A DNA stretch of 64,000 nucleotides, from NCBI RefSeq assembly GCF_000181515.1, contig NZ_ABCG01000002.1, forward strand, positions 248,001 through 312,000. Direction: 5' to 3'. This stretch comes from Erythrobacter sp. SD-21 (GTDB taxonomy: Bacteria > Pseudomonadota > Alphaproteobacteria > Sphingomonadales > Sphingomonadaceae). The notes under the pieces are model-generated. The model saw only the letters and a program-made list of their open reading frames with translations. It was not told the DNA's origin and did no database searches. The first letter of the stretch is position 1. Every line of letters begins with the position of its first letter. The translations under genes were made by a program, and so were the position numbers. Below are positions 1-64,000 of this stretch, in pieces.

Positions 1-4771
<4,771 letters not shown>

Positions 4772-4775
<4 letters not shown>

Positions 4776-5743
4776 ACCCGTTGTTTCGCACAAAGGTCAG
4801 CCCGCATAGCTCGATGGTCGGATCCATTGTCAGGCATGATCTCAAAGCCGCGCAGGCCCATGTTTCCCTTCAACATGATCTGATCCAGCGGCCAGCCGAG
4901 TAGCAGCAGGTTCGAGGGAAAGGTGGGATAGGTCCCCCGTCCGATACGCGGGTCCATCCAGTTGCCACCCTCGCGAAACTTCGTGGTCGTGCGTGACCAA
5001 GGCACATCGTTGAAATCGCCCATCGTTACCGCATTGGGTAGATTGTCGGGTGTTTTCGCACCGGCATCGACGATGTTCCGGTCACGCTCCCCGGTATCCC
5101 AGCCTGGCAGGGGTGGTTTGGGGTGAAGGCCGATGAATTCGAAAGCCGAACTACCGGGGATCTCGATTGTGGCGTAAAGCGTGGGCGTGTCGCGATGCGT
5201 ATTTTCGAGCATTTGCGAACTGCGCACCGGCAAGCGCGAGGCGAAGATCATGCCAAACGCCTTTGGCTGGATTTCCGAGAGGGTTTGCCGATATCGGCCC
5301 ACGACAGGGGCAAGCGCATCGGCCCATTTCTGATCGGTCTCCATCAGGAGCAAGACATCGGGATCGACCGCGTCGATCTGGTCGATCACGCTCTGGAAAT
5401 CGGTATTCTTGACCTTCACGTTCACCGCCAGCGCGGTGAAGCACCGGTCATTACCTTTGGGCTCGTAGAAGGCGATTTCGTTTCCGGCGAGAGGATTATA
5501 AGGCCAGATGCGCCATGCGTGGATCAGCGCCACGACCAAGAAGGTGCCCGCAATCAGCCAGCGCAGCTGCCGCACGAAGAGCGCGGCTAACACGGCAAGC
5601 AGAATACCGACATAAGCGAAGGGTTCGCGCACCAGATCGACTGCACGAATGAACCATTGATCGCTAGGTATGAGCGAAATCAGCGTTGTGATAAGTGCCG
5701 TCGCCGCAACCGCGGCGAAGATGATGCGGACTGCCTTGTCCAT
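4772..5743 (-). CDS. Membrane-anchored endonuclease/exonuclease/phosphatase family protein
   Basis: A 323-residue protein with three predicted N-terminal membrane segments (about residues 5-25, 38-58 and 62-80) and a C-terminal endonuclease/exonuclease/phosphatase fold. Signature pieces of that fold are [20 protein letters not shown], the GDFNDVPWS motif and a final [11 protein letters not shown] with the catalytic Asp-His pair. Related proteins include metal-dependent phosphodiesterases and YafD-like proteins; the actual substrate cannot be told. The start is supported by an AGGGG five bases upstream. A GGAAC-N17-CGCT sequence lies 28 bases before the start, which may be a stress-sigma promoter. 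The gene converges on gltD with a four-base overlap of stops. Confidence 0.85.
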
Positions 5744-5771
5744 GAATTCCCCTTTTATTTCTCGACAAGTG

Positions 5772-5797
5772 AGCGCTTGGAGACCCGTGAAAGTTCC
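5772..5797 (-). promoter_or_regulatory. Possible EcfG-type stress promoter
   Basis: On the minus strand the sequence reads GGAAC, 17 bases, CGCT, ending 28 bases before the start of the phosphatase-fold gene. Alphaproteobacterial general-stress sigma factors (EcfG) recognise GGAAC-N16/17-CGTT, so this is one base off. The match is short and could be chance. Confidence 0.35.
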
Positions 5798-5839
5798 GAT
5801 TGTTTGCCATAGGATTAGCGGGCGGTGCCCGAGCGCCGA

Positions 5840-6166
5840 CTACCCCGCGCAGTCGACGCATCGGGCGACGCTGGGATCGTGCGCCAACCGTTTCCCGGCA
5901 ATCTCATTCCCGCAAGCGCTGCACCAGCCCCATTCCCCCTCGTCGAGCCGCGCAAGCGCCGCTACGATGCGCGCGCGTTCGGCGACGCGGCGGCGCGCGG
6001 TGGCCTGAGCCATGGCCTGCTGCTGAATCGCGTCCATCCGACTGAGGCGGCCGACACTGTCCTGTTGCAGCTCGACCGTGTCGCGTGAATCCGCATTGGC
6101 CGCGTCCTCGGCATCGAGTGCCTCGCGGCGGGCGATCAGTCGGATACGAGCTTCTTCCTCGGTCAT
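5840..6166 (-). CDS. TraR/DksA family C4 zinc-finger protein
   Basis: A 108-residue protein with a long, charged, probably helical N-terminal two thirds and a C-terminal four-cysteine zinc finger (C82, C85, C103, C106, in CSACGNEI and ARCVDC). This is the fold of DksA/TraR proteins, which reach into the secondary channel of RNA polymerase. True DksA is about 150 residues and carries a DxxDxA coiled-coil tip; this shorter protein with SRMDAIQQQAMAQ at that position is closer to the YbiI/TraR-like small members. Regulation of transcription is therefore family inference. The finger is complete and no residue is missing. Confidence 0.85.
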   Translation of the reverse strand: MTEEEARIRLIARREALDAEDAANADSRDTVELQQDSVGRLSRMDAIQQQAMAQATARRRVAERARIVAALARLDEGEWGWCSACGNEIAGKRLAHDPSVARCVDCAG

Positions 6167-6280
6167 GAAAGCGTTTTCCTACAGAGCCTTGGCAATGGCA
6201 AGTTCGCGCCATGCAGCCATTCGGGAATCCTACAAATGCGCGTATTTCAGGGAGCGCACGCACAGGCCGCGGATTTTCCG

Positions 6281-6296
6281 CCAAGACCGTGTTCCA
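6281..6296 (-). repeat. Short dispersed intergenic sequence, copy 1
   Basis: The minus strand reads TGGAACACGGTCTTGG. It matches 15 of 16 bases of a sequence in another intergenic gap at 63007-63022. It sits in the 167-bp gap between the DksA-like gene and ung, where I see nothing else convincing. It may be a fragment of an interspersed repeat or chance similarity. Confidence 0.3.
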
Positions 6297-6333
6297 GCCT
6301 GTAGCGTTGCGCCCGGCCAGTCCAACATCCGTC

Positions 6334-7014
6334 CTACACGCGCCAGTCCACCGCCCCGCGCCCATGCTCGACAAGGAAGCTGTTGGACCGGCTGAACGGC
6401 TTCGAGCCGAAGAAGCCGCGGTGCGCCGAAAGCGGGCTGGGGTGCGGGCTCTCGATGACTAGGTGGCGCCCGTCGCGCAGCCCGTCGATCCGTTTCGCCT
6501 GGGCCTGCGCGTGGCTGCCCCAGAGGATGAAGACGCTGGGCGCGTCGCGCGCCGCCACCGCCGCAACGCAGGCATCGGTCACCGCGTCCCAGCCGCGTCC
6601 GGCATGACTGCCCGCCTTGCCGTCCTCCACGGTTAGCGTGTTGTTGAGCAGCAGCACGCCCTGCCGCGACCAGTGCGAGAGGTCGCCGCTAATCGGAGTC
6701 TCCCCGCCCAGATCGCTCGCCAGCTCCTTGTAGATGTTGCGCAGGGACGGAGGCAGCTTCACACCCTCTGGCACGGAGAATGCAAGGCCCATCGCCTGGC
6801 CCGGCCCATGATAGGGATCCTGCCCGAGGATCACGACCTTCACCGCGTCGAGCGGGGTCAGTTCGAGCGCCTTCAACCGCTGTCCGCGCGGCGGATAGAC
6901 GGTCTTGCCTGCCGCCTCCTCCGCCCGCAGCCAAGCGCCCAGCGCACGTGCCTCGTCGCGGGCAAGGACCGGTTCCAGCACGGGACGCCAGCTTTCGGGG
7001 ATGCTCTCCTTCAT
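6334..7014 (-). CDS. ung: Uracil-DNA glycosylase, family 1
   Basis: This 226-residue enzyme removes uracil from DNA as the first step of base excision repair. The catalytic water-activating loop GQDPYHG is at residues 64-70 (Asp66), followed by the pyrimidine-binding region LLLNNTLTVE and the DNA-intercalating loop HPSPLSAHRGFFG near residue 195. Length and motif order are exactly those of family 1 enzymes. The start ATG at 7014 gives the standard N-terminus. It is transcribed away from the RNase D gene. Confidence 0.97.
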   Translation of the reverse strand: MKESIPESWRPVLEPVLARDEARALGAWLRAEEAAGKTVYPPRGQRLKALELTPLDAVKVVILGQDPYHGPGQAMGLAFSVPEGVKLPPSLRNIYKELASDLGGETPISGDLSHWSRQGVLLLNNTLTVEDGKAGSHAGRGWDAVTDACVAAVAARDAPSVFILWGSHAQAQAKRIDGLRDGRHLVIESPHPSPLSAHRGFFGSKPFSRSNSFLVEHGRGAVDWRV

Positions 7015-7095
7015 GACCGTCTTTCTGGACCCGGAGCGAGCGTCGGACCAGTGGCCCCTTCCCTCCTATCCCCGATGCGCCTAAGGCCCTTGGCC

Positions 7096-7719
7096 ATGGC
7101 AGTGCATTTCCACGAAGAAGACCTTCCCGAAGACGTCCTCGCCGATGGCCCCGTGGCCGTCGATACCGAAACCATGGGCCTCGTCACGATCCGCGACCGG
7201 CTGTGCGTCGTCCAGATCAGCGACGGGAACGGCGACGAGCACCTCGTGCGCTTCGGGCCCGACAGCGATTACGACGCGCCGAATCTGAAGGCGGTGCTGG
7301 GCGATCCGGAAAGGCTGAAGCTCTTCCACTTCGCGCGCTTCGACCTGGCCGCCATCGAGTACTACCTCGGTGTCACGGCCGCGCCGTGCTATTGCACCAA
7401 GATTGCCAGCAAGATGGTGCGCACCTTCACCGATCGCCACGGCCTCAAGAATCTGGTCGAAGAACTGCTCGGCGAAAGCATGAGCAAGGCGCAGCAGAGC
7501 AGCGACTGGGGCGGCCCGGTCCTGAACGACGCGCAGCGCGACTACGCGGCGAGCGATGTGCGCTTCCTCCACCGGATGAAGGAAGAGCTCGACCGCAGGC
7601 TCGAACGTGAAGGCCGGACGGAACTTGCACAGGCCTGTTTCGATTTCCTTCCTGCACGCGCGCATCTCGATATTCTCGGCTGGGACGATCACGACATCTT
7701 CAGCCACGCTTCAGCCTAG
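7096..7719 (+). CDS. Short ribonuclease D-type 3'-5' exonuclease
   Basis: A 207-residue DEDDy exonuclease consisting only of the nuclease domain. Exo I is DTETMGL at residues 23-29, Exo II is the HFARFDLAAIEYYL stretch, and Exo III is YAASDVRFLHRM with the catalytic tyrosine. E. coli RNase D is about 375 residues because it adds HRDC domains; these are absent here, as is common in alphaproteobacteria. The likely role is 3' trimming of tRNA or other structured RNA. I chose the ATG at 7096; an in-frame ATG at 7075 would add seven residues. lptC follows after 18 bases, so the genes may be co-transcribed. Confidence 0.88.
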   Translation: MAVHFHEEDLPEDVLADGPVAVDTETMGLVTIRDRLCVVQISDGNGDEHLVRFGPDSDYDAPNLKAVLGDPERLKLFHFARFDLAAIEYYLGVTAAPCYCTKIASKMVRTFTDRHGLKNLVEELLGESMSKAQQSSDWGGPVLNDAQRDYAASDVRFLHRMKEELDRRLEREGRTELAQACFDFLPARAHLDILGWDDHDIFSHASA

Positions 7720-7737
7720 GAAGGATAGAACCAGCCC

Positions 7738-8406
7738 ATGGTGCTCCGCAAGCGCAGGATGGAAACGCAGGAGGCGAAGCAATTGCGCTCGCGCCGCCAG
7801 CATTTCGCCGCGCCCGGCGGCAGCCATGACCGGCTGGTCCGCTTCCTCTCCCGAGCGCTGCCGATGGGCGTTGGCGCGCTGGCGGCGATGATGATCATCA
7901 CCCCGCTGTCCCCGCGCGGGGAAATCAGCTTCCTCCTCGATCGCAACGAGGTGGCGGTGATCACCGAACGCCTGCGGGTCGACAACGCGCTTTACCGCGG
8001 ACAGGACGATGAGGGACGCCCGTTCTCGCTCACGGCTGGCGAAGCGGTCCAGAAATCAAGCGCGGAAGGCATTGTCCGGATGGACGATCTCGTCGCCCGC
8101 ATGCTGATGGCCGACGGCCCGGCACGCGTCGAAGCGCAAGGCGGGCAATACGATATCGATGAAGAGATCGTCGCCGTGAACGGCACCATGCGCATGGAAG
8201 CGGCGGATGGCTACTCGATGCGCGCGAGCGGCGTGGTGCTGGATCTCGAAGACAAGACACTGGTCGGTGCCGGCGGGGTCGAGGGCGCAATTCCCGCCGG
8301 GACCTTCCGCGCCAACCGGCTCGACGCCGATCTCAACCAACGCCGGATCACCCTGTCGGGCAACGCGCGGCTGCGCATGGTACCCGGAAAGCTGAGGATG
8401 CCGTGA
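7738..8406 (+). CDS. lptC: LPS export system protein LptC
   Basis: A 222-residue bitopic inner-membrane protein. One membrane segment lies at about residues 40-58 (LPMGVGALAAMMIITPL) and the periplasmic beta-jellyroll domain follows. In the Lpt pathway LptC passes lipopolysaccharide from the LptB2FG transporter to LptA. Sequence conservation in this family is low; the assignment rests on topology, the periplasmic repeats of short beta strands and the partner lptA immediately downstream. Its stop shares one base with the lptA ATG (TGATG), so the pair is translationally coupled. Confidence 0.88.
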   Translation: MVLRKRRMETQEAKQLRSRRQHFAAPGGSHDRLVRFLSRALPMGVGALAAMMIITPLSPRGEISFLLDRNEVAVITERLRVDNALYRGQDDEGRPFSLTAGEAVQKSSAEGIVRMDDLVARMLMADGPARVEAQGGQYDIDEEIVAVNGTMRMEAADGYSMRASGVVLDLEDKTLVGAGGVEGAIPAGTFRANRLDADLNQRRITLSGNARLRMVPGKLRMP

Positions 8407-8957
8407 TGAAAAAGCACCTGCCCGCCATGGCAAAAAGCGCCCTTTTCGGTTTCGCGCTCACTGCCGCCGCGCTCGGCGGCATCCAGTTGAGCGCGCAGGC
8501 GATCGCCGCGCACAATTCCAACGCGCCCGTTTCCTATGCGGCGGACCGGATCGAGCTGCAGGACCGCCAAAATCGCGTCGTGCTCTCGGGCAACGTCCAG
8601 ATCACGCAGGCCGAGCTCAATCTCAACGCGGCGCGCACCATCGTGAACTATTCCGACGCGGGCAGCCTCAGGATACAGCGGATCATAGCGACCGGCGGGG
8701 TCGACGTCTCGCGCGGCAACGAGCGCGCACGCGGCGATACGGCGGTCTATGACTTCAACCGCCGCGTCATCACCATGGCCGGCAATGTCCGCCTCAACCG
8801 CGGCGGCGACACGCTGAACGGGGGCCGATTGGTGATCGATCTAGCGAGCGGCGTGTCCAGCATCGACGGGCAGGCGAGCGGGTCCTCGGGCGTGACCGGC
8901 AACAGCACCAATTCGGGCGGCCGCGTGACCGGCACTTTCTCCGTTCCGGAGGACTGA
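8406..8957 (+). CDS. lptA: LPS transport periplasmic protein LptA
   Basis: A 183-residue protein with a signal peptide (about residues 1-30, ending in SAQAIA) and an OstA-like domain of repeated short beta strands, for example PVSYAADRIELQDRQNRVVL and GDTAVYDFNRRVITMAGNV. LptA forms the periplasmic bridge for lipopolysaccharide between LptC and LptD/LptE. A GTG at 8403 is in frame directly before the ATG at 8406; the ATG is preferred. The low-complexity C-terminus (GSSGVTGNSTNSGGRVTG) is usual for this lineage. lptB, which follows lptA in most proteobacteria, is not downstream. Confidence 0.92.
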   Translation: MKKHLPAMAKSALFGFALTAAALGGIQLSAQAIAAHNSNAPVSYAADRIELQDRQNRVVLSGNVQITQAELNLNAARTIVNYSDAGSLRIQRIIATGGVDVSRGNERARGDTAVYDFNRRVITMAGNVRLNRGGDTLNGGRLVIDLASGVSSIDGQASGSSGVTGNSTNSGGRVTGTFSVPED

Positions 8958-9025
8958 TGCGAAAACCGCGGGATCACTTCTTGCGCCTCGTTGCCGCGCG
9001 GCTGCAGAAATGGATGGAAGGCTAG
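8957..9025 (+). CDS. Possible 22-residue peptide coupled to lptA
   Basis: The ATG at 8957 overlaps the lptA stop (TGATG) and opens a 22-codon frame ending in TAG at 9023-9025. The peptide is strongly basic and amphipathic (begins MRKPRDHFLRLVAA, ends QKWMEG). Its stop overlaps that of convergent holA. It occupies the place where lptB usually starts. No homology can be claimed; it may be noise. Confidence 0.3.
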   Translation: MRKPRDHFLRLVAARLQKWMEG

Positions 9026-10065
9026 CGGCGACCCGCGCCCGCGACTCGCGCAATTCCGGTCAGGCCTTGGGCCAGCAGCAATTCCGAAGACTGGCTGTTG
9101 GTCAGCAATTCGCGATGCAGTTCGGTCAGGCGCAGTGTGAGGCGATCAAGCTTGGGGCCGCGCCAGCGCTGAACCTGTTCGGCGATGTCGCGCTCTTCCT
9201 TCCAGAAAATGCCGAGCCGCGCCTTCTCGCCCTTGTCGAGATCCTGATAGCGGCGATTGCCCAGCGCCGCCGAAATCCGCGCCAGCTGCGCCGCACGCCG
9301 TTCGATGGCCAGCAGCGTGCCGACCGGGTTTAGCCCGATCTGCTTCATCCGCGCGATCTCGGTGGCGACCTTCGGCCCCTGCCCCGCCAAAACGGCGTTG
9401 ACGAGGCTGGCGAAACCGTCTTCCTCGCTGGCCGCACCGATGGCATCCAAATGCTCCATCGCCGCCGGTCGCGGTGATTGCGGGGTTGCGTCGAGATAGG
9501 TGGCGAGCTTGGTCACCTCGCTCTGCGCCAGCCGCACGTCGAGATTGGCAGCGCGCGCGATCCGCTCGGCCACTGCGCTGTCCAGCTTCAGCCCCGCCGC
9601 ATCGCCCATGCCGCGCACGCTTTGTGTCACCGAACGCAAGTCGGGCGGATAGAACATCGCCACCACCGCATCCTTGCGCTTTTCGAGTAGCTTGGCGGTG
9701 CGCGACTTGTCGGTGGCCGAGGTGGCGACGACGATCACCGGCCAGGCCTCGCCCGCGCCCATGTCGCCCGTTTCGAGCAGCGTCTTGAGCGCCTCATGCG
9801 CTTCATCCCCTGCCACGCGCGACCAAATGTGGCGCTTGTCGCCGAAGAGCGATGTGGAACGCGCCTCGTCGCCCAGCTTTGCCGGATCGGCGCGCAATTC
9901 GGCGCCCGGTATCTCGACCCGTTCGCCGGGTTCGGGGAGCATCGCGGCAATGTCGTTGGCCGCCGCGCTCGCACCCGCTTCGTCCTGGCCGCAGAAAAAG
10001 AAAACCAAGCAGTTAGCCGCGACATCGCGCGACTTGGCGGCAAAATCGCGGCTGGTGAGCTTCAC
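9022..10065 (-). CDS. holA: DNA polymerase III delta subunit
   Basis: A 347-residue subunit of the clamp loader that opens the beta sliding clamp. It has the N-terminal degenerate AAA+ domain (FFCGQDEAGASAAAN in place of an active P-loop, as in all HolA proteins), the middle lid and the C-terminal collar domain (PVGTLLAIERRAAQLARI, EERDIAEQVQRW). It is the last gene of the reverse block DUF3576-leuS-lptE-holA; its start overlaps the lptE stop by four bases. Coupling of lptE and holA to leuS is a common proteobacterial arrangement. Confidence 0.93.
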   Translation of the reverse strand: MKLTSRDFAAKSRDVAANCLVFFFCGQDEAGASAAANDIAAMLPEPGERVEIPGAELRADPAKLGDEARSTSLFGDKRHIWSRVAGDEAHEALKTLLETGDMGAGEAWPVIVVATSATDKSRTAKLLEKRKDAVVAMFYPPDLRSVTQSVRGMGDAAGLKLDSAVAERIARAANLDVRLAQSEVTKLATYLDATPQSPRPAAMEHLDAIGAASEEDGFASLVNAVLAGQGPKVATEIARMKQIGLNPVGTLLAIERRAAQLARISAALGNRRYQDLDKGEKARLGIFWKEERDIAEQVQRWRGPKLDRLTLRLTELHRELLTNSQSSELLLAQGLTGIARVAGAGRR

Positions 10066-10562
10066 TGGTCGCCCGAATTCCGATCGCGCAGCGTCAGTGC
10101 GACGCGCGTCACGATCCGGTCCGCGATCTCGCGGCTGAGGTTTTCGAGCGCGGTGTTTTCGGCTGCGATGGTGGCGTATTCGCTCGACACAACATCGATC
10201 CCGGCGTCGGTTCCCTCGGTCGCGTCAAGCAGGATTTCGCCCGTGCCCGCATCGACCAGCTGGTAGCGCGCGCGAAGCGTACGCCGCTCGCGGCTTACCG
10301 TATCGTCGGCCAGCACGGCGAGGCCTTCGAGGCTGTCGTCCAGGCGCACGTCGAGCCGGTAGCGAAAGCTGGTCACGCCGGCCGCGCCCAGCTTGTCGTT
10401 CAGCGCGTTGCGCACCAGCCAACCGGCCTTGCCCGGGATCGGCGGCACGTCGACCGCCGCCAGCCCCTGCGCCACCGCCCCGCTGCCGCCGCCCGCATAC
10501 ATGGGGCGGAGCGAACAGCCGGTCAGCGCCAGCGCGGCAAGCAGGAGGACGAGAATGCGCAT
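10062..10562 (-). CDS. lptE: LPS-assembly lipoprotein LptE
   Basis: A 166-residue lipoprotein. The signal peptide ends in the lipobox LTGC (Cys16), followed by SLRPMYAGG, the typical LptE start after the cysteine. LptE plugs the LptD barrel in the outer membrane and helps insert lipopolysaccharide. Mature features match the family: short alpha/beta fold with RYRLDVRLDD, YQLVDAGTGEILLDATEGT and a helical end with IADRIVTRVALTL. Its ATG overlaps the leuS stop by one base and its stop overlaps the holA start, so the three genes are one translational unit. Confidence 0.92.
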   Translation of the reverse strand: MRILVLLLAALALTGCSLRPMYAGGGSGAVAQGLAAVDVPPIPGKAGWLVRNALNDKLGAAGVTSFRYRLDVRLDDSLEGLAVLADDTVSRERRTLRARYQLVDAGTGEILLDATEGTDAGIDVVSSEYATIAAENTALENLSREIADRIVTRVALTLRDRNSGDQ

Positions 10563-13075
10563 CAGGTGACGATATTCACCAATCTATCGGGCACCACAAT
10601 GACCTTGCGCACTTCTGCACCATCGAGTGACCGCTGGACCTTCTCCGATGCCAGCGCCATCGCCTCGAGATCTTCCTTCGAAGCGCCCTTGGGTGCGGTC
10701 AGCGTGTCGCGCAGTTTGCCCTTGTGCTGGACGGCAATCGTCACCTCGTCCTCGACCAGCAGGGCCGGATCGGCTTCAGGCCATGCCGCGTCGGCGACCA
10801 TCCCGGTTTCGCCAAGGCCGGCCCATGCCTCTTCGGCAAGGTGCGGCATCATCGGCGCGACGAGCTGGACCAGCGTGCGAATTGCCTGACTGCGGCTTGC
10901 CGAGGGTGCGGCCTTCTCGACCGCGCCGGTGAGTTCGTAAATGCGCGCGACGGCCTTGTTGAAGCCCAGCGCCTCGATATCCTCGGCCACCGCGGCCACG
11001 GTCTGGTGGGTCTTGCGCAGCAGGGCCTTGTCCTCGCCCGACGCGCCTGCGTCATAGGCCGCGAAGAGGCGCCAAAGGCGATGGACGAAACGCGAGCAAC
11101 CCTCGATCCCGGCTTCCGACCAGGGAAGGTCGCGCTCGGGCGGGCTGTCGGAGAGCATGAACCAGCGCACCGCGTCGGCGCCGTAAGTGTCGATGATTGT
11201 ATCGGGGTCGACGACGTTTTTCTTCGACTTCGACATCTTGATGACGCGGCCGATTTCGACCTCGCCGCCATCGTCCTTGAGCACCGCCCGCTCGGCTTCG
11301 CGGCTGATTTCGTCGGGCGCGTAATAGACGGTCTTGCCGCCGGTCTTTCGGCTGTAGGTCTCATGCGTGACCATGCCTTGCGTGAACAGCGAAGCGAAGG
11401 GTTCCTTCACCTCGATCTGGCCCATGTGGGCGAGTGCCCGGGTCCAGAAGCGCGCGTAAAGCAAATGCAGGATCGCGTGCTCGATGCCGCCGATATACTG
11501 TTCGACCGGGAGCCACCTGGCCACTTCTTCCGCATCGAAGGCCTTGTCGGCAGGCTGGCTCGCAAAGCGCAGGAAATACCAGCTCGAATCGACGAAGGTG
11601 TCGAGCGTATCGGTCTCGCGTTCCGCCTTGCCGCCGCACTTGGGGCAATCGAGATGTTTCCATGCTTCGTGGCGAAGGAGCGGGTTGCCGGGTGTCTGGA
11701 AGTCGACATCCTCGGGCAGCGTGATCGGCAGGCTGTCCTTGGGCGCGGGCACAACGCCGCAGCTATCGCAATGGATGAAGGGAATCGGTGTCCCCCAATA
11801 GCGCTGGCGCGAAACGCCCCAATCGCGCAGGCGCCAGACGGTCTTGCCCTCGCCCCGGCCCTGTTGCTCGATGCGGCGGATGATTTCGCGCTTGGCGTCT
11901 TCGACTTCCATTCCGTCGAGGAAGGCCGAATTGACGATCACGCCGTCGCCCGCCTCGGCCTCGCCATCGAAGCCCTTGCCCGCCTCTTCCACGCTCGGCG
12001 CAACGACGCGCGGTATGGGGAGGCCGTATTTGGTGGCGAATTCGAAGTCGCGCTGGTCGTGGCCGGGCACCGCCATGATCGCACCGGTGCCGTAATCCAT
12101 CAGCACGAAGTTCGCGATGTAGACGGGCAGGTCCGCGCCGGTGAACGGATGCTTCGCGGTAACGTCGGTGTCGAAGCCAAGCTTCTCGGCGGTTTCGAGT
12201 TCGGCAGCGGTGGTTCCGCCCTTCTTGCACTCGGCGATGAAAGTGCGTGCCTCGTCGCTGTCGAGCGCTTGCGCGACCGGATGGTCAGCGGCGACCGCAA
12301 CGAAGCTCGCCCCAAAGATCGTATCGGGGCGCGTGGTGTAGACCGGCAGTTTTTCGCCGTTGGAAAGATCGAAGGTGAACTCGAGACCCTTCGACTTGCC
12401 GATCCAGTTTTCCTGCATCAGCCGGACCTTGTCGGGCCAGTTCTCGAGGCTTCCCAGCCCTTCGAGCAGTTCCTCGGCGAAGGCGGTGATCTTGAGGAAC
12501 CACTGGTTGAGCTTGCGCTTCTCGACTTCCGCGCCCGATCGCCAGCCCTTGCCGTCGATGACCTGCTCGTTGGCGAGCACGGTCATGTCGACCGGGTCCC
12601 AGTTGACCTCGCTTTCCTTGCGATAGACCAGACCCGCTTCGTAGAGATCGATGAAGAGCGCCTGCTCGTGGCCGTAATAATCGGGCTCGCAGGTCGCCAG
12701 CTCACGTGACCAGTCGAGCGCGAAGCCGAGGCGCTTCAATTGCGCCTTCATGTGTTCGATATTGTCGCGGGTCCAGGCGCCCGGATGCACGCCCTTTTCC
12801 ATCGCGGCGTTTTCCGCCGGCATGCCGAAAGCGTCCCAGCCCATCGGGTGCAACACCTCATGTCCGGTCGCCTTCTTGTAGCGCGCAAGGACGTCGCCCA
12901 TCGTATAGTTGCGCACGTGGCCGATATGGATGCGCCCCGAAGGATAGGGGAACATCTCGAGCACGTAGCTCTTGGGCTTGTCGGAATTGCTGTCGGCGCG
13001 GAAAGTCTGCGCCTCGTCCCACGCGGACTGCCAGCGAGCATCGGCCGAAGCCGGATCGAAACGGGTATCACTCAT
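10562..13075 (-). CDS. leuS: Leucyl-tRNA synthetase
   Basis: An 837-residue class I synthetase charging tRNA-Leu. The HIGH motif is at residues 50-53 ([19 protein letters not shown]), the editing CP1 domain with [20 protein letters not shown] lies mid-protein, a zinc-type module ([16 protein letters not shown]) is present, and the KMSKS loop is near residue 617 ([13 protein letters not shown]). Length is normal for bacteria, and nothing is missing. There is no leucine-rich leader peptide in the 66 bases upstream. The DUF3576 lipoprotein gene precedes it. Confidence 0.98.
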
Positions 13076-13141
13076 GTGGTTGCCTGTAAGGATTTCAGGC
13101 GCGAATGGAACCCGCTTTGCTCAGTCCGAAATGACCCGGGC

Positions 13142-13591
13142 TCAGTTCGAAATGGCCTGGCGGCGCAGTTCGCGGGCCTTGGTAAGAATGATGTCTTCGA
13201 GCTTCTGGACCGTGACGGCCTGCACCGGGGCATCGACCCAGCTGCCGCCCTGGTCGACCTGGCGGCTGGCAGACACGCGCAGAGCATCGGCGCGCAGGTC
13301 CGTGTCGAGGATCGAAACGGTCATCTTGACGCGTTCGGCCGGATTGCTCGGGTTGGCATACCAGTCGGTCACGATCACGCCGCCATTGCTGTCGGCCTGC
13401 AGGAGCGGTGCGAAGCTGACGGCTTCGAGCGCGGCGCGCCAGAGGTAGGAATTGACGCCGATGGTCGAAACCTGGGCCGCGGCGAGATCGGCCTTCGGGC
13501 GTTCGCTGCTGCTGCAAGCCGCAAGGCCGATGCTGGCCACGCCCAGCAGGGCGATGGCGGCGGGACGGCGGAAAGTGCGGAATGCGGTCAT
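13142..13591 (-). CDS. DUF3576 family lipoprotein
   Basis: A 149-residue predicted lipoprotein: basic start, hydrophobic segment and lipobox LAAC with Cys26. The remainder (GVNSYLWRAALEAVSFAPLL, VIVTDWYANPSNPAERVKM, RADALRVSASRQ) matches the alphaproteobacterial DUF3576 family, whose members are regularly found beside leuS and lptE. Function is unknown; the neighbours suggest an envelope role. I start at the ATG at 13591 because it places the signal peptide at the N-terminus; an ATG 36 codons earlier adds an unlikely leader. leuS begins 66 bases downstream. Confidence 0.85.
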   Translation of the reverse strand: MTAFRTFRRPAAIALLGVASIGLAACSSSERPKADLAAAQVSTIGVNSYLWRAALEAVSFAPLLQADSNGGVIVTDWYANPSNPAERVKMTVSILDTDLRADALRVSASRQVDQGGSWVDAPVQAVTVQKLEDIILTKARELRRQAISN

Positions 13592-13927
13592 GAACGGTCC
13601 TTGGCAAACTGGGCGTATCGAAAGAATGTCTTGCGGCTCTATAATGGCTGCGCAGACGGGGGCAAGCGCTGCCTTCTCGCCGTCACCGGCCGGGCGCATA
13701 GACGCTCTTGCCCGGTGAATGCGCGCTTAATGCCTCCCGCGCTGTGGACGCAGGGCAACACCTGATCCCGTATTGGTACGGGCCCCTGTGGAAAAGCTGG
13801 CCAAGCCGCCGAGGGAGGCCTAGGTTGGCTTTCGTTTCGGAGTCGGACTGCGAGTCCATTCGGGAACGGTTAAGCGGACGGCCCCATTATCGGGGTGATA
13901 GTTTCGCGGCACTTGAGAGGCGTTGGA
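13592..13927. other. Gene-free 336-bp gap between divergent genes
   Basis: This gap should hold the promoters of the DUF3576 gene (minus) and of the secreted protein at 13928 (plus). I see three small inverted repeats: cccgta-ttgg-tacggg (13767-13782), ggact-gcg-agtcc (13845-13857) and cccc-attatc-gggg near 13883-13896. There are also two degenerate DnaA-box-like sequences (tgtggacgc, tgtggaaaa) near 13743 and 13787. None is enough to call an origin or a specific operator. I see no open frame worth calling. Confidence 0.5.
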
Positions 13928-14692
13928 ATGGACAAGCGGTTCGACAGCAAGAGCAAGGGACGGTTCTCGCCGGCCATGCTGGCTGTCGCGGGTCTTGCGC
14001 TGGCCGTGCCCGGTGCCGGCCTCGCCGTCGCCTCGCCCGGGATCACCGAAGCCGCGCAGCCGGTCGAATTCCTTCCTTTCACGCCGGCCGGAGCCGATCC
14101 GGAACTGGCGCAGAAGGTGGCCCGGCTCGTCGGCGAGGACGCCCTGCGTTTCACGCCCGCGAGCAAGCCGGTTCCGCAGCGCGACCGCACGGTCAACTTT
14201 GCGGTCCGCGTTGACGATGCGACGGCACGCACGCTGTCGGGCCGCACCTCGCTCGAGCCCCTGGCAGCGACCAGCGCGGTCCAGACCGCCCTGCCGGTTG
14301 CGCCCACGCGCTACAACCTCGGCATTGCCCGCGGTTACCAAAGTTTCGCCCAGCCCACGCGGAGCGTGACCGCTGCCGCGGTTGCGGAAGGGCTGAAGGA
14401 CATCGCGATGCCGGACCTCGGCACGTTCGACAGCAAGGAACAGGACGGGAAGCCGAGCCGCTTCCAGTCGCGCATCGCACTGGAGCAGGAAGGTCTCGCC
14501 GGCAGCACCCCGCGCACGCTTGAAGGTGCCGGTCGCCAGCGCGTCGATCTCGGCGGTTCCTATCGCCTGAGCCGCAATCTCGACGTGACCGCCGGCGTTC
14601 GTATCAAGCAGGACCGCGATCGCCTCGGCCCGCTGACCGACGGAATGGAAGACGACCAGGCCGTTTATGTCGGAACGCAGATTCGCTTCTGA
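13928..14692 (+). CDS. Secreted protein of unknown function, outer-membrane-like C-terminus
   Basis: I do not recognise this 254-residue protein. It has a signal peptide (about residues 1-36: basic start, LAVAGLALAVPGAGLAVA core). A proline/alanine-rich central part contains PVPQRDRTVNFAVRVDDATA. The last third alternates polar and hydrophobic residues (VDLGGSYRLSRNLDVTAGVR, then QAVYVGTQIRF). The terminal aromatic residue and strand pattern resemble the last strands of outer-membrane beta barrels, but only three or four such strands can be seen, so an outer-membrane anchor or a small periplasmic beta domain are both possible. GAGAGG precedes the ATG by seven bases. Confidence 0.65.
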   Translation: MDKRFDSKSKGRFSPAMLAVAGLALAVPGAGLAVASPGITEAAQPVEFLPFTPAGADPELAQKVARLVGEDALRFTPASKPVPQRDRTVNFAVRVDDATARTLSGRTSLEPLAATSAVQTALPVAPTRYNLGIARGYQSFAQPTRSVTAAAVAEGLKDIAMPDLGTFDSKEQDGKPSRFQSRIALEQEGLAGSTPRTLEGAGRQRVDLGGSYRLSRNLDVTAGVRIKQDRDRLGPLTDGMEDDQAVYVGTQIRF

Positions 14693-14837
14693 TCCCGCGC
14701 CAGCGCGCCGGACACTTCGTACAAATTGCAAGGAAAACGATTGAGCGCGCTCCTCCCGCGCCGGTTTGTCTTTACGCCTGCGCTTCGCCATGCCTAAGAC
14801 AGCTTAACGCCACGGAATAGCTGGGGAGAGAAGTGAT

Positions 14838-15563
14838 ATGGGACGTGTTGCCATCGTAACCGGAGGCACTCGCGGAATCGGCCGCGCCATCTGCGAACGC
14901 CTGCGCGAAGAGCGCGACTGCACCGTTGTTGCCAATTACGCCGGCAATGACGAGGCCGCGCGCAAGTTCACCGAAGAAACCGGTATCGCTACCGTCAAGT
15001 TCGACGTGGGCGATTACGAAGCGGTGCAGAACGCATGCAAACAGGTCGAGGACGATCACGGCCCGATCGAGATCGTCGTCAACAACGCCGGCATTACGCG
15101 CGACGGCACTCTCCTGAGAATGAGCTACGACGACTGGGATGCGGTCATGCGCACTAATCTGGGCGGCTGCTTCAACATGGCCAAGGCGACCTTCGCCGGC
15201 ATGAAGGACCGCGGCTGGGGCCGGATCGTAAACATCGGCTCGATCAACGGGCAAGCGGGTCAATACGGCCAGGTCAACTATGCCGCCGCCAAGAGCGGCA
15301 TCCACGGCTTCACCAAGGCGTTGGCGCAGGAAGGTGCACGCTTCGGCATCACCGTCAACGCGATTGCGCCGGGCTATATCGACACTGACATGGTGGCCGC
15401 GGTCCCCGAACCCGTGCTCGAGAAGATCGTCGCCAAGATCCCCGTCGGCCGTCTCGGCAAGGCCAGCGAGATCGCCCGCGGCGTAAGCTTCCTCGTGTCC
15501 GATCAGGCCGAATTCGTGACCGGCTCGACCATGAGCATCAACGGCGGCCAGCACATGTACTGA
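14838..15563 (+). CDS. phbB: Acetoacetyl-CoA reductase (SDR family)
   Basis: A 241-residue short-chain dehydrogenase that reduces acetoacetyl-CoA to (R)-3-hydroxybutyryl-CoA with NADPH, the second step of polyhydroxybutyrate synthesis. The cofactor loop TGGTRGIGRAI is at residues 8-18, NNAGITRDGTLLRM follows, and the catalytic Ser-Tyr-Lys are in NIGSINGQAGQYGQVNYAAA with the lysine just after. IDTDMVAAVPEPVLEKI and FVTGSTMSINGGQHMY are characteristic of PhbB rather than FabG. GGGGAGAG precedes the ATG. Neither phbA nor phbC is in the window, so the gene stands alone here. Confidence 0.93.
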   Translation: MGRVAIVTGGTRGIGRAICERLREERDCTVVANYAGNDEAARKFTEETGIATVKFDVGDYEAVQNACKQVEDDHGPIEIVVNNAGITRDGTLLRMSYDDWDAVMRTNLGGCFNMAKATFAGMKDRGWGRIVNIGSINGQAGQYGQVNYAAAKSGIHGFTKALAQEGARFGITVNAIAPGYIDTDMVAAVPEPVLEKIVAKIPVGRLGKASEIARGVSFLVSDQAEFVTGSTMSINGGQHMY

Positions 15564-15570
15564 CCAGATA

Positions 15571-16308
15571 CTATTCGGGTCCGCGGGGATCCTTGCGCCA
15601 TTTGCCCCTGGTTCCGATGCGGCACCATTGGGTCGAGGGGGAGCTTGCCTGCCCCGCCTCAAGGAAACGGGTGTAGCTGATCTGGCGGCATTCCCGGGAC
15701 CCGTAGGCCACCGCGTTGCTGACCAGTACGTAACCACGCTGGCCGCGCTCCTTCCAGAGCTGCGTCTGGCCCGTACGCAGGGCGCGGGCTGTCTCGCGAT
15801 CGACCGTGCCCGCCGGCGGGCCAGAGAAGGTCATGGGAGCGGGCCCCACCGGCACCGGTGGCGGCGGAAGGTCGAGTTCCAGGTCCGCTAGCTCGTTTTC
15901 CTGCTCTTCCTGTGGCGCGCGGCGCGGGCTCCCCCTGCGGGTTTCGGTGCGCGGGAGTTCGTCCGCCTGCGCTGCCTCCGTATCCTCGGGTCGGGGCTCG
16001 CCCCAGACGAAGGGTATTTCCTCCTGCGGGACCTCTTCGCCCGGATCGTTCCGGACGAAGACGTCGCCCATCTGGAGATCGTCAGGCAACGTCCGGTAGA
16101 GAAGTATTGCCGCGACGACGGCGGCGCCCGCGAGAACCAGCATCAGCCAGCCGCCCATCCGGTCTCGGCGTTCGAGCGCAGCCAGTTCGCGCGGACTGTA
16201 GATTCGGCGCGAAAGCGGGACGCGCTTTTCCTTCGGCGGGTCGAGTTCCGCCGGGTCCACCTTGTCGGGCGGGCTTTTGTCCGAGTTCACATTCACCGCG
16301 CAGTCCAC
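15571..16308 (-). CDS. Single-pass membrane protein of unknown function
   Basis: This 245-residue protein is not recognised. A charged cytoplasmic tail (residues 1-52, rich in Pro, Glu and Arg) precedes one membrane segment, GWLMLVLAGAAVVAAILLY. A long acidic, proline-rich linker (residues 75-160) leads to a small C-terminal domain with YVLVSNAVAYGSRECRQISY and QWCRIG, whose two cysteines may form a disulfide in the periplasm. It converges on phbB with seven bases between the stops. The nearby small RHH gene starts divergently 70 bases upstream. Confidence 0.65.
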   Translation of the reverse strand: MDCAVNVNSDKSPPDKVDPAELDPPKEKRVPLSRRIYSPRELAALERRDRMGGWLMLVLAGAAVVAAILLYRTLPDDLQMGDVFVRNDPGEEVPQEEIPFVWGEPRPEDTEAAQADELPRTETRRGSPRRAPQEEQENELADLELDLPPPPVPVGPAPMTFSGPPAGTVDRETARALRTGQTQLWKERGQRGYVLVSNAVAYGSRECRQISYTRFLEAGQASSPSTQWCRIGTRGKWRKDPRGPE

Positions 16309-16377
16309 CGTCCAAAATACACGTTGCAGCGACGCGTGATTGTTTCACTCTCGGGCACAGGATGCAAGAAGGGACCG

Positions 16378-16677
16378 ATGACGACGCCATATCACCCGCC
16401 GGTCAAGCATTCGGTTCGTATTGACGGACACCGCACTTCTATCAGTCTCGAGCCGGTTTTCTGGGACTTGCTGCGCCATGCAGCTGCGCGACGCGGCTTG
16501 GCCGTAAACACGCTGGTGGCGAGTATCGATACCGAGCGTATCGGCAGCGAAACGCCCCCGGGCCTTGCCGGGGCGATTCGAATCTGGCTGGCAACGCACG
16601 AACTGGCGCCGCGCGCGCAAAAGGGCGACGGAATCGCTTCCGCCGCCCTAAGCAAAGGTGGGAGCGACTCGCCTTAG
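16378..16677 (+). CDS. Ribbon-helix-helix domain protein
   Basis: A 99-residue protein matching the RHH_4 type ribbon-helix-helix family. The beta strand is VKHSVRIDGHRTSISLE, the first helix PVFWDLLRHAAARRG and the second helix LAVNTLVASID; a short tail PPGLAGAIRIWLATHEL is typical of the family. Such proteins are small DNA-binding repressors or antitoxin-like regulators; no partner toxin is adjacent. I start at the ATG at 16378 because the family begins a few residues before the strand. Its last bases overlap those of the convergent 74-residue gene by four bases. Confidence 0.75.
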   Translation: MTTPYHPPVKHSVRIDGHRTSISLEPVFWDLLRHAAARRGLAVNTLVASIDTERIGSETPPGLAGAIRIWLATHELAPRAQKGDGIASAALSKGGSDSP

Positions 16678-16898
16678 TATTTGGCGGTCGCGTCGCTCGC
16701 CGGATAAGTTTCGTCGAGCGCTTCGTCGGTCGAGCTCATAGCATCGTGCGAAGCGGTCGCGTCGGCTCCGGCGTTGCGGAACCTACCTTCGGGCTCGCCT
16801 CCGGCAAAGGCGACGCCATTCTGGTCAACGCGGTTCTTTTCATAGGTGCGATAGCCGAGATAGCCGAGGGCACCGAGTGCTGCGAGCTTGAGGATCAT
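16674..16898 (-). CDS. Small membrane-associated protein, unknown
   Basis: A 74-residue protein with an N-terminal hydrophobic stretch (ILKLAALGALGYLGYRTYEK) and an acidic tail. The tail carries DEALDETYPASDAT, a version of the DExxDxxFPASD motif that recurs in short unknown proteins of alphaproteobacteria. GGAAG stands five bases before the ATG. The gene lies upstream of the convergent RHH gene and downstream of murA on the same strand. Function is unknown; a membrane-anchored stress or envelope peptide is only a guess. Confidence 0.65.
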   Translation of the reverse strand: MILKLAALGALGYLGYRTYEKNRVDQNGVAFAGGEPEGRFRNAGADATASHDAMSSTDEALDETYPASDATAKY

Positions 16899-16970
16899 GT
16901 CTGCTTCCCTTTCGAATAAGTGACTTAATCCTTCAACGTTCTACCACGACGAAAGGTCCCTAAGACGCCG

Positions 16971-18254
16971 CTAATCGTCGCCCACCCGTTCGATATCTGC
17001 GCCGACAAGCTGCAATTTCTCTTCCAGCCGCTCATATCCGCGGTCAAGGTGGTAGAGGCGGCGAACCGTAGTCTCGCCCTTGGCAGCTAGGCCGGCGATG
17101 ACGAGGCTCATCGAAGCGCGCAGATCGGTCGCCATCACTTCAGCGCCGGTAAGGTCCACCGGACCTTTAACAATGGCGGTGCGGCCCGTGGTCTCGATAT
17201 CGGCGCCCATGCGGGTGAGTTCGGGCACGTGCATGAAACGGTTCTCAAAGATCGTTTCTTTGAGAATGCTGGTCCCTTCCGCCTTGCAAAGCAGGCTCAT
17301 CAGCTGCGCCTGCATGTCGGTGGCGAGGCCCGGGAAAGGCGCTGTAGTGAGATTGTAGGCCTTGAGCCCACCGTCAGCGCAGACACGCACACCTTCCTTC
17401 ATCGTCTCAACCGTCACGCCGATGTTGCGCAGCGCATGGAGAGTAGAGCCCATGTCGCCCGCATCGGCGCCACCGAGAAGCACGTCGCCCCCCGTGATAG
17501 CCGCCGCACAGGCATAGGAACCGGCCTCGATACGGTCGGGCATGACACGGTAAGTCGCACCGTGTAGTTTCTTCACCCCGTGGATGGTGAGTTCGGACGT
17601 CCCCACACCCTCGATCTCCGCGCCCATGGCGAGGAGCAGGTTGCACAGGTCGACGATCTCTGGCTCGCGCGCGGCGTTGCGCAAGATCGAGGTGCCGTTG
17701 CACAGCACCGCAGCCATGACCGCGTTTTCCGTCGCGCCGACCGAAACCACGGGAAAGTCGAATTCGCCGCCGGGCAGGCCGCCGTCGGGCGCGCTTGCCT
17801 TCACGTAGCCCTGTGCCAGTTCGATGTTTGCGCCAAAGGCTTCGAGCGCCTTCAGGTGCAAGTCGATCGGACGGTTGCCGATGGCGCAGCCGCCGGGCAG
17901 CGAAACGGTCGCTTCGCCGGTGCGCGCCAGCAGCGGGCCGAGCACGAGGATCGAGGCGCGCATCTTGCGTACGAGATCGTAGGGCGCGACCGAACTGGTG
18001 ATGCGCATCGCTTCCAGGGTGACGTTACGGCCGAATTCTTCCGGGCGCTTGCCGGGGATCGTATGGCTAACCCCGAACTGCGTCATCAGGTGCTGGAATC
18101 CGTCGATATCGGCGAGCCGCGGCAAATTGCGCAGCGTCACGGCCTCTTCGGTCAGGAGCGCACAGGGAATGAGCGTGAGGGCCGCATTCTTCGCGCCAGA
18201 AATGGGAAGGGTGCCGGAAAGGCGATTGCCGCCGCGTACGAGTAGTTTGTCCAT
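16971..18254 (-). CDS. murA: UDP-N-acetylglucosamine 1-carboxyvinyltransferase
   Basis: This 427-residue enzyme transfers enolpyruvate from PEP to UDP-GlcNAc, the first committed step of peptidoglycan synthesis. The N-terminal [19 protein letters not shown] carries the conserved Lys-Asn pair. The catalytic cysteine is in the loop [31 protein letters not shown]-type residues ([16 protein letters not shown]) and [13 protein letters not shown] close the active site and C-terminus. Cys rather than Asp at the catalytic position predicts fosfomycin sensitivity of this enzyme. It is transcribed divergently from galU with 127 bases between. Confidence 0.97.
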
Positions 18255-18344
18255 GGGCCCCTGCTTTAGTTGTCACGGGGGCTGTGGCAAGCGTCATGCG
18301 CCTGTCATGGTCCCCTTCCATTGCGGCCCTCAACCCGCCAGCAA

Positions 18345-18373
18345 TTGACCTGTTCCCCCCGCAGACCTAACCC
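18345..18373 (+). promoter_or_regulatory. Candidate promoter placing galU start at the 5' end of its RNA
   Basis: TTGACC (18345-18350), 17 bases, then TAACCC (18368-18373), eight bases before the galU ATG. A transcript would begin within a few bases of the start codon. No Shine-Dalgarno sequence is visible before galU, which fits a leaderless mRNA. The -10 is a weak match to TATAAT but resembles alphaproteobacterial forms. Confidence 0.4.
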
Positions 18374-18381
18374 GCACTTCC

Positions 18382-19269
18382 ATGAGCACCCATAACCCCA
18401 TCAAGAAAGCCGTTTTTCCCGTTGCGGGACTCGGCACGCGTTTCCTTCCGGCGACCAAGGCGATCCCGAAGGAACTGCTTCCGATCGTCGACCGTCCGCT
18501 GATCCAGTACGCGGTGGACGAGGCACGCGAGGCAGGAATCGAGCAGATCATCTTCGTCACCGGCCGCGGCAAGACGGCCATCGTCGAGCATTTCGACATG
18601 GCGTTCGAACTCGAGACCACGATGGAAGAGCGCGGCAAGGACATGAGCGTCCTCGAACCGACCCGCGCGACGCCCGGCGACATCATCACCGTGCGCCAGC
18701 AGGTCCCCATGGGTCTCGGCCACGCGATCTGGTGCGCGCGTGCGATCGTGGGCGACGAGCCTTTCGCTATCCTGCTGCCCGACGAGCTGATGGTCGCCAA
18801 CAAGGGCGGCACCGGCTGCATGAAGCAGATGGTCGAGGCCTATAACGAGGTCGGCGGCAATCTCATCTCGGTGCTCGAAGTGCCGCAGGAAGAGGTGTCG
18901 AGCTACGGCGTGATCGCGCCAGGCGGACAGGTTTCCGACACGCTGACAGAGGTTACCGGCCTCGTCGAAAAGCCACCTGTTGCCGAAGCGCCGTCGAACA
19001 AGATCATTTCGGGCCGCTATATCTTGCAGCCCGAAGTCATGCGGACGCTGGAGAACCAAGGCAAGGGCGCGGGCGGCGAGATCCAGCTGACCGACGCCAT
19101 GGCGCGCATGATCGGCAACCAACCGTTCCACGCGGTGACCTTTGCCGGAAACCGTTACGACTGTGGAAGCAAGGCCGGTTTCGTCGAGGCCACCCTTGCG
19201 CTCGCGCTCGAACGCGAGGACATGGGCAAGGAAGTTCGCGCGATGGCCGAGAGGCTGCTTGCGCGATAG
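18382..19269 (+). CDS. galU: UTP-glucose-1-phosphate uridylyltransferase
   Basis: A 295-residue enzyme making UDP-glucose for surface polysaccharides. The nucleotidyltransferase signature AGLGTRFLPATKAIPKELLP spans residues 15-34; VDRPLIQYAVDEA, LLPDELMV and VEKPPVAEAPSN continue the family pattern, and GNRYDCGSKAGFVEAT closes the active site. Length is normal. There is no ribosome binding site in front of the ATG; the promoter-like TTGACC-N17-TAACCC suggests leaderless translation. A strong hairpin follows the stop after 24 bases. Confidence 0.96.
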   Translation: MSTHNPIKKAVFPVAGLGTRFLPATKAIPKELLPIVDRPLIQYAVDEAREAGIEQIIFVTGRGKTAIVEHFDMAFELETTMEERGKDMSVLEPTRATPGDIITVRQQVPMGLGHAIWCARAIVGDEPFAILLPDELMVANKGGTGCMKQMVEAYNEVGGNLISVLEVPQEEVSSYGVIAPGGQVSDTLTEVTGLVEKPPVAEAPSNKIISGRYILQPEVMRTLENQGKGAGGEIQLTDAMARMIGNQPFHAVTFAGNRYDCGSKAGFVEATLALALEREDMGKEVRAMAERLLAR

Positions 19270-19293
19270 AACATAAACTTCGAAAACTATCGC

Positions 19294-19329
19294 AAAGGGC
19301 CGGTCCGCCATGTGGCGAACCGGCCCTTT
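19294..19329. terminator. Bidirectional terminator between galU and the M28 peptidase
   Basis: An 11-bp stem (AAAGGGCCGGT with ACCGGCCCTTT) and an inner CGCCA/TGGCG pairing form a long hairpin. It is flanked by A on the left and T on the right, so it can stop both convergent transcripts. Confidence 0.8.
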
Positions 19330-19351
19330 CCATTTGGCTTTCACAATTGGT

Positions 19352-21064
<1,713 letters not shown>

Positions 21065-21173
21065 GTGGGGGGCAACCTCTCGTTTGCTGTAAGTCCGTGG
21101 CGGCGCTTGTTGCACCCCTCGCGGCCAACACGCAAGCTTGCGCGGGCATGCGCGGTTCGGCACAGCCGCCGCT

Positions 21174-23843
21174 ATGGAGGCCGACTGGACCCACGCCCTG
21201 ACACGCGCCCGCGACCACGCGCCCTTCCTCGAACGGGGGCTGGAGCGGCTCGGCGAAATCACAGTGCTGCTTGAGGCGGGCGATGGCGAGGCGGCGCTGG
21301 CGCTCGTCAAGGCGGCGGGCAAGGGTATCGATGACATCGGCCTTGCCCTCAGGCGAGAGAAGCGCGCCTTGGGCCTTGTGCTGGCGATCGGCGATCTTGC
21401 CGGAGCATTCGACCTCGACAAAGTGATGCGCGAACTCTCGCTCTTTGCAGACCGCGCTCTGCACCGCGCGATTGCGGCGGCAATCTCGCGGCGGGTGGAG
21501 GGTGCTTCGCCCGACGGGATGATCGGCCTTGCGCTCGGAAAGCACGGCGCGGGCGAACTCAACTATTCTTCGGATATCGACCCGATCCTGCTCTACGATC
21601 CCGAAACGCTGCCCCGCCGCGAGCGCGACGAGCCCGGCGAGGCGGCGCAGCGCTATGCCCGTGAGATCGTGCGCCTGCTGTCCCAAGTCACCAGCGAGGG
21701 CTATGTCTTCCGCGTCGACCTGCGGCTGCGTCCGGCCAGCGAGGTCAGCCCGCTTGCCATCCCGCTTGATGCGGCGATCACCCATTACGAAAGCTCTGCC
21801 CTCGCCTGGGAGCGGGCCGCCTTCATCCGCGCGCGCGCCTGCGCCGGCGACATCGCGGCGGGCGAGGCCTTTCTCGACCATATCCGCCCCTTCGTCTGGC
21901 GCCGTAGCCTCGACTTCGGAGCGATCGACGAGGTCCGCCGCCTCACCCGCCGAATTCGCGAAAAGCAGAGCGGGCCGCGCGAACCCGCCCCCGGCTACAA
22001 TGTGAAGCTGGGGCGCGGCGGCATTCGCGAGATCGAGTTCTTCGCCCAGACGCACCAGCTGATCCACGGTGGACGCGATCCCTCGCTGCGAAACAAGCGC
22101 ACCCGCGCCGCGCTCGACGCGCTGGCCGCAACGGGGCGTATCGGGGCCGACGACGCCGCGGAACTGGGCAAAAGCTACGACGGGTTGCGGCGGATCGAGC
22201 ACCGGTTGCAGATGATCGCCGACCAGCAGACGCATACGCTTCCTTCGGGCGAGGCGCTCGACAACGCCGCACGGCTCGACGGTTTTGCCGATGGCGCGGC
22301 ATGGCTGGGCCATATCACCAAGCTGACCGCGCCGGTGGCGACCTGTTATGACGCGCTGCTCGCGGAAGACGAGATATCCGTCCCCGCCGACAGCCCGCAT
22401 CTCGAGGCCTCGGCAAAGAAGGCGCAGCTCGACCCAGAACTCGCCGAGCGCGTGAGCCAGTGGACCGACGGGCGCTATCCCCCGCTTCGCAGCACCGCCG
22501 CGCTCTCCGCCTTTGAAGCGATCCGCCCCAAGCTGCAGCGCTCGCTCGCCGTCTCGCCCGAACCGGCCCGCGCGGTGGCGCGCTGGGAAAGCCTGCTCGA
22601 GCGGATGACCAGCGCGATCAATCTCTTCCGCCTGCTCGAGGCGCGGCCCGGCCTGCTGCAATTGGTGGCCGACTGCCTCACGCTCGCGCCCCCGCTCGCC
22701 GACGCTATCGCCCGGCGGCCGGACCTGCTCGATACGCTGATCGACCGCAGCGCGCTCGACCTGCCGGGTAGCCGCGAGGACCTTGCCGCAGGCATGCGCC
22801 GGGGCGAGCGCGGCGACACCTATGAAGACCGGCTCGACCGCATCCGCATCGTGACCGGCGAGACGCGTTTCGCGCTGGGTGTGCAGGTGATCGAAGCCGC
22901 GCAGGACCCGCTCGATATCGCCGCTGCCTTGTCACGGGTGGCCGAGGCGGCGCTGGAGACCGCGCAATCCGCCGCCGAGGAGGAATTCGCGCTGCGGCAT
23001 GGGCGGATCGAGAGCTCCGAATTGGTCGTGCTGGGCCTCGGGCGGCTGGGCGGAGGCATGCTGACCTACGCTTCCGATCTCGACATCGTCTATCTCTTCA
23101 CAGGCAGCCACGAAGCGACCAGCGACGGCGAACGCCCGCTCGGCGCGACGCTCTATTTCAACCGGCTCGCCCAGAGGGTCAGCGCCGCGCTCTCGGTGCC
23201 GACAGCCGAAGGCGCGCTCTACGAAGTCGACACGCGGTTGAGGCCGCAGGGCGCGCAGGGGCCGCTCGCGGTGAGCCTCGAGAGCTTCGAGCGCTACCAG
23301 CTGGAGGACGCCTGGACCTGGGAGCACATGGCGCTGACCCGCGCGCGCGCGCTGACGGGCAGCGAGGAAGCGCGGCAGGCGATCGACTCGGTGCTCGCCA
23401 AGGTGCTGTGCCGGACGCGCGAAGAGGGGGATCTGCGTGCGGCCCTGCTCAAGATGCGCGGAGAAATGGCGGCGCACAAACCGGCCAAGGGGCCGCTCGA
23501 CGCCAAGCTCCTGCGCGGCGGGCTGGTCGATCTCGAATTCCTAGTCCACTTCCTGCAGCTGCGCGACCGCATGGGGCTGGCCCCGCGTATCGAGGAAGCG
23601 CTGGAGGAACTTCACGAACTGGAAGGCCTTGCCGAAGCGCACGACTTGATGACCCGCCTGCTGGTGGGTACGCGCCTCCTTGCCCCCGATCTTGCCATTC
23701 CGGGCGAGGCCCCGCAGGCGATCCTTGCGCGGCTGTGCGAGGAAACGGACTTCGCATCGCTGCTAGGCCGCTTCGCCGATGCGCGGCGGCAGGTGGCACA
23801 ACGCTGGCAGGCCCTTTTCGGCGAAACACTGGAGCTGGACTGA
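21174..23843 (+). CDS. glnE: Bifunctional glutamine synthetase adenylyltransferase/deadenylase
   Basis: An 889-residue regulator that adenylylates glutamine synthetase when nitrogen is plentiful and removes the AMP under limitation, in response to PII. Two nucleotidyltransferase domains are seen. The deadenylase one has GLALGKHGAGELNYSSDIDP, slightly changed from the usual GKLGGRELNYSSDID. The adenylylation one has LGLGRLGGGMLTYASDLDIV. Both keep the metal-binding Asp pair. KLGRGGIREIEFFAQTHQL and LRGGLVDLEFLVHFLQL mark the two helical regions. The start at 21174 (MEADWTHAL) matches family N-termini; 36 bases upstream lies another in-frame ATG. Its stop overlaps the bcp start. Confidence 0.95.
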   Translation: MEADWTHALTRARDHAPFLERGLERLGEITVLLEAGDGEAALALVKAAGKGIDDIGLALRREKRALGLVLAIGDLAGAFDLDKVMRELSLFADRALHRAIAAAISRRVEGASPDGMIGLALGKHGAGELNYSSDIDPILLYDPETLPRRERDEPGEAAQRYAREIVRLLSQVTSEGYVFRVDLRLRPASEVSPLAIPLDAAITHYESSALAWERAAFIRARACAGDIAAGEAFLDHIRPFVWRRSLDFGAIDEVRRLTRRIREKQSGPREPAPGYNVKLGRGGIREIEFFAQTHQLIHGGRDPSLRNKRTRAALDALAATGRIGADDAAELGKSYDGLRRIEHRLQMIADQQTHTLPSGEALDNAARLDGFADGAAWLGHITKLTAPVATCYDALLAEDEISVPADSPHLEASAKKAQLDPELAERVSQWTDGRYPPLRSTAALSAFEAIRPKLQRSLAVSPEPARAVARWESLLERMTSAINLFRLLEARPGLLQLVADCLTLAPPLADAIARRPDLLDTLIDRSALDLPGSREDLAAGMRRGERGDTYEDRLDRIRIVTGETRFALGVQVIEAAQDPLDIAAALSRVAEAALETAQSAAEEEFALRHGRIESSELVVLGLGRLGGGMLTYASDLDIVYLFTGSHEATSDGERPLGATLYFNRLAQRVSAALSVPTAEGALYEVDTRLRPQGAQGPLAVSLESFERYQLEDAWTWEHMALTRARALTGSEEARQAIDSVLAKVLCRTREEGDLRAALLKMRGEMAAHKPAKGPLDAKLLRGGLVDLEFLVHFLQLRDRMGLAPRIEEALEELHELEGLAEAHDLMTRLLVGTRLLAPDLAIPGEAPQAILARLCEETDFASLLGRFADARRQVAQRWQALFGETLELD

Positions 23844-24313
23844 TGACGACCTATTCCGAAGGCGATGCCTTCCCCGATTTCACCATGGAAACCCCCGATG
23901 GCGGTACGCTGACGAAAGCCGACCTCGCGGGCCGCAAGGCGGTGATCTTCTTCTACCCCAAGGACAACACGCCCGGCTGCACCACCGAGGCGAAGGACTT
24001 CACCGCCCTGAAGCCCGAGTTCGAGAAAGCGGGCACGCGCCTCATCGGCGTCAGCAAGGATGCGGCGAAGAAACACCAGAACTTCATCGCCAAGCACGAC
24101 CTCACCGTGGAACTTGCCACCGATGCCGAAGAAAACGGCCTGTCGGACACGCTCGGCGTCTGGGGCGAGAAGAAGAACTACGGGCGCACCTATATGGGCA
24201 TGATCCGCTCGACCTACCTGCTCGGCGAGGACGGCACGATCCTGCGCGTCTGGCCCAAGGTGCGCGTGAAGGGCCATGCCGAGGAGGTGCTCGAGGCGGC
24301 GCGCGGCGCATGA
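23843..24313 (+). CDS. bcp: Thioredoxin-dependent peroxiredoxin, BCP/PrxQ type
   Basis: A 156-residue peroxiredoxin reducing hydroperoxides. The peroxidatic Cys46 is in FFYPKDNTPGCTTEAKDF. The resolving cysteine that E. coli BCP has five residues later is absent (Lys-Asp-Phe here) and no other cysteine is present, so this is a one-Cys form that must be resolved by an outside thiol. RPxx-type residues (MIRSTYLLGEDGTI) complete the active site. The ATG overlaps the glnE stop (TGATG) and its own stop overlaps the next ATG, coupling three genes of different function. Confidence 0.93.
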   Translation: MTTYSEGDAFPDFTMETPDGGTLTKADLAGRKAVIFFYPKDNTPGCTTEAKDFTALKPEFEKAGTRLIGVSKDAAKKHQNFIAKHDLTVELATDAEENGLSDTLGVWGEKKNYGRTYMGMIRSTYLLGEDGTILRVWPKVRVKGHAEEVLEAARGA

Positions 24314-25098
24314 CCTCGATCTCCTGCGCCATTCGCGAGTGCCTGTTGACCAGCGACAAGAGAGCCAAGGTCTTCGCCACCCGCGAGCTCGCGCGTGACT
24401 GGCGCATGGGACGCCTCGCTTTCGCCTTCGACTGCGCCATGCCGGATCGTCCCGCCTGGCCCGAGGAACTCGACCTGCGGTTGCCGCGCGACATGTCGCG
24501 GCGCGGCAAGGGCGGGAGCAAGAAGGGACGTATCGCCCTGTGGCACGCGCTCGCCCATATCGAGTTCGTCGCCATCGATCTCGCGCTCGACATGGCCGGG
24601 CGATTCGGCGAATCGATGGGCCAAGTCTTTGTTTCCGATTTTCTTTCCGTCGCCGCAGACGAGGCGATGCACTTCGCCTTGCTCGAGCGGAAACTCGATT
24701 CGCTGGGGTCGCACTACGGAGCGTTGCCTGCGCACGACGGGCTGTGGAGCGCGGCAAAAGACACCGCTCACGACGTCGCCGCGCGGCTTGCGATCGTTCC
24801 CATGGTGCTGGAAGCGCGCGGTCTCGACGTCACGCCCTCCACGCTCGAGCGGGTTCGCTCGCAAGGTGATGAAAACGGGGCGAAAATTCTCAAACGAATC
24901 CTTGACGACGAAATTCGTCACGTCGCCTTCGGCGCAAGGCATTTCCGGGCAATCTGCGCGGCGCGCGGCGAGAACCCGCCGGAATCATGGCAGAAATTGG
25001 TGAAACTGTATTTTTCCGGGACTCTGAAGCCACCGTTCAACGACTCGGCGCGTTCGGCAGCCGGTCTGTCGCGGGACTTCTACGCTGGTATTGCCTGA
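24310..25098 (+). CDS. DUF455 ferritin-like protein
   Basis: A 262-residue protein of the DUF455 family with a ferritin-like four-helix bundle. Probable di-metal ligands are in HALAHIEFVAIDLALD, AADEAMHFALLERKL and DDEIRHVAFGARHF, the repeated E-x(n)-ExxH pattern. A tRNA-modifying or hydroxylating activity is sometimes suggested because of similarity to MiaE, but the real substrate is unknown. The ATG overlaps the bcp stop by four bases. No membrane segment or signal is present, so it is cytoplasmic. Confidence 0.85.
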   Translation: MTSISCAIRECLLTSDKRAKVFATRELARDWRMGRLAFAFDCAMPDRPAWPEELDLRLPRDMSRRGKGGSKKGRIALWHALAHIEFVAIDLALDMAGRFGESMGQVFVSDFLSVAADEAMHFALLERKLDSLGSHYGALPAHDGLWSAAKDTAHDVAARLAIVPMVLEARGLDVTPSTLERVRSQGDENGAKILKRILDDEIRHVAFGARHFRAICAARGENPPESWQKLVKLYFSGTLKPPFNDSARSAAGLSRDFYAGIA

Positions 25099-25239
25099 TT
25101 AACCTTTTCGGTCATAACCCATACTCACGAATTGCCGGGGGGTTCCGGCGGAGATGAAATAAAGACCGTACGGGCCGGGACGCCCATGTCGGTCTAGGGA
25201 CAAAGGTCCGGGAAACCGGGCCGGATGGACGGGTTTAGC

Positions 25240-25923
25240 ATGATCACCAAGCGCATTACGCTTGCTTTCACCATGGCTGTCGCAGGCATGAGCATCGCCG
25301 CCGCTCCGGCGCAGGCGGAGACCAACGCTGCCGCGGCCGTGGGCGCAATCGACATGTCGAAAGTGACGGCGCAGGGTTCGGAAGAGGGCGACGCCCAGTT
25401 CACCGAGCTCTTCGCGAAATGGGAAAACCCCAGCCAGCCCGTCGCCGCGGTCCGCCCGCAGGTCTCGGTCCCCTCGCGCATGCCGCTTGAAGACGCCCGC
25501 CTGACCAGCGATTACGGCGACCGCACCCACCCGGTGCTCAAGCGCCGCATGGGTCACAAGGGTGTCGACCTTGCAGCCACCACCGGCACGCCGATCTACG
25601 CGACCGCCGATGGTTATGTCTCCAAGGCCGAACGCTTCTCCAGCTACGGCAACTACGTTGCGATCGAGCATGGCGCCCGTATCCAGACCCGCTACGCGCA
25701 CATGTCGCGCATCGCCGTGTCCGACGGCACCTGGGTCAAGAAGGGCGACATCGTCGGTTACGTCGGTTCGACCGGCCGTTCGACCGGTCCGCACCTTCAT
25801 TACGAAGTCCGCATCGACGGGCAGGCCGTGAACCCGGTTCCCTACATGGTCGAATCGGAAGCGCAGCGCGCCTTCGCTCTCGCCATGGGCGAAGGTGGCC
25901 AGGGCGGCCACGACGAAGAATAA
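25240..25923 (+). CDS. M23 family (LytM-type) metallopeptidase
   Basis: A secreted 227-residue protein with a signal peptide (MITKRITLAF to the AQA cleavage motif). A LytM domain follows: the zinc ligands are in MGHKGVDLAATTGT (HxxxD) and STGPHLHYEVR (HxH), and the substrate groove motif GNYVAIEHGARIQTRYAHMS is complete. Such proteins cut peptidoglycan cross-links or, if degenerate, activate amidases; here all catalytic residues are present. An in-frame ATG at 25225 would add five residues. A GGTCCGGGAAACCGGGCC hairpin-like sequence lies just upstream. A terminator follows. Confidence 0.9.
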   Translation: MITKRITLAFTMAVAGMSIAAAPAQAETNAAAAVGAIDMSKVTAQGSEEGDAQFTELFAKWENPSQPVAAVRPQVSVPSRMPLEDARLTSDYGDRTHPVLKRRMGHKGVDLAATTGTPIYATADGYVSKAERFSSYGNYVAIEHGARIQTRYAHMSRIAVSDGTWVKKGDIVGYVGSTGRSTGPHLHYEVRIDGQAVNPVPYMVESEAQRAFALAMGEGGQGGHDEE

Positions 25924-25955
25924 GCCGAAGGGGCCATTGGCCTTTCGGGATCGAG

Positions 25956-25990
25956 AAAAAGGCGGCGGGTCTGACCCGGCCGCCTTTTTT
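25956..25990 (+). terminator. Rho-independent terminator after the M23 peptidase
   Basis: AAAAAGGCGGC and GCCGCC plus T6 pair around a GGG-TCTGA-CCC tip, with one unpaired G. The T run and position 32 bases after the stop make this a confident terminator; the A run on the left could also serve the opposite strand. Confidence 0.85.
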
Positions 25991-26111
25991 CGTGCGCGCT
26001 GGTTGGCCGCTTCCCCTTTTCCCTTGCCCATGCGGCCCTGACAGGTAGGTTTCTCCCTGCAACCGGACGAGTCCCGCAAACGAGGGCCGCCGGGAGGAGA
26101 GAGGAGCTGCA

Positions 26112-27647
26112 ATGCATCCGATTACGCACGCTGAGGCGCGCCCCGACCATCCTGCCATTATCATGTCCGGCAGCGGCGAAACGCTGACCTATGGGGAGAT
26201 GGACGCCTACGCCAACCGCTTCGCCCAATTGCTGCGTGCGCGAGGGCTGAGGCGGGGCGACCATTTCGGCGTTCTCCTTGAAAACTCGATCCATTATCTT
26301 CCCATCGTCTGGGGTTCGCAGCGCGCGGGCACGATGATGGTCCCCGTCTCCACCCGCCTGACGGCGCCGGAGATTTGCTACATCCTCAAGGATGCCGGGG
26401 TGAAACTGCTGATCACCAGCATCTATTTTGCCGACCGGATCGACGCGATCCGCGCGCACTGCCCGGACATGGAGTTGCTCATCCTTGGCGGCGAGGCCAT
26501 GGAAGATTACGAGGCGGCGCTTGCCGGGCAGAGCGCGGAGCCGATCGCGGACCAGGCGCCGGGCCAGTACATGCTCTATTCCTCCGGCACGACGGGCAGC
26601 CCCAAGGGCGTGCGCCCGGCCCCTCCCGAGAGCGAGGATATCGATGCCCCGATCCCGCTGGTCGGCCTCGCGGTGATGGGCGCTGGCATGCCCGCTGACG
26701 GCAGCATGGTCTATCTCTCCCCTGCGCCGCTCTATCACGCCGCGCCGCTCGGCTGGTGCACCACCGCGCATCGCCTCGGCGGGACGGTCGTGGTGATGGA
26801 GAAGTTCGATCCGGTCCATGCGCTCGAGACGATCGAGCGATACCGCGTGACCGACAGCCAGTGGGTGCCGACCCATTTCGTGCGCATGCTCAAGCTCAAA
26901 CCCGAAGAGCGCGAGGGCTACGACCTTTCGAGCCACCAGCGCGCGCTCCACGCCGCCGCGCCCTGCCCCGTCCCGATCAAGCGCGAAATGATCGAATGGT
27001 GGGGGCCGATCATCAACGAGTATTACGCCGGTTCGGAAGGTATCGGCATGACGCTGATCAAGGCCGAAGATTGGCTCGAGCGCCCCGGCAGCGTGGGTAA
27101 GGCGATCTACGGCACGATCCATGTCTGCGGGCCCGAGGGCGAGGAACTGCCGGCCGGGCAGGACGGCCTTCTCTATTTCGAGAACGCCATGATCCCGACC
27201 TATCACAACGATCCGGCCAAGACCGCCGAGGCCATGCATGAGAGAGGCTGGATGACGCTGGGCGATATCGGGCATCTGGACGAGGACGGCTATCTCTACC
27301 TCACCGATCGCAAGAGCCACATGATCATTTCGGGCGGGGTCAACATCTACCCGCAGGAGATCGAGAACCTGCTCGTCACGCATGACAAGGTGATGGACGC
27401 TGCGGTGATCGGTGCGCCGTGCGAGGACTTCGGCGAGAAAGTCGTCGCGGTTGTCCAGCCGATGGACATGAGAGAGGCGGGCGATAGTCTTGAGAGCGAG
27501 CTGCGGGATTTCCTCGCACCCAGGCTTTCAAGCGTGAAGATGCCGAGGCTGTTCGACTTCCGTCCCGAACTCCCGCGCGAAGCCAACGGCAAGCTCTACA
27601 AGCGCGAGTTGCGTGACGAATATGCCAAGCGCGCGGAGAATGCGTGA
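26112..27647 (+). CDS. Acyl-CoA synthetase (AMP-forming ligase)
   Basis: A 511-residue adenylate-forming enzyme that activates a carboxylic acid to its CoA thioester. The P-loop-like motif YSSGTTGSPKGVR, the PLYHAAP stretch, the adenine-binding NEYYAGSEGIG, the hinge region YLYLTDRKSHMIISGGVNIY and the C-terminal catalytic lysine in PREANGKLYKREL are all present. The acid cannot be read from sequence; co-translation with a cytochrome P450 suggests a fatty acid, steroid side chain or aromatic acid. GAGGAG stands five bases before the ATG. Upstream is a CTGACAGG half-site also found before CYP153. Its stop overlaps the P450 ATG. Confidence 0.92.
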   Translation: MHPITHAEARPDHPAIIMSGSGETLTYGEMDAYANRFAQLLRARGLRRGDHFGVLLENSIHYLPIVWGSQRAGTMMVPVSTRLTAPEICYILKDAGVKLLITSIYFADRIDAIRAHCPDMELLILGGEAMEDYEAALAGQSAEPIADQAPGQYMLYSSGTTGSPKGVRPAPPESEDIDAPIPLVGLAVMGAGMPADGSMVYLSPAPLYHAAPLGWCTTAHRLGGTVVVMEKFDPVHALETIERYRVTDSQWVPTHFVRMLKLKPEEREGYDLSSHQRALHAAAPCPVPIKREMIEWWGPIINEYYAGSEGIGMTLIKAEDWLERPGSVGKAIYGTIHVCGPEGEELPAGQDGLLYFENAMIPTYHNDPAKTAEAMHERGWMTLGDIGHLDEDGYLYLTDRKSHMIISGGVNIYPQEIENLLVTHDKVMDAAVIGAPCEDFGEKVVAVVQPMDMREAGDSLESELRDFLAPRLSSVKMPRLFDFRPELPREANGKLYKRELRDEYAKRAENA

Positions 27648-28945
27648 TGGCGAGCGGGGCGAAACCGCGGCTCGATCCGGAAACCGCCTATGAGGTAATT
27701 TCGCCCGAAAGCTACGCCGCCTGGGACCCGTTGCTCGACACATTCGACCGGCTGCGCGAGGAAGCGCCGGTCGCGTGGGTTGAGGACCCCGAAAGCCGCC
27801 ACCCGCCGTTCTGGCTCGTCACGCGCTATGACGACGTGATGCGCATTTCGAAGGACAACGCGACCTTCCTCAACAACCCCCAGACGGTCGTCTTCAGCCT
27901 GACCGAGGGGATCGAGTTCGCCAAAAATCTGACCGGCGGCAGCCCGCATATGGTCGCCAGCCTCGTGACCTTCGATGCGCCGATCCACATGAAGTATCGC
28001 AAGCTGACCCAGGAATGGTTCATGCCCAAGAATCTGCGGAGGCTGGAGGACGAGATCCGGGCGCTCGCCGTCAAGACAGTCGAGCGGCTGATCGAAGCAG
28101 GGGGCACGGCCGACTTCTGTAAGCTCGTCTCGCAGCCCTATCCGCTCCACGTCGTCATGCAGATCCTCGGCGTGCCCGAGGAGGACGAGCCGCGGATGCT
28201 GATGCTGACCCAGCAGATGTTCGGCGGACAGGACGAGGACCTTAACCAGTCGGGGATGAAGGATTTGCCGCCCGAGGCGATTACCCAGCTCGTTGCGGGC
28301 GCCGTGAAGGATTTCGAGGCATATTTCGCCGGGCTGACAGCCGAAAAACGCGCGAACCCGACCGATGACGTCGCCAGCACTATTGCGAACGCCACCGTCG
28401 ACGGCGAACCGCTCAACGATCGCGACATGATGGGCTATTACATCATCGTCGCCGCCGCAGGGCACGACACGACCAGCGCGAGCACGGCGGGTGCGATGCT
28501 GGCGCTCGCGCGCGATCCGGAACAGTGGGCGCGGGTGCGCGAGGACCGCACGCTACTCCCCGGCATCGTCGAGGAAGCCATTCGCTGGACGAGCCCGGTG
28601 CAGCACTTCATGCGCACGGCGGCCGAGGACACCGAGGTCGGCGGCCAGCCGATCGCGAAGGGCGACTGGCTGATGATCAACTACGTCGCGGCCAACCACG
28701 ACCCGGCGCAATTCGACAACCCCCGCACCTTCGACGCCAGCCGCAGCCCCAACCGCCACCTCGCTTTCGGGGCAGGCGCGCACCAGTGCCTCGGGCTCCA
28801 CCTCGCACGGCTGGAAATGCGTATCCTGTTCGAAGTGCTGCTCGACCGAATCGTGACGGTCGAACTTGCGGGCGAGCCCAAGCGCGCCAAATCGACCTTT
28901 GTCGGCGGCCTCAAGACGCTGCCGCTGCGCATCACGCCTGCCTGA
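27647..28945 (+). CDS. Cytochrome P450
   Basis: A 432-residue soluble bacterial P450. The I-helix oxygen-activation motif is AAAGHDTTSAS, the ExxR is in EEAIRWTSPVQHFMR, and the heme-binding loop is HLAFGAGAHQCLGLHLARLE with the cysteine ligand. The overall character resembles bacterial P450s acting on steroids, terpenes or fatty acids (CYP108/CYP125-like); I cannot name the family. A GTG at 27644 precedes the chosen ATG at 27647, whose first base is the last of the ligase stop. Electron partners are not adjacent; a ferredoxin-reductase-like gene lies 22 kb away. Confidence 0.93.
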   Translation: MASGAKPRLDPETAYEVISPESYAAWDPLLDTFDRLREEAPVAWVEDPESRHPPFWLVTRYDDVMRISKDNATFLNNPQTVVFSLTEGIEFAKNLTGGSPHMVASLVTFDAPIHMKYRKLTQEWFMPKNLRRLEDEIRALAVKTVERLIEAGGTADFCKLVSQPYPLHVVMQILGVPEEDEPRMLMLTQQMFGGQDEDLNQSGMKDLPPEAITQLVAGAVKDFEAYFAGLTAEKRANPTDDVASTIANATVDGEPLNDRDMMGYYIIVAAAGHDTTSASTAGAMLALARDPEQWARVREDRTLLPGIVEEAIRWTSPVQHFMRTAAEDTEVGGQPIAKGDWLMINYVAANHDPAQFDNPRTFDASRSPNRHLAFGAGAHQCLGLHLARLEMRILFEVLLDRIVTVELAGEPKRAKSTFVGGLKTLPLRITPA

Positions 28946-29132
28946 AGTCGAAAGCACGCCTTCCCAAGTCAAACCCGCGTAATTGCGGGAAAAATCGAAC
29001 TCGGTTCGTCGCATATTCCTACGGAAGATCCCAGCTTTCTGCTAGGTGAATGACATGGATACAACAGTAGGGGGATCCACTTTCGGCTAGAGCCGGGAGC
29101 GGGACTTTCTGCGCATAAGGAAGGGGGAGATC

Positions 29133-29774
29133 ATGACATTGCTGGAGCCGCACAACATGCCGTTTGCGGCCGCGCTTGGCCTTATGCTGGTCCTCGCTGT
29201 CATCCAACTCATCGGGGTCGCCGATTTCGGCGATGCGGATGTGAGCCTGGACGCCGATGGCGACGGATTGCCCGATGCGGGAATGTTCGACGGGCTGCTG
29301 ACGCTGCTCGGTATCGGACGCGTTCCGCTCACGATCTGGCTGGCGCTGTTCCTGTTCCTGTTCGCGGGCATCGGCCTGTCGATCCAGGAGCTTGCGACAA
29401 GCCTGACCGGCAGCCCGCTCTACAGCTGGCTCGCCGCACTGATCGCCGGAGTGGCCGCGTTGCCCGTGACCGGCGGCTTCGCCCGCCCGCTGGGACGCAT
29501 CCTGCCCAAGGACCATACGACCGCTGTCAGCACCGAAAGCCTTGTCGGCCGCCGGGCAACGATCAGCATCGGGGTGGCCCGTACAGGATCGCCCGCCCGG
29601 GCACGGGTGAAGGACGTGCACGGCCAGACCCACCGGGTGATGGTCGAACCGCACGAGGCAGCATCCGAACTCCACGAAGGCGACGAGGTCCTCCTCGTCC
29701 GCCGCGAGGGAAATCAATTCTATGCGACCGCGCTCGCCGAGCGCCGCCTGTCGCCAACACCAGTCAAGCAATAA
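29133..29774 (+). CDS. YqiJ-like membrane protein with OB-fold domain
   Basis: A 213-residue inner-membrane protein with three hydrophobic segments (about residues 8-30, 62-85 and 96-118) and a C-terminal OB-fold-like soluble domain (LVGRRATISIGVARTGSPAR, HRVMVEPHEAAS, EGDEVLLVRREGNQFYA). This is the architecture of YqiJ/NfeD-like partners of flotillins. The flotillin gene begins ten bases after the stop, the same order as yqiJ-yqiK in E. coli, which supports the call. They probably act together in membrane microdomains. The 187 bases upstream hold no gene; GGAAGGGGGAG gives a strong ribosome site. Confidence 0.85.
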   Translation: MTLLEPHNMPFAAALGLMLVLAVIQLIGVADFGDADVSLDADGDGLPDAGMFDGLLTLLGIGRVPLTIWLALFLFLFAGIGLSIQELATSLTGSPLYSWLAALIAGVAALPVTGGFARPLGRILPKDHTTAVSTESLVGRRATISIGVARTGSPARARVKDVHGQTHRVMVEPHEAASELHEGDEVLLVRREGNQFYATALAERRLSPTPVKQ

Positions 29775-29783
29775 GGAGGAGCA

Positions 29784-31532
29784 ATGGAAGGGTTATTAGA
29801 TATGTCGATCGTGATGGTCGGGGGCCTGATCCTAATAGGGCTCATCATCATTACGTTTTTCCTGAAAATGTACCGACGGGCCTCAAAGGAAACCGCTTTT
29901 GTGCGGACCGGCGTGGGCGGCGAAAAGGTCGTGATGAACGGGGGCGCGCTGGTGTTTCCGATCTTCCACGAAACCATGCCGGTCAATATGAACACGCTGG
30001 TGCTTTCGGTCATCCGCCGCGATGGCGAAGCGCTCATCACGCTCGACCGCTTGCGGATCGACGTGAAGGCCGAGTTCTACGTCCGCGTGAAGCCCGATAG
30101 CGAAGCCATCGCCATGGCCGCGCAGACTCTGGGCCAGCGCACGATGCAGCCGGAAATGCTGAAGGACCTCGTCGAAGGCAAGTTCGTCGACGCGCTGCGC
30201 AGCGTGGCTGCCGGCATGACGATGAACGAGCTGCACGAACAGCGTGCCGACTTCGTCCAGAAGGTGCAGCAGGTGTCGTCGAACGACCTCGCCATGAACG
30301 GCCTGGAATTGGAATCGGTCTCGCTGACCGGTCTCGACCAGACGAGCATCGAGCACTTCAACGCCAACAACGCCTTCGACGCCGAAGGTCTGACCAAGCT
30401 GACCGAGCAGATCGAGGCGCGCAAGAAGTTGCGCAACGACATCGAGCAGGACACGCGCGTGCAGATGGAAACGAAGAACCTCGAGGCCGATGCCAAGAGC
30501 TTCGAGATCGGGCGCGACAAGGAATACGCTCGCCTCCAGCAGGAGCGCGAGGTAGAAATCCGCCGCGCCGCGCAGTCCTCTGAAATCGCTCGCGAACAGG
30601 CAGAGCGCAGCCGCGAGGCCGACGCTGCCCGGATCGAGGCGAAGAAGCAGGTCGACGCGCAGCAGATCGAAGCCGACCGTCTCGTCGAAGAGGCGCGGAT
30701 CGACCAGCAGCGTGCGCTCGAAATCGCCCGCCAGGAGCAGCAGATCGCGGTCCAGAACAAGAGCCGCGAGGAAAGCCAGGCCAAGGCGGAAGCCGACGAA
30801 GCCCGCGCCAAGGCCGTCGCTGCCGAGGAGCAGGTTTCCACTAGCCGCGAAACCGAGATCGCCGAGCGTCAGAAGCGCATCGAGCTGATCGAGGCTTCGA
30901 AGCAGGCCGAGCGCGATGCGATCAGCGTCCGTGTGGAAGCCGAGGCCGAGAAGGACGCTGCCACCAACCGCGCCGAGGCTTTGCGTCTCGAAGCGCAGGG
31001 TGAGGCCGAGGCCGAGAAGCTGCGTGCCGAAGCGGCCCGCGTGCGCTTCGAAGTCGAGGCGGCCGGTCAAAAGGCGATCAACGAGGCGGCGAATATCCTG
31101 TCCTCGGACCAGATCAGCCTGCAGACCAAGATGGCCCTGCTCAAGGTCCTGCCGGACCTCGTCAAGGAAAGCGCCAAGCCGATGGAAGCGATCGAGAGCA
31201 TCAAGATCGTCCAGGTCGACGGGCTTACCAATGGCGGCGGCAAGGGTGCCGGAAACGGCGTCGCTGCAACTGGCGGATCGGGCAATCTCGCGACCGACGC
31301 GGTCAGCGCAGCCCTCGCCTACCGCGCGCAGGCTCCGGTGCTGGACGGGCTGATGAAGGAACTGGGCCTCGACGGCTCGAGCCTCAACAGCCTCGTCAAG
31401 GGCCCGGCCGAGCAGACCGGCGGGTTCGCAGTCGAAGAGGAAGCGAACGCAAAGGAAGAGCCGAAGGCACTTTCGGCGAGTGCCAAGTCCAGGGGCGCGG
31501 AGAAGGATCGGGGCGAAAGCGCCGACGCCTGA
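29784..31532 (+). CDS. Flotillin family protein (YqiK type)
   Basis: A 582-residue protein: one N-terminal membrane segment (residues 8-28), an SPFH/Band-7 domain (about residues 30-200), a very long charged coiled coil (about 200-430, rich in Glu-Ala-Arg heptads) and the flotillin C-terminal region with DQISLQTKMALLKVLPDLVKE. The tail is Gly/Ala/Lys-rich and low in complexity. Flotillins scaffold membrane domains. The gene forms an operon with the YqiJ-like gene and is closed by a strong terminator. Codon use is like its neighbours. Confidence 0.92.
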   Translation: MEGLLDMSIVMVGGLILIGLIIITFFLKMYRRASKETAFVRTGVGGEKVVMNGGALVFPIFHETMPVNMNTLVLSVIRRDGEALITLDRLRIDVKAEFYVRVKPDSEAIAMAAQTLGQRTMQPEMLKDLVEGKFVDALRSVAAGMTMNELHEQRADFVQKVQQVSSNDLAMNGLELESVSLTGLDQTSIEHFNANNAFDAEGLTKLTEQIEARKKLRNDIEQDTRVQMETKNLEADAKSFEIGRDKEYARLQQEREVEIRRAAQSSEIAREQAERSREADAARIEAKKQVDAQQIEADRLVEEARIDQQRALEIARQEQQIAVQNKSREESQAKAEADEARAKAVAAEEQVSTSRETEIAERQKRIELIEASKQAERDAISVRVEAEAEKDAATNRAEALRLEAQGEAEAEKLRAEAARVRFEVEAAGQKAINEAANILSSDQISLQTKMALLKVLPDLVKESAKPMEAIESIKIVQVDGLTNGGGKGAGNGVAATGGSGNLATDAVSAALAYRAQAPVLDGLMKELGLDGSSLNSLVKGPAEQTGGFAVEEEANAKEEPKALSASAKSRGAEKDRGESADA

Positions 31533-31552
31533 TAGCGGCCAACCGCAAACAG

Positions 31553-31581
31553 AAAGGGGGCACTTCGGTGTCCCCTTTTTT
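31553..31581 (+). terminator. Rho-independent terminator after the flotillin gene
   Basis: AAAGGGGGCAC, a TTCG tetraloop and GTGTCCCC followed by a run of T. Perfect apart from one G-T pair; 21 bases after the stop. Confidence 0.9.
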
Positions 31582-31582
31582 G

Positions 31583-31612
31583 TTGCCTAGCCTCGGCTCC
31601 CCGGCCTAACCG
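31583..31612 (+). promoter_or_regulatory. Candidate promoter before agmatine deiminase
   Basis: TTGCCT (31583-31588), 18 bases, TAACCG (31607-31612), six bases before the ATG. The geometry is close to that before galU and would give a leaderless message; no ribosome binding site is visible before the ATG. Low information content. Confidence 0.3.
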
Positions 31613-31618
31613 CACCCC

Positions 31619-32623
31619 ATGAACGACACGCCCCGATGGACCATGCCTCCCGAATGGGCTCCGCAGGACTGGCTGTGGATCGGCTTCCCGCACGATGCGG
31701 ATGAGTGGCCCGAAGTCCTGCCCCGCGCGCAGGAGCAGATTGCCGCCTTCGCCAACGCCGTGGCCGAGAGCGGGCAGGAGGTCCGCCTGTTGGTCCGCGA
31801 CGCCGCCAACGAACAGCGTGCGCGCGACCTCGTCAGCGGATCCGTCACGCTGGAGCGGCGCGAATATGGCGACGTGTGGCTGCGCGACACCGGCCCGCTG
31901 GTGCTGACCGATGCGACCGGCCACCGCATGGCGCAGCGCTTCGGCTTCAACGGCTGGGGCGGCAAGTATCTAATGGAGGGCGACCATACCATCGGCGCCG
32001 AACTGGCCGAGGATGCCGGCCTTCCGCTCGAAGTCGCCGACTGGGTTCTCGAAGGCGGGGCGATCGACGGCGATGGCACCGGCCTCGTCGCCACGACGGA
32101 GCAATGCCTGCTCAATCCCAACCGCAACCCGCAGCTTACCCGCGAGGAAATCGAGGAGCGGCTGAAATCCGACCTCGGCTTTACCCGTGTGCTGTGGCTG
32201 GGCGACGGCCTTATCAACGACCACACCGACGGCCATGTCGACAATCTCGCGCGCTTCGTCGGAGCGAACACGCTGGCCCTGCCGCGCGCGACCGGGAAGG
32301 ACGACCCGAACGCCGCGATCTACGAGGACGCCAAGGCCCGCGCCGAGGAGGCAGGGGTGGTGGTGCAGAGCATCCCCTCGCCCGGCCTCATCACCAGCGG
32401 CGACCGCGTCGAACCAGCAAGCTACGCCAATTTCGCCATCACCAGCCATCTCGTGGTCGTGCCGACCTTCGGCAGCCCCTATGACGAGGAAGGCGTGGCG
32501 GCGATCGCCGACCTGTTCCCCGACCGCGCGACTATCGGGATTAGCGGCGATGCAGTGCTTGCCGGCGGCGGCGGATTCCATTGCGCCAGCCAGCAAATGC
32601 CCGCCGCCCGCGCGCGCATTTAA
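31619..32623 (+). CDS. aguA: Agmatine deiminase family protein
   Basis: A 334-residue enzyme of the guanidino-group-modifying superfamily. It hydrolyses agmatine to N-carbamoylputrescine and ammonia, a route from arginine to putrescine. Family signatures are WIGFPHDADEWPE, YGDVWLRDTGPLVL with the substrate-binding Asp, DWVLEGGAIDGDG, NDHTDGHVDNLARFV with the catalytic His, and the nucleophilic cysteine in GGGGFHCASQQMP. All catalytic residues are present. The second enzyme of the pathway (aguB) is not in the window. No Shine-Dalgarno sequence precedes the ATG. Confidence 0.92.
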   Translation: MNDTPRWTMPPEWAPQDWLWIGFPHDADEWPEVLPRAQEQIAAFANAVAESGQEVRLLVRDAANEQRARDLVSGSVTLERREYGDVWLRDTGPLVLTDATGHRMAQRFGFNGWGGKYLMEGDHTIGAELAEDAGLPLEVADWVLEGGAIDGDGTGLVATTEQCLLNPNRNPQLTREEIEERLKSDLGFTRVLWLGDGLINDHTDGHVDNLARFVGANTLALPRATGKDDPNAAIYEDAKARAEEAGVVVQSIPSPGLITSGDRVEPASYANFAITSHLVVVPTFGSPYDEEGVAAIADLFPDRATIGISGDAVLAGGGGFHCASQQMPAARARI

Positions 32624-32657
32624 CGGTTCGTTAGGGATTGGAGCGGAGAATAGGGGG

Positions 32658-32786
32658 ATGGCAAAGGCTATCGCTCTCGCACGCACACACGCTCCGGCGC
32701 TTCCGCTGGGCGAGACGCTGCGCGTCGTCATGGTGACGGGTTGCGGGCTCGCGCTGGTTCTCGCCGGCCCCGCGCTTCCTTTCTAA
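32658..32786 (+). CDS. Small membrane protein of 42 residues
   Basis: A 42-residue frame with a basic, partly polar start (MAKAIALARTHAP) and one hydrophobic segment (VVMVTGCGLALVLAGPALPF) that runs to the end. GGAG and AGGGGG lie within 16 bases upstream, giving a plausible ribosome site. It starts 34 bases after the agmatine deiminase and converges on the membrane protein at 32799. Unrecognised; support is the start signal and hydrophobicity only. Confidence 0.45.
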   Translation: MAKAIALARTHAPALPLGETLRVVMVTGCGLALVLAGPALPF

Positions 32787-32798
32787 GGACGCCCTTCT

Positions 32799-34172
32799 CT
32801 ACATTTCGCGCGCGCTGTCCTGGTTCACCCGAGCGAACACGCTTGCGCGCAGTTCCTGCCACTTCACGGCCGCCCAAAGCACCAGCGCACTAAAGCCCAG
32901 CAGAGCAAGGCCGCTTGCACCGAACCCCTCGAACACGTCGCCCAGCGTCCAGGCGAGGAAGGGCAGACCGACGATGAGCCCCGCGCGCCGGTTCACCGTG
33001 AGAGCGAACATCGCGATACCGAGGAAAATCACTAACGCGCCGGCCAGAGCGAACTCGCCGTTGGCTGCCAAGTGGAAGAGGTTCGGGACCAGTAGCAGGC
33101 TGCCGAGCATGTGGAGCCAGAAGGCCGTGTCAGAGCCTTGCGTGCGCCGTTCGCGGTCCGACAGGTCGAGCCAGACACCCACCGCCGCAGCGCAGGCCCC
33201 GGCCAGCAACAGGCGGATGCGGATGCCGGTCTCGGTCGGTTCGGGAAGCGCGCTCGCCGGATCGGCGCCCGCCAGATAGTCGATAAAAGACAAGGGCAGC
33301 AGCGATCCCGCCGCCATCGCCAGCGCATAGGGCACGCGGTGCCGCCAGGCGAACAGCACGTTGAGCAGCGCCGCGACGCAGCAGGCGATGATCGTTCCCG
33401 AGGGGTCGATCCCGTCGCGGAAACCGGACATATCGCGGCCTTCGGGATTGATGGCGAGATAGCCGAGCAGCACGCCGGCGGTGAAGGCAACGGTCGCGAA
33501 TTGTCCGGCCAGCACGATGGCGGGGAAGGCCATGCGGCGGATACGCACGAAGAACTCGGCCACCGCCCAGACGACCACGCCGGGAATGAGCAGCGCGGCG
33601 AGCGACTTGGGCAGCCAGTCGGCGGCGGAACCTCCCTCCACGATGATGCCAGAGCTGTAGAGCCAGACACCGGCAAGGATCCATGCGCCGAAGCAGACGG
33701 GCAGCGTGCCCATTACCACGAAGATGTCGTTGAAGCCGGATACGAGCCGCACCGGCTCTTCTTCCGCCGGCGTTTCCTCTGCCACCGGCTTGGGCGGCGG
33801 TACGACTGCCCCGGCGCTGGGCAGCTTCTCCTTCAGCAAGGCGGGCACCAGCACCAGCGCAGCACGCCGCAGCGGCGACCATAGCGCGGCCAGCGCAAGG
33901 ATGCCGAAGCCCAGCGTCAGGCTGACTGCGATCAGCCGCGTTTCGATTGCCAATCCCTCGCCCAGCGAGGCCCGCGCGAAGGCGACAAAACCAAGGCTGG
34001 ACGCGAGCAGCGGACGACGGTCGATCACCAGCGCGACCAGCGGCGCTGCGCCGCGATATCCATTGTGCTGTCCATCGACCCCGTACCCCTCGATTGCGAG
34101 CAGAGTGTCGCGAGATTGCCTTGCGAAAACCCTACCCTTGCAAGAGCTTCCACACCGCTCCTGCCGCCGCAC
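32799..34172 (-). CDS. Polytopic membrane protein, start uncertain
   Basis: About 410-457 residues with roughly ten membrane segments, for example FNDIFVVMGTLPVCFGAWIL and LAGALVIFLGIAMFALTV. I do not recognise the function. The listed start overlaps the preceding permease gene by 41 bases. The first 45 residues are polar and unlike a membrane protein; real similarity seems to begin at GAAPLVALVIDRRPLLASS. The first later in-frame start is a GTG at 34028, which removes part of the first segment. An ATG at 34075 with a purine-rich leader is out of frame by two bases, hinting at a small 5' frameshift. It is last in the thrS-led gene string. Confidence 0.65.
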   Translation of the reverse strand: MRRQERCGSSCKGRVFARQSRDTLLAIEGYGVDGQHNGYRGAAPLVALVIDRRPLLASSLGFVAFARASLGEGLAIETRLIAVSLTLGFGILALAALWSPLRRAALVLVPALLKEKLPSAGAVVPPPKPVAEETPAEEEPVRLVSGFNDIFVVMGTLPVCFGAWILAGVWLYSSGIIVEGGSAADWLPKSLAALLIPGVVVWAVAEFFVRIRRMAFPAIVLAGQFATVAFTAGVLLGYLAINPEGRDMSGFRDGIDPSGTIIACCVAALLNVLFAWRHRVPYALAMAAGSLLPLSFIDYLAGADPASALPEPTETGIRIRLLLAGACAAAVGVWLDLSDRERRTQGSDTAFWLHMLGSLLLVPNLFHLAANGEFALAGALVIFLGIAMFALTVNRRAGLIVGLPFLAWTLGDVFEGFGASGLALLGFSALVLWAAVKWQELRASVFARVNQDSAREM

Positions 34173-34872
34173 CGCCCAGAACCAGCGCCACGCTGGCCTG
34201 CCATTGGCGCGCGCTTACCTTGCCGAAGGCGGCGTGGCCGAAAAGGTCGCCCACCAGCACGGCGGGGAAGAGCAATAGCGCGAGCAGGACTTCGCGCATT
34301 CCGCCCACGCCGAGCGCCACGAAGAGCACCGCGCTGAGCGGGGTCAGGGCGAGGAAGATTGCCATCATCGAGGCACGCGCCACCTGCGGCTCCAGCCGGC
34401 CGCGCAGGTAGAACGGCGCCATGCCCGGCCCCGGCATGCCGGAAAAGCCCCCGAAGAAGCCGGTGAAGAAGCCCGAAAAACCCATCGCGGGCTGGCGCGG
34501 CATGGCGACCTTGCCCAGCGGCACGACCACCAGCACAAAGGCACCAAGCGATACCAGAGCGATCAGCAGCCGCGCCCAATCGGCGCTGAGCGTCACCAGC
34601 GCCCAAAGGCCGAGCGGCATGCAGGCAATCGCCAGCAGCAGGATCGGAATCGCCGACCCGTCCGCCTCGCGGCGAATGCGGCCGATGTCGGTCAGGCCGA
34701 TGAGGAAGAGCGAGATATTTCCGACCAGCACCGCGTCTTTGGGCGCGATGGTCAGCGCGAGTACGGGGACGATCACGACCGAGAGGCCGAAGCCCGCCAA
34801 CCCGCGCACGAAGCCAGCTGCAAGCGCGGTGAGGAGCGCGATGCCGATCGCCTCGTAGGTCAACCCCAGCAT
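34132..34872 (-). CDS. TauE/SafE family permease (full length)
   Basis: A 246-residue membrane protein of the TauE/SafE (sulfite/organosulfonate exporter, formerly DUF81) family. The two internal repeats are visible: GFVRGLAGFGLSVVIVPVLA near the start and GFFGGFSGMPGPGMAPFYLR after the middle. Eight hydrophobic segments are predicted. Export of sulfite or sulfonates is family inference, and other anions are possible. The ATG follows the stop of the preceding paralogue with no gap, so the two are a tandem pair and may form a heteromer. Confidence 0.87.
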   Translation of the reverse strand: MLGLTYEAIGIALLTALAAGFVRGLAGFGLSVVIVPVLALTIAPKDAVLVGNISLFLIGLTDIGRIRREADGSAIPILLLAIACMPLGLWALVTLSADWARLLIALVSLGAFVLVVVPLGKVAMPRQPAMGFSGFFTGFFGGFSGMPGPGMAPFYLRGRLEPQVARASMMAIFLALTPLSAVLFVALGVGGMREVLLALLLFPAVLVGDLFGHAAFGKVSARQWQASVALVLGGAAAGAVWKLLQG

Positions 34873-35529
34873 CTAGCCGAACGCCTTCCACAGCGCCGCG
34901 AGTGCCGCGCCGCCGAGCACCGCGCCGACCCAGATCCGCCAAGTCCGATCCTCGATGCTTCCCGAAGCCCTGTTCCCCAGCCAGTTCCCGAAGAGCACGG
35001 CGGGAAAGAGCAGGAGCGCCAGCAAGGCCAGCCTCCAGTCGAGCACGCCCAGCGCCGTTCCGCTGGCAAGGCCCACGCTGGAGGCGCAGGTAAAGATCAG
35101 CAGCATCGAGGCCTTGGCCATCTCGCGCGGGATATCGCGCCCGACATAATAGGGCACGACCGGCGGGCCGGGCATTCCGGCATATCCGGTCATCAGGCCC
35201 GAAAGCACGCCAACCCCGCCGGTGGTTGCCGGGTGATGCTCGAGAGCCTCGCGGCGCGGCAGGAGGATGGCGAGGAAGGCCGACAGGGCGATGATGGCCC
35301 AGGCCGATTTCTCGGCTCCGCGCAGCAGGCGGCGGATTTCGGACAGGCCGATGAAGACCGAGAGGAAGTTCGTTAGCAAGACCGCGTCGACGGGCGACAG
35401 GGCCAGCGCCAATACCGGCACGATGAGAATGGCCATGCCGAACCCCGTCAGCCCGCGCACGAAGGCCGAACCGAAGGCGGCTAGCAATGCAGCGGCGACC
35501 TGCACAAGCGAGTATTCCAGACCCATCAT
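34873..35529 (-). CDS. TauE/SafE family permease, internally shortened
   Basis: A 218-residue paralogue of the next gene. Shared motifs are SAFVRGLTGFGMAILIVPVL and GYAGMPGPPVVPYY. Between EIRRLLRGAEKSAWAIIAL and ATTGGVGVLSG the protein lacks roughly 28 residues that the neighbour has, which corresponds to a membrane hairpin, so topology may differ. The frame is intact. The start is ATGATG overlapping the metallophosphoesterase stop (ATG at 35529, or 35526). It may be a subunit of a mixed transporter with the neighbour or a decaying copy. Confidence 0.82.
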   Translation of the reverse strand: MMGLEYSLVQVAAALLAAFGSAFVRGLTGFGMAILIVPVLALALSPVDAVLLTNFLSVFIGLSEIRRLLRGAEKSAWAIIALSAFLAILLPRREALEHHPATTGGVGVLSGLMTGYAGMPGPPVVPYYVGRDIPREMAKASMLLIFTCASSVGLASGTALGVLDWRLALLALLLFPAVLFGNWLGNRASGSIEDRTWRIWVGAVLGGAALAALWKAFG

Positions 35530-36362
35530 CGGGGCGGACCCAACGTCACCAGCCACACATCGGGCGGCGTGCCGTAGCGCAGCGGCAGGATGCTGGTGCC
35601 GAGCCCTGCCCCCACAAACACCGTCTGCCCGCCATCGCGTATCATGCCGCAGGCGAAGCGGTCGCCATAGCTCGAGAGCGTCGAAATAGGGCCGATAACG
35701 GGCAGGCTGATTTGCCCGCAATGTGTGTGACCGGCGAAGACTGCCGAAACTACGCGCGGGAGGTCGGGCACGATGTCGGGCGTGTGGCTGACCACAACGA
35801 CCGGCCCCTCGCCGAGCGCGTCGAGCGCGGCGAAGGTCGCGGGCACATCGTCATGGCCGGTGTAGTCGTCATCGACTGCGCCGATAAGCAGGGGTCCCCG
35901 CTTCACCGCCTCGTTTCTCAGGACCGTGATGCCGTGCCCCTCCAGCGCGGTGACCATCGCGTCCAGATCGACCCAGTGGACGTGATTGCCGGGGGCGACC
36001 ACCATGCCCAAACGCGCTTCGAAAGTTGCGAAGGGTGCGGCGACTTCTTCCTCGGTATAGAGCTTCGTCGCGGTGCGTTTCTCGCTGATGAGGTCGCCCG
36101 CGACGAGTATGAGGTCGGGCGAAAGCGCGTTCAATTGCTCCGCTATACGCTCCACCCGTGAAGGCGGCATGTCGGGCCCTGCCACATGCACATCCGACAG
36201 GGCGAGCACCTTGAGCGGTCTTTCGCCCTCCGGCCAGCCAGCCACCGGCACAGAAGCCTCGCGCACGATCGGGTCTGCGCGTGCGTTGGAATAGCCGAGC
36301 GCGAGGACGAGCAGGCCAGCCAGCACGGCGACCAGCGCCGCAAGTCCCAATCGCCGGAGCAC
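35526..36362 (-). CDS. Metallophosphoesterase (YkuE/PaeI-like)
   Basis: A 278-residue calcineurin-like phosphoesterase with an N-terminal hydrophobic anchor or signal (residues 1-25) that places it outside the membrane. Metal-binding motifs in order are LALSDVHVAGP, LVAGDLISE, APGNHVHWVD, VSHTPDIV and AGHTHCGQISLP. The third motif reads GNHV instead of the usual GNHD. Similar exported proteins act on UDP-sugar lipids or phospholipids; the target here is unknown. It begins six bases after thrS ends and overlaps the TauE-like gene, so it is probably co-transcribed with thrS. Confidence 0.88.
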   Translation of the reverse strand: MLRRLGLAALVAVLAGLLVLALGYSNARADPIVREASVPVAGWPEGERPLKVLALSDVHVAGPDMPPSRVERIAEQLNALSPDLILVAGDLISEKRTATKLYTEEEVAAPFATFEARLGMVVAPGNHVHWVDLDAMVTALEGHGITVLRNEAVKRGPLLIGAVDDDYTGHDDVPATFAALDALGEGPVVVVSHTPDIVPDLPRVVSAVFAGHTHCGQISLPVIGPISTLSSYGDRFACGMIRDGGQTVFVGAGLGTSILPLRYGTPPDVWLVTLGPPR

Positions 36363-36368
36363 GGAAGA

Positions 36369-38384
36369 CTAGTCCCGCAAATCCGGCGGGGTCGCTTCGG
36401 CCTTCAGCATCGCGATGGCTTCCTCGAGCGGCATAACCTTCTGGTGTTGCTGGCCGAGTGTGCGGACGGCGACGGTGCCTTCCTCGGCCTCGCGATTGCC
36501 GACTACCAACAGGTGCGGGACCTTCGCGTGGCTGTGCTCGCGCACCTTGTAGTTGATCTTCTCGTTACGAAGGTCGCTCGCCACGCGGATCCCGGCGGCT
36601 TCGAGCTTGGCGACCGCTTCCTTCGCATAGTCATCGGCATCCGAGACGATGGTCGCAACCACCGCCTGCGTCGGGGCGAGCCACACGGGCATGCGGCCGG
36701 CGTAGTGCTCGATGAGGATGCCAATAAAGCGTTCGTAGCTGCCGAAGATCGCACGGTGCAGCATGACCGGGCGGTGCTTCTCGCCATCCTCACCGACATA
36801 GCTCGCATCGAGGCGCTCGGGCAGAACGCGGTCGCCCTGGATCGTGCCGACCTGCCAGGTGCGGCCAATTGCATCGGTGAGGTGCCACTCGAGCTTGGGC
36901 GCATAAAAAGCGCCTTCGCCGGGCAGTTCTTCCCAGCCGAACTCCTCGTTCATCATGCCGGCTTCTTCGACCGCATCGCGCAATTCCTGCTCGGCCTTGT
37001 CCCAGTCCGCATCCGAGCCGAGCCGCTTTTCGGGGCGCAGCGCGAGCTTGATCGCGAAGGTGAAGCCGAAGTCCTTGTAGACGCTTTCGGCCAGCTTGCA
37101 GAAGGCGCGGACCTCTTCGACCACCTGGCTTTCGCTGCAAAAGATATGCGCGTCGTCCTGCGTGAACTGGCGCACGCGCATGAGGCCATGGAGCGCGCCA
37201 TGCGGTTCGTTGCGGTGGCAGCAGCCCATCTCGCCGAGGCGGATGGGGAGGTCGCGATAGGAGGTGATCCCCTGCTTGAAGACCAACACGTGGGCCGGGC
37301 AGTTCATCGGCTTGATCGCCATCCAGTCGGCATCGTCCGCCACCTTGGGATGCGCCGAAGCCGCGCCGCTATCGTCCACATCGGGCACGATGTCGGGGAC
37401 CGCGAACATGTTCTCGGCATATTTGCCCCAGTGCCCCGAAGCGGTCCACTGGCGCACGTCCATCAGCTGCGGCGTCTTGATCTCGCGGTAGCCCGCGCCG
37501 TCCATCTTGCGGCGCATATAAGCTTCGAGTTCGCGCCAGATGCGATAGCCGTTGGGATGCCAGAAGACGCTGCCATGCGCCTCTTCCTGCAGGTGGAAGA
37601 GATCCATTTCGCGGCCCAGCTTGCGGTGGTCGCGCTTGGCGGCTTCTTCCAGCCGCGTGAGGTGGGCGTTGAGCTGCTTCTTGTTGAGCCAGCCCGTGCC
37701 GTAGATGCGCGTCAATTGTGCGTTCTTCTGGTCGCCGCGCCAATAGGCCCCGGCGACGCGCATCAGCTTGAAGGCCTGCGGGTCGAGCTTGCCGGTCGAG
37801 GCAAGGTGCGGACCGCGGCACATGTCGAGCCAGTCTTCACCCGACCAGTAGACCGTGAGCTCTTCGTCCTCGGGCAGTTCCTTGGCCCATTCGGCCTTGA
37901 AGACCTCGCCCTCGGCCTCCCACTTGTCGATCAGCTGCTGGCGGCTCCAGACTTCGCGGCGCAGCGGCTTGTCGGCCTTAATGATGCGGCGCATTTCCTC
38001 CTCGATAGCGGGGAGGTCGTCCATCGAGAACGGCTCGCGCGTGTCGGATGCCTTCACGTCGTAATAGAAGCCGTCGTCCGTCGCCGGGCCGAAGGTAATC
38101 TGCGTGCCGGGGAAGAGCGACTGGACGGCCTCGGCCAGCACATGGGCGAAATCGTGGCGCGCGAGTTCGAGCGCGTCTTTTTCGTCGCGGCCCGTCACCA
38201 GCGCGAGCTCGGCATCGCCTTCGAAGGGGCGGTTGATATCGCGCAATTCGCCGTCCACGCGCGCAGCAATGGCGGCCTTGGCAAGGCCCGGGCCGATCGC
38301 GGCGGCGACATCGGCGGGCGTGCTGCCGGGTTCCATTTCGCGCACCGAACCATCGGGCAGGCTGATCTTGAGAAGTTCCGTCAT
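36369..38384 (-). CDS. thrS: Threonyl-tRNA synthetase
   Basis: A 671-residue class II synthetase charging tRNA-Thr. It has the TGS domain (residues 1-60) and the editing domain with [12 protein letters not shown] and [11 protein letters not shown], zinc ligands for mis-serylated tRNA. The catalytic core has [36 protein letters not shown] and FTQDDAHIF. The C-terminal anticodon-binding domain is also present. Lengths are standard. The 123 bases before the ATG follow a threonine-codon leader peptide and hairpin set, so expression is probably controlled by threonyl-tRNA supply through attenuation. Four genes follow on the same strand with minimal spacing. Confidence 0.97.
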
Positions 38385-38477
38385 CGTCTCATCCGTTTCG
38401 TTGCGAGGCCCATGGCACAGCTAGCCACGCGCTTGAAGCGGCGTTTGGGAGAATTTCGATTTCGGGAGGAAACGCCT

Positions 38478-38545
38478 GCCACCCGAAACCGGGTGGCGGT
38501 GCGTCGCTTAGGTCGCGCGCATCCGCCCCCGGAGAGCCGGGGTGG
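38478..38545 (-). promoter_or_regulatory. Candidate transcription attenuator of thrS (segments 1-4)
   Basis: Minus-strand segments in order: 1, CCACCCCGG (38545-38537); 2, CCGGGGGCGG (38532-38523); 3, CCGCCACCCGG (38499-38489); 4, CGGGTGGC (38485-38478). Segments 1:2 pair over six bases around CUCU, 2:3 over ten bases with one bulged A, and 3:4 over eight bases around GUUU. Segment 1 overlaps the Thr codons and the leader stop lies between 2 and 3. Stalling at Thr codons would free 2 to pair with 3 and prevent 3:4. A weakness is the poor U run after 3:4 (AGGCGUUUCC). Confidence 0.7.
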
Positions 38546-38579
38546 TAGTAGTCGTAGTCGTGATGCACGCTTGCGTCAT
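38508..38579 (-). CDS. Threonine-rich leader peptide upstream of thrS
   Basis: A 23-codon frame starting with ATG at 38579 and ending in TAA at 38508. It begins MTQACI, then has seven consecutive threonine codons (ACG ACT ACG ACT ACT ACC ACC, 38561-38541), and ends PALRGRMRAT. Mixed codons show this is not a simple DNA repeat. Position, codon content and the overlapping hairpins fit a regulatory leader peptide sensing charged tRNA-Thr. It starts 26 bases after the phoD stop. GGTGAG just upstream is a weak ribosome site; leaderless start is possible. Confidence 0.75.
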   Translation of the reverse strand: MTQACITTTTTTTPALRGRMRAT

Positions 38580-38586
38580 GCTCACC

Positions 38587-38615
38587 CGAATATGACGTCG
38601 CAGTCCTAAGTGCAA
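38587..38615 (-). promoter_or_regulatory. Candidate promoter of the thrS leader RNA
   Basis: TTGCAC (38615-38610), 17 bases, TATTCG (38592-38587), then seven bases to the leader-peptide ATG. It overlaps the phoD stop codon. The predicted transcription start falls at or within two bases of the ATG, as in leaderless attenuator peptides such as rhizobial trpL. Inferred from sequence only. Confidence 0.45.
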
Positions 38616-40282
38616 GGCTCGGAGAGTTCGCGCGCGTCGAGCGCGGCGGTTACGCGGTGCGGGGGATTGATCGCGTCATTGCGGCTGCGCACGTCGTGCA
38701 TGAAATGGTAGTCGCAATGGACGACGCCCGGCGTAAGCTCGATTACCATGTAGCCGCGCTTGGAAGCGTTCATCCATTTCAGTTCCGGATTGCATGCAAT
38801 GAGCGCACCCGCGACCGCTTCGGGCGGGAGTTGCGGCAAGTATCCTTCCAGGCCCGGCGACGTGACCGAGTGCCCTCCGAATTCAACCCCGACCTTCGCG
38901 CCTTCGTGCGCAAGGTCGAAGGCCCAGGCATTATGCGTGTCGCCGGCAAGGCTGATGAGGCTGGCATCGGCAGCCAGCGCCGCTTCGAACAGCCGTGTGC
39001 GGGCCGCGGGATAACCGTCCCATGCGTCCATGTTGAGCGGCAGCTCCGCCCGGCTCGCCAGTGCGCCCGCGACGACGCGTTCGCGGATGTAGCTCGGGGT
39101 GCTGTCAGGCAGCGTGTCGGTGATTGAGGTGGCCGAGGCGAGCTTGCCCATGAGCACCTGCTGCACCAGCACCTGCCACTTCGTGCCACTCGACTTCGAG
39201 CGCTTCAGGCCATCGGCAAGCCATGCCTGCTGCCGCATTCCCAGCACCTCGCGCGATGGGTCTAGATATTCGCCGTGGCGAAAGGCTTCGAGCCGCGCAA
39301 TGGCTTCTTCGGGAGGCAGATTGCTGCGCAGCAAAATGTTGTAGTCAAACTGTTTCGAGCGCGCGGAAAGACGCGTCTCGAGGCGGAACAATGTTGCAAG
39401 ATCGCCGACTTGGTATTCGACCCAGGGCTCATCGGAAACGGGCATCCATTCGCGATAGGCTTTGATCGCTGCGGCCTTGCGGACGGACCATGGTCCTTCG
39501 GTTTCGGGCTGGTGGTTCTGCGCGCCGCCTTCCCAGCTGTCGTTGGTACTCTCGTGATCGTCCCAGCCGGCAATCATCGGGTAGAGCTGGTGGATGCGGC
39601 GAAGGTCCGGGTCGCTGCGGTATTGCGCATAGCGCGCGCGGTAATCGGTGAGCGCGACGGTCTCGGATTGCGGGTCGAGCGGGGCGCGGCCAGGGATCGT
39701 CTGCCGCTCGCCCGGATACGTGCCTTGCGGGTATTCGTAGAGGTAGTCGCCCAGATGCAGCACGCAGTCGAACTGGTTGGTTTCGGCGGCGTGGGCATAG
39801 GCGTTGAACCAGCCGAAGCCCAGGTTCGAACAGGAGAAGACCGCCATTTTCCAGCGCGAGACATTTTCGCGCGGGAGCGTGCGCGTGCGGCCGAGATCGG
39901 AGGTCGATCCATCGGGCGCGATGAAGCGGAAGTAATACCACTGCCCCGGCGCGAGGCCCTCGGCCCATGACTTGCAGCACCAGTCGTTGTCGGGCGTGGC
40001 GGTCACCTCGCCTTCGGCCACCACCCGGCGGTTGGCGTCGGCACTGAGCACCTGCCAGGTGAGCGTCATGTCCTGCGCGGCCCTGTAGCGCGTCCACAAG
40101 AGCACCCGCTCGTGCCCCGGCTCGCCGCTCGCCACACCTTGCGTGAAGCTCGCCGCTCTGGACTCGATCTGCGCGGCCAGCGGCGCGGCGAAAAGGCCGC
40201 CGCCAAGCAGACCGCCTTTCAGCAGGCTCCGGCGATCGAGGGCGGGCAGGCGCGGGGACGCGGGCGGTTCGGTTGCGGACAT
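38606..40282 (-). CDS. phoD: PhoD-family alkaline phosphatase, Tat-exported
   Basis: A 558-residue phosphatase/phosphodiesterase. The N-terminus has a twin-arginine signal (DRRSLLKGGLLGGGLFAAPL). The N-terminal Ig-like domain (FTQGVASGEPGHERVLLWTR) and the metallophosphatase domain (HLGDYLYEYPQG, MIAGWDDHESTNDSW, SLAGDTHNAW, VEFGGHSVTSPG) are complete, with Fe/Ca-binding Asp and Cys (AVFSCSNL). It releases phosphate from organic esters outside the cytoplasm. The ATG at 40282 has AGGAG 11 bases ahead; an earlier in-frame ATG adds nine residues. No clear pho box is seen in the 164 bases upstream. Confidence 0.93.
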   Translation of the reverse strand: MSATEPPASPRLPALDRRSLLKGGLLGGGLFAAPLAAQIESRAASFTQGVASGEPGHERVLLWTRYRAAQDMTLTWQVLSADANRRVVAEGEVTATPDNDWCCKSWAEGLAPGQWYYFRFIAPDGSTSDLGRTRTLPRENVSRWKMAVFSCSNLGFGWFNAYAHAAETNQFDCVLHLGDYLYEYPQGTYPGERQTIPGRAPLDPQSETVALTDYRARYAQYRSDPDLRRIHQLYPMIAGWDDHESTNDSWEGGAQNHQPETEGPWSVRKAAAIKAYREWMPVSDEPWVEYQVGDLATLFRLETRLSARSKQFDYNILLRSNLPPEEAIARLEAFRHGEYLDPSREVLGMRQQAWLADGLKRSKSSGTKWQVLVQQVLMGKLASATSITDTLPDSTPSYIRERVVAGALASRAELPLNMDAWDGYPAARTRLFEAALAADASLISLAGDTHNAWAFDLAHEGAKVGVEFGGHSVTSPGLEGYLPQLPPEAVAGALIACNPELKWMNASKRGYMVIELTPGVVHCDYHFMHDVRSRNDAINPPHRVTAALDARELSEPCT

Positions 40283-40446
40283 GATGTGCGGTTCTCCTCT
40301 TGCCCGCATGCCTGCGCCCGATGGCAGTCCCGTGACAAGCCCGGAATGCGATGCATGACAAGCACCATCTCCGTTTTGGAAAGCAACCTTGACATCTTCA
40401 TCGAATTATGACAAACACCCTTTACATCAAGAAAAGGACACTTGCC

Positions 40447-40632
40447 ATGACCCAGACTCAGAAAGCCCTTCTCCTCGCCGCCGCCATGATCGGCATCGCG
40501 CTCCTTGCCGTTTACGAGATCGTGCCCGAAGAGGTGGCGCAATATTCGCCCTTTCTCCTTCTCGCCCTGTTCCCCGGCGCTTGGTTGCGTGATCGCAAGT
40601 CCTGTAATTTACTGAAGCGGGGCGCAGCATGA
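40447..40632 (+). CDS. Small two-segment membrane protein, unknown
   Basis: A 61-residue protein with two short hydrophobic segments (LLLAAAMIGIALLAVYEIV and FLLLALFPGAWL) separated by PEEVAQYS and a basic tail. AAGGA precedes the ATG at 40447; an upstream ATG at 40408 is less likely. It overlaps the next membrane protein gene by four bases, and the next overlaps an HTH regulator, so the three appear to be a cassette. Function unknown. Confidence 0.6.
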   Translation: MTQTQKALLLAAAMIGIALLAVYEIVPEEVAQYSPFLLLALFPGAWLRDRKSCNLLKRGAA

Positions 40633-41234
40633 GCGCGCAGGACCGTTCCGCCTTTCGCCAATCGGTGCCGCTCTGGGCCGGCCTGACCTTCGCCAGTTTC
40701 GGCATGGTCATGGGGCTCGCCCTGTCGGACGCGATCAACGCCACGACGACTCTCATCCTGATGATCGTGCCCGCCGCGCTGTTCTTCCAGACCATGCGCG
40801 CCGCCAGCCGCAAGGGACCGTGCAGCGGACGCGGCGAAGCGCAGCGGCTCTATATCAAGCGGGTCGCTATCTTTTCCTCGCTCTACCTCGTGGTGATCGC
40901 GCTGCAGGTCAGCTTGCTTGATGGAGAGGACCGCTCGCTCGCCGTGCGCGCCGGCCTCTCGGTCCTTCCGGGCCTCGCCATCTGCGGCGTGTTCTGGGCC
41001 ATCGGGCGCCTCATCCTCGACGAGAAGGACGAATTCCTGCGCATGCTGATCGTGCGCCAGACGCTGATCGCAACCGGCTTTGCCCTGGGCTTCGCAACCA
41101 TCTGGGGCTTCCTCGAGACGGGCGAGGTTGTGCCGCATATCCCGGCCTACTGGTTCGCGGTCGCCTTCTTCGGTGGGCAGTTCATCGGCGCGATTTCGAA
41201 CCGCCTTACCCACGGCACATGGGGCTCGCTGTGA
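40629..41234 (+). CDS. Four-to-five-segment membrane protein, unknown
   Basis: A 201-residue membrane protein (segments near residues 14-34, 40-56, 80-98, 108-126, 140-160 and 172-190). A conserved-looking cytoplasmic stretch, RLILDEKDEFLRMLIVRQTL, links the last segments; this kind of DEKDE-R-L motif occurs in small membrane proteins encoded next to short XRE regulators. I do not know the function. It starts by overlapping the 61-residue gene and ends overlapping the regulator start (GTGA), suggesting strict co-expression. Confidence 0.7.
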   Translation: MSAQDRSAFRQSVPLWAGLTFASFGMVMGLALSDAINATTTLILMIVPAALFFQTMRAASRKGPCSGRGEAQRLYIKRVAIFSSLYLVVIALQVSLLDGEDRSLAVRAGLSVLPGLAICGVFWAIGRLILDEKDEFLRMLIVRQTLIATGFALGFATIWGFLETGEVVPHIPAYWFAVAFFGGQFIGAISNRLTHGTWGSL

Positions 41235-41422
41235 AGAACCGCCTCAAGGTGCTGCGCGCGATGCGCGACTGGAGCCAGCAGGAGCTTGCCGACCGGCTTG
41301 AGGTTTCGCGCCAGAGCGTGAACGCGATCGAGACAGGGCGCTACGATCCCTCGCTCCCGCTCGCCTTCAAGATCGCCGATGTGTTCGAAATGCCCATCGA
41401 AGACATATTTGAGCGTGACTGA
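41231..41422 (+). CDS. Short XRE-family helix-turn-helix regulator
   Basis: A 63-residue protein made only of a HTH_3 domain: KNRLKVLRAMRDWSQQELAD, the recognition helix VSRQSVNAIETGRY, and the tail LAFKIADVFEMPIEDIFE. These very small regulators (YgzD/Cro-like) are commonly paired with integral membrane proteins of the kind just upstream. I choose the GTG at 41231, which overlaps the preceding TGA and begins the family N-terminus; an ATG at 41219 would add four residues. Autoregulation is likely but unproven. Confidence 0.88.
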   Translation: MKNRLKVLRAMRDWSQQELADRLEVSRQSVNAIETGRYDPSLPLAFKIADVFEMPIEDIFERD

Positions 41423-41517
41423 CACTCCACACGCTTGACTTGGGCGACCCATCTCGCCGATTGTCCTTCCCGGACGGGAATTTTTACGACAATTCGACTG
41501 GGGGGTCGCCCTTTTAC

Positions 41518-42603
41518 ATGTACCAGGAAGATATTCAGGCCGACAGCGCGTTCGGCTTCGACGGCAATTGGAAAGACTTCGCGAAGATCGCGCTGCCCAA
41601 CCTCTTGCTCACCCTCGTCACCCTCGGGATCTACCGTTTCTGGGCGACTACGCGCGAACGCCAGTACCTCTGGTCGCACACGCGCTTCGTCGACGAGCGC
41701 CTCGAATGGACCGGCACTGGCAAGGAGCTGTTCGTCGGCTTCCTGCTTGTCATGCTGCTGTTCGCCATCCCGGTGTTCGGTATCCAGTTCGTGGCGCAGG
41801 CGCTGATCCTGCGCGGCTACGAAGCCGCCGGCGCGGCGCTCGGCATTCTGCCGATCCTCGCCATTTTCTACCTGACCGGCGTCGCGCGTTTCCGCGCGCT
41901 GCGTTACCGCCTCTCGCGCACCCGCTGGCGCGGCATCCGAGGCGGGAGCGACGACCAGGGTCTGGGCTATGGCCTGTCCTATATGTGGAAGACCTTCGTC
42001 GGATACCTGCCGCTGGGCCTCGCCATTCCCTGGTCGATGACGAGCCTGTGGAACGAGCGCATCAGCAAGATGAGCTTCGGCCCCTACCGGTTCGAATCGG
42101 ACGCCGATCCGGCCAATGTCTTCGCCCGCTTCCTCCTCTTCTACCTCTCGCCGATCATCTTCTTCATCGGTGCGATCATCGCCGGCGCCACGGGCGCACT
42201 CGCCGGATACGGTCTCGGCGGGGAAGAAGGGATGCAGGTCGGCATTATCGGCATCACCATTTTCCTCCTGCTGTTCTTCTACATCGGTCTCGGCCTGATC
42301 GCGGTGGCCTTCTATGCGAAGTTCTACCGCGAGGTGGTCGGCTCGACGCATTGGAAGGACCTCCATTTCGGTTTCGAGGCCTCGACCATGGATTGGGTGA
42401 AGCTGCTGATCGGCGATGCGCTGATCGTGGTCTTCACGCTCGGGCTCGGTTTCGTCTTCCTCTCCTATCGTCACTGGAAATTCATGGTGACGCATCTGGA
42501 AGCGGGCGGCGATATCCTGCTCGACGAACTGACCCAGTCGACCACCGCCACCGCCCGGCACGGCGAAGGCCTGCTCGACGCCTTCGATATCGGGGCGTTC
42601 TGA
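41518..42603 (+). CDS. DUF898 (YjgN family) membrane protein
   Basis: A 361-residue polytopic protein with the DUF898 pattern: FGFDGNWKDFAKIALPNLLL, LGIYRFWATTRERQYLW, HTRFVDERLEWTGTGKELF, then repeats of hydrophobic segments and ALRYRLSRTRWRGIRGG. It has eight or so membrane segments. Function is unknown, though the family is widespread. It is followed after four bases by an M48 protease; that pairing recurs and suggests the protease acts on or with it. I start at the ATG at 41518, preceded by GGGGGG; a TTG 26 codons earlier is open. Confidence 0.85.
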   Translation: MYQEDIQADSAFGFDGNWKDFAKIALPNLLLTLVTLGIYRFWATTRERQYLWSHTRFVDERLEWTGTGKELFVGFLLVMLLFAIPVFGIQFVAQALILRGYEAAGAALGILPILAIFYLTGVARFRALRYRLSRTRWRGIRGGSDDQGLGYGLSYMWKTFVGYLPLGLAIPWSMTSLWNERISKMSFGPYRFESDADPANVFARFLLFYLSPIIFFIGAIIAGATGALAGYGLGGEEGMQVGIIGITIFLLLFFYIGLGLIAVAFYAKFYREVVGSTHWKDLHFGFEASTMDWVKLLIGDALIVVFTLGLGFVFLSYRHWKFMVTHLEAGGDILLDELTQSTTATARHGEGLLDAFDIGAF

Positions 42604-42607
42604 GGCC

Positions 42608-43693
42608 ATGGAAGACGTCTTCCACCAACCCGCGGTCTGGTACGACGGCGAAAGCGCCATCCGCCACGAGGGCGAAGCGCATTGGGACGGGAGCGACACG
42701 CTGTCGCTGCGCGGTTTCAGCGGTTCGATGGAGGTCGATTTCGCCGACCTCGTCTATGGCGAGGAACGCGGCGGCGAGCTGGTTTATCGCCGGTCGAGCG
42801 TGCCCGACTTCCGGCTGATCCTGCCCGAGGACCTGCCGGCGGGCCTGGCGGCGAAACTGCCCGCCAAGGCCATCTATGGCGCGTGGATCGACCGGATGGG
42901 GCTTGGCAAGGCCGCCGTCATCCTCGGCGCGGCAAGCGTGGCTGCCGTGGCGCTGTTCATGACCGCGCCCGAATGGCTCGGCCCGCGTGTTCCCGAAAGC
43001 TGGGAGCGCAATCTCGGCCAGGCCATGGTCGGCGACATGGGCGGGCGGCTGTGTCACACGCCCGCAGGCGACGCCGCGCTCGCCAAGCTGCTCGCCAAGG
43101 TCGATCCGGCCGAGGAGAAGGTGCGCGCAGGCGTCGCCAATATCGGCATGGTCAACGCGGTCGCGCTTCCCGGCGGGCAGGTCATGCTGTTCGACGGGCT
43201 GGTGCAGGACGCCGAGACGCCCGAGGAACTGGCCGGCGTGCTGGGCCACGAAGTCGGCCACGTGCGCGAACGCCATGTGATGACCGCGCTGCTGCGGCAA
43301 TTCGGCCTCTCTATCCTGCTGTCGGGCGCCAATTCGGGCATGAGCGAGACGCTCTTCGGCCTCGCCGCAATGGGCTATTCGCGCGACGCCGAGCGCGAAG
43401 CGGACGAGTTCGCGCGCAAGCGGATGGCGGAAAGCGACGTCTCGCCGCTGGGCGCGGCCAGCTTCTTCGAACGCATCGGCGGCGACGCGGAAGAGGATAA
43501 AGGCGGCGAGGCCAACGCCGTGATCGGCTGGGTCTCGAGCCACCCCGACCCGCGCGAACGCGCCAAGGCCTATCGCGCAGCAGCCAAGGGCAAGACCTTC
43601 GGGCCCGTCCTGACCGAAGCCGAATTCCAGGCCATCAAGACTATGTGCGAAGAAGACCCGGACGTCGAAGAGTTCGACTTCGGCTTCTTCTGA
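42608..43693 (+). CDS. M48 family membrane zinc metallopeptidase
   Basis: A 361-residue protease. The N-terminal part (about 95 residues) is a small domain without signal, followed by a membrane segment (AAVILGAASVAAVALFM) and the M48 domain. Zinc ligands are HEVGH in ELAGVLGHEVGHVRERHV and the downstream Glu of SRDAEREADEFARKRM. VNAVALPGGQVMLFDGLV precedes them, as in the BepA/Oma1-like group. The closing VSSHPDPRERAKAY motif is typical. It probably degrades misfolded membrane proteins. It follows the DUF898 gene after four bases. Confidence 0.92.
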   Translation: MEDVFHQPAVWYDGESAIRHEGEAHWDGSDTLSLRGFSGSMEVDFADLVYGEERGGELVYRRSSVPDFRLILPEDLPAGLAAKLPAKAIYGAWIDRMGLGKAAVILGAASVAAVALFMTAPEWLGPRVPESWERNLGQAMVGDMGGRLCHTPAGDAALAKLLAKVDPAEEKVRAGVANIGMVNAVALPGGQVMLFDGLVQDAETPEELAGVLGHEVGHVRERHVMTALLRQFGLSILLSGANSGMSETLFGLAAMGYSRDAEREADEFARKRMAESDVSPLGAASFFERIGGDAEEDKGGEANAVIGWVSSHPDPRERAKAYRAAAKGKTFGPVLTEAEFQAIKTMCEEDPDVEEFDFGFF

Positions 43694-43749
43694 GCGGTAG
43701 CCCCTCCGAGACTTGCAATCGGGCGTCTTCGGGCCGACATCGCGGCGGC

Positions 43750-44499
43750 ATGACCGATATCCGTTTTTACGAAATGCCCGACGGGCGGCGCATCGCTTTC
43801 CGTCACCATGAGGGCGCCGGCCCCACGCTCGTTTTCCTGCCCGGCTACATGTCTGACATGGACGGCGGCAAGGCGAGTGCGCTGATGGACTGGGCGAAGG
43901 CGCAAGGGCGCGCCTGTCTGTTGCTCGACTATTCGGGCTGCGGGCGGAGCGACGGCGATTTTGCCGACGGCACTCCGTCGAAATGGCGCGAGGAAGTGCT
44001 GGCGTTGATCGAGGCACAGGTGGAGGGCGATGTCGTCGTCATCGGCTCGTCCATGGGCGGCTGGCTCATGCTGCTGGTCGGTCTTTCGCTGGGCGAGCGC
44101 GTGGCGGGGCTGATCGGCATCGCCGCCGCGCCCGATTTCACCGAGTGGGGCTATGACACAGACCAGAAGGCGCAAATGGAAGCGGGCGAGACCGTTTTCG
44201 AGAACAATCCCTACGGCCCCGAACCAACGCCGACACACGCGGGCTTCTTCGCCGACGGACAGGCGCAGCGCCTGCTTGGCACCGACATCGCGATCGACGC
44301 GCCCGTGCGCCTCCTCCATGGCCAGCGCGATGCCGATGTGCCGTTTGAGATCAGCCAGCGCCTCGCCGACGCCTTGCGTTCGGACGCGGTTCAAGTGAGT
44401 TTCGTCAAGGACGGCGACCACCGCCTCTCGCGGCCGCAGGATATCGCCCTGTTGCTGCGCACGGTGGACGGCCTCTTGAAAGACAGGGAAACCGCGTGA
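43750..44499 (+). CDS. Alpha/beta hydrolase
   Basis: A 249-residue alpha/beta hydrolase. The oxyanion region is VFLPGYMSDMDGGKA, the nucleophile elbow GSSMGGWLM has the serine, an acid residue lies in LLHGQRDADVPFEIS, and the catalytic His is in KDGDHRLSRPQD. The sequence is closest in style to the ABHD10/palmitoyl-thioesterase-like or carboxylesterase group. The substrate is unknown. Its stop and the next start overlap by four bases (GTGA), so it heads a three-gene string with the TPR protein and the LLM oxidoreductase. Confidence 0.88.
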   Translation: MTDIRFYEMPDGRRIAFRHHEGAGPTLVFLPGYMSDMDGGKASALMDWAKAQGRACLLLDYSGCGRSDGDFADGTPSKWREEVLALIEAQVEGDVVVIGSSMGGWLMLLVGLSLGERVAGLIGIAAAPDFTEWGYDTDQKAQMEAGETVFENNPYGPEPTPTHAGFFADGQAQRLLGTDIAIDAPVRLLHGQRDADVPFEISQRLADALRSDAVQVSFVKDGDHRLSRPQDIALLLRTVDGLLKDRETA

Positions 44500-45356
44500 C
44501 CGCACTCCTCGCCACTTTCGCCCTCCTCGCCACACAAGTCGGCCCGGACCCCACCGCGGGCGGCATGCCCGGAATTCCCGACGAATTGCGCGACCGACCG
44601 CCGCGCGAGGAACTGCGGATAGTTAAACAGCCCCAGACCAACTATCTGCAGCGCTGCCTCACCAAGGCGTCGAGCGACCCGCAATCCGCTCTCGATTTCG
44701 CGCAGAGCTGGCGCGAGGTGGCTCAGACCGATCTCGATTTTGCGCAAAGCGCGCATTGCCTCGGGCTCGCGCTGGTCCAGCTCGGCCGCATGGGCGAAGC
44801 GCGCGAGGCATTCGAACTCGCCAGCGGCGAGGCACCTGCGGACAATCTTGCCTATGCCGCGAGGCTGGCGGCGATGGCCGGCAATGCGGCGGTGTCCGCA
44901 GGCGACCTCGAAGGCGCCATCGCGCTGCTCGACCGGGCGGGCGGCATGGCGCTAGCCGCGCCCGACGGAGATTTGGCAAGCGAGCTGCGGGTCGACCTTG
45001 CCCGCGTAATGGTCCGCCATGGCCGGGCCGACGACGCCGCGCTGGCTCTTGCCGAAGCACGCGAGGCCAATGCGCTCAACGGCGAGGCATGGCTGCTGTC
45101 CGCCACGCTGTCGCGCCGGATGGAGCGGCTCGGCGAAGCGCAGGCGCAGATCGAGCGTGCGGCCATGCTCACTCCGCGCGACCCGCAGGTCGGCCTCGAG
45201 GCGGGAGTGATTGCCGCCATTTCGGGCCGTGCCGAGGACGCGCGCGCCAGCTTCGCCTCGGTGATCGAGGTTGCGCCCGGCACGCCGCTGGCGACCCGCG
45301 CGCAAACCTATCTCGACCAGCTTGGCCCGGCGGACGAGGAACCGGAAGGCGAATGA
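44496..45356 (+). CDS. Tetratricopeptide-repeat protein, exported
   Basis: A 286-residue protein with a short hydrophobic start (LLATFALLATQVG) that may be a signal peptide, then helical TPR-like repeats: HCLGLALVQLGRMGEAREAF, AGNAAVSAGDLEGAIALLD, LARVMVRHGRADDAALALAE, SRRMERLGEAQAQIERAAML and AAISGRAEDARASFASVIE. TPR arrays serve as protein-binding scaffolds; the partner is unknown. The start codon is GTG at 44496. It overlaps both neighbours by four bases. Confidence 0.82.
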   Translation: MTALLATFALLATQVGPDPTAGGMPGIPDELRDRPPREELRIVKQPQTNYLQRCLTKASSDPQSALDFAQSWREVAQTDLDFAQSAHCLGLALVQLGRMGEAREAFELASGEAPADNLAYAARLAAMAGNAAVSAGDLEGAIALLDRAGGMALAAPDGDLASELRVDLARVMVRHGRADDAALALAEAREANALNGEAWLLSATLSRRMERLGEAQAQIERAAMLTPRDPQVGLEAGVIAAISGRAEDARASFASVIEVAPGTPLATRAQTYLDQLGPADEEPEGE

Positions 45357-46327
45357 CCGCCTACAACGTCCTCGATCTCGTTCCTGTCCGCGAGGGCAGG
45401 ACCCTCGGCGAGGCGTTCAAGGCTGCGACCGCGCTTGCGGTGGCGGCCGAAGACGCGGGCTGCAAACGCTATTGGGTGGCCGAACACCACGCGATGGAAG
45501 GGATCGCCGGCGGCGCGACATCGGTCGTGCTGGCCCATGTCGGCAACGCCACAAGCACCATCCGCATCGGTTCGGGCGGGATCATGCTGCCCAACCACAC
45601 GCCGTTCCAGATCGCCGAGCAGTTCGGCACGCTCGACGCGCTCTTCCCCGGCCGCGTGGACCTTGGCCTTGGACGGGCTCCCGGTGCGGGGCCCGAACTC
45701 CAGCGTGCGCTCAGGAAAGACCTCCACCGCGCCGCCGAGATGTTCCCGCAGGACGTCGTCGAACTGATGGCGCATATGGATGGGACCAGTGAGATACCGC
45801 CCAACCCCGGCCTTGGCGCGAACCCGGAATTCTGGATGCTCGGATCGAGCCTCTTCGGCGCCAGCCTCGCTGCACGGCTCGGCATTCCCTACGCTTTTGC
45901 GAGCCATTTCGCGCCCGACCACCTCGACGCGGCGCTCGAACTCTACCGCCGCAATTTCGAACCGTCCGAGGCGTGCGAGAAACCGCATGTCATGGCGGCC
46001 ATGAACCTCTTCTGCGCCGAAACGGAAGCCGAAGCCGAGAAGCTCGCCACCTCGCAGATGCAAGCCTTCGTGGCGCTGCGCACGGGCAAGCCTTCCAGGC
46101 TCAAGCCGCCGGTCGCAGGCTATCGCGACCAGCTGCCACCCACTGCGCAAGCGATGCTGGCGCATATTGGGCAGGCGAGCGCCATCGGAACGCCTGATCA
46201 ATGCGCCGCCGCGGTCCGCGAATTCGTGTCGCGGACGCAGGCCGACGAGATCATTTTCGCAGGCCCCACCTTCGATCCGCAGGCGCGGATCGACAGCCTT
46301 GCGCGCGCCATGAAGGCGCTCTCCTGA
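45353..46327 (+). CDS. LLM class flavin-dependent oxidoreductase
   Basis: A 324-residue bacterial-luciferase-like monooxygenase (MsnO8-type). Typical stretches are YNVLDLVPVREGRTLGEAF, KRYWVAEHHAM, IRIGSGGIMLPNHTPFQIAE, LFPGRVDLGLGRAPG and the C-terminal GTPDQCAAAVREFVSRT. It uses reduced FMN supplied by another protein. The substrate is unknown. The ATG at 45353 overlaps the TPR gene stop. The 162 bases after it, before the NAD-glutamate dehydrogenase, hold no gene but should contain that gene's promoter. Confidence 0.9.
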   Translation: MTAYNVLDLVPVREGRTLGEAFKAATALAVAAEDAGCKRYWVAEHHAMEGIAGGATSVVLAHVGNATSTIRIGSGGIMLPNHTPFQIAEQFGTLDALFPGRVDLGLGRAPGAGPELQRALRKDLHRAAEMFPQDVVELMAHMDGTSEIPPNPGLGANPEFWMLGSSLFGASLAARLGIPYAFASHFAPDHLDAALELYRRNFEPSEACEKPHVMAAMNLFCAETEAEAEKLATSQMQAFVALRTGKPSRLKPPVAGYRDQLPPTAQAMLAHIGQASAIGTPDQCAAAVREFVSRTQADEIIFAGPTFDPQARIDSLARAMKALS

Positions 46328-46489
46328 CGCTACGGCGACAAGGCATGCATAGGTTTGCAAAAATGCGCGCTCGCCGCCTTGCTCTCTCTCTCCAACAGGC
46401 CTAATCGCCGCCCCTGACCAATCCGGGCAACGCCTCGGATATTTCACGGTGCAGCAACATTCGCGCGCCAGAAAAGCGAGAGGCCCCCA

Positions 46490-49400
46490 ATGGGTTCCAA
46501 GACCGGTTCCAAGCCCGCCACCAACCCCGCAGCGCAGGCCAAGGCGCTGATGCAGCACATGCGCGATTCGCTACTGCCGGGCGACACGCCGTTCGACGGC
46601 GCGCGGATGAAGGAGGCGGCGGAATTCGTCGTCGAGGCGGCGCAGAACCGCGAATATGGCGACGTCGCCATGGCCATTGAGTCGGTGACCGACGGCCATC
46701 GCTACACACGCATCGCGATCATCAACGACGACATGCCGTTCCTGGTGGATTCGACCGCCAACGCGATCGCCGCGCTGGGCATCTCGATCGACCGCCTCGT
46801 CCATCCCGTCGTCCCAGTCGAGCGCACCGCCGACTGCACGCTCGACCGCATCCGCGAGGGCGAGCCCGAGGGTGCCTATTGGGAATCGATGATTTATCTC
46901 GAGACCGCGCGGGTCGACGCCAAGCAGCGTCGCGCGCTCGAGGAAAAGCTCGCCGTCACCCTCGCCGATGTCCGCGCCGCCGTAGCCGACTGGCCCAGGC
47001 TGCAGGAGCAGATGCAGGCCGACGCCGCGGGTCTGGGCGACGAGGAAGGCCGCGCCCTGCTCGAATGGCTCGACAGCGGCATGCTCACGCAATTGGGCCA
47101 TGTCGTCCGTCGGCGCGACGGCCGATTCGAAAGCCCGCTCGGCATCTGCCGTGCAGGCGAGCCCGAACTGCTGGTCGATGCAAGCTACGAACGGGCCTTC
47201 AAATGGTTCGAGGGTAAGGGCGAACAGCGCACGCCGCTGATCATCAAGGCCAACCACATCAGCCGCGTGCATCGCCACGTGCCGCTCGACCTGTTCATCG
47301 TGCCGCGCCGCGAGGGCAAGAAGCTCGTCGCGCTGTCGGTCCATGCCGGCGTCTGGACGAGCGCCGCGCTCGCCGCCCCGCCGCGCGCCGTGCCGATCCT
47401 GCGCCAGCGCCTCGACGGTATCCGCGAGCGGCTCAATTTCGACGAGGGCGGCCACGCTGGCAAGGCGTTGGTCCACGCGATGACCGCGCTGCCGCACGAT
47501 CTCCTCATCGGTTTCAGCGAGGAAGACACTGAGCGTGTCGCCACCACCATGATGGCGCTGGTCGATCGCCCGCGTCCGCGCCTTGCGCTGGTCGAAGCGC
47601 CGCTTGCCCGCCACCTCTTCGCCTTCGTCTGGTTGCCGCGCGACATGCTGGCAACACAGGTGCGCCTGCAGATCAAGTCGCTGCTCGAAGAAAACGCCGC
47701 CGCGCGCCTGCTCGACTGGAGCCTCGAGGTGGAAGGCGGCAATCTTGCCATGCTCCGCTTCGTGCTCGACATTCGCGACGGGGCACGGGCGCCCGACGAG
47801 GCCCTGCTCGAAGAACAGCTGCAGACCCTTCTGCGCGGCTGGAGCGAGGCGGTCGAGAACGAGCTGGTCAACCTGGTCGACAAGGGCCGAGCGGCTGCGC
47901 TCACCATGCGTTTTGCCGAGCATTTCCCTACCGCCTACCGCGCCCGTTTCGGCCCGCGCGAGGCGGCCGAGGACATCGCCCGCCTGCGCGCGCTGGGCAT
48001 CCACGCGGACGAGGAAGAGCATCCCGACCCACCCCATCGCGGCGCGCGCCTCTACCTGTGCGAACGCGACGATCCGGCCTGCCTGCGCCTGAAGCTCTAC
48101 CAGGCCGAAGGCAGTCTGCCGCTGTCCGACGCGGTGCCCGTGCTGGAGAACTTCGGCTTTCACGTGCAGTCGGAAATGCCGACCGTGCTGAAGGACGCCG
48201 ACCTCGGAACCATCCACGATTTCAGGCTGGCCCTCGCCCCGGGCGTGGAGGCAGACGACCTCGTCGAACGCGCTTCTGAGATCGAGGACGCAGTCGCATC
48301 CGTGCTCAACGGCCATGCGGAAAACGATGTCTTCAACCGTCTCGTCGCCGAAGCTGGCCTTGGCGCGGCGCAGACCGACTGGCTGCGCGCCTTCTATCGC
48401 TACCTGCGCCAGACCGGCATGGGCTTCACCATCTACACCGTGGTCGATGCGCTGGCGAAGAACGCCGACATCACCGCAGCGCTGATCGACCTGTTCACCG
48501 CACGCCACGATCCCGAATTCAAGGGTAGTCGTGAGGAGGCTATCGAGGACGCCCGCGGCACAATCAAGCGCGGCCTCTCCAAGGTCAAGGCGATCAACGA
48601 CGACCGCCTGCTGCGCCTCTACAACGCGCTGATCGACGCGATCCTACGCACCAATTCCTTCGCCCCGGCGGCGAACGAGGCGCTGGCGTTCAAGATCGAC
48701 AGCGCGATGGTCCCCAACCTGCCCAAGCCGTTGCCCTGGCGCGAAATCTTCGTCTATTCGCGCCGCGTCGAGGGCATCCATTTGCGCTCCGGCCCGGTGG
48801 CGCGTGGCGGGCTTCGCTGGTCCGACCGGCGCGACGACTTCCGCACCGAAATCTTGGGGCTCATGAAGGCGCAGCGCGTCAAGAACGCCGTGATCGTGCC
48901 GACCGGCGCGAAGGGGGGCTTCTATCCGAAGCAGCTGCCCGATCCCGCGCTCGACCGTGAAGGCTGGGCGGCCGAAGGACAGGCGAGCTACGAAGTCTTC
49001 ATCCGCACGCTGCTGTCGGTCACCGACAATATCGTCAACGAAAAGGTGGTGCACCCCGAAGGCGTCGTCATCACCGATGGCGAAGACCCCTATTTCGTGG
49101 TCGCTGCCGACAAGGGCACCGCGCGCTTCTCCGACGTGGCCAACGCCATCGCCGAATCGAAGGATTTCTGGCTCGACGACGCGTTCGCGTCCGGCGGCTC
49201 GAAGGGTTACGACCACAAGGCCATGGGCATCACCGCCAAGGGTGCCTGGGTCAGCGTCCAGCGCCATTTCCTCGAAATGGGCGTGGACGTTCAGTCGGAC
49301 CCGATCCAGGTCGTCGGCTGCGGCGATATGTCGGGCGACGTGTTCGGCAACGGCATGTTGCTCTCGAAGGCGATCAAGCTGGTCGCGGCCTTCGACCATC

Positions 49401-51196
49401 GCCACATCTTCCTCGACCCCGATCCCGATCCGGCCAGGAGCTGGAAGGAACGCGCGCGCATGTTCGACCTGCCGCGTTCGAGCTGGGAGGATTACGATTC
49501 CGACCTCATCTCGCGCGGCGGCGGCGTTTTCCCTCGCGATGCCAAGACCATCAAGCTGTCCAAGGCGATGCAGAAGGTGCTCGGCCTCGACGTCTCGGAG
49601 ATCGAGCCCGAGGCGTTGATTTCGGGCATCCTCAAGGCTCCGGTCGACCTCATCTGGTTCGGCGGCATCGGCACCTACATCAAGGCCTCGGCCGAGAACA
49701 ACGTGCAGGTCGGCGACCCGGCCAACGACGTGCTGCGCGTCGATGCGAAGGAAGTGCGCGCGCGGGTCATCGGCGAAGGCGCCAATCTCGGCGCGACGCA
49801 GGCCGGACGCATCGAATTCTCGCACAATGGCGGGCGCTGCAACACCGACTTCATCGACAATTCGGCCGGCGTCGATTGCTCGGACAACGAGGTCAACATC
49901 AAGATCGCGCTTGCCGCAGCCAAGCGCAACGGAAAGCTGACCGAGCCCCAGCGCGTGAAGCTGCTCGAAGAGATGACCGACGAGGTCAGCGCGCTGGTGC
50001 TGGAAGACAACCGCCTGCAGGCGCTTGCGCTGTCGATTGCCGAAATCGGCGGCGACCGCGCGATGAATTCGCAGTTGCACCTCATCGAAACGCTCGAGGC
50101 GGGCGGCAATCTCGACCGCCGTACCGAAGGGCTGGCCGACAACCAGACGCTCCAGCGCCGCGCGGCCGACGGCATGGGCCTTACCCGCCCCGAACTCGCC
50201 GTGTTGCTCTCCTCGACCAAGCTGGTGCTGCAGGATGCGATCGAATCGAGCGACGTGCCCGACGACCCGATCCTGGAAGACCTGCTCTTGCGCAGCTTCC
50301 CCGAGCCGATGCGCAAGAAGTTCAAGGAGCAGATCGAGAACCATCGCCTGCGCCGCGAAATCATCGCGACCAAGCTGGCGAACGCCATGGTCAACCGCCT
50401 CGGCATCATCCACCCCTTCGAACTGGCGGAAGAGGAAGGCGTCGAGCTTTCGCAGGTCGCGGCCAGCTTCGTCGCGGTCGCCCATCTCTTCGACCTGCGC
50501 ACCCTGTGGGCCGAACTCGATACGGCGAAAATGGAGGAAGGCGCGCGCCTGCTGATGTTCGACCGGCTTGCGGCGGCTACGGCCAACCTGATGTCCGACG
50601 TGCTGCGGACCGGCGCGGGCCGCGTGATGCCGGCCGACATGGTTGCCGAACTCGGCAAGGGCGTGACCATGCTGGTCAAGGACACCGACCAGCTGCTCGG
50701 CAGCGAACTGAAGGCGCAGTCTTCCAAGCTGCACGAGAAATTCACCACTGCAGGCGCCAGCGATGCCATGGCCGCGCGGGTCACGCATATGTTCGACCTC
50801 GACGGGTCGGTCGGCCTCGCCCAGCTGGCGAGCGACACCGAGATCGGCGCGCGGATGATCACCGAAGGCTTCACCGATATCGGTGCCAAGCTCGGCATCG
50901 ACTGGGCGCAGAGTGTGGCGGCGACCATGGTCCCTTCGGACGTGTGGGAGCGCCTGCTCGTCTCCGGCCTCGCGCGCGATTTCCAGCAGATGCGCCTCGA
51001 ACTGCTGCGCCGCCTCTCGCGCCGCAAGGGTGCCAAGGAGGACATGCCGCAGGTGGTCGAGAACTGGCTGGCCGACCACGAGGTCGCCGTGCGCCAGTTC
51101 AAGTCGATGGTCGAACGCGCACAAAGCCAGACCCCGGTCGCGCCTGCCATGCTCGCCCAGATCGCCAGTATGGCGCGCAACCTTCTGGCGCGGTGA
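46490..51196 (+). CDS. NAD-specific glutamate dehydrogenase, 180-kDa type
   Basis: A 1568-residue enzyme oxidising glutamate to 2-oxoglutarate and ammonia, mainly catabolic. The N-terminal half contains ACT-like regulatory regions (VPLDLFIVPRREGKKLVALS). The catalytic core has RSGPVARGGLRWSDRRDDFR, VPTGAKGGFYPKQ with the active-site lysine, GCGDMSGDVFGNGMLLS for NAD binding, and WFGGIGTYIKAS. The long C-terminal domain (NHRLRREIIATKLANAMVNR) is typical of the large (L_180) form. It balances the biosynthetic gltBD at the window start. AGAGG precedes the ATG by seven bases. Confidence 0.96.
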   Translation: MGSKTGSKPATNPAAQAKALMQHMRDSLLPGDTPFDGARMKEAAEFVVEAAQNREYGDVAMAIESVTDGHRYTRIAIINDDMPFLVDSTANAIAALGISIDRLVHPVVPVERTADCTLDRIREGEPEGAYWESMIYLETARVDAKQRRALEEKLAVTLADVRAAVADWPRLQEQMQADAAGLGDEEGRALLEWLDSGMLTQLGHVVRRRDGRFESPLGICRAGEPELLVDASYERAFKWFEGKGEQRTPLIIKANHISRVHRHVPLDLFIVPRREGKKLVALSVHAGVWTSAALAAPPRAVPILRQRLDGIRERLNFDEGGHAGKALVHAMTALPHDLLIGFSEEDTERVATTMMALVDRPRPRLALVEAPLARHLFAFVWLPRDMLATQVRLQIKSLLEENAAARLLDWSLEVEGGNLAMLRFVLDIRDGARAPDEALLEEQLQTLLRGWSEAVENELVNLVDKGRAAALTMRFAEHFPTAYRARFGPREAAEDIARLRALGIHADEEEHPDPPHRGARLYLCERDDPACLRLKLYQAEGSLPLSDAVPVLENFGFHVQSEMPTVLKDADLGTIHDFRLALAPGVEADDLVERASEIEDAVASVLNGHAENDVFNRLVAEAGLGAAQTDWLRAFYRYLRQTGMGFTIYTVVDALAKNADITAALIDLFTARHDPEFKGSREEAIEDARGTIKRGLSKVKAINDDRLLRLYNALIDAILRTNSFAPAANEALAFKIDSAMVPNLPKPLPWREIFVYSRRVEGIHLRSGPVARGGLRWSDRRDDFRTEILGLMKAQRVKNAVIVPTGAKGGFYPKQLPDPALDREGWAAEGQASYEVFIRTLLSVTDNIVNEKVVHPEGVVITDGEDPYFVVAADKGTARFSDVANAIAESKDFWLDDAFASGGSKGYDHKAMGITAKGAWVSVQRHFLEMGVDVQSDPIQVVGCGDMSGDVFGNGMLLSKAIKLVAAFDHRHIFLDPDPDPARSWKERARMFDLPRSSWEDYDSDLISRGGGVFPRDAKTIKLSKAMQKVLGLDVSEIEPEALISGILKAPVDLIWFGGIGTYIKASAENNVQVGDPANDVLRVDAKEVRARVIGEGANLGATQAGRIEFSHNGGRCNTDFIDNSAGVDCSDNEVNIKIALAAAKRNGKLTEPQRVKLLEEMTDEVSALVLEDNRLQALALSIAEIGGDRAMNSQLHLIETLEAGGNLDRRTEGLADNQTLQRRAADGMGLTRPELAVLLSSTKLVLQDAIESSDVPDDPILEDLLLRSFPEPMRKKFKEQIENHRLRREIIATKLANAMVNRLGIIHPFELAEEEGVELSQVAASFVAVAHLFDLRTLWAELDTAKMEEGARLLMFDRLAAATANLMSDVLRTGAGRVMPADMVAELGKGVTMLVKDTDQLLGSELKAQSSKLHEKFTTAGASDAMAARVTHMFDLDGSVGLAQLASDTEIGARMITEGFTDIGAKLGIDWAQSVAATMVPSDVWERLLVSGLARDFQQMRLELLRRLSRRKGAKEDMPQVVENWLADHEVAVRQFKSMVERAQSQTPVAPAMLAQIASMARNLLAR

Positions 51197-51211
51197 TCGA
51201 CCGCGCAAGGC

Positions 51212-51240
51212 TTGACCAGAAGCGCGTTTGCGGCCAGCCA
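51212..51240 (+). promoter_or_regulatory. Possible promoter before the ferredoxin reductase
   Basis: TTGACC (51212-51217), 17 bases, CAGCCA, then eight bases to the ATG. Spacing is identical to that before galU, but the -10 is poor. No ribosome binding site is visible. Confidence 0.25.
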
Positions 51241-51248
51241 CCCCGCCT

Positions 51249-52475
51249 ATGGAGCATTACGACGTCGTCATCGTGGGGTCCGGGCACGGCGGCGCACAGG
51301 CTGCGATAGCCCTGCGCCAGGCTGGCCACGAGGATTCGATCCTCATGGTCAGCCGCGATCGCAACCCGCCCTACGAACGCCCGCCGCTGTCGAAGGAATA
51401 CTTCGCGGGCGACAAGCCCTTCGAGAAGATCCTCATCCGTCCCGAAGCGTTTTGGGCGGAGCGCAAGGTGACCCTGCGGCTCGGCGCGAATGTCAATGAG
51501 GTCGACTGGATGCGCCGCGTCCTGTCGCTCTCGGATGAAAGCTTGGTCAGCTATCGCAAGCTCATCTGGGCGGGCGGCGGCGATCCGCGCCGTCTTGGCT
51601 GCCCGGGCGCGGAACTGGCCGGCATCCACACCATCCGCAGCCGCCGCGACACCGACAGTTTGAAGGACGAACTCGCCGCCGGTGCACGCCGTGCGGTCGT
51701 GGTCGGCGGCGGCTATATCGGGCTTGAGGCAGCGGCGGTGCTGCGCAAGCTCGATCTGGAAGTTACCGTGGTCGAAATGCAGGACCGCGTGCTGGCCCGC
51801 GTGGCCGGCCCCGAGATCTCCGATTTCTACGCCGCCGAACATCGCAAGCAGGGCGTGGACATTCGCCTCGAAGCGGACATCGACCGGATCGAAGGCGACG
51901 GCGAGAAAGTCACTGGCGTCACCCTGTCGAGCGGCCAGACGCTGGCCTGCGAAGTGGTGATCGTCGGCATCGGCATCGTGCCCTCGGTCGGACCGCTGAT
52001 CGCCGCCGGGGCCGCGGGCACCAATGGCGTCGACGTGGACAGCTTCTGCCGCACGTCGCTCGACGATATCTACGCCATCGGCGACTGCGCCGCCCATGCC
52101 AATCCCTATGCGGACAACGCGGTGATCCGGCTGGAATCGGTCCAGAACGCGAACGACATGGCAAGCGTCGCGGCCAAGTCGATCATGGGCGACAAGCAGG
52201 ACTACGACGCGGTGCCGTGGTTCTGGTCGAACCAGTACGATTTGCGGCTTCAGACCGTCGGCATTTCGAACGACTACGACCAGTCGGTGCTGCGCGGCGA
52301 TCCCGAAGCGCGCAAGTTCAGCTTGATCTATCTCAAGGAAGGCCGCGTAATTGCGCTCGATTGCGTCAACAACACGCGCGACTATGCGCAGGGGCGCAAG
52401 CTCGTGATGAACCGCGCCGAGATCGATTCCGAGCTGCTGGCGGACACCGAAGTCCCGCTCAAGGAGATGGGCTGA
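51249..52475 (+). CDS. FAD-dependent ferredoxin (rubredoxin) reductase
   Basis: A 408-residue flavoprotein that passes electrons from NAD(P)H to a ferredoxin serving a P450 or dioxygenase. FAD is bound by VVIVGSGHGGAQAAIALRQ at the start and by DIYAIGDCAAHANPY later; NAD by RAVVVGGGYIGLEAAAVLR. NPPYERPPLSKEYFAG is typical of the class. Its likely client is the CYP153 enzyme encoded 3.4 kb downstream, but no ferredoxin gene is in the window. The frame opens earlier, but the ATG at 51249 matches family starts. Its end overlaps queG. Confidence 0.9.
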   Translation: MEHYDVVIVGSGHGGAQAAIALRQAGHEDSILMVSRDRNPPYERPPLSKEYFAGDKPFEKILIRPEAFWAERKVTLRLGANVNEVDWMRRVLSLSDESLVSYRKLIWAGGGDPRRLGCPGAELAGIHTIRSRRDTDSLKDELAAGARRAVVVGGGYIGLEAAAVLRKLDLEVTVVEMQDRVLARVAGPEISDFYAAEHRKQGVDIRLEADIDRIEGDGEKVTGVTLSSGQTLACEVVIVGIGIVPSVGPLIAAGAAGTNGVDVDSFCRTSLDDIYAIGDCAAHANPYADNAVIRLESVQNANDMASVAAKSIMGDKQDYDAVPWFWSNQYDLRLQTVGISNDYDQSVLRGDPEARKFSLIYLKEGRVIALDCVNNTRDYAQGRKLVMNRAEIDSELLADTEVPLKEMG

Positions 52476-53520
52476 GCCGTGCGGCGGCCCAGTCGGCGGC
52501 TTCGGCCACGACCGGGTTCGGATCGCAGCGCAGCTTCTCCACCTGCGCCGCCAGGGCGCCATTGCCGCTGTTGCCCGCCGCATAAAGGCAGTTGCGCACA
52601 AACCGATCCCGCCCGACGCGCTTGATCGGCGAGCCGGAAAAGAACTGCCGGAAGCCCGCATCGTCGAAATCGAGAAACTCGGCGAGGCGCGGCGCGGTCA
52701 GCTTTTCGCGCGGGGCGAGCTTGATGTGCCGGTGCGCGGCATCGGCGAACTTGTTCCACGGGCACACGGCAAGGCAATCGTCACAGCCGTAGATGCGGTT
52801 GCCCAACGCCTCGCGAAACTCTTCCGGGATCGGGCCCTTGTGCTCGATGGTGAGGTAAGAAATGCAGCGCCGCGCATCGAGCTTATAGGGCGTGGGGAAG
52901 GCATCGGTCGGGCAGGCGTCCTGGCAGGCGCGGCAGTTGCCGCACAGGTCGCGGTGGGTCTCGTCGGGCGCGAAGGGCAGCGTCGAATAGATCGCGCCGA
53001 GGAACAGCCAGCTGCCATGCTCGCGGCTGACCAGATTGGTGTGCTTGCCCTGCCAGCCGATCCCCGCCGCCTGCCCCAACGGCTTTTCCATCACCGGTGC
53101 GGTGTCAACGAAGACCTTGAGCTCGCTCTCCGGCTCCCGCTCGATCAACCACCGCGCGAGCGCCTTCAGCGCCTTCTTCACGATGTCGTGATAGTCGCGC
53201 CCTTGCGCATAGACGGAGATGCGCGCCTTCTCGGCATCTCCCTCCAGCGCCAGCGGATCGCCATCGGGCGCGTAGCTCATGCCGAGTGCGATGACGCTTT
53301 GCGCTTCGGGCCACAGGCCTTGCGGTGAGGCGCGCTGGACTTTCCGGCTTTCCATCCATTCCATCGAGCCGTGGCGCCCCTCGCCGAGCCACTCCTCGAA
53401 TCGCTCGGCGCGCAGGGGATCGGTGCCCGCCCCGGTAAAGCCGCAGGCGACGAAGCCCAGCTCGCGCGCCTTTTCCCTCAGCGCAGCCTGCAATCCCTCC
53501 AGTGACGCGGCCTTGACCAA
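52459..53520 (-). CDS. queG: Epoxyqueuosine reductase
   Basis: A 353-residue iron-sulfur, cobalamin-dependent enzyme that reduces epoxyqueuosine to queuosine in the wobble position of certain tRNAs. Two ferredoxin-type 4Fe-4S motifs are CGNCRACQDACPTDAF and CDDCLAVCPWNKFAD. The DUF1730 part has VIALGMSYAPDGDP and YAQGRDYHDIVKKALK, and the catalytic Asp lies in VDTAPVMEKPLGQAAGIGW. The HEAT-like C-terminus (LYAAGNSGNGALAAQVEKLR) is present. It converges on the ferredoxin reductase with a 17-base overlap and is divergent from the ABC transporter. Confidence 0.95.
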   Translation of the reverse strand: MVKAASLEGLQAALREKARELGFVACGFTGAGTDPLRAERFEEWLGEGRHGSMEWMESRKVQRASPQGLWPEAQSVIALGMSYAPDGDPLALEGDAEKARISVYAQGRDYHDIVKKALKALARWLIEREPESELKVFVDTAPVMEKPLGQAAGIGWQGKHTNLVSREHGSWLFLGAIYSTLPFAPDETHRDLCGNCRACQDACPTDAFPTPYKLDARRCISYLTIEHKGPIPEEFREALGNRIYGCDDCLAVCPWNKFADAAHRHIKLAPREKLTAPRLAEFLDFDDAGFRQFFSGSPIKRVGRDRFVRNCLYAAGNSGNGALAAQVEKLRCDPNPVVAEAADWAAARLSPSP

Positions 53521-53585
53521 ACTTGCTGTTGCTCCCGTTCACATCGCGCGGTTAACTCGCTCCCAGCAGGGGAGCCGGACACGCG

Positions 53586-54554
53586 ATGTCGCGAAACGAC
53601 GATCAACACAAGAACAGCCTCGCCATCGAGGCGCGCGGGCTGGTCAAGCGGTTCGACGATACGCTCGCGGTCGACGGGGTCGATATCTCCGTCCCGCAAG
53701 GCGCGATATACGGCATTCTCGGTCCCAATGGCGCGGGCAAGACCACGACACTGCGGATGCTGCTGGGCATTATCGATCCCGACGAGGGCCTGCGCCGCGT
53801 CTTCGGTCACGACCGCCCGCACGAAATCGCCAAGTGGATCGGCTATTTGCCCGAAGAACGCGGCCTCTATCCGGCGATGAAATGCGACGAGGCGATCGCC
53901 TTCATGGGCGCGCTGCGCGGGCTTTCGCTCGACGAAGGGCGCAAGCGCGGGCGCGAGTTGCTCGAAGGGCACGGGATGGGTCATGCCATCGACCGGCAGA
54001 TCCGGCAGCTCTCGAAGGGCATGGCGCAGACGGTCCAGCTGCTCGGTACGCTGGTCCATCGGCCGAAGCTGGTGGTGCTCGACGAGCCCTTCAGCGGCCT
54101 CGATGCGATCAACCAGGGCAAGCTGGAGGTCATGATCCGCGATCTGGCCAAGCAAGGCACCACGGTGATCTTCTCGACCCACGTGATCCACCACGCCGAA
54201 CGGCTGTGCAACGATGTCGCCATAATCGCCGGGGGCCGCGTGCCCTATGCCGGCTCGGTCGATGCCGCGCGCGATCGCATTCCGGCGCAGGTCCGCCTCG
54301 AAACGCAACGCGCCAAGGGCGACTGGCGCAGCGCCCTGCCCGCCGATGCCCGCCACGACGCTAAGGAAGGCGGCGGACATTTCTGGTATTTCCCGATCCC
54401 CGAAAGCGGGATCGAAGCGCTGCTCAAGCGCCTGATCGACGGCGAGGCGGGCATTCTCTCGCTCTCGATCGAACGCGCCGGCCTGCATGACGCCTTTGTC
54501 GAGATCGCGGGCGCAGCCGCGGCACGCCAACTGGAAGCGGAGGCCACCACATGA
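53586..54554 (+). CDS. ABC transporter ATP-binding protein (NatA-like)
   Basis: A 322-residue ATPase. Walker A is LGPNGAGKTTTLRM, the signature is LSKGMAQTVQLLG, Walker B is LVVLDEPFSGLD, and the switch His is in STHVIHHAERL. A C-terminal DUF4162-like extension (from about residue 230) is typical of drug or sodium exporters of the NatA type. It overlaps the permease gene by four bases. Efflux of a toxic compound or lipid is the likely role; the substrate is unknown. Confidence 0.93.
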   Translation: MSRNDDQHKNSLAIEARGLVKRFDDTLAVDGVDISVPQGAIYGILGPNGAGKTTTLRMLLGIIDPDEGLRRVFGHDRPHEIAKWIGYLPEERGLYPAMKCDEAIAFMGALRGLSLDEGRKRGRELLEGHGMGHAIDRQIRQLSKGMAQTVQLLGTLVHRPKLVVLDEPFSGLDAINQGKLEVMIRDLAKQGTTVIFSTHVIHHAERLCNDVAIIAGGRVPYAGSVDAARDRIPAQVRLETQRAKGDWRSALPADARHDAKEGGGHFWYFPIPESGIEALLKRLIDGEAGILSLSIERAGLHDAFVEIAGAAAARQLEAEATT

Positions 54555-55789
54555 GCGGCGAGCACCAGGCCTCGCGCCTGTCCTTCTTCGAAGCGGCCTG
54601 GGTTGTCGCGCGGCGCGACTTCAGGGCAATCCTGTTCAGCCGCGCCTTCTTCTTTTTCCTCTTGGGTCCGCTCTTTCCGCTCGTGGTCGGCGGGCTTGCG
54701 GGAGGGATCGGCGGACAGGTCCAGCGCGAGGCGATCGTCAATTCGATCGCGCTCGCCATGGCCGATACGGACAACGAGGCACTTCTGGCCGCGCGACAGA
54801 CTGCGCGTGAAACGGTCGACGGCCTCCCCGAACTCGTCGTGATCGAAAGCAGCGTGCGCGATGCTCCGGACTTCTCGCCCGAAACCGTGCTGCGCACCTC
54901 GGACTACGCTGTTGTCGTCACCGGCACGCCGGAAGAGCCCGAATTGACGGGCACGCAGCTGCAAATCGACCGCTGGGACGGGCCAGTCTCCTTGCTCTCC
55001 GCCATGACGACGGGGGCGACGCCCACAAGCTACCCCGAGGTGACCGAGAACGTGCTTGCGACTACCGCCTCGGCGGCCAAGTCCAACCGCATTCGCACCG
55101 CGCAGGCGGGGCAGTTGCTGCTGTTCCTGCTGATGATGCTGCTCGCCGGTATGGTGCTTTCCAATCTCGTGGAGGAGAAGGCCAACAAGGTCATCGAGGT
55201 GCTCGCCGCAGCGATCCCGATGGACAGCGTGTTCTTCGGCAAGCTCTTCGCCATGCTGGGGGTGAGCTTCGTCGGCATTGCGGTCTGGGGCCTGTTCGGG
55301 GCCGGGATCGGTGCGCTGGCGGGCGAGGCCATGCCGACACTGGCCGAACCGGCGCTCGGCTGGCCGGTCTTCATCCTGCTTGGGATCGCCTATTTCGCCA
55401 TGGGCTACCTCATCCTTGGCTCGCTCTTCCTCACCATCGGCGGCATGGCGACCACCGTGCGCGAGGTGCAGACCCTTTCCATGCCGGTGACCATGGCGCA
55501 GCTGCTGGTGTTCTTCCTCGCCGCCTATTCGATGACCAGCCCCGGCTCTCCGCTGGAGCTGACCGCGGCGATCTTCCCGCTCTCCTCGCCCTTCGCCATG
55601 CTGGCCCGCGCGGCGCAATCCGCCGAGCTATGGCCGCATGTCCTCGCCCTCGCCTGGCAAGCGCTGTGCGTGGCGATCTTCGTGAAAGCGGGGGCGACCC
55701 TGTTCCGCAGGCGGGTGATGAAATCGGGCAAGGGCGGACGCGGCGTGAAGGGGCGGGTCGGCAGCACCGCGCCCGCCGATCCCGCCTGA
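54551..55789 (+). CDS. ABC-2 type permease (NatB-like)
   Basis: A 412-residue membrane protein with one N-terminal segment (residues 32-55), a large extracytoplasmic domain (about 60-185) and five C-terminal segments starting at GQLLLFLLMMLLAGMVLSNL. VEEKANKVIEVLAAAIPMDS is the hallmark coupling helix of NatB-type exporters. It forms one transporter with the ATPase encoded upstream, with which it overlaps. The C-terminus ends in a basic tail. The CYP153 promoter region begins right after. Confidence 0.92.
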   Translation: MSGEHQASRLSFFEAAWVVARRDFRAILFSRAFFFFLLGPLFPLVVGGLAGGIGGQVQREAIVNSIALAMADTDNEALLAARQTARETVDGLPELVVIESSVRDAPDFSPETVLRTSDYAVVVTGTPEEPELTGTQLQIDRWDGPVSLLSAMTTGATPTSYPEVTENVLATTASAAKSNRIRTAQAGQLLLFLLMMLLAGMVLSNLVEEKANKVIEVLAAAIPMDSVFFGKLFAMLGVSFVGIAVWGLFGAGIGALAGEAMPTLAEPALGWPVFILLGIAYFAMGYLILGSLFLTIGGMATTVREVQTLSMPVTMAQLLVFFLAAYSMTSPGSPLELTAAIFPLSSPFAMLARAAQSAELWPHVLALAWQALCVAIFVKAGATLFRRRVMKSGKGGRGVKGRVGSTAPADPA

Positions 55790-55851
55790 TCGTCGCCTTC
55801 ATGCAAGACTCTCCGGCGACCCTGCATTAGGTTCGCTTTTGCAACGCACTA

Positions 55852-55866
55852 TTGACACGCCTGTCA
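55852..55866 (+). promoter_or_regulatory. TetR-type operator overlapping a -35 element, before CYP153
   Basis: A consensus -35, TTGACA (55852-55857), overlaps the inverted repeat TGACA-CGCC-TGTCA (55853-55866). Such 14-base palindromes are typical TetR-family operators and would block RNA polymerase. A -10 is not obvious. The half CTGACAGG (reverse complement) recurs before the acyl-CoA synthetase at 26038-26045. Confidence 0.5.
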
Positions 55867-55901
55867 GTTAAGGCAGGATGCGGGGCGAAGAGGAGAGAAC
55901 C

Positions 55902-57242
55902 ATGGCCACAGCTGCCGTCACCCGGCCCGAATGCCGCATGTCCCCCACCGCTTACGAAGCGCTCAAGAAGCATTTCGAAGAGCATCCGGAGGAACGGCCG
56001 GATCATCCGCACAAATGGGACGTCAGCCGCAGCGATATCTACGCCGACAACACCTGGCAGCCGATATTCAAGGAGATGCGCGAATCCGGGCCGCTTCATT
56101 ACATTCCGGAAAGCCCCTTCGGCCCCTATTGGGCGGTCGTCGGACACAAGGCGATTCAGCATATCGAGGCGCTGCCGGAGGTGTTCTCCTCCAGCTGGGA
56201 GCATGGCGGGATCACCATCCTCAATCGGCTGACCGAGGAAGAACTGGCCGAGAGCGGCGTGGGCGACCGGCGCGAACTGCCGATGTTCATCGCCATGGAC
56301 CGCCCGCAGCACACCGGCCAGCGCCGCACGGTGGCGCCCAAGTTCACGCCTTCGGGCATGGCCGAAATGGAAGGCGAGATCCGCGCACGCACCGGCGAAC
56401 TGCTCGATTCGCTGCCGCGTGGCGAGGTGTTCGACTGGGTCGACAAGGTCTCGATCGAGCTGACCACCGGGATGCTCGCCATCCTCTTCGGCTTCCCCTG
56501 GGAAGACCGCCGCCTGCTGACCTTCTGGTCCGACTGGTCGGGCGATACCGAGCTGGCCACGGTGCGCTCGCTCGACGAGATGCGCTGGGGCTTCCTCCAC
56601 GAGATGGCGGCCTATTTCCAGTCGCTATGGATCGAACGCACCCATGACAAGGAACCGGGCGACGATCTCATCTCGATGATGATCCATTCGGACGCGATGA
56701 ACCAGATGCGGCCCGAGGAGTTCATGGGCAATCTCGTCCTGCTGATTGTGGGCGGCAACGACACCACACGCAATTCGATGAGCGGGATCATCTACCAGCT
56801 CGACAAGAACCCCGACCAGCGCAAGCTGTTCGAACAGCAGCCCGACCTCATCCCCAACGCAGTGCAGGAAATCCTGCGCATGCAGACGCCGCTGGCGCAT
56901 ATGCGCCGCACCTGCACCGAGAACACCGAGGTCTTCGGCCAGCACATCAAGGCGGGTGACAAAGTGGTGCTTTGGTATCTTTCCGCCAATCGCGACGAGC
57001 AGGTCTTCGAGAACCCCGACAAGCTCGACATCACCCGCGAGAACGCGCGGCGCCACATCGCCTTCGGCTACGGCATCCACCGCTGCGTGGGCGCGCGGCT
57101 GGCCGAGCTGCAACTGCGGGTCCTCCTTGAAGAGCTGCACAAGCGCCGCATGCGCGTCCATGTCGCGGGCGATATCGAACGTGTGCGCGCCAACTTCGTG
57201 CACGGCTTCCGCAAGCTCGAAGTCGAGATTACCGAGTTCTGA
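55902..57242 (+). CDS. CYP153-type cytochrome P450 alkane hydroxylase
   Basis: A 446-residue P450 with features of the CYP153 family of terminal alkane/fatty acid hydroxylases. These are GPYWAVVGHKAIQHIEALPE, the B-C region FIAMDRPQHTGQRRTVAPKF, the I-helix IVGGNDTTRNSMSG, the ExxR region VQEILRMQTPLAHMRRT and the heme loop HIAFGYGIHRCVGARLAELQ. LILLY-type membrane parts are absent, so it is soluble. AGGAG precedes the ATG by six bases. Expected partners are a 2Fe-2S ferredoxin (not seen) and the reductase at 51249. A palindromic operator overlaps the promoter. Confidence 0.92.
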   Translation: MATAAVTRPECRMSPTAYEALKKHFEEHPEERPDHPHKWDVSRSDIYADNTWQPIFKEMRESGPLHYIPESPFGPYWAVVGHKAIQHIEALPEVFSSSWEHGGITILNRLTEEELAESGVGDRRELPMFIAMDRPQHTGQRRTVAPKFTPSGMAEMEGEIRARTGELLDSLPRGEVFDWVDKVSIELTTGMLAILFGFPWEDRRLLTFWSDWSGDTELATVRSLDEMRWGFLHEMAAYFQSLWIERTHDKEPGDDLISMMIHSDAMNQMRPEEFMGNLVLLIVGGNDTTRNSMSGIIYQLDKNPDQRKLFEQQPDLIPNAVQEILRMQTPLAHMRRTCTENTEVFGQHIKAGDKVVLWYLSANRDEQVFENPDKLDITRENARRHIAFGYGIHRCVGARLAELQLRVLLEELHKRRMRVHVAGDIERVRANFVHGFRKLEVEITEF

Positions 57243-57292
57243 AGTAACCGTTCGGGCATTCGGCACGTATTCAGGGGCAGGAGGCTATACAT

Positions 57293-57793
57293 ATGCCCAT
57301 GACCGACACCCGACCGAACCGCCGCTCCTTCCTCGGACTGCTGGGGTCCGGCGTCGCTGCGACGACGCTGGCCGCCTGCGGTTCGCGCGAGGCGCAGGCG
57401 CGCGATTACCCCGTCTCGCTAAGCGAAGCGCAATGGCGCAAGAAGCTCACCAAGAGCGAGTATTACGTGTTGCGCGACGCGGGCACCGAACGGGCCTATT
57501 CCTCGCCCCTGAACGACGAGAAGCGCGCCGGGACCTTTATCTGCGCGGGCTGCGGCAACGCGCTCTACAGCTCGAAGACGAAATACGATTCGGGCACCGG
57601 CTGGCCGAGTTTCTGGAAGAGCCTGCCCGGCGCGGTGGACACGAGCACGGACTACAAGATCGGCTATCCGCGCACCGAAGTGCACTGCGCCGATTGCGGC
57701 GGCCATCTGGGGCATATCTTCAACGATGGCCCCAAGCCGACCGGCAAGCGGCACTGCATCAACGGCGTGGCGATGGACTTCCGGACCGCCTGA
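57293..57793 (+). CDS. msrB: Peptide-methionine (R)-S-oxide reductase, Tat-exported
   Basis: A 166-residue MsrB repairing oxidised methionine in proteins. The N-terminus has a twin-arginine signal (NRRSFLGLLGSGVAATTLAAC) in which Cys29 could also be a lipobox cysteine, so it may be a periplasmic lipoprotein. Zinc is held by CAGCGN and CADCGGHLGH; the catalytic cysteine is in GKRHCINGVAM. GYPRTEVHC is standard. AGGAGG stands eight bases before the ATG. An exported MsrB probably protects envelope proteins from oxidants. Confidence 0.94.
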   Translation: MPMTDTRPNRRSFLGLLGSGVAATTLAACGSREAQARDYPVSLSEAQWRKKLTKSEYYVLRDAGTERAYSSPLNDEKRAGTFICAGCGNALYSSKTKYDSGTGWPSFWKSLPGAVDTSTDYKIGYPRTEVHCADCGGHLGHIFNDGPKPTGKRHCINGVAMDFRTA

Positions 57794-57810
57794 TCCGGCA
57801 GAAACAATTC

Positions 57811-58452
57811 TCAGGCCGCGTCGGGCGTCTGCTCGAGCATGACCGGGCACTGCACAGAGGCCGCCATGAGCGCAAATTCGCGCAAGGACAGTGTGTTGTC
57901 GAACACCAGCCCGTAATTGGCGTCCTTGCGCCAGCGCACCTTGGCGCGGGTCTCGGGGAAGTGATCCCCGGCGACGCGCAGCGCCTGGTCGATGGCAAAG
58001 GCCGCATCGCATTCTACCCGCGCGCCCTGCTGCGACATGTTGACCGTCACTGCCTCCCCGCTCGCCGAGAGCGACGAAAGCGTCAGCGGGATGGCGATAT
58101 TGAGCCGCAACTGGCGCTTGGGGAAGTTCCACGTTTCGTAAATGAGTCGCTCGACAGTGACCGGCCGGTCGAACTGGTAGCTCGCTTCGAAACCCTCGCG
58201 CCGCGTCTCGGTGATCTCGTAGGTCTCACCGTTCTGCAATTCCAACGCGATAGTACGGTCGTTCGGCAGGGCATGGAAGGTGCGCAACGAGATTCCGGTG
58301 GCCGAAACATCGCGGATGACGCAGATGAATTCGCCCTGTCCGCAGACCAGCTTGGCCGCGCGAATCAGGGAGGTGTATCGCGGCTTTGAACGCCGATCGA
58401 CCTCGACCTCTTCAATATTTTCGTCCGCGCGGAAACCAGCGGAATATTCCAT
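57811..58452 (-). CDS. PilZ-domain protein (possibly two PilZ domains)
   Basis: A 213-residue protein. The first PilZ domain shows the c-di-GMP-binding RxxxR and DxSxxG motifs as DRRSKPRYTSL and VIRDVSATGISLR. A second, more divergent one has KRQLRLNIAIPLTL and VNMSQQGARVEC, with Asn replacing the Asp. It probably binds cyclic di-GMP through the first domain and acts on motility, surface polysaccharide or cell-cycle targets. It lies alone between msrB (convergent, 17 bases) and tRNA-Leu on the same strand. Confidence 0.85.
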   Translation of the reverse strand: MEYSAGFRADENIEEVEVDRRSKPRYTSLIRAAKLVCGQGEFICVIRDVSATGISLRTFHALPNDRTIALELQNGETYEITETRREGFEASYQFDRPVTVERLIYETWNFPKRQLRLNIAIPLTLSSLSASGEAVTVNMSQQGARVECDAAFAIDQALRVAGDHFPETRAKVRWRKDANYGLVFDNTLSLREFALMAASVQCPVMLEQTPDAA

Positions 58453-58645
58453 TACGTGCGTACCCCCAAAGTCGGGGAAGGAGAATGCCTTCCGCCAGCC
58501 TTCTTGGACCAGCGCCCCTGTTGAGCCGTTTAGTACGAACCTAGGGATTAATACTCAGGGAAGGCGAATGGTTAACCTGTCAGCCATTCCGACACTCGCC
58601 AGCGCAAGTCGTTGAATTTACGAGCGGGCGCCTGTGGGCTGCCGG

Positions 58646-58727
58646 TGCGGGTGGTGGGACTCGAACCCACACGCCCAAAGGACAGGGGATTTTAAGTCCC
58701 CGGCGTCTACCATTCCGCCACACCCGC
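58646..58727 (-). tRNA. tRNA-Leu (anticodon UAA)
   Basis: The minus strand folds as a complete cloverleaf. The acceptor GCGGGTG pairs with CACCCGC, the anticodon stem GGGGA/TCCCC encloses loop CTTAAAA (anticodon TAA at 58694-58692), there is a variable arm TGTCCTTTGGGCG as in class II tRNAs, and the T arm is TGGGTTCGAGTCCCA. The discriminator is A and the CCA is not encoded in full. It reads the rare UUA leucine codon and is the only tRNA gene seen. Confidence 0.93.
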
Positions 58728-58801
58728 TGTCCGGCAAGTCGGCTGGTTAGAGAATCGGAGGATGTGCTGCAATCGCCAAGTTGGGCGAGGGGACGTGCGG
58801 C

Positions 58802-59083
58802 TCAATTCTCGTTGAGTCGCTCGCGGATTTCCTTGCCCGGCTTGAAGTACGGGACCTTCTTGGCTGGGACATCGACGACTTCGCCCGTGCGCGGGTTGCG
58901 GCCCTGGCGTGCCTGCCGCTCGCGGGTGGAGAAAGCTCCGAAGCCGCGCAGTTCCACGCGACCGCCTTCGGTCAGTCGCTGGGAGATTTCCTCGAAGAAG
59001 ATATCGACCACCTGCTCAACCTCTTCGGCCCGCAGGTCGGAATTGTCCTCGGCTATCGCGGTGAGAAGTTCGGATCGGATCAT
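58802..59083 (-). CDS. ihfB: Integration host factor beta subunit
   Basis: A 93-residue DNA-bending protein of the HU/IHF family. [54 protein letters not shown] and [19 protein letters not shown] match IHF beta, including the DNA-intercalating proline in the arm. Two ATGs are in tandem (59086 and 59083); the second has better spacing from GGGAG. IHF works with an alpha subunit (ihfA, not here) in replication, recombination and transcription. Confidence 0.93.
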
Positions 59084-59244
59084 CATGCGCTCTCCCGGTC
59101 GCCGTGCAGGGCGATCGTCAAAACTCTGTTAGCGGCCCTGCCGGGCAGCGCCGAGACGCACCCCTATCCCGCCTAAGTGGCAGAATGCGGGGCTTTCCGC
59201 AAGTTCCGAGATGGGGCAGGCGCTATTCATGCCACCGGCTGGTG

Positions 59245-59586
59245 TCACGCGTCGGTCAGCAATTCCGCAGGGGCGATACCGAGCCGGTCCATCCGCTCGC
59301 GGATCTCGGGCCATTCCTCCTTGAGGAAACTTTCGCGTTCACGCTGGCGCAGTACGGACGCTGCGCCATCGGCCACGTACATGCCCACCCCGCGCTGCAC
59401 TTCGACGAGACCGTCGTTCTGGAACTGCTGGTAGGCCTTGGCCACGGTCAGGGGGTTCGCGCCCTGCTCCGCCGCGAGAGCCCGGACCGACGGCAGCATT
59501 TCGCCTTCCTTGTAGCGTCCGTCGATGATGGCCGCCGCGATCATGTCGCGCAGCTTGAGATAGACGGGCTTGGACTGGTTGCTCAT
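59245..59586 (-). CDS. GntR family regulator, YtrA subfamily
   Basis: A 113-residue regulator. A winged HTH (KPVYLKLRDMIAAAIIDGRY, LPSVRALAAEQGANPLTVAK, GLVEVQRGVGMYV) is followed by a short C-terminal helical tail, the size typical of the YtrA subfamily rather than FadR or HutC. YtrA members usually sense small molecules and control a linked ABC transporter or their own gene; the gene diverges from the POT transporter, 189 bases away, which it may control. TATTAT on the minus strand (about 59625) resembles a -10. Confidence 0.9.
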   Translation of the reverse strand: MSNQSKPVYLKLRDMIAAAIIDGRYKEGEMLPSVRALAAEQGANPLTVAKAYQQFQNDGLVEVQRGVGMYVADGAASVLRQRERESFLKEEWPEIRERMDRLGIAPAELLTDA

Positions 59587-59775
59587 GACGGATTCCCGGA
59601 CAGCGAATAGTGCATCAGTGCCATAATACAGCGCGGCGCGCAAGGTTCCCTCAAATGTGGTCGCGCCTGTAACTAATGCTTCACATGAGCGCGCGAACCG
59701 CTAGGGTGCGCGCTTTCCAGGGAAGGGGCCAAGCGAAAGCGACGCCGCCAAAATAAAAAGAGGGACACCGATCTT

Positions 59776-61617
59776 ATGGTCGAAGGCATGTTCTTCACAT
59801 TCGACTCAGCGTTCGAAATGTGGACATTCAGGGTTGCAGTAGTCGCGCTGGCAGCCTTTCTCATCGGAGGCGTGGTGCTCATCACCCGCCCCCAGGAAGA
59901 GGTCATCGGACACCCCAAGGGGCTGTTCCTGCTGTTCATGGCCGAAATGTGGGAGCGTTTCTCCTACTACGGCATGCGCGCCCTCCTGATCTTCTACCTC
60001 GTCCAGCACTGGCTGTTCTCGGATAGCGAAGCCTCGATCATCTACGGCGCCTATACCGCACTGGTCTACATTACCCCGGTGGTGGGCGGCTATCTTGCCG
60101 ACCAGTACATCGGCCAGCGCAAGGCGGTGCTGTTCGGCGCGGTCCTGCTGACCTTCGGCCACTTCTTTATGGCGTTCGAAGGATCCGGCGGACAAGGCGA
60201 CCCGATGATCAACGTGTTCTGGCTTGCTCTTGCCCTCATCATCGTGGGCTCGGGCTTCCTGAAGGCGAATATCTCGGTCATCGTCGGCCAGCTCTATGCG
60301 CGCACCGACGTGCGCCGCGATCCGGCCTACACCATCTTCTACATGGGCATTAACGTCGGCGCGGCGACCGCGTCGATCATCTGCGGCTATCTCGGCCAGA
60401 CCTATGGCTGGCAGTACGGCTTCGGCCTCGCCGGCTTCGGCATGCTGCTGGGTCTTGTGTTCTTCGTCATCGGGAAGCCGCTGCTTCTCGGCAAGGGCGA
60501 GCCCAAGGACCCGGCCAAGATCAAGGGCGGCAAGGAATGGGGCATTTACGGCGCCGGCCTTGCCATGGTCGCGCTGTGCTGGGCCGCGATCCAGTTCCAG
60601 GAACTGGTCGGCACCGTCCTCGGCGCATTCGGTGGTGCGCTTGTCGCCTATGTGCTGGCCATCGTGACCTTCAAGATGGCCTACGGCTCGTGGAAGGCCG
60701 CTCCGCAGGGACCGTTCATGGTCTACCTGCTGGCGGCCGCCACCATGATCGTCGGCATCGTGCTGGCAGCGCTCGGCACGGAGTGGATGGTATGGGTCGC
60801 GCTGGGCGGTCTTGCCGTCCTTGTCGCGGTCCTGATCCAGCAGTCGCTGGTCAAGGCATTCGACGAACGTGACCGCATCTTCGCCGCCATGTTCCTGATC
60901 CTGACCTCGATCGTCTTCTGGGCGCTGTTCGAGCAGGCCGGTTCGTCGCTCAACCTGTTCACCGACCGTCATGTCGACACGCAGGGCGTGAACGCATCCA
61001 TGTTTCAGTCGATCAACGCGATCTACATCGTGCTGCTCGCACCGGTCTTCGCGATGCTGTGGCAGGGTCTGGCGCGCAAGGGCAAGGAGCCCAGCACGCC
61101 GCTGAAATTCGGCCTTGCCGTGATCCAGGTCGGTCTCGGCTTCCTCGTCCTCGTCTGGGGCGCGGAGAGCGTGGGCTTGAACGTCCCGACGCCGGTCATC
61201 TTCATCTTCCTCATCTACCTGCTGCACACCACCGGTGAGCTTTGCCTCAGCCCGGTCGGCCTGTCGGCGATGAACCGCCTGAGCCCGGCCCATATGGCCA
61301 GTCTCGTTATGGGCACCTGGTTCTTCGCTTCGGCCACGGGTAACTTCGCTGCCGGCCTCATCGCCGCCGCAACGGGCGCCGAAGGCGTGGGCGAGGAAGC
61401 GGGCAAGCAGGTCGTGCTCGACGTCTACTCGACCGTCGGCTGGTACGCCGTCGGCATCGGTGTCGCCGTGATGGTGGTCAGCCCGCTGATCAAAAAGCTG
61501 ATGCACCTCGACACGATCCGCGACGACAATGTCGGCGACGATCTCGAAGGCCAGGCCGGTGCCGGTCTCGAATCGATGGAAGGCGGGGTCCACCCGACGA
61601 CCAAGCCGACTGCCTGA
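59776..61617 (+). CDS. POT/PTR2 family proton-dependent oligopeptide transporter
   Basis: A 613-residue inner-membrane symporter with about 14 segments. The proton-coupling ExxERFxYY motif is AEMWERFSYYGMRALLIFYL near residue 60; GGYLADQYIGQRKAVLFGAV is the PTR2 signature with Asp and Arg, and FYMGINVGAATASI follows. It imports di- and tripeptides. A first membrane segment (residues 12-36) precedes the usual start, which is common in this lineage. It is followed by a strong terminator. The gene diverges from the GntR regulator. Confidence 0.94.
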   Translation: MVEGMFFTFDSAFEMWTFRVAVVALAAFLIGGVVLITRPQEEVIGHPKGLFLLFMAEMWERFSYYGMRALLIFYLVQHWLFSDSEASIIYGAYTALVYITPVVGGYLADQYIGQRKAVLFGAVLLTFGHFFMAFEGSGGQGDPMINVFWLALALIIVGSGFLKANISVIVGQLYARTDVRRDPAYTIFYMGINVGAATASIICGYLGQTYGWQYGFGLAGFGMLLGLVFFVIGKPLLLGKGEPKDPAKIKGGKEWGIYGAGLAMVALCWAAIQFQELVGTVLGAFGGALVAYVLAIVTFKMAYGSWKAAPQGPFMVYLLAAATMIVGIVLAALGTEWMVWVALGGLAVLVAVLIQQSLVKAFDERDRIFAAMFLILTSIVFWALFEQAGSSLNLFTDRHVDTQGVNASMFQSINAIYIVLLAPVFAMLWQGLARKGKEPSTPLKFGLAVIQVGLGFLVLVWGAESVGLNVPTPVIFIFLIYLLHTTGELCLSPVGLSAMNRLSPAHMASLVMGTWFFASATGNFAAGLIAAATGAEGVGEEAGKQVVLDVYSTVGWYAVGIGVAVMVVSPLIKKLMHLDTIRDDNVGDDLEGQAGAGLESMEGGVHPTTKPTA

Positions 61618-61638
61618 CAAGGCATCGACACAAGAGAG

Positions 61639-61666
61639 AGGGCGCGGCTTGAAACCGCGCCCTTTT
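61639..61666 (+). terminator. Rho-independent terminator after the peptide transporter
   Basis: AGGGCGCGG and CCGCGCCC pair over CTTGAAA, followed by five T. Stop-to-stem distance is 21 bases. The FKBP gene starts 18 bases beyond it. Confidence 0.88.
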
Positions 61667-61683
61667 TCGTGTCTGGGCGCGGT

Positions 61684-62217
61684 ATGACGAAGAAGTCCGA
61701 AAGCCGCCCCGCCCTGCCGCGCGAAATGCGCTTCATGTTCGCTGCCGTGGGCGCGGCAATCGCCTCCGTCGGCATTCAGGCGGCCATGGCGCAGGAGGAG
61801 CGTCCCGACCGCTCGCAGGACATTGCCTGGATGAGCGCGCAGCAGGCCTATCTCGCCAAGCTGTCGCCCGAGGACGGCTGGCGCAGCATGGAGGGCGGGC
61901 TTCGCTGGCGCTATGTCGAATACGCAGGGTCGCAAGAGAAGCCCCGACTCAACGACCGCGTCACCGTGCATTACGCGGGCACCTTCATCGACGGCACGAC
62001 CTTCGATTCCAGCTTCGATCGCGGCGAACCCGCCACCTTCCCGCTCCATCGCCTGGTCGAGGCGTGGCAGATGGCCATCCCCCAGATGGGCGTGGGCGAC
62101 ACGATCGAGATCGCCGCGCCCGCCGACCTCGCCTATGGCCCCAAGGGCAAGGGGCCGATCCCCGGCGGCGCGACGCTGCTGTTCACCGTAAAGCTGATCG
62201 CCATTCCCGAGGACTGA
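61684..62217 (+). CDS. FKBP-type peptidyl-prolyl cis-trans isomerase, exported
   Basis: A 177-residue protein with an N-terminal signal (MFAAVGAAIASVGIQAAMAQ) and one FKBP domain. Core residues are VTVHYAGTFIDGTTFDSSFD, AWQMAIPQMGVGDTIEIAAP, LAYGPKGKGPIPGGATLLF and the closing strand VKLIAIPED. It speeds folding of periplasmic proteins. The ATG at 61684 follows directly on the upstream terminator; no ribosome binding site is apparent, so a leaderless RNA is possible (TTGAAA-N17-TCTGGG lies in the terminator loop region). Confidence 0.92.
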   Translation: MTKKSESRPALPREMRFMFAAVGAAIASVGIQAAMAQEERPDRSQDIAWMSAQQAYLAKLSPEDGWRSMEGGLRWRYVEYAGSQEKPRLNDRVTVHYAGTFIDGTTFDSSFDRGEPATFPLHRLVEAWQMAIPQMGVGDTIEIAAPADLAYGPKGKGPIPGGATLLFTVKLIAIPED

Positions 62218-62276
62218 CGCCCGCTTGCCGGGCGCGCGATGTGTGGTAGCCTTGCCGCGCAGGAGGGAAGGCTTTC

Positions 62277-62960
62277 ATGGACCCACTCGTTTCGCTCATC
62301 GCCGCATCGCTGGCCTTCGTCGGCACGCATTTCGCGCTATCGCATCCCTTGCGCGCACCGCTCGCCGGGCGGATCGGGGAGAACGGGTTTCGCGGGCTCT
62401 ATTCGGTCGTCGCGCTGGGGACGTTCGTCTGGGCGGTGACCGCCTTTCGCGCGGTCGGCCCGGGCGACGCGCCGCTGTGGCACGGCATGAGCGAAGTCCT
62501 GTGGGCGATCGGGACCGTCGTGATGCTGCTGGCCTCGGTCCTGCTGGCCGGGTCTTTCTTGCGCAACCCCGCCCTGCCCGATCCCCGCGCGGCGCAGCAT
62601 GCTGCTGCCGGGCCGCACGGGGTCTTCCATGTCACGCGCCACCCGATGATGTGGAGTTTCGCGCTCTGGGCGGGCGTGCATATCCTGCTGAGCCCGACAC
62701 CGCGCCAGCTCGTGCTGGCCGGGGCGCTCGGCTTCCTCGCGCTGGTCGGCGCCCGCATGCAGGATCGCAAGAAGGAGCAGCTGATGGGCGAGGCCTGGGC
62801 CGGGTGGGAGGCGCAGACGAGCTACTGGCCGCGGCTGGGACGGATTGCCAGGTCCGGGACCGTCGCCTGGATCGGGGGCATAGTGATCTGGCTCGCGGCC
62901 ACTTACGGCCATATCCACGCGAACGGCGTGCCGGCAGGGCTGTGGCGCTGGATCGGCTAG
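62277..62960 (+). CDS. NnrU family membrane protein
   Basis: A 227-residue polytopic protein. FVGTHFALSHPLRAPLAGRI, GFRGLYSVVALGTFVWAVTAF and GVFHVTRHPMMWSFALWAGVHILL are typical NnrU/isoprenylcysteine-methyltransferase-like stretches. The RHPMMW motif resembles that of phospholipid methyltransferases but no methyl-donor site is confirmed. NnrU was named for a link to nitric oxide reduction; no denitrification gene is near. AGGAGG precedes the ATG by about 11 bases. Confidence 0.88.
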   Translation: MDPLVSLIAASLAFVGTHFALSHPLRAPLAGRIGENGFRGLYSVVALGTFVWAVTAFRAVGPGDAPLWHGMSEVLWAIGTVVMLLASVLLAGSFLRNPALPDPRAAQHAAAGPHGVFHVTRHPMMWSFALWAGVHILLSPTPRQLVLAGALGFLALVGARMQDRKKEQLMGEAWAGWEAQTSYWPRLGRIARSGTVAWIGGIVIWLAATYGHIHANGVPAGLWRWIG

Positions 62961-63006
62961 CCGCCGCGTTCAGCCTTCCGGGCGCGAGGGTGAACCATGG
63001 AACACA

Positions 63007-63022
63007 TGGAACACGGTCCTGG
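63007..63022 (+). repeat. Short dispersed intergenic sequence, copy 2
   Basis: TGGAACACGGTCCTGG, inside a 165-bp gene-free gap (62961-63125) that also repeats ATGGAACAC twice in tandem and TGGAACA a third time. It matches the sequence at 6281-6296 in 15 of 16 bases. The gap also contains a GCCGCTG/CAGCGGC hairpin (63084-63106) without a T run. Confidence 0.3.
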
Positions 63023-63125
63023 AACAAGAACCGGCCAGCCCCACTAGGGCTGCGCCAGCGGGAAATCTCGACGGTTTGAAAGAGCCGCTGACGGCATACC
63101 AGCGGCCTGCAGCTGTAGGACAGCG

Positions 63126-63923
63126 CTACCTGCCCCGGAACTGCGGTGCGCGTTTCTCGATCAGGGCGTCGACCCCCTCCATGTGATCCTCGGTCGAATG
63201 CATCAGAGCCTGCGCGTTGGCCGCCATTTCGAGCGCCGCATCGTAAGTGGTCGAGCGACCCTGGCGCATGAGGTTCTTCGCCTGCCGCAGCGCGTGCGGC
63301 GGCATCGCCGCAACCTTGGCGGCGAGACCAAGCGCCTCGTCCGTCAGTGAATCATGTTCGAGCACGCGGCTCACAAGACCCCAGTCGAGCGCGGTGGAGG
63401 CGTCAATCACATCGCCGGTGTAGAAGAGCTCCGCCGCGCGCGCCTCGCCAATGATGCGCGGCAGGATCCATGTGCCGCCGTCGCCCGGAATGATGCCGAG
63501 CTTGAGGAAGGTGACGCCGAATTTCGCCTTCTCGCTCGCAATTCGCATGTCCGCGAGGCAGGCAAGGTCGCAGCCCAGTCCGATGGCCGGCCCGTTGACC
63601 GCTGCGATCAGTGGCACGCGTAGCGAATAGAGCGCGCGCAGGATCTTGTGGATGTTGTTGCGATATCCATCGGCAATCTCGGGCGCGGTGCCGCCGAAAT
63701 TGCCGGTCTTCTCCTTCATCGCCTTGATGTCGCCACCCGCGGAAAAGGCGCGTCCCGCCCCAGTGAGGATTACACAGCGCACATCGAGATCGGCGTTGAT
63801 CGCATCGCAGGCCGCGACGAAGGCATCCCCGTCGCCCGCCGCGCCGAGCGGATTCATGCTTTCGGGCCGATTGAGAGTGAGGGTGGTGACGTGGTCGGCG
63901 GTGTCGATCTGGAGGAGGCTCAT
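63126..63923 (-). CDS. Enoyl-CoA hydratase/isomerase (crotonase family)
   Basis: A 265-residue crotonase. The two oxyanion-hole segments are GAGRAFSAGGDIKAMKEK and NGPAIGLGCDLACLADMRIA. The region KFGVTFLKLGIIPGDGGTWI has Gly-Asp where many hydratases have the catalytic Glu, so hydratase versus isomerase cannot be decided. The C-terminal helix KRAPQFRGR is usual. It is probably part of beta-oxidation or ring cleavage. The ATG overlaps the stop of the gene entering from the window edge by four bases. Confidence 0.9.
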   Translation of the reverse strand: MSLLQIDTADHVTTLTLNRPESMNPLGAAGDGDAFVAACDAINADLDVRCVILTGAGRAFSAGGDIKAMKEKTGNFGGTAPEIADGYRNNIHKILRALYSLRVPLIAAVNGPAIGLGCDLACLADMRIASEKAKFGVTFLKLGIIPGDGGTWILPRIIGEARAAELFYTGDVIDASTALDWGLVSRVLEHDSLTDEALGLAAKVAAMPPHALRQAKNLMRQGRSTTYDAALEMAANAQALMHSTEDHMEGVDALIEKRAPQFRGR

Positions 63924-64000
63924 CGGGCTTCGCTTTCTTCGGGGTGCTTTGCGAGAAATGTCAGAACGGCCTCTTCGGCCTCGTCGTCCCAGGCAAGGTC
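63920..64000 (-). CDS. C-terminal end of an unidentified protein
   Basis: The last 26 codons of a gene that begins beyond the window. The piece reads DLAWDDEAEEAVL, then TFLAKHPEESEAR, and ends in a TGA overlapping the crotonase ATG. The acidic end is too short to identify. Translational coupling suggests a fatty-acid or amino-acid degradation gene, such as an acyl-CoA dehydrogenase or a related enzyme, but that is only context. Confidence 0.6.
   Translation of the reverse strand, partial: DLAWDDEAEEAVLTFLAKHPEESEAR

Follow-up and report, generated by a model that had tools for sequence, protein, structure and literature searches.

The window, i.e., the whole 64,000-nucleotide stretch of Erythrobacter sp. 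SD-21 DNA that was analysed, carries on its minus strand a short open frame upstream of the threonyl-tRNA synthetase gene thrS. It runs from an ATG at 38579 to a TAA at 38508, with the translation MTQACITTTTTTTPALRGRMRAT before the stop, and the thrS start lies 195 nt downstream of its ATG. A first-pass annotation had described a 23-codon frame with seven Thr codons of mixed spelling before thrS, and translation returns exactly this. With a threshold of at least seven ACN codons in eight, the leader is the sole occurrence in the 64 kb on both strands, and none arose in 20 order-2 Markov simulations of one 64-kb strand. On the plus strand, an 807-codon open frame (36186-38609) is antisense to thrS and the leader, and is most likely due to G+C-rich codon usage. 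The features are collected in Table 1.

Table 1. Features of the thrS leader region, in the order of transcription
Feature	Position	Strand	Basis and remarks
Putative promoter P1, -35 TTGCAC (38615-38610), 17 nt, -10 TATTCG (38592-38587)	38587..38615	-	-10 end 7 nt before ATG
Leader peptide ORF, MTQACITTTTTTTPALRGRMRAT and stop	38508..38579	-	Translation, frames in relatives, promoter spacing; probably leaderless
Seven Thr codons, regulatory codons	38541..38561	-	ACG ACT ACG ACT ACT ACC ACC; codon counts, chance test
Segment 1, pairs with 2	38537..38542	-	Complementarity; covariation not significant (520/5000 permutations as good)
Segment 2	38523..38532	-	Inside codons for LRGR; ends 12 nt before stop codon
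Segment 3, pairs with 2 or 4	38489..38499	-	Duplex comparison, MAFFT columns
3:4 hairpin, GCCACCCG-GTTT-CGGGTGGC	38478..38497	-	8 bp, 4-nt loop, GC-rich; without U tract after it
Segment 4 as used in 4:5b, CGGTTTCGGG	38482..38491	-	Duplex comparison, registered pair counts
Segment 5a, GGCGTTT, pairs with 6	38470..38476	-	Duplex comparison, registered pair counts
Segment 5b, CCCGAAATCG, pairs with 4, mutually exclusive with 3:4	38457..38466	-	Duplexes, folds, pair counts
Segment 6, AAACGCC, pairs with 5a, pseudoknot with 4:5b	38440..38446	-	Duplex comparison, registered pair counts
Possible second, thrS-proximal promoter P2, TTCAAG-17-CATGGG	38409..38437	-	Uncertain; conserved columns
thrS, threonyl-tRNA synthetase	36369..38384	-	Domains TGS, tRNA_SAD, tRNA-synt_2b (class II core), HGTP_anticodon

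Around the codon run and the stop codon, mutually exclusive pairings 1:2, 2:3 and 3:4 are found as in an attenuator, the covariation of 1:2 being not significant. In the window, 1:2 is CCCCGG/CCGGGG (6 bp) and 2:3 joins CCGGGGGCGG (38532-38523) to CCGCCACCCGG (38499-38489) over 10 bp with one bulge. The 6, 10 and 8 bp of 1:2, 2:3 and 3:4 were found where the first-pass annotation had put them, and the coordinates bear out its placing of the stop codon between segments 2 and 3. Its claim that 2:3 is the strongest pairing does not hold, since 4:5b is at least as strong: the isolated duplex energies are -17.6 kcal/mol for 4:5b, -15.8 for 2:3, -15.3 for 1:2 and -14.1 for 3:4. Likewise, its description as a three-hairpin attenuator stands as far as the three pairings go but is incomplete, as the leader has no fewer than three further segments (5a, 5b and 6). 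By the motif used, 56 of 75 leaders have 12 nt between the end of segment 2 and the stop, so that the segment would be covered at least partly by a terminating ribosome. Folded by itself, the window leader stands out only mildly from shuffled sequences in its stability (z = -1.79, with 10 of 200 shuffles doing as well); as this is not decisive, weight was put on the comparative evidence.

The comparative locus set consisted of the best 80 thrS loci from species genomes and the window (81 in total). A Thr-rich short frame is found directly upstream of thrS in 54 of these, and in L010, L012 and L047 an additional gene of 168 codons stands between it and thrS. This gives 57 of 81 loci with a short ORF rich in the cognate codons between promoter and gene, as in an attenuator, and the Thr run, whose presence in relatives had been proposed as a check, is kept there with mixed synonymous codons. 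The other 24 loci have no leader in the upstream DNA examined, and this absence was counted against the attenuator explanation. Adding 18 of 20 model-found loci gave a set of 75 leaders (L150, without an ATG start, and L163, whose leader is that of L041, were left out), 55 of which share the peptide tail RGR. Alignment A1 comprises 52 of the 54 direct-upstream leaders and excludes L044, L009 (large insertion), L010, L012 and L047. In L044, a metagenome-assembled genome, the leader is kept upstream of thrS at 1501 and segments 3-6 are absent, which may be a real loss or an assembly fault.

Across the order, the covariance model R1, which itself covers just the last Thr codons, detected the leader in at least 87 of 296 genomes, that of the window among them (one match per genome; a lower bound, given stricter filters), and in 20 of the 79 genera sampled. 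All 87 matches are upstream of thrS on its strand, 85 of them at 8-70 nt and two at 551 nt, where the intervening gene is of the same kind as in L010, L012 and L047. In a class-wide sample, the leader was present in 3 of 289 genomes, i.e., the window's and two of the other three genomes in its family. Twenty of the 87 matches, mostly the weakest or oddest, were inspected and all have a Thr-rich frame, with 4-8 Thr in the best eight codons. A second match in the window's own genome (G000:C19, E 0.06) was rejected as chance; it appears to lie inside a 504-codon frame that looks like trpE. As to the gene between leader and thrS, it has 163-168 codons (MRYYIDTEFNGT...) in L010, L012, L047, L154 and L155; that of L012 had no Pfam match, and from its look we take the gene to be exonuclease-like.

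Segment 4 together with its loop is also the partner of 5b, downstream of the 3:4 hairpin. Covariation was assessed by comparing own-species duplex energies with cross-species permutations over the 52 leaders of A1. None of 5,000 permutations was as good as the own-species pairing for 2:3, for 4:5b (-16.3 versus -12.9 kcal/mol) or for 5a:6 (-10.8 versus -8.4 kcal/mol), and five were for 3:4, while 1:2 had no clear excess (520 as good). A further pairing, 6:7, was rejected as a terminator (weaker signal, with 194 of 5,000 as good, and no U tract). After registering the helices, 4:5b has 61 double-changed cells in 7 of its 10 pairs and 5a:6 has 59 in 5 of 7, one 5a:6 pair being T-A in 28 leaders, C-G in 24 and unpaired in none. 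Re-registration favours pairing; the control was, for 4:5b, a cross-species run registered in the same way (0 of 5,000 as good) and, for 5a:6, the duplex comparison. Segment 6 was registered relative to 5b, the MAFFT columns for 5a:6 being misregistered (47.8% paired). When the MAFFT columns are kept fixed, the paired fraction is 92.7% for 2:3 and 93.1% for the outer five pairs of 3:4. Of 500 shuffles, 43 equalled or exceeded the three double-changed pairs of 2:3 and 47 its covariation score. For 3:4 and 5a:6 together, the score was reached by 0 of 500 shuffles and the number of double-changed pairs, with 5a:6 misaligned there, by 266. The compensatory changes that the annotation had suggested seeking in relatives are therefore present for 2:3 and 3:4, with a weaker signal on the fixed columns. 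The leader is real, conserved and structurally supported.

Given the order 4-5a-5b-6, the pairings 4:5b and 5a:6 would together form an H-type pseudoknot. By registration, its loops have medians of 6, 3 and 10 nt (5, 3 and 10 in the window), lengths that look feasible; in a few rows the automatic register gives impossible loops, down to -2. By eye, the leaders of L010, L012, L047, L154 and L155 have GCGCC/GGCGC-like letters in 5a and 6, which are still complementary.

The 75 leaders were scanned for a -35/-10 pair at any distance of 4 to 29 nt from an in-frame ATG, ties going to the smaller distance, a bonus of 1 for a 17-nt spacer and an A required at the second -10 base. The -10 element ends 6 nt (30 leaders), 7 nt (36), 8 nt (8) or 9 nt (1) before the ATG in all 75, and 73 have a 17-nt spacer, the length that the bonus favours. 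Without the tie rule, distances range from 4 to 19 nt, with 49 of 75 at 6-7 nt and inner ATGs taken in some rows. With the pair placed at 6-7 nt, 81% of leaders score 7 of 12 or higher versus 1.4% of shuffles, a contrast that is somewhat flattering because the real ATG was chosen along with the promoter and the shuffles had no such choice. In the window itself P1 agrees with the consensus at just 6 of 12 bases, a weak match, and the alternative pair CTTGCA-16-CATATT, ending 9 nt before the ATG, fits about equally. Shine-Dalgarno-like motifs ahead of the leader ATG were found in just 2 of 75 leaders. With this spacing and the rarity of such motifs, transcription should start at or beside the leader AUG, which would probably make the mRNA leaderless. 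In Caulobacter such mRNAs are common, with 375 mapped according to the accessible part of that study (PMC4117421).

Closer to thrS, the P2 block TTNNNG-17-CATGGG/TAAGGC is kept in nearly all of the 52 aligned leaders (TT in 51, A in 50, 17-nt spacing). Its overall consensus score is barely above that of shuffles (4.65 versus 4.44, in a scan without L073, whose thrS start is misplaced), and judged from these columns it is possibly a second thrS promoter. Among 23 leader-lacking loci (e.g., L011, L013 and L014), 10 have their best -35/-10 pair at a position ending 6-8 nt ahead of the thrS start, and thrS mRNA may be leaderless in these.

The leaders hold 5-12 Thr codons each (75 leaders, found by Thr codons or by R1). 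Their total usage is ACC 311, ACT 110, ACG 96 and ACA 25, and for the first 630 codons of thrS at 56 of the same loci it is ACC 697, ACG 493, ACT 64 and ACA 50, so that ACT makes up 20% in the leaders versus 5% in the genes. Compared with its own thrS, the leader has the higher ACT frequency in 49 of 56 loci and the lower in 6, these being related species and not independent cases. Since ACT and ACC are both read by tRNA-Thr(GGU), the leader leans to one isoacceptor. This codon bias agrees with the theory of selective charging, as far as the accessible text of that work goes (PMC1183508).

Ribosome positions were modelled in the 52 leaders by folding only the ribosome-free RNA, with nested folds. 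With a ribosome at the stop codon, 3:4 has a probability above 0.5 in 51 of 52 leaders (1.00 in the window). Placing the ribosome on the middle Thr codon gives a probability above 0.5 to 2:3 in 32, to 4:5b in 28 and to 3:4 in 6 of 52, the mean probabilities being 0.65, 0.54 and 0.14, respectively; in the window 2:3 reaches 0.89 and 4:5b 1.00. The stalled fold is not universal, as 4:5b does not exceed 0.5 in 24 leaders. The predicted response to ribosome position is as expected of an attenuator. Without any ribosome, the means over all leaders are 0.69 for 1:2 and 0.48 for 3:4, and the window folds to 2:3 (0.97), so that an untranslated leader would default to read-through, which speaks against a simple reading.

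In other alphaproteobacterial families, 60 thrS upstream regions were screened (from 64 listed out of 102 such genomes; two regions end at contig ends). Short frames with at least four Thr in eight codons were found in 5 of 60 and with at least five in 4 of 60, the reverse-strand control giving three at four and none higher. On reading, two of the five frames were judged unlikely, and those of G065, G051 and G066 led to a survey of their families. In family f65, a Thr leader with a canonical U6 terminator is present in 6 of 10 thrS loci (L227, L229-L233); the leaders, such as MTYPTTATMTTTTTRCGGP, have a TTGACA-GATATT-like promoter close before the ATG, and the terminator reads CCCTCCCGG..CCGGAGGG-TTTTTT (CTCGGAGGG in L232), of the ..CCCTCC..GGAGGG type. 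One of the four f65 loci without a leader, L226, has just 82 nt upstream. In family f66 (L254-L273), the best frame before thrS ends in RT and the stop in 13 of 20 loci, and the nine inspected in full continue with a CGGCCGGG/CCGGCC-type hairpin that no T run follows, and have few Thr codons; by their sequence these are possibly another non-canonical thrS attenuator. In family f51, G051 alone (L192/L246) of 20 sampled has a comparable Thr-rich frame (MRTHPVLRSTATTTTTATGGRWRMRA) before thrS. R1 had no match at the leaders of the three families (24 of 50 loci), its best E value, 0.11, lying elsewhere in L267, and with E values of up to 1 admitted it matched none of the ten f65 loci. Thus, a common origin with the window leader is not supported.

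Taken as a whole, we consider it likely that the leader controls thrS by ribosome-mediated attenuation, with charged tRNA-Thr as the signal sensed. RNA polymerase would start at or next to the leader AUG and ribosomes would translate without a Shine-Dalgarno site. With plentiful charged tRNA-Thr, the ribosome would reach the stop codon and cover segment 2, 3:4 would form with 5b left free, and transcription would be stopped ahead of thrS. When charged tRNA-Thr is scarce, the ribosome would stall on the Thr codons and 2:3 would form; segment 4 would then be held by 5b, in a pseudoknot with 5a:6, which would block 3:4, hide the C-rich 5b and let the polymerase read on into thrS. The expected outcome is more threonyl-tRNA synthetase when charged tRNA-Thr runs short.

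The least sure step is how transcription would be stopped. The first-pass annotation had named the missing long U run after 3:4 as its weak point, and this is borne out across A1: in the 12 nt after 3:4, none of the 52 leaders has a T run above 3, and thus there is no canonical intrinsic terminator. The leader is outside the intrinsic-terminator subclass of attenuators, which it resembles in its working but whose U run it lacks. In the window, no terminator-like site was found on the minus strand between 38300 and 38700; the first 20 kb hold 11 such sites versus 16.0 in shuffles, a count that is uninformative on the genome-wide frequency of U-run terminators. Neither a T-box nor any Rfam leader model, including the threonine operon leader, matched in the leader even at E up to 10. 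Given the absence of a U tract, we propose that Rho or another non-canonical terminator is the likeliest executor of the OFF step. The 45 nt from stop+39 are C-rich and G-poor, with a C/G of 1.84 in the window (96th percentile of the window), and the excess after 3:4 has a median at the 96th percentile of its own locus and is at or above the 90th in 39 of 57 loci, although as a sign of Rho it is weak because it comes partly from the complementarity of 5b to the G-rich segment 4. By its composition, the stretch could serve Rho as an entry site when the leader is OFF; in the ON state 5b would be hidden. More specifically, and only tentatively, since we hold it to be somewhat less probable than its opposite, the position of the ribosome might be relayed through a chain of at least six segments, the ON-state pseudoknot hiding a Rho entry site, so that charged tRNA-Thr would set Rho-dependent termination.

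With the same sensor, 3:4 might instead be an intrinsic terminator with a poor tail (GGCGUUUCCUCC) that does not need Rho. Its short-looped, GC-rich stem in the window would suit this, the f65 leaders do have the canonical TTTTTT form, and the best 8-nt window after 3:4, soon after the stem, has four T in 19 leaders and five in four (23 of 52), with three or fewer in the other 29. We regard it as rather unlikely, given the T runs of at most 3 in every aligned leader and the fact that it leaves 5a, 5b and 6 without a role although the strongest covariation is there. Still less probable is a translational read-out, in which the segment chain would open and close the thrS ribosome-binding site. 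Chained alternative pairings 3' of the stop codon would fit it, as would segment 6 lying directly ahead of the start of the next gene in L154 and L155. This candidate was not supported, since the predicted openness of thrS -20..+15 is the same with a stalled ribosome as with one at the stop (0.467 versus 0.481; n = 52, Wilcoxon p 0.15), the start being more open by over 0.1 upon stalling in none of the 52 leaders and less open in two.

It is also conceivable, but very improbable, that ThrS or another protein binds the 4:5b/5a:6 pseudoknot or 3:4 as its operator, the Thr peptide being secondary. E. coli ThrS represses its own mRNA, which is a precedent, and a pseudoknot-capable element is conserved beside thrS. 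Against this, the letters of 4:5b and 5a:6 vary with the pairing kept, unlike a typical protein-binding site, and the Thr-rich frame accompanies all 20 inspected matches of R1, a model that includes the last Thr codons. Finally, there is next to no chance that the frame is an ordinary small protein gene or accidental, which is contradicted by its conservation (all R1 matches lie ahead of thrS), by the low complexity of the Thr run, by a tail length mostly set by segment 2 and by its absence from the simulations.

The attenuator that we favour can be set beside several known systems. As in the classical attenuators of the trp, his, thr and leu operons and of pheST of Proteobacteria, cognate codons overlap segment 1, the stop lies between segments 2 and 3, and 2:3 and 3:4 are mutually exclusive. 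Unlike them, the window leader has no U tract, has segments 5a, 5b and 6, is probably leaderless, and precedes the threonyl-tRNA synthetase gene in one family of Sphingomonadales. In Streptomyces lividans TK24, the accessible part of the report describes a Thr leader peptide before thrS that is leaderless and followed by a hairpin without a uridine-rich tail, with termination "not clear" (PMC8079986). This thrL-thrS arrangement is alike in its short Thr-containing peptide, its described leaderless state and the lack of a uridine-rich tail, but the peptide, MKRVRPFLETTPGFVPAR and stop, has two Thr and no run, the phylum is different, and no extra covarying segment chain is described in that part of the source (PMC8079986). 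A thrS leader peptide has thus been reported before, from S. lividans. The first-pass statement that there was no such description for this lineage holds in the searches of open-licence papers, in which no thrS attenuator of Sphingomonadales or other Alphaproteobacteria was among the matches listed, and is to be qualified by the S. lividans leader peptide.

Attenuators are also named ahead of Streptomyces trpS and leuS and of gammaproteobacterial pheST in the accessible portion of PMC1262725. The two Streptomyces cases are similar in that an aminoacyl-tRNA synthetase gene is predicted to be controlled through a leader peptide, with hairpins for antitermination and termination described for leuS, and concern other amino acids and another phylum (PMC1262725, same portion). 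Within Alphaproteobacteria, trpL/rnTrpL of S. meliloti is an attenuator whose mRNA starts from the leader AUG, differing in that it concerns Trp and trpE (PMC10117765, available text), and a small CDS lies before trpS in Caulobacter (PMC4117421, available text). Rho has been proposed for leader-peptide systems without terminators (PMC1262725, in the same portion). The E. coli tna and Mycobacterium cys operons share a leader peptide without an intrinsic terminator, Rho being known or proposed there (PMC1262725, as before); unlike these, the window leader has a codon run and a covarying alternative fold, and Rho is a candidate. The f65 leaders, Thr-rich and close behind a promoter-like pair in another alphaproteobacterial family, differ in their canonical terminator with TTTTTT.

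The search of Naville and Gautheret (2010) required intrinsic terminators, and missed Rho cases are its own stated limit in the accessible text (PMC2965389). Attenuator searches that demand an intrinsic terminator are blind to leaders like that of thrS here. Family f65 offers a natural comparison, with the same kind of sensor, the same gene and a textbook U6 terminator, and this contrast opens to direct test both the working of leader-peptide attenuation without a U run and the capacity of a pseudoknot to act as signal carrier. If true, the Rho-gated relay would amount to a separate type of architecture, conserved within one family of Sphingomonadales.
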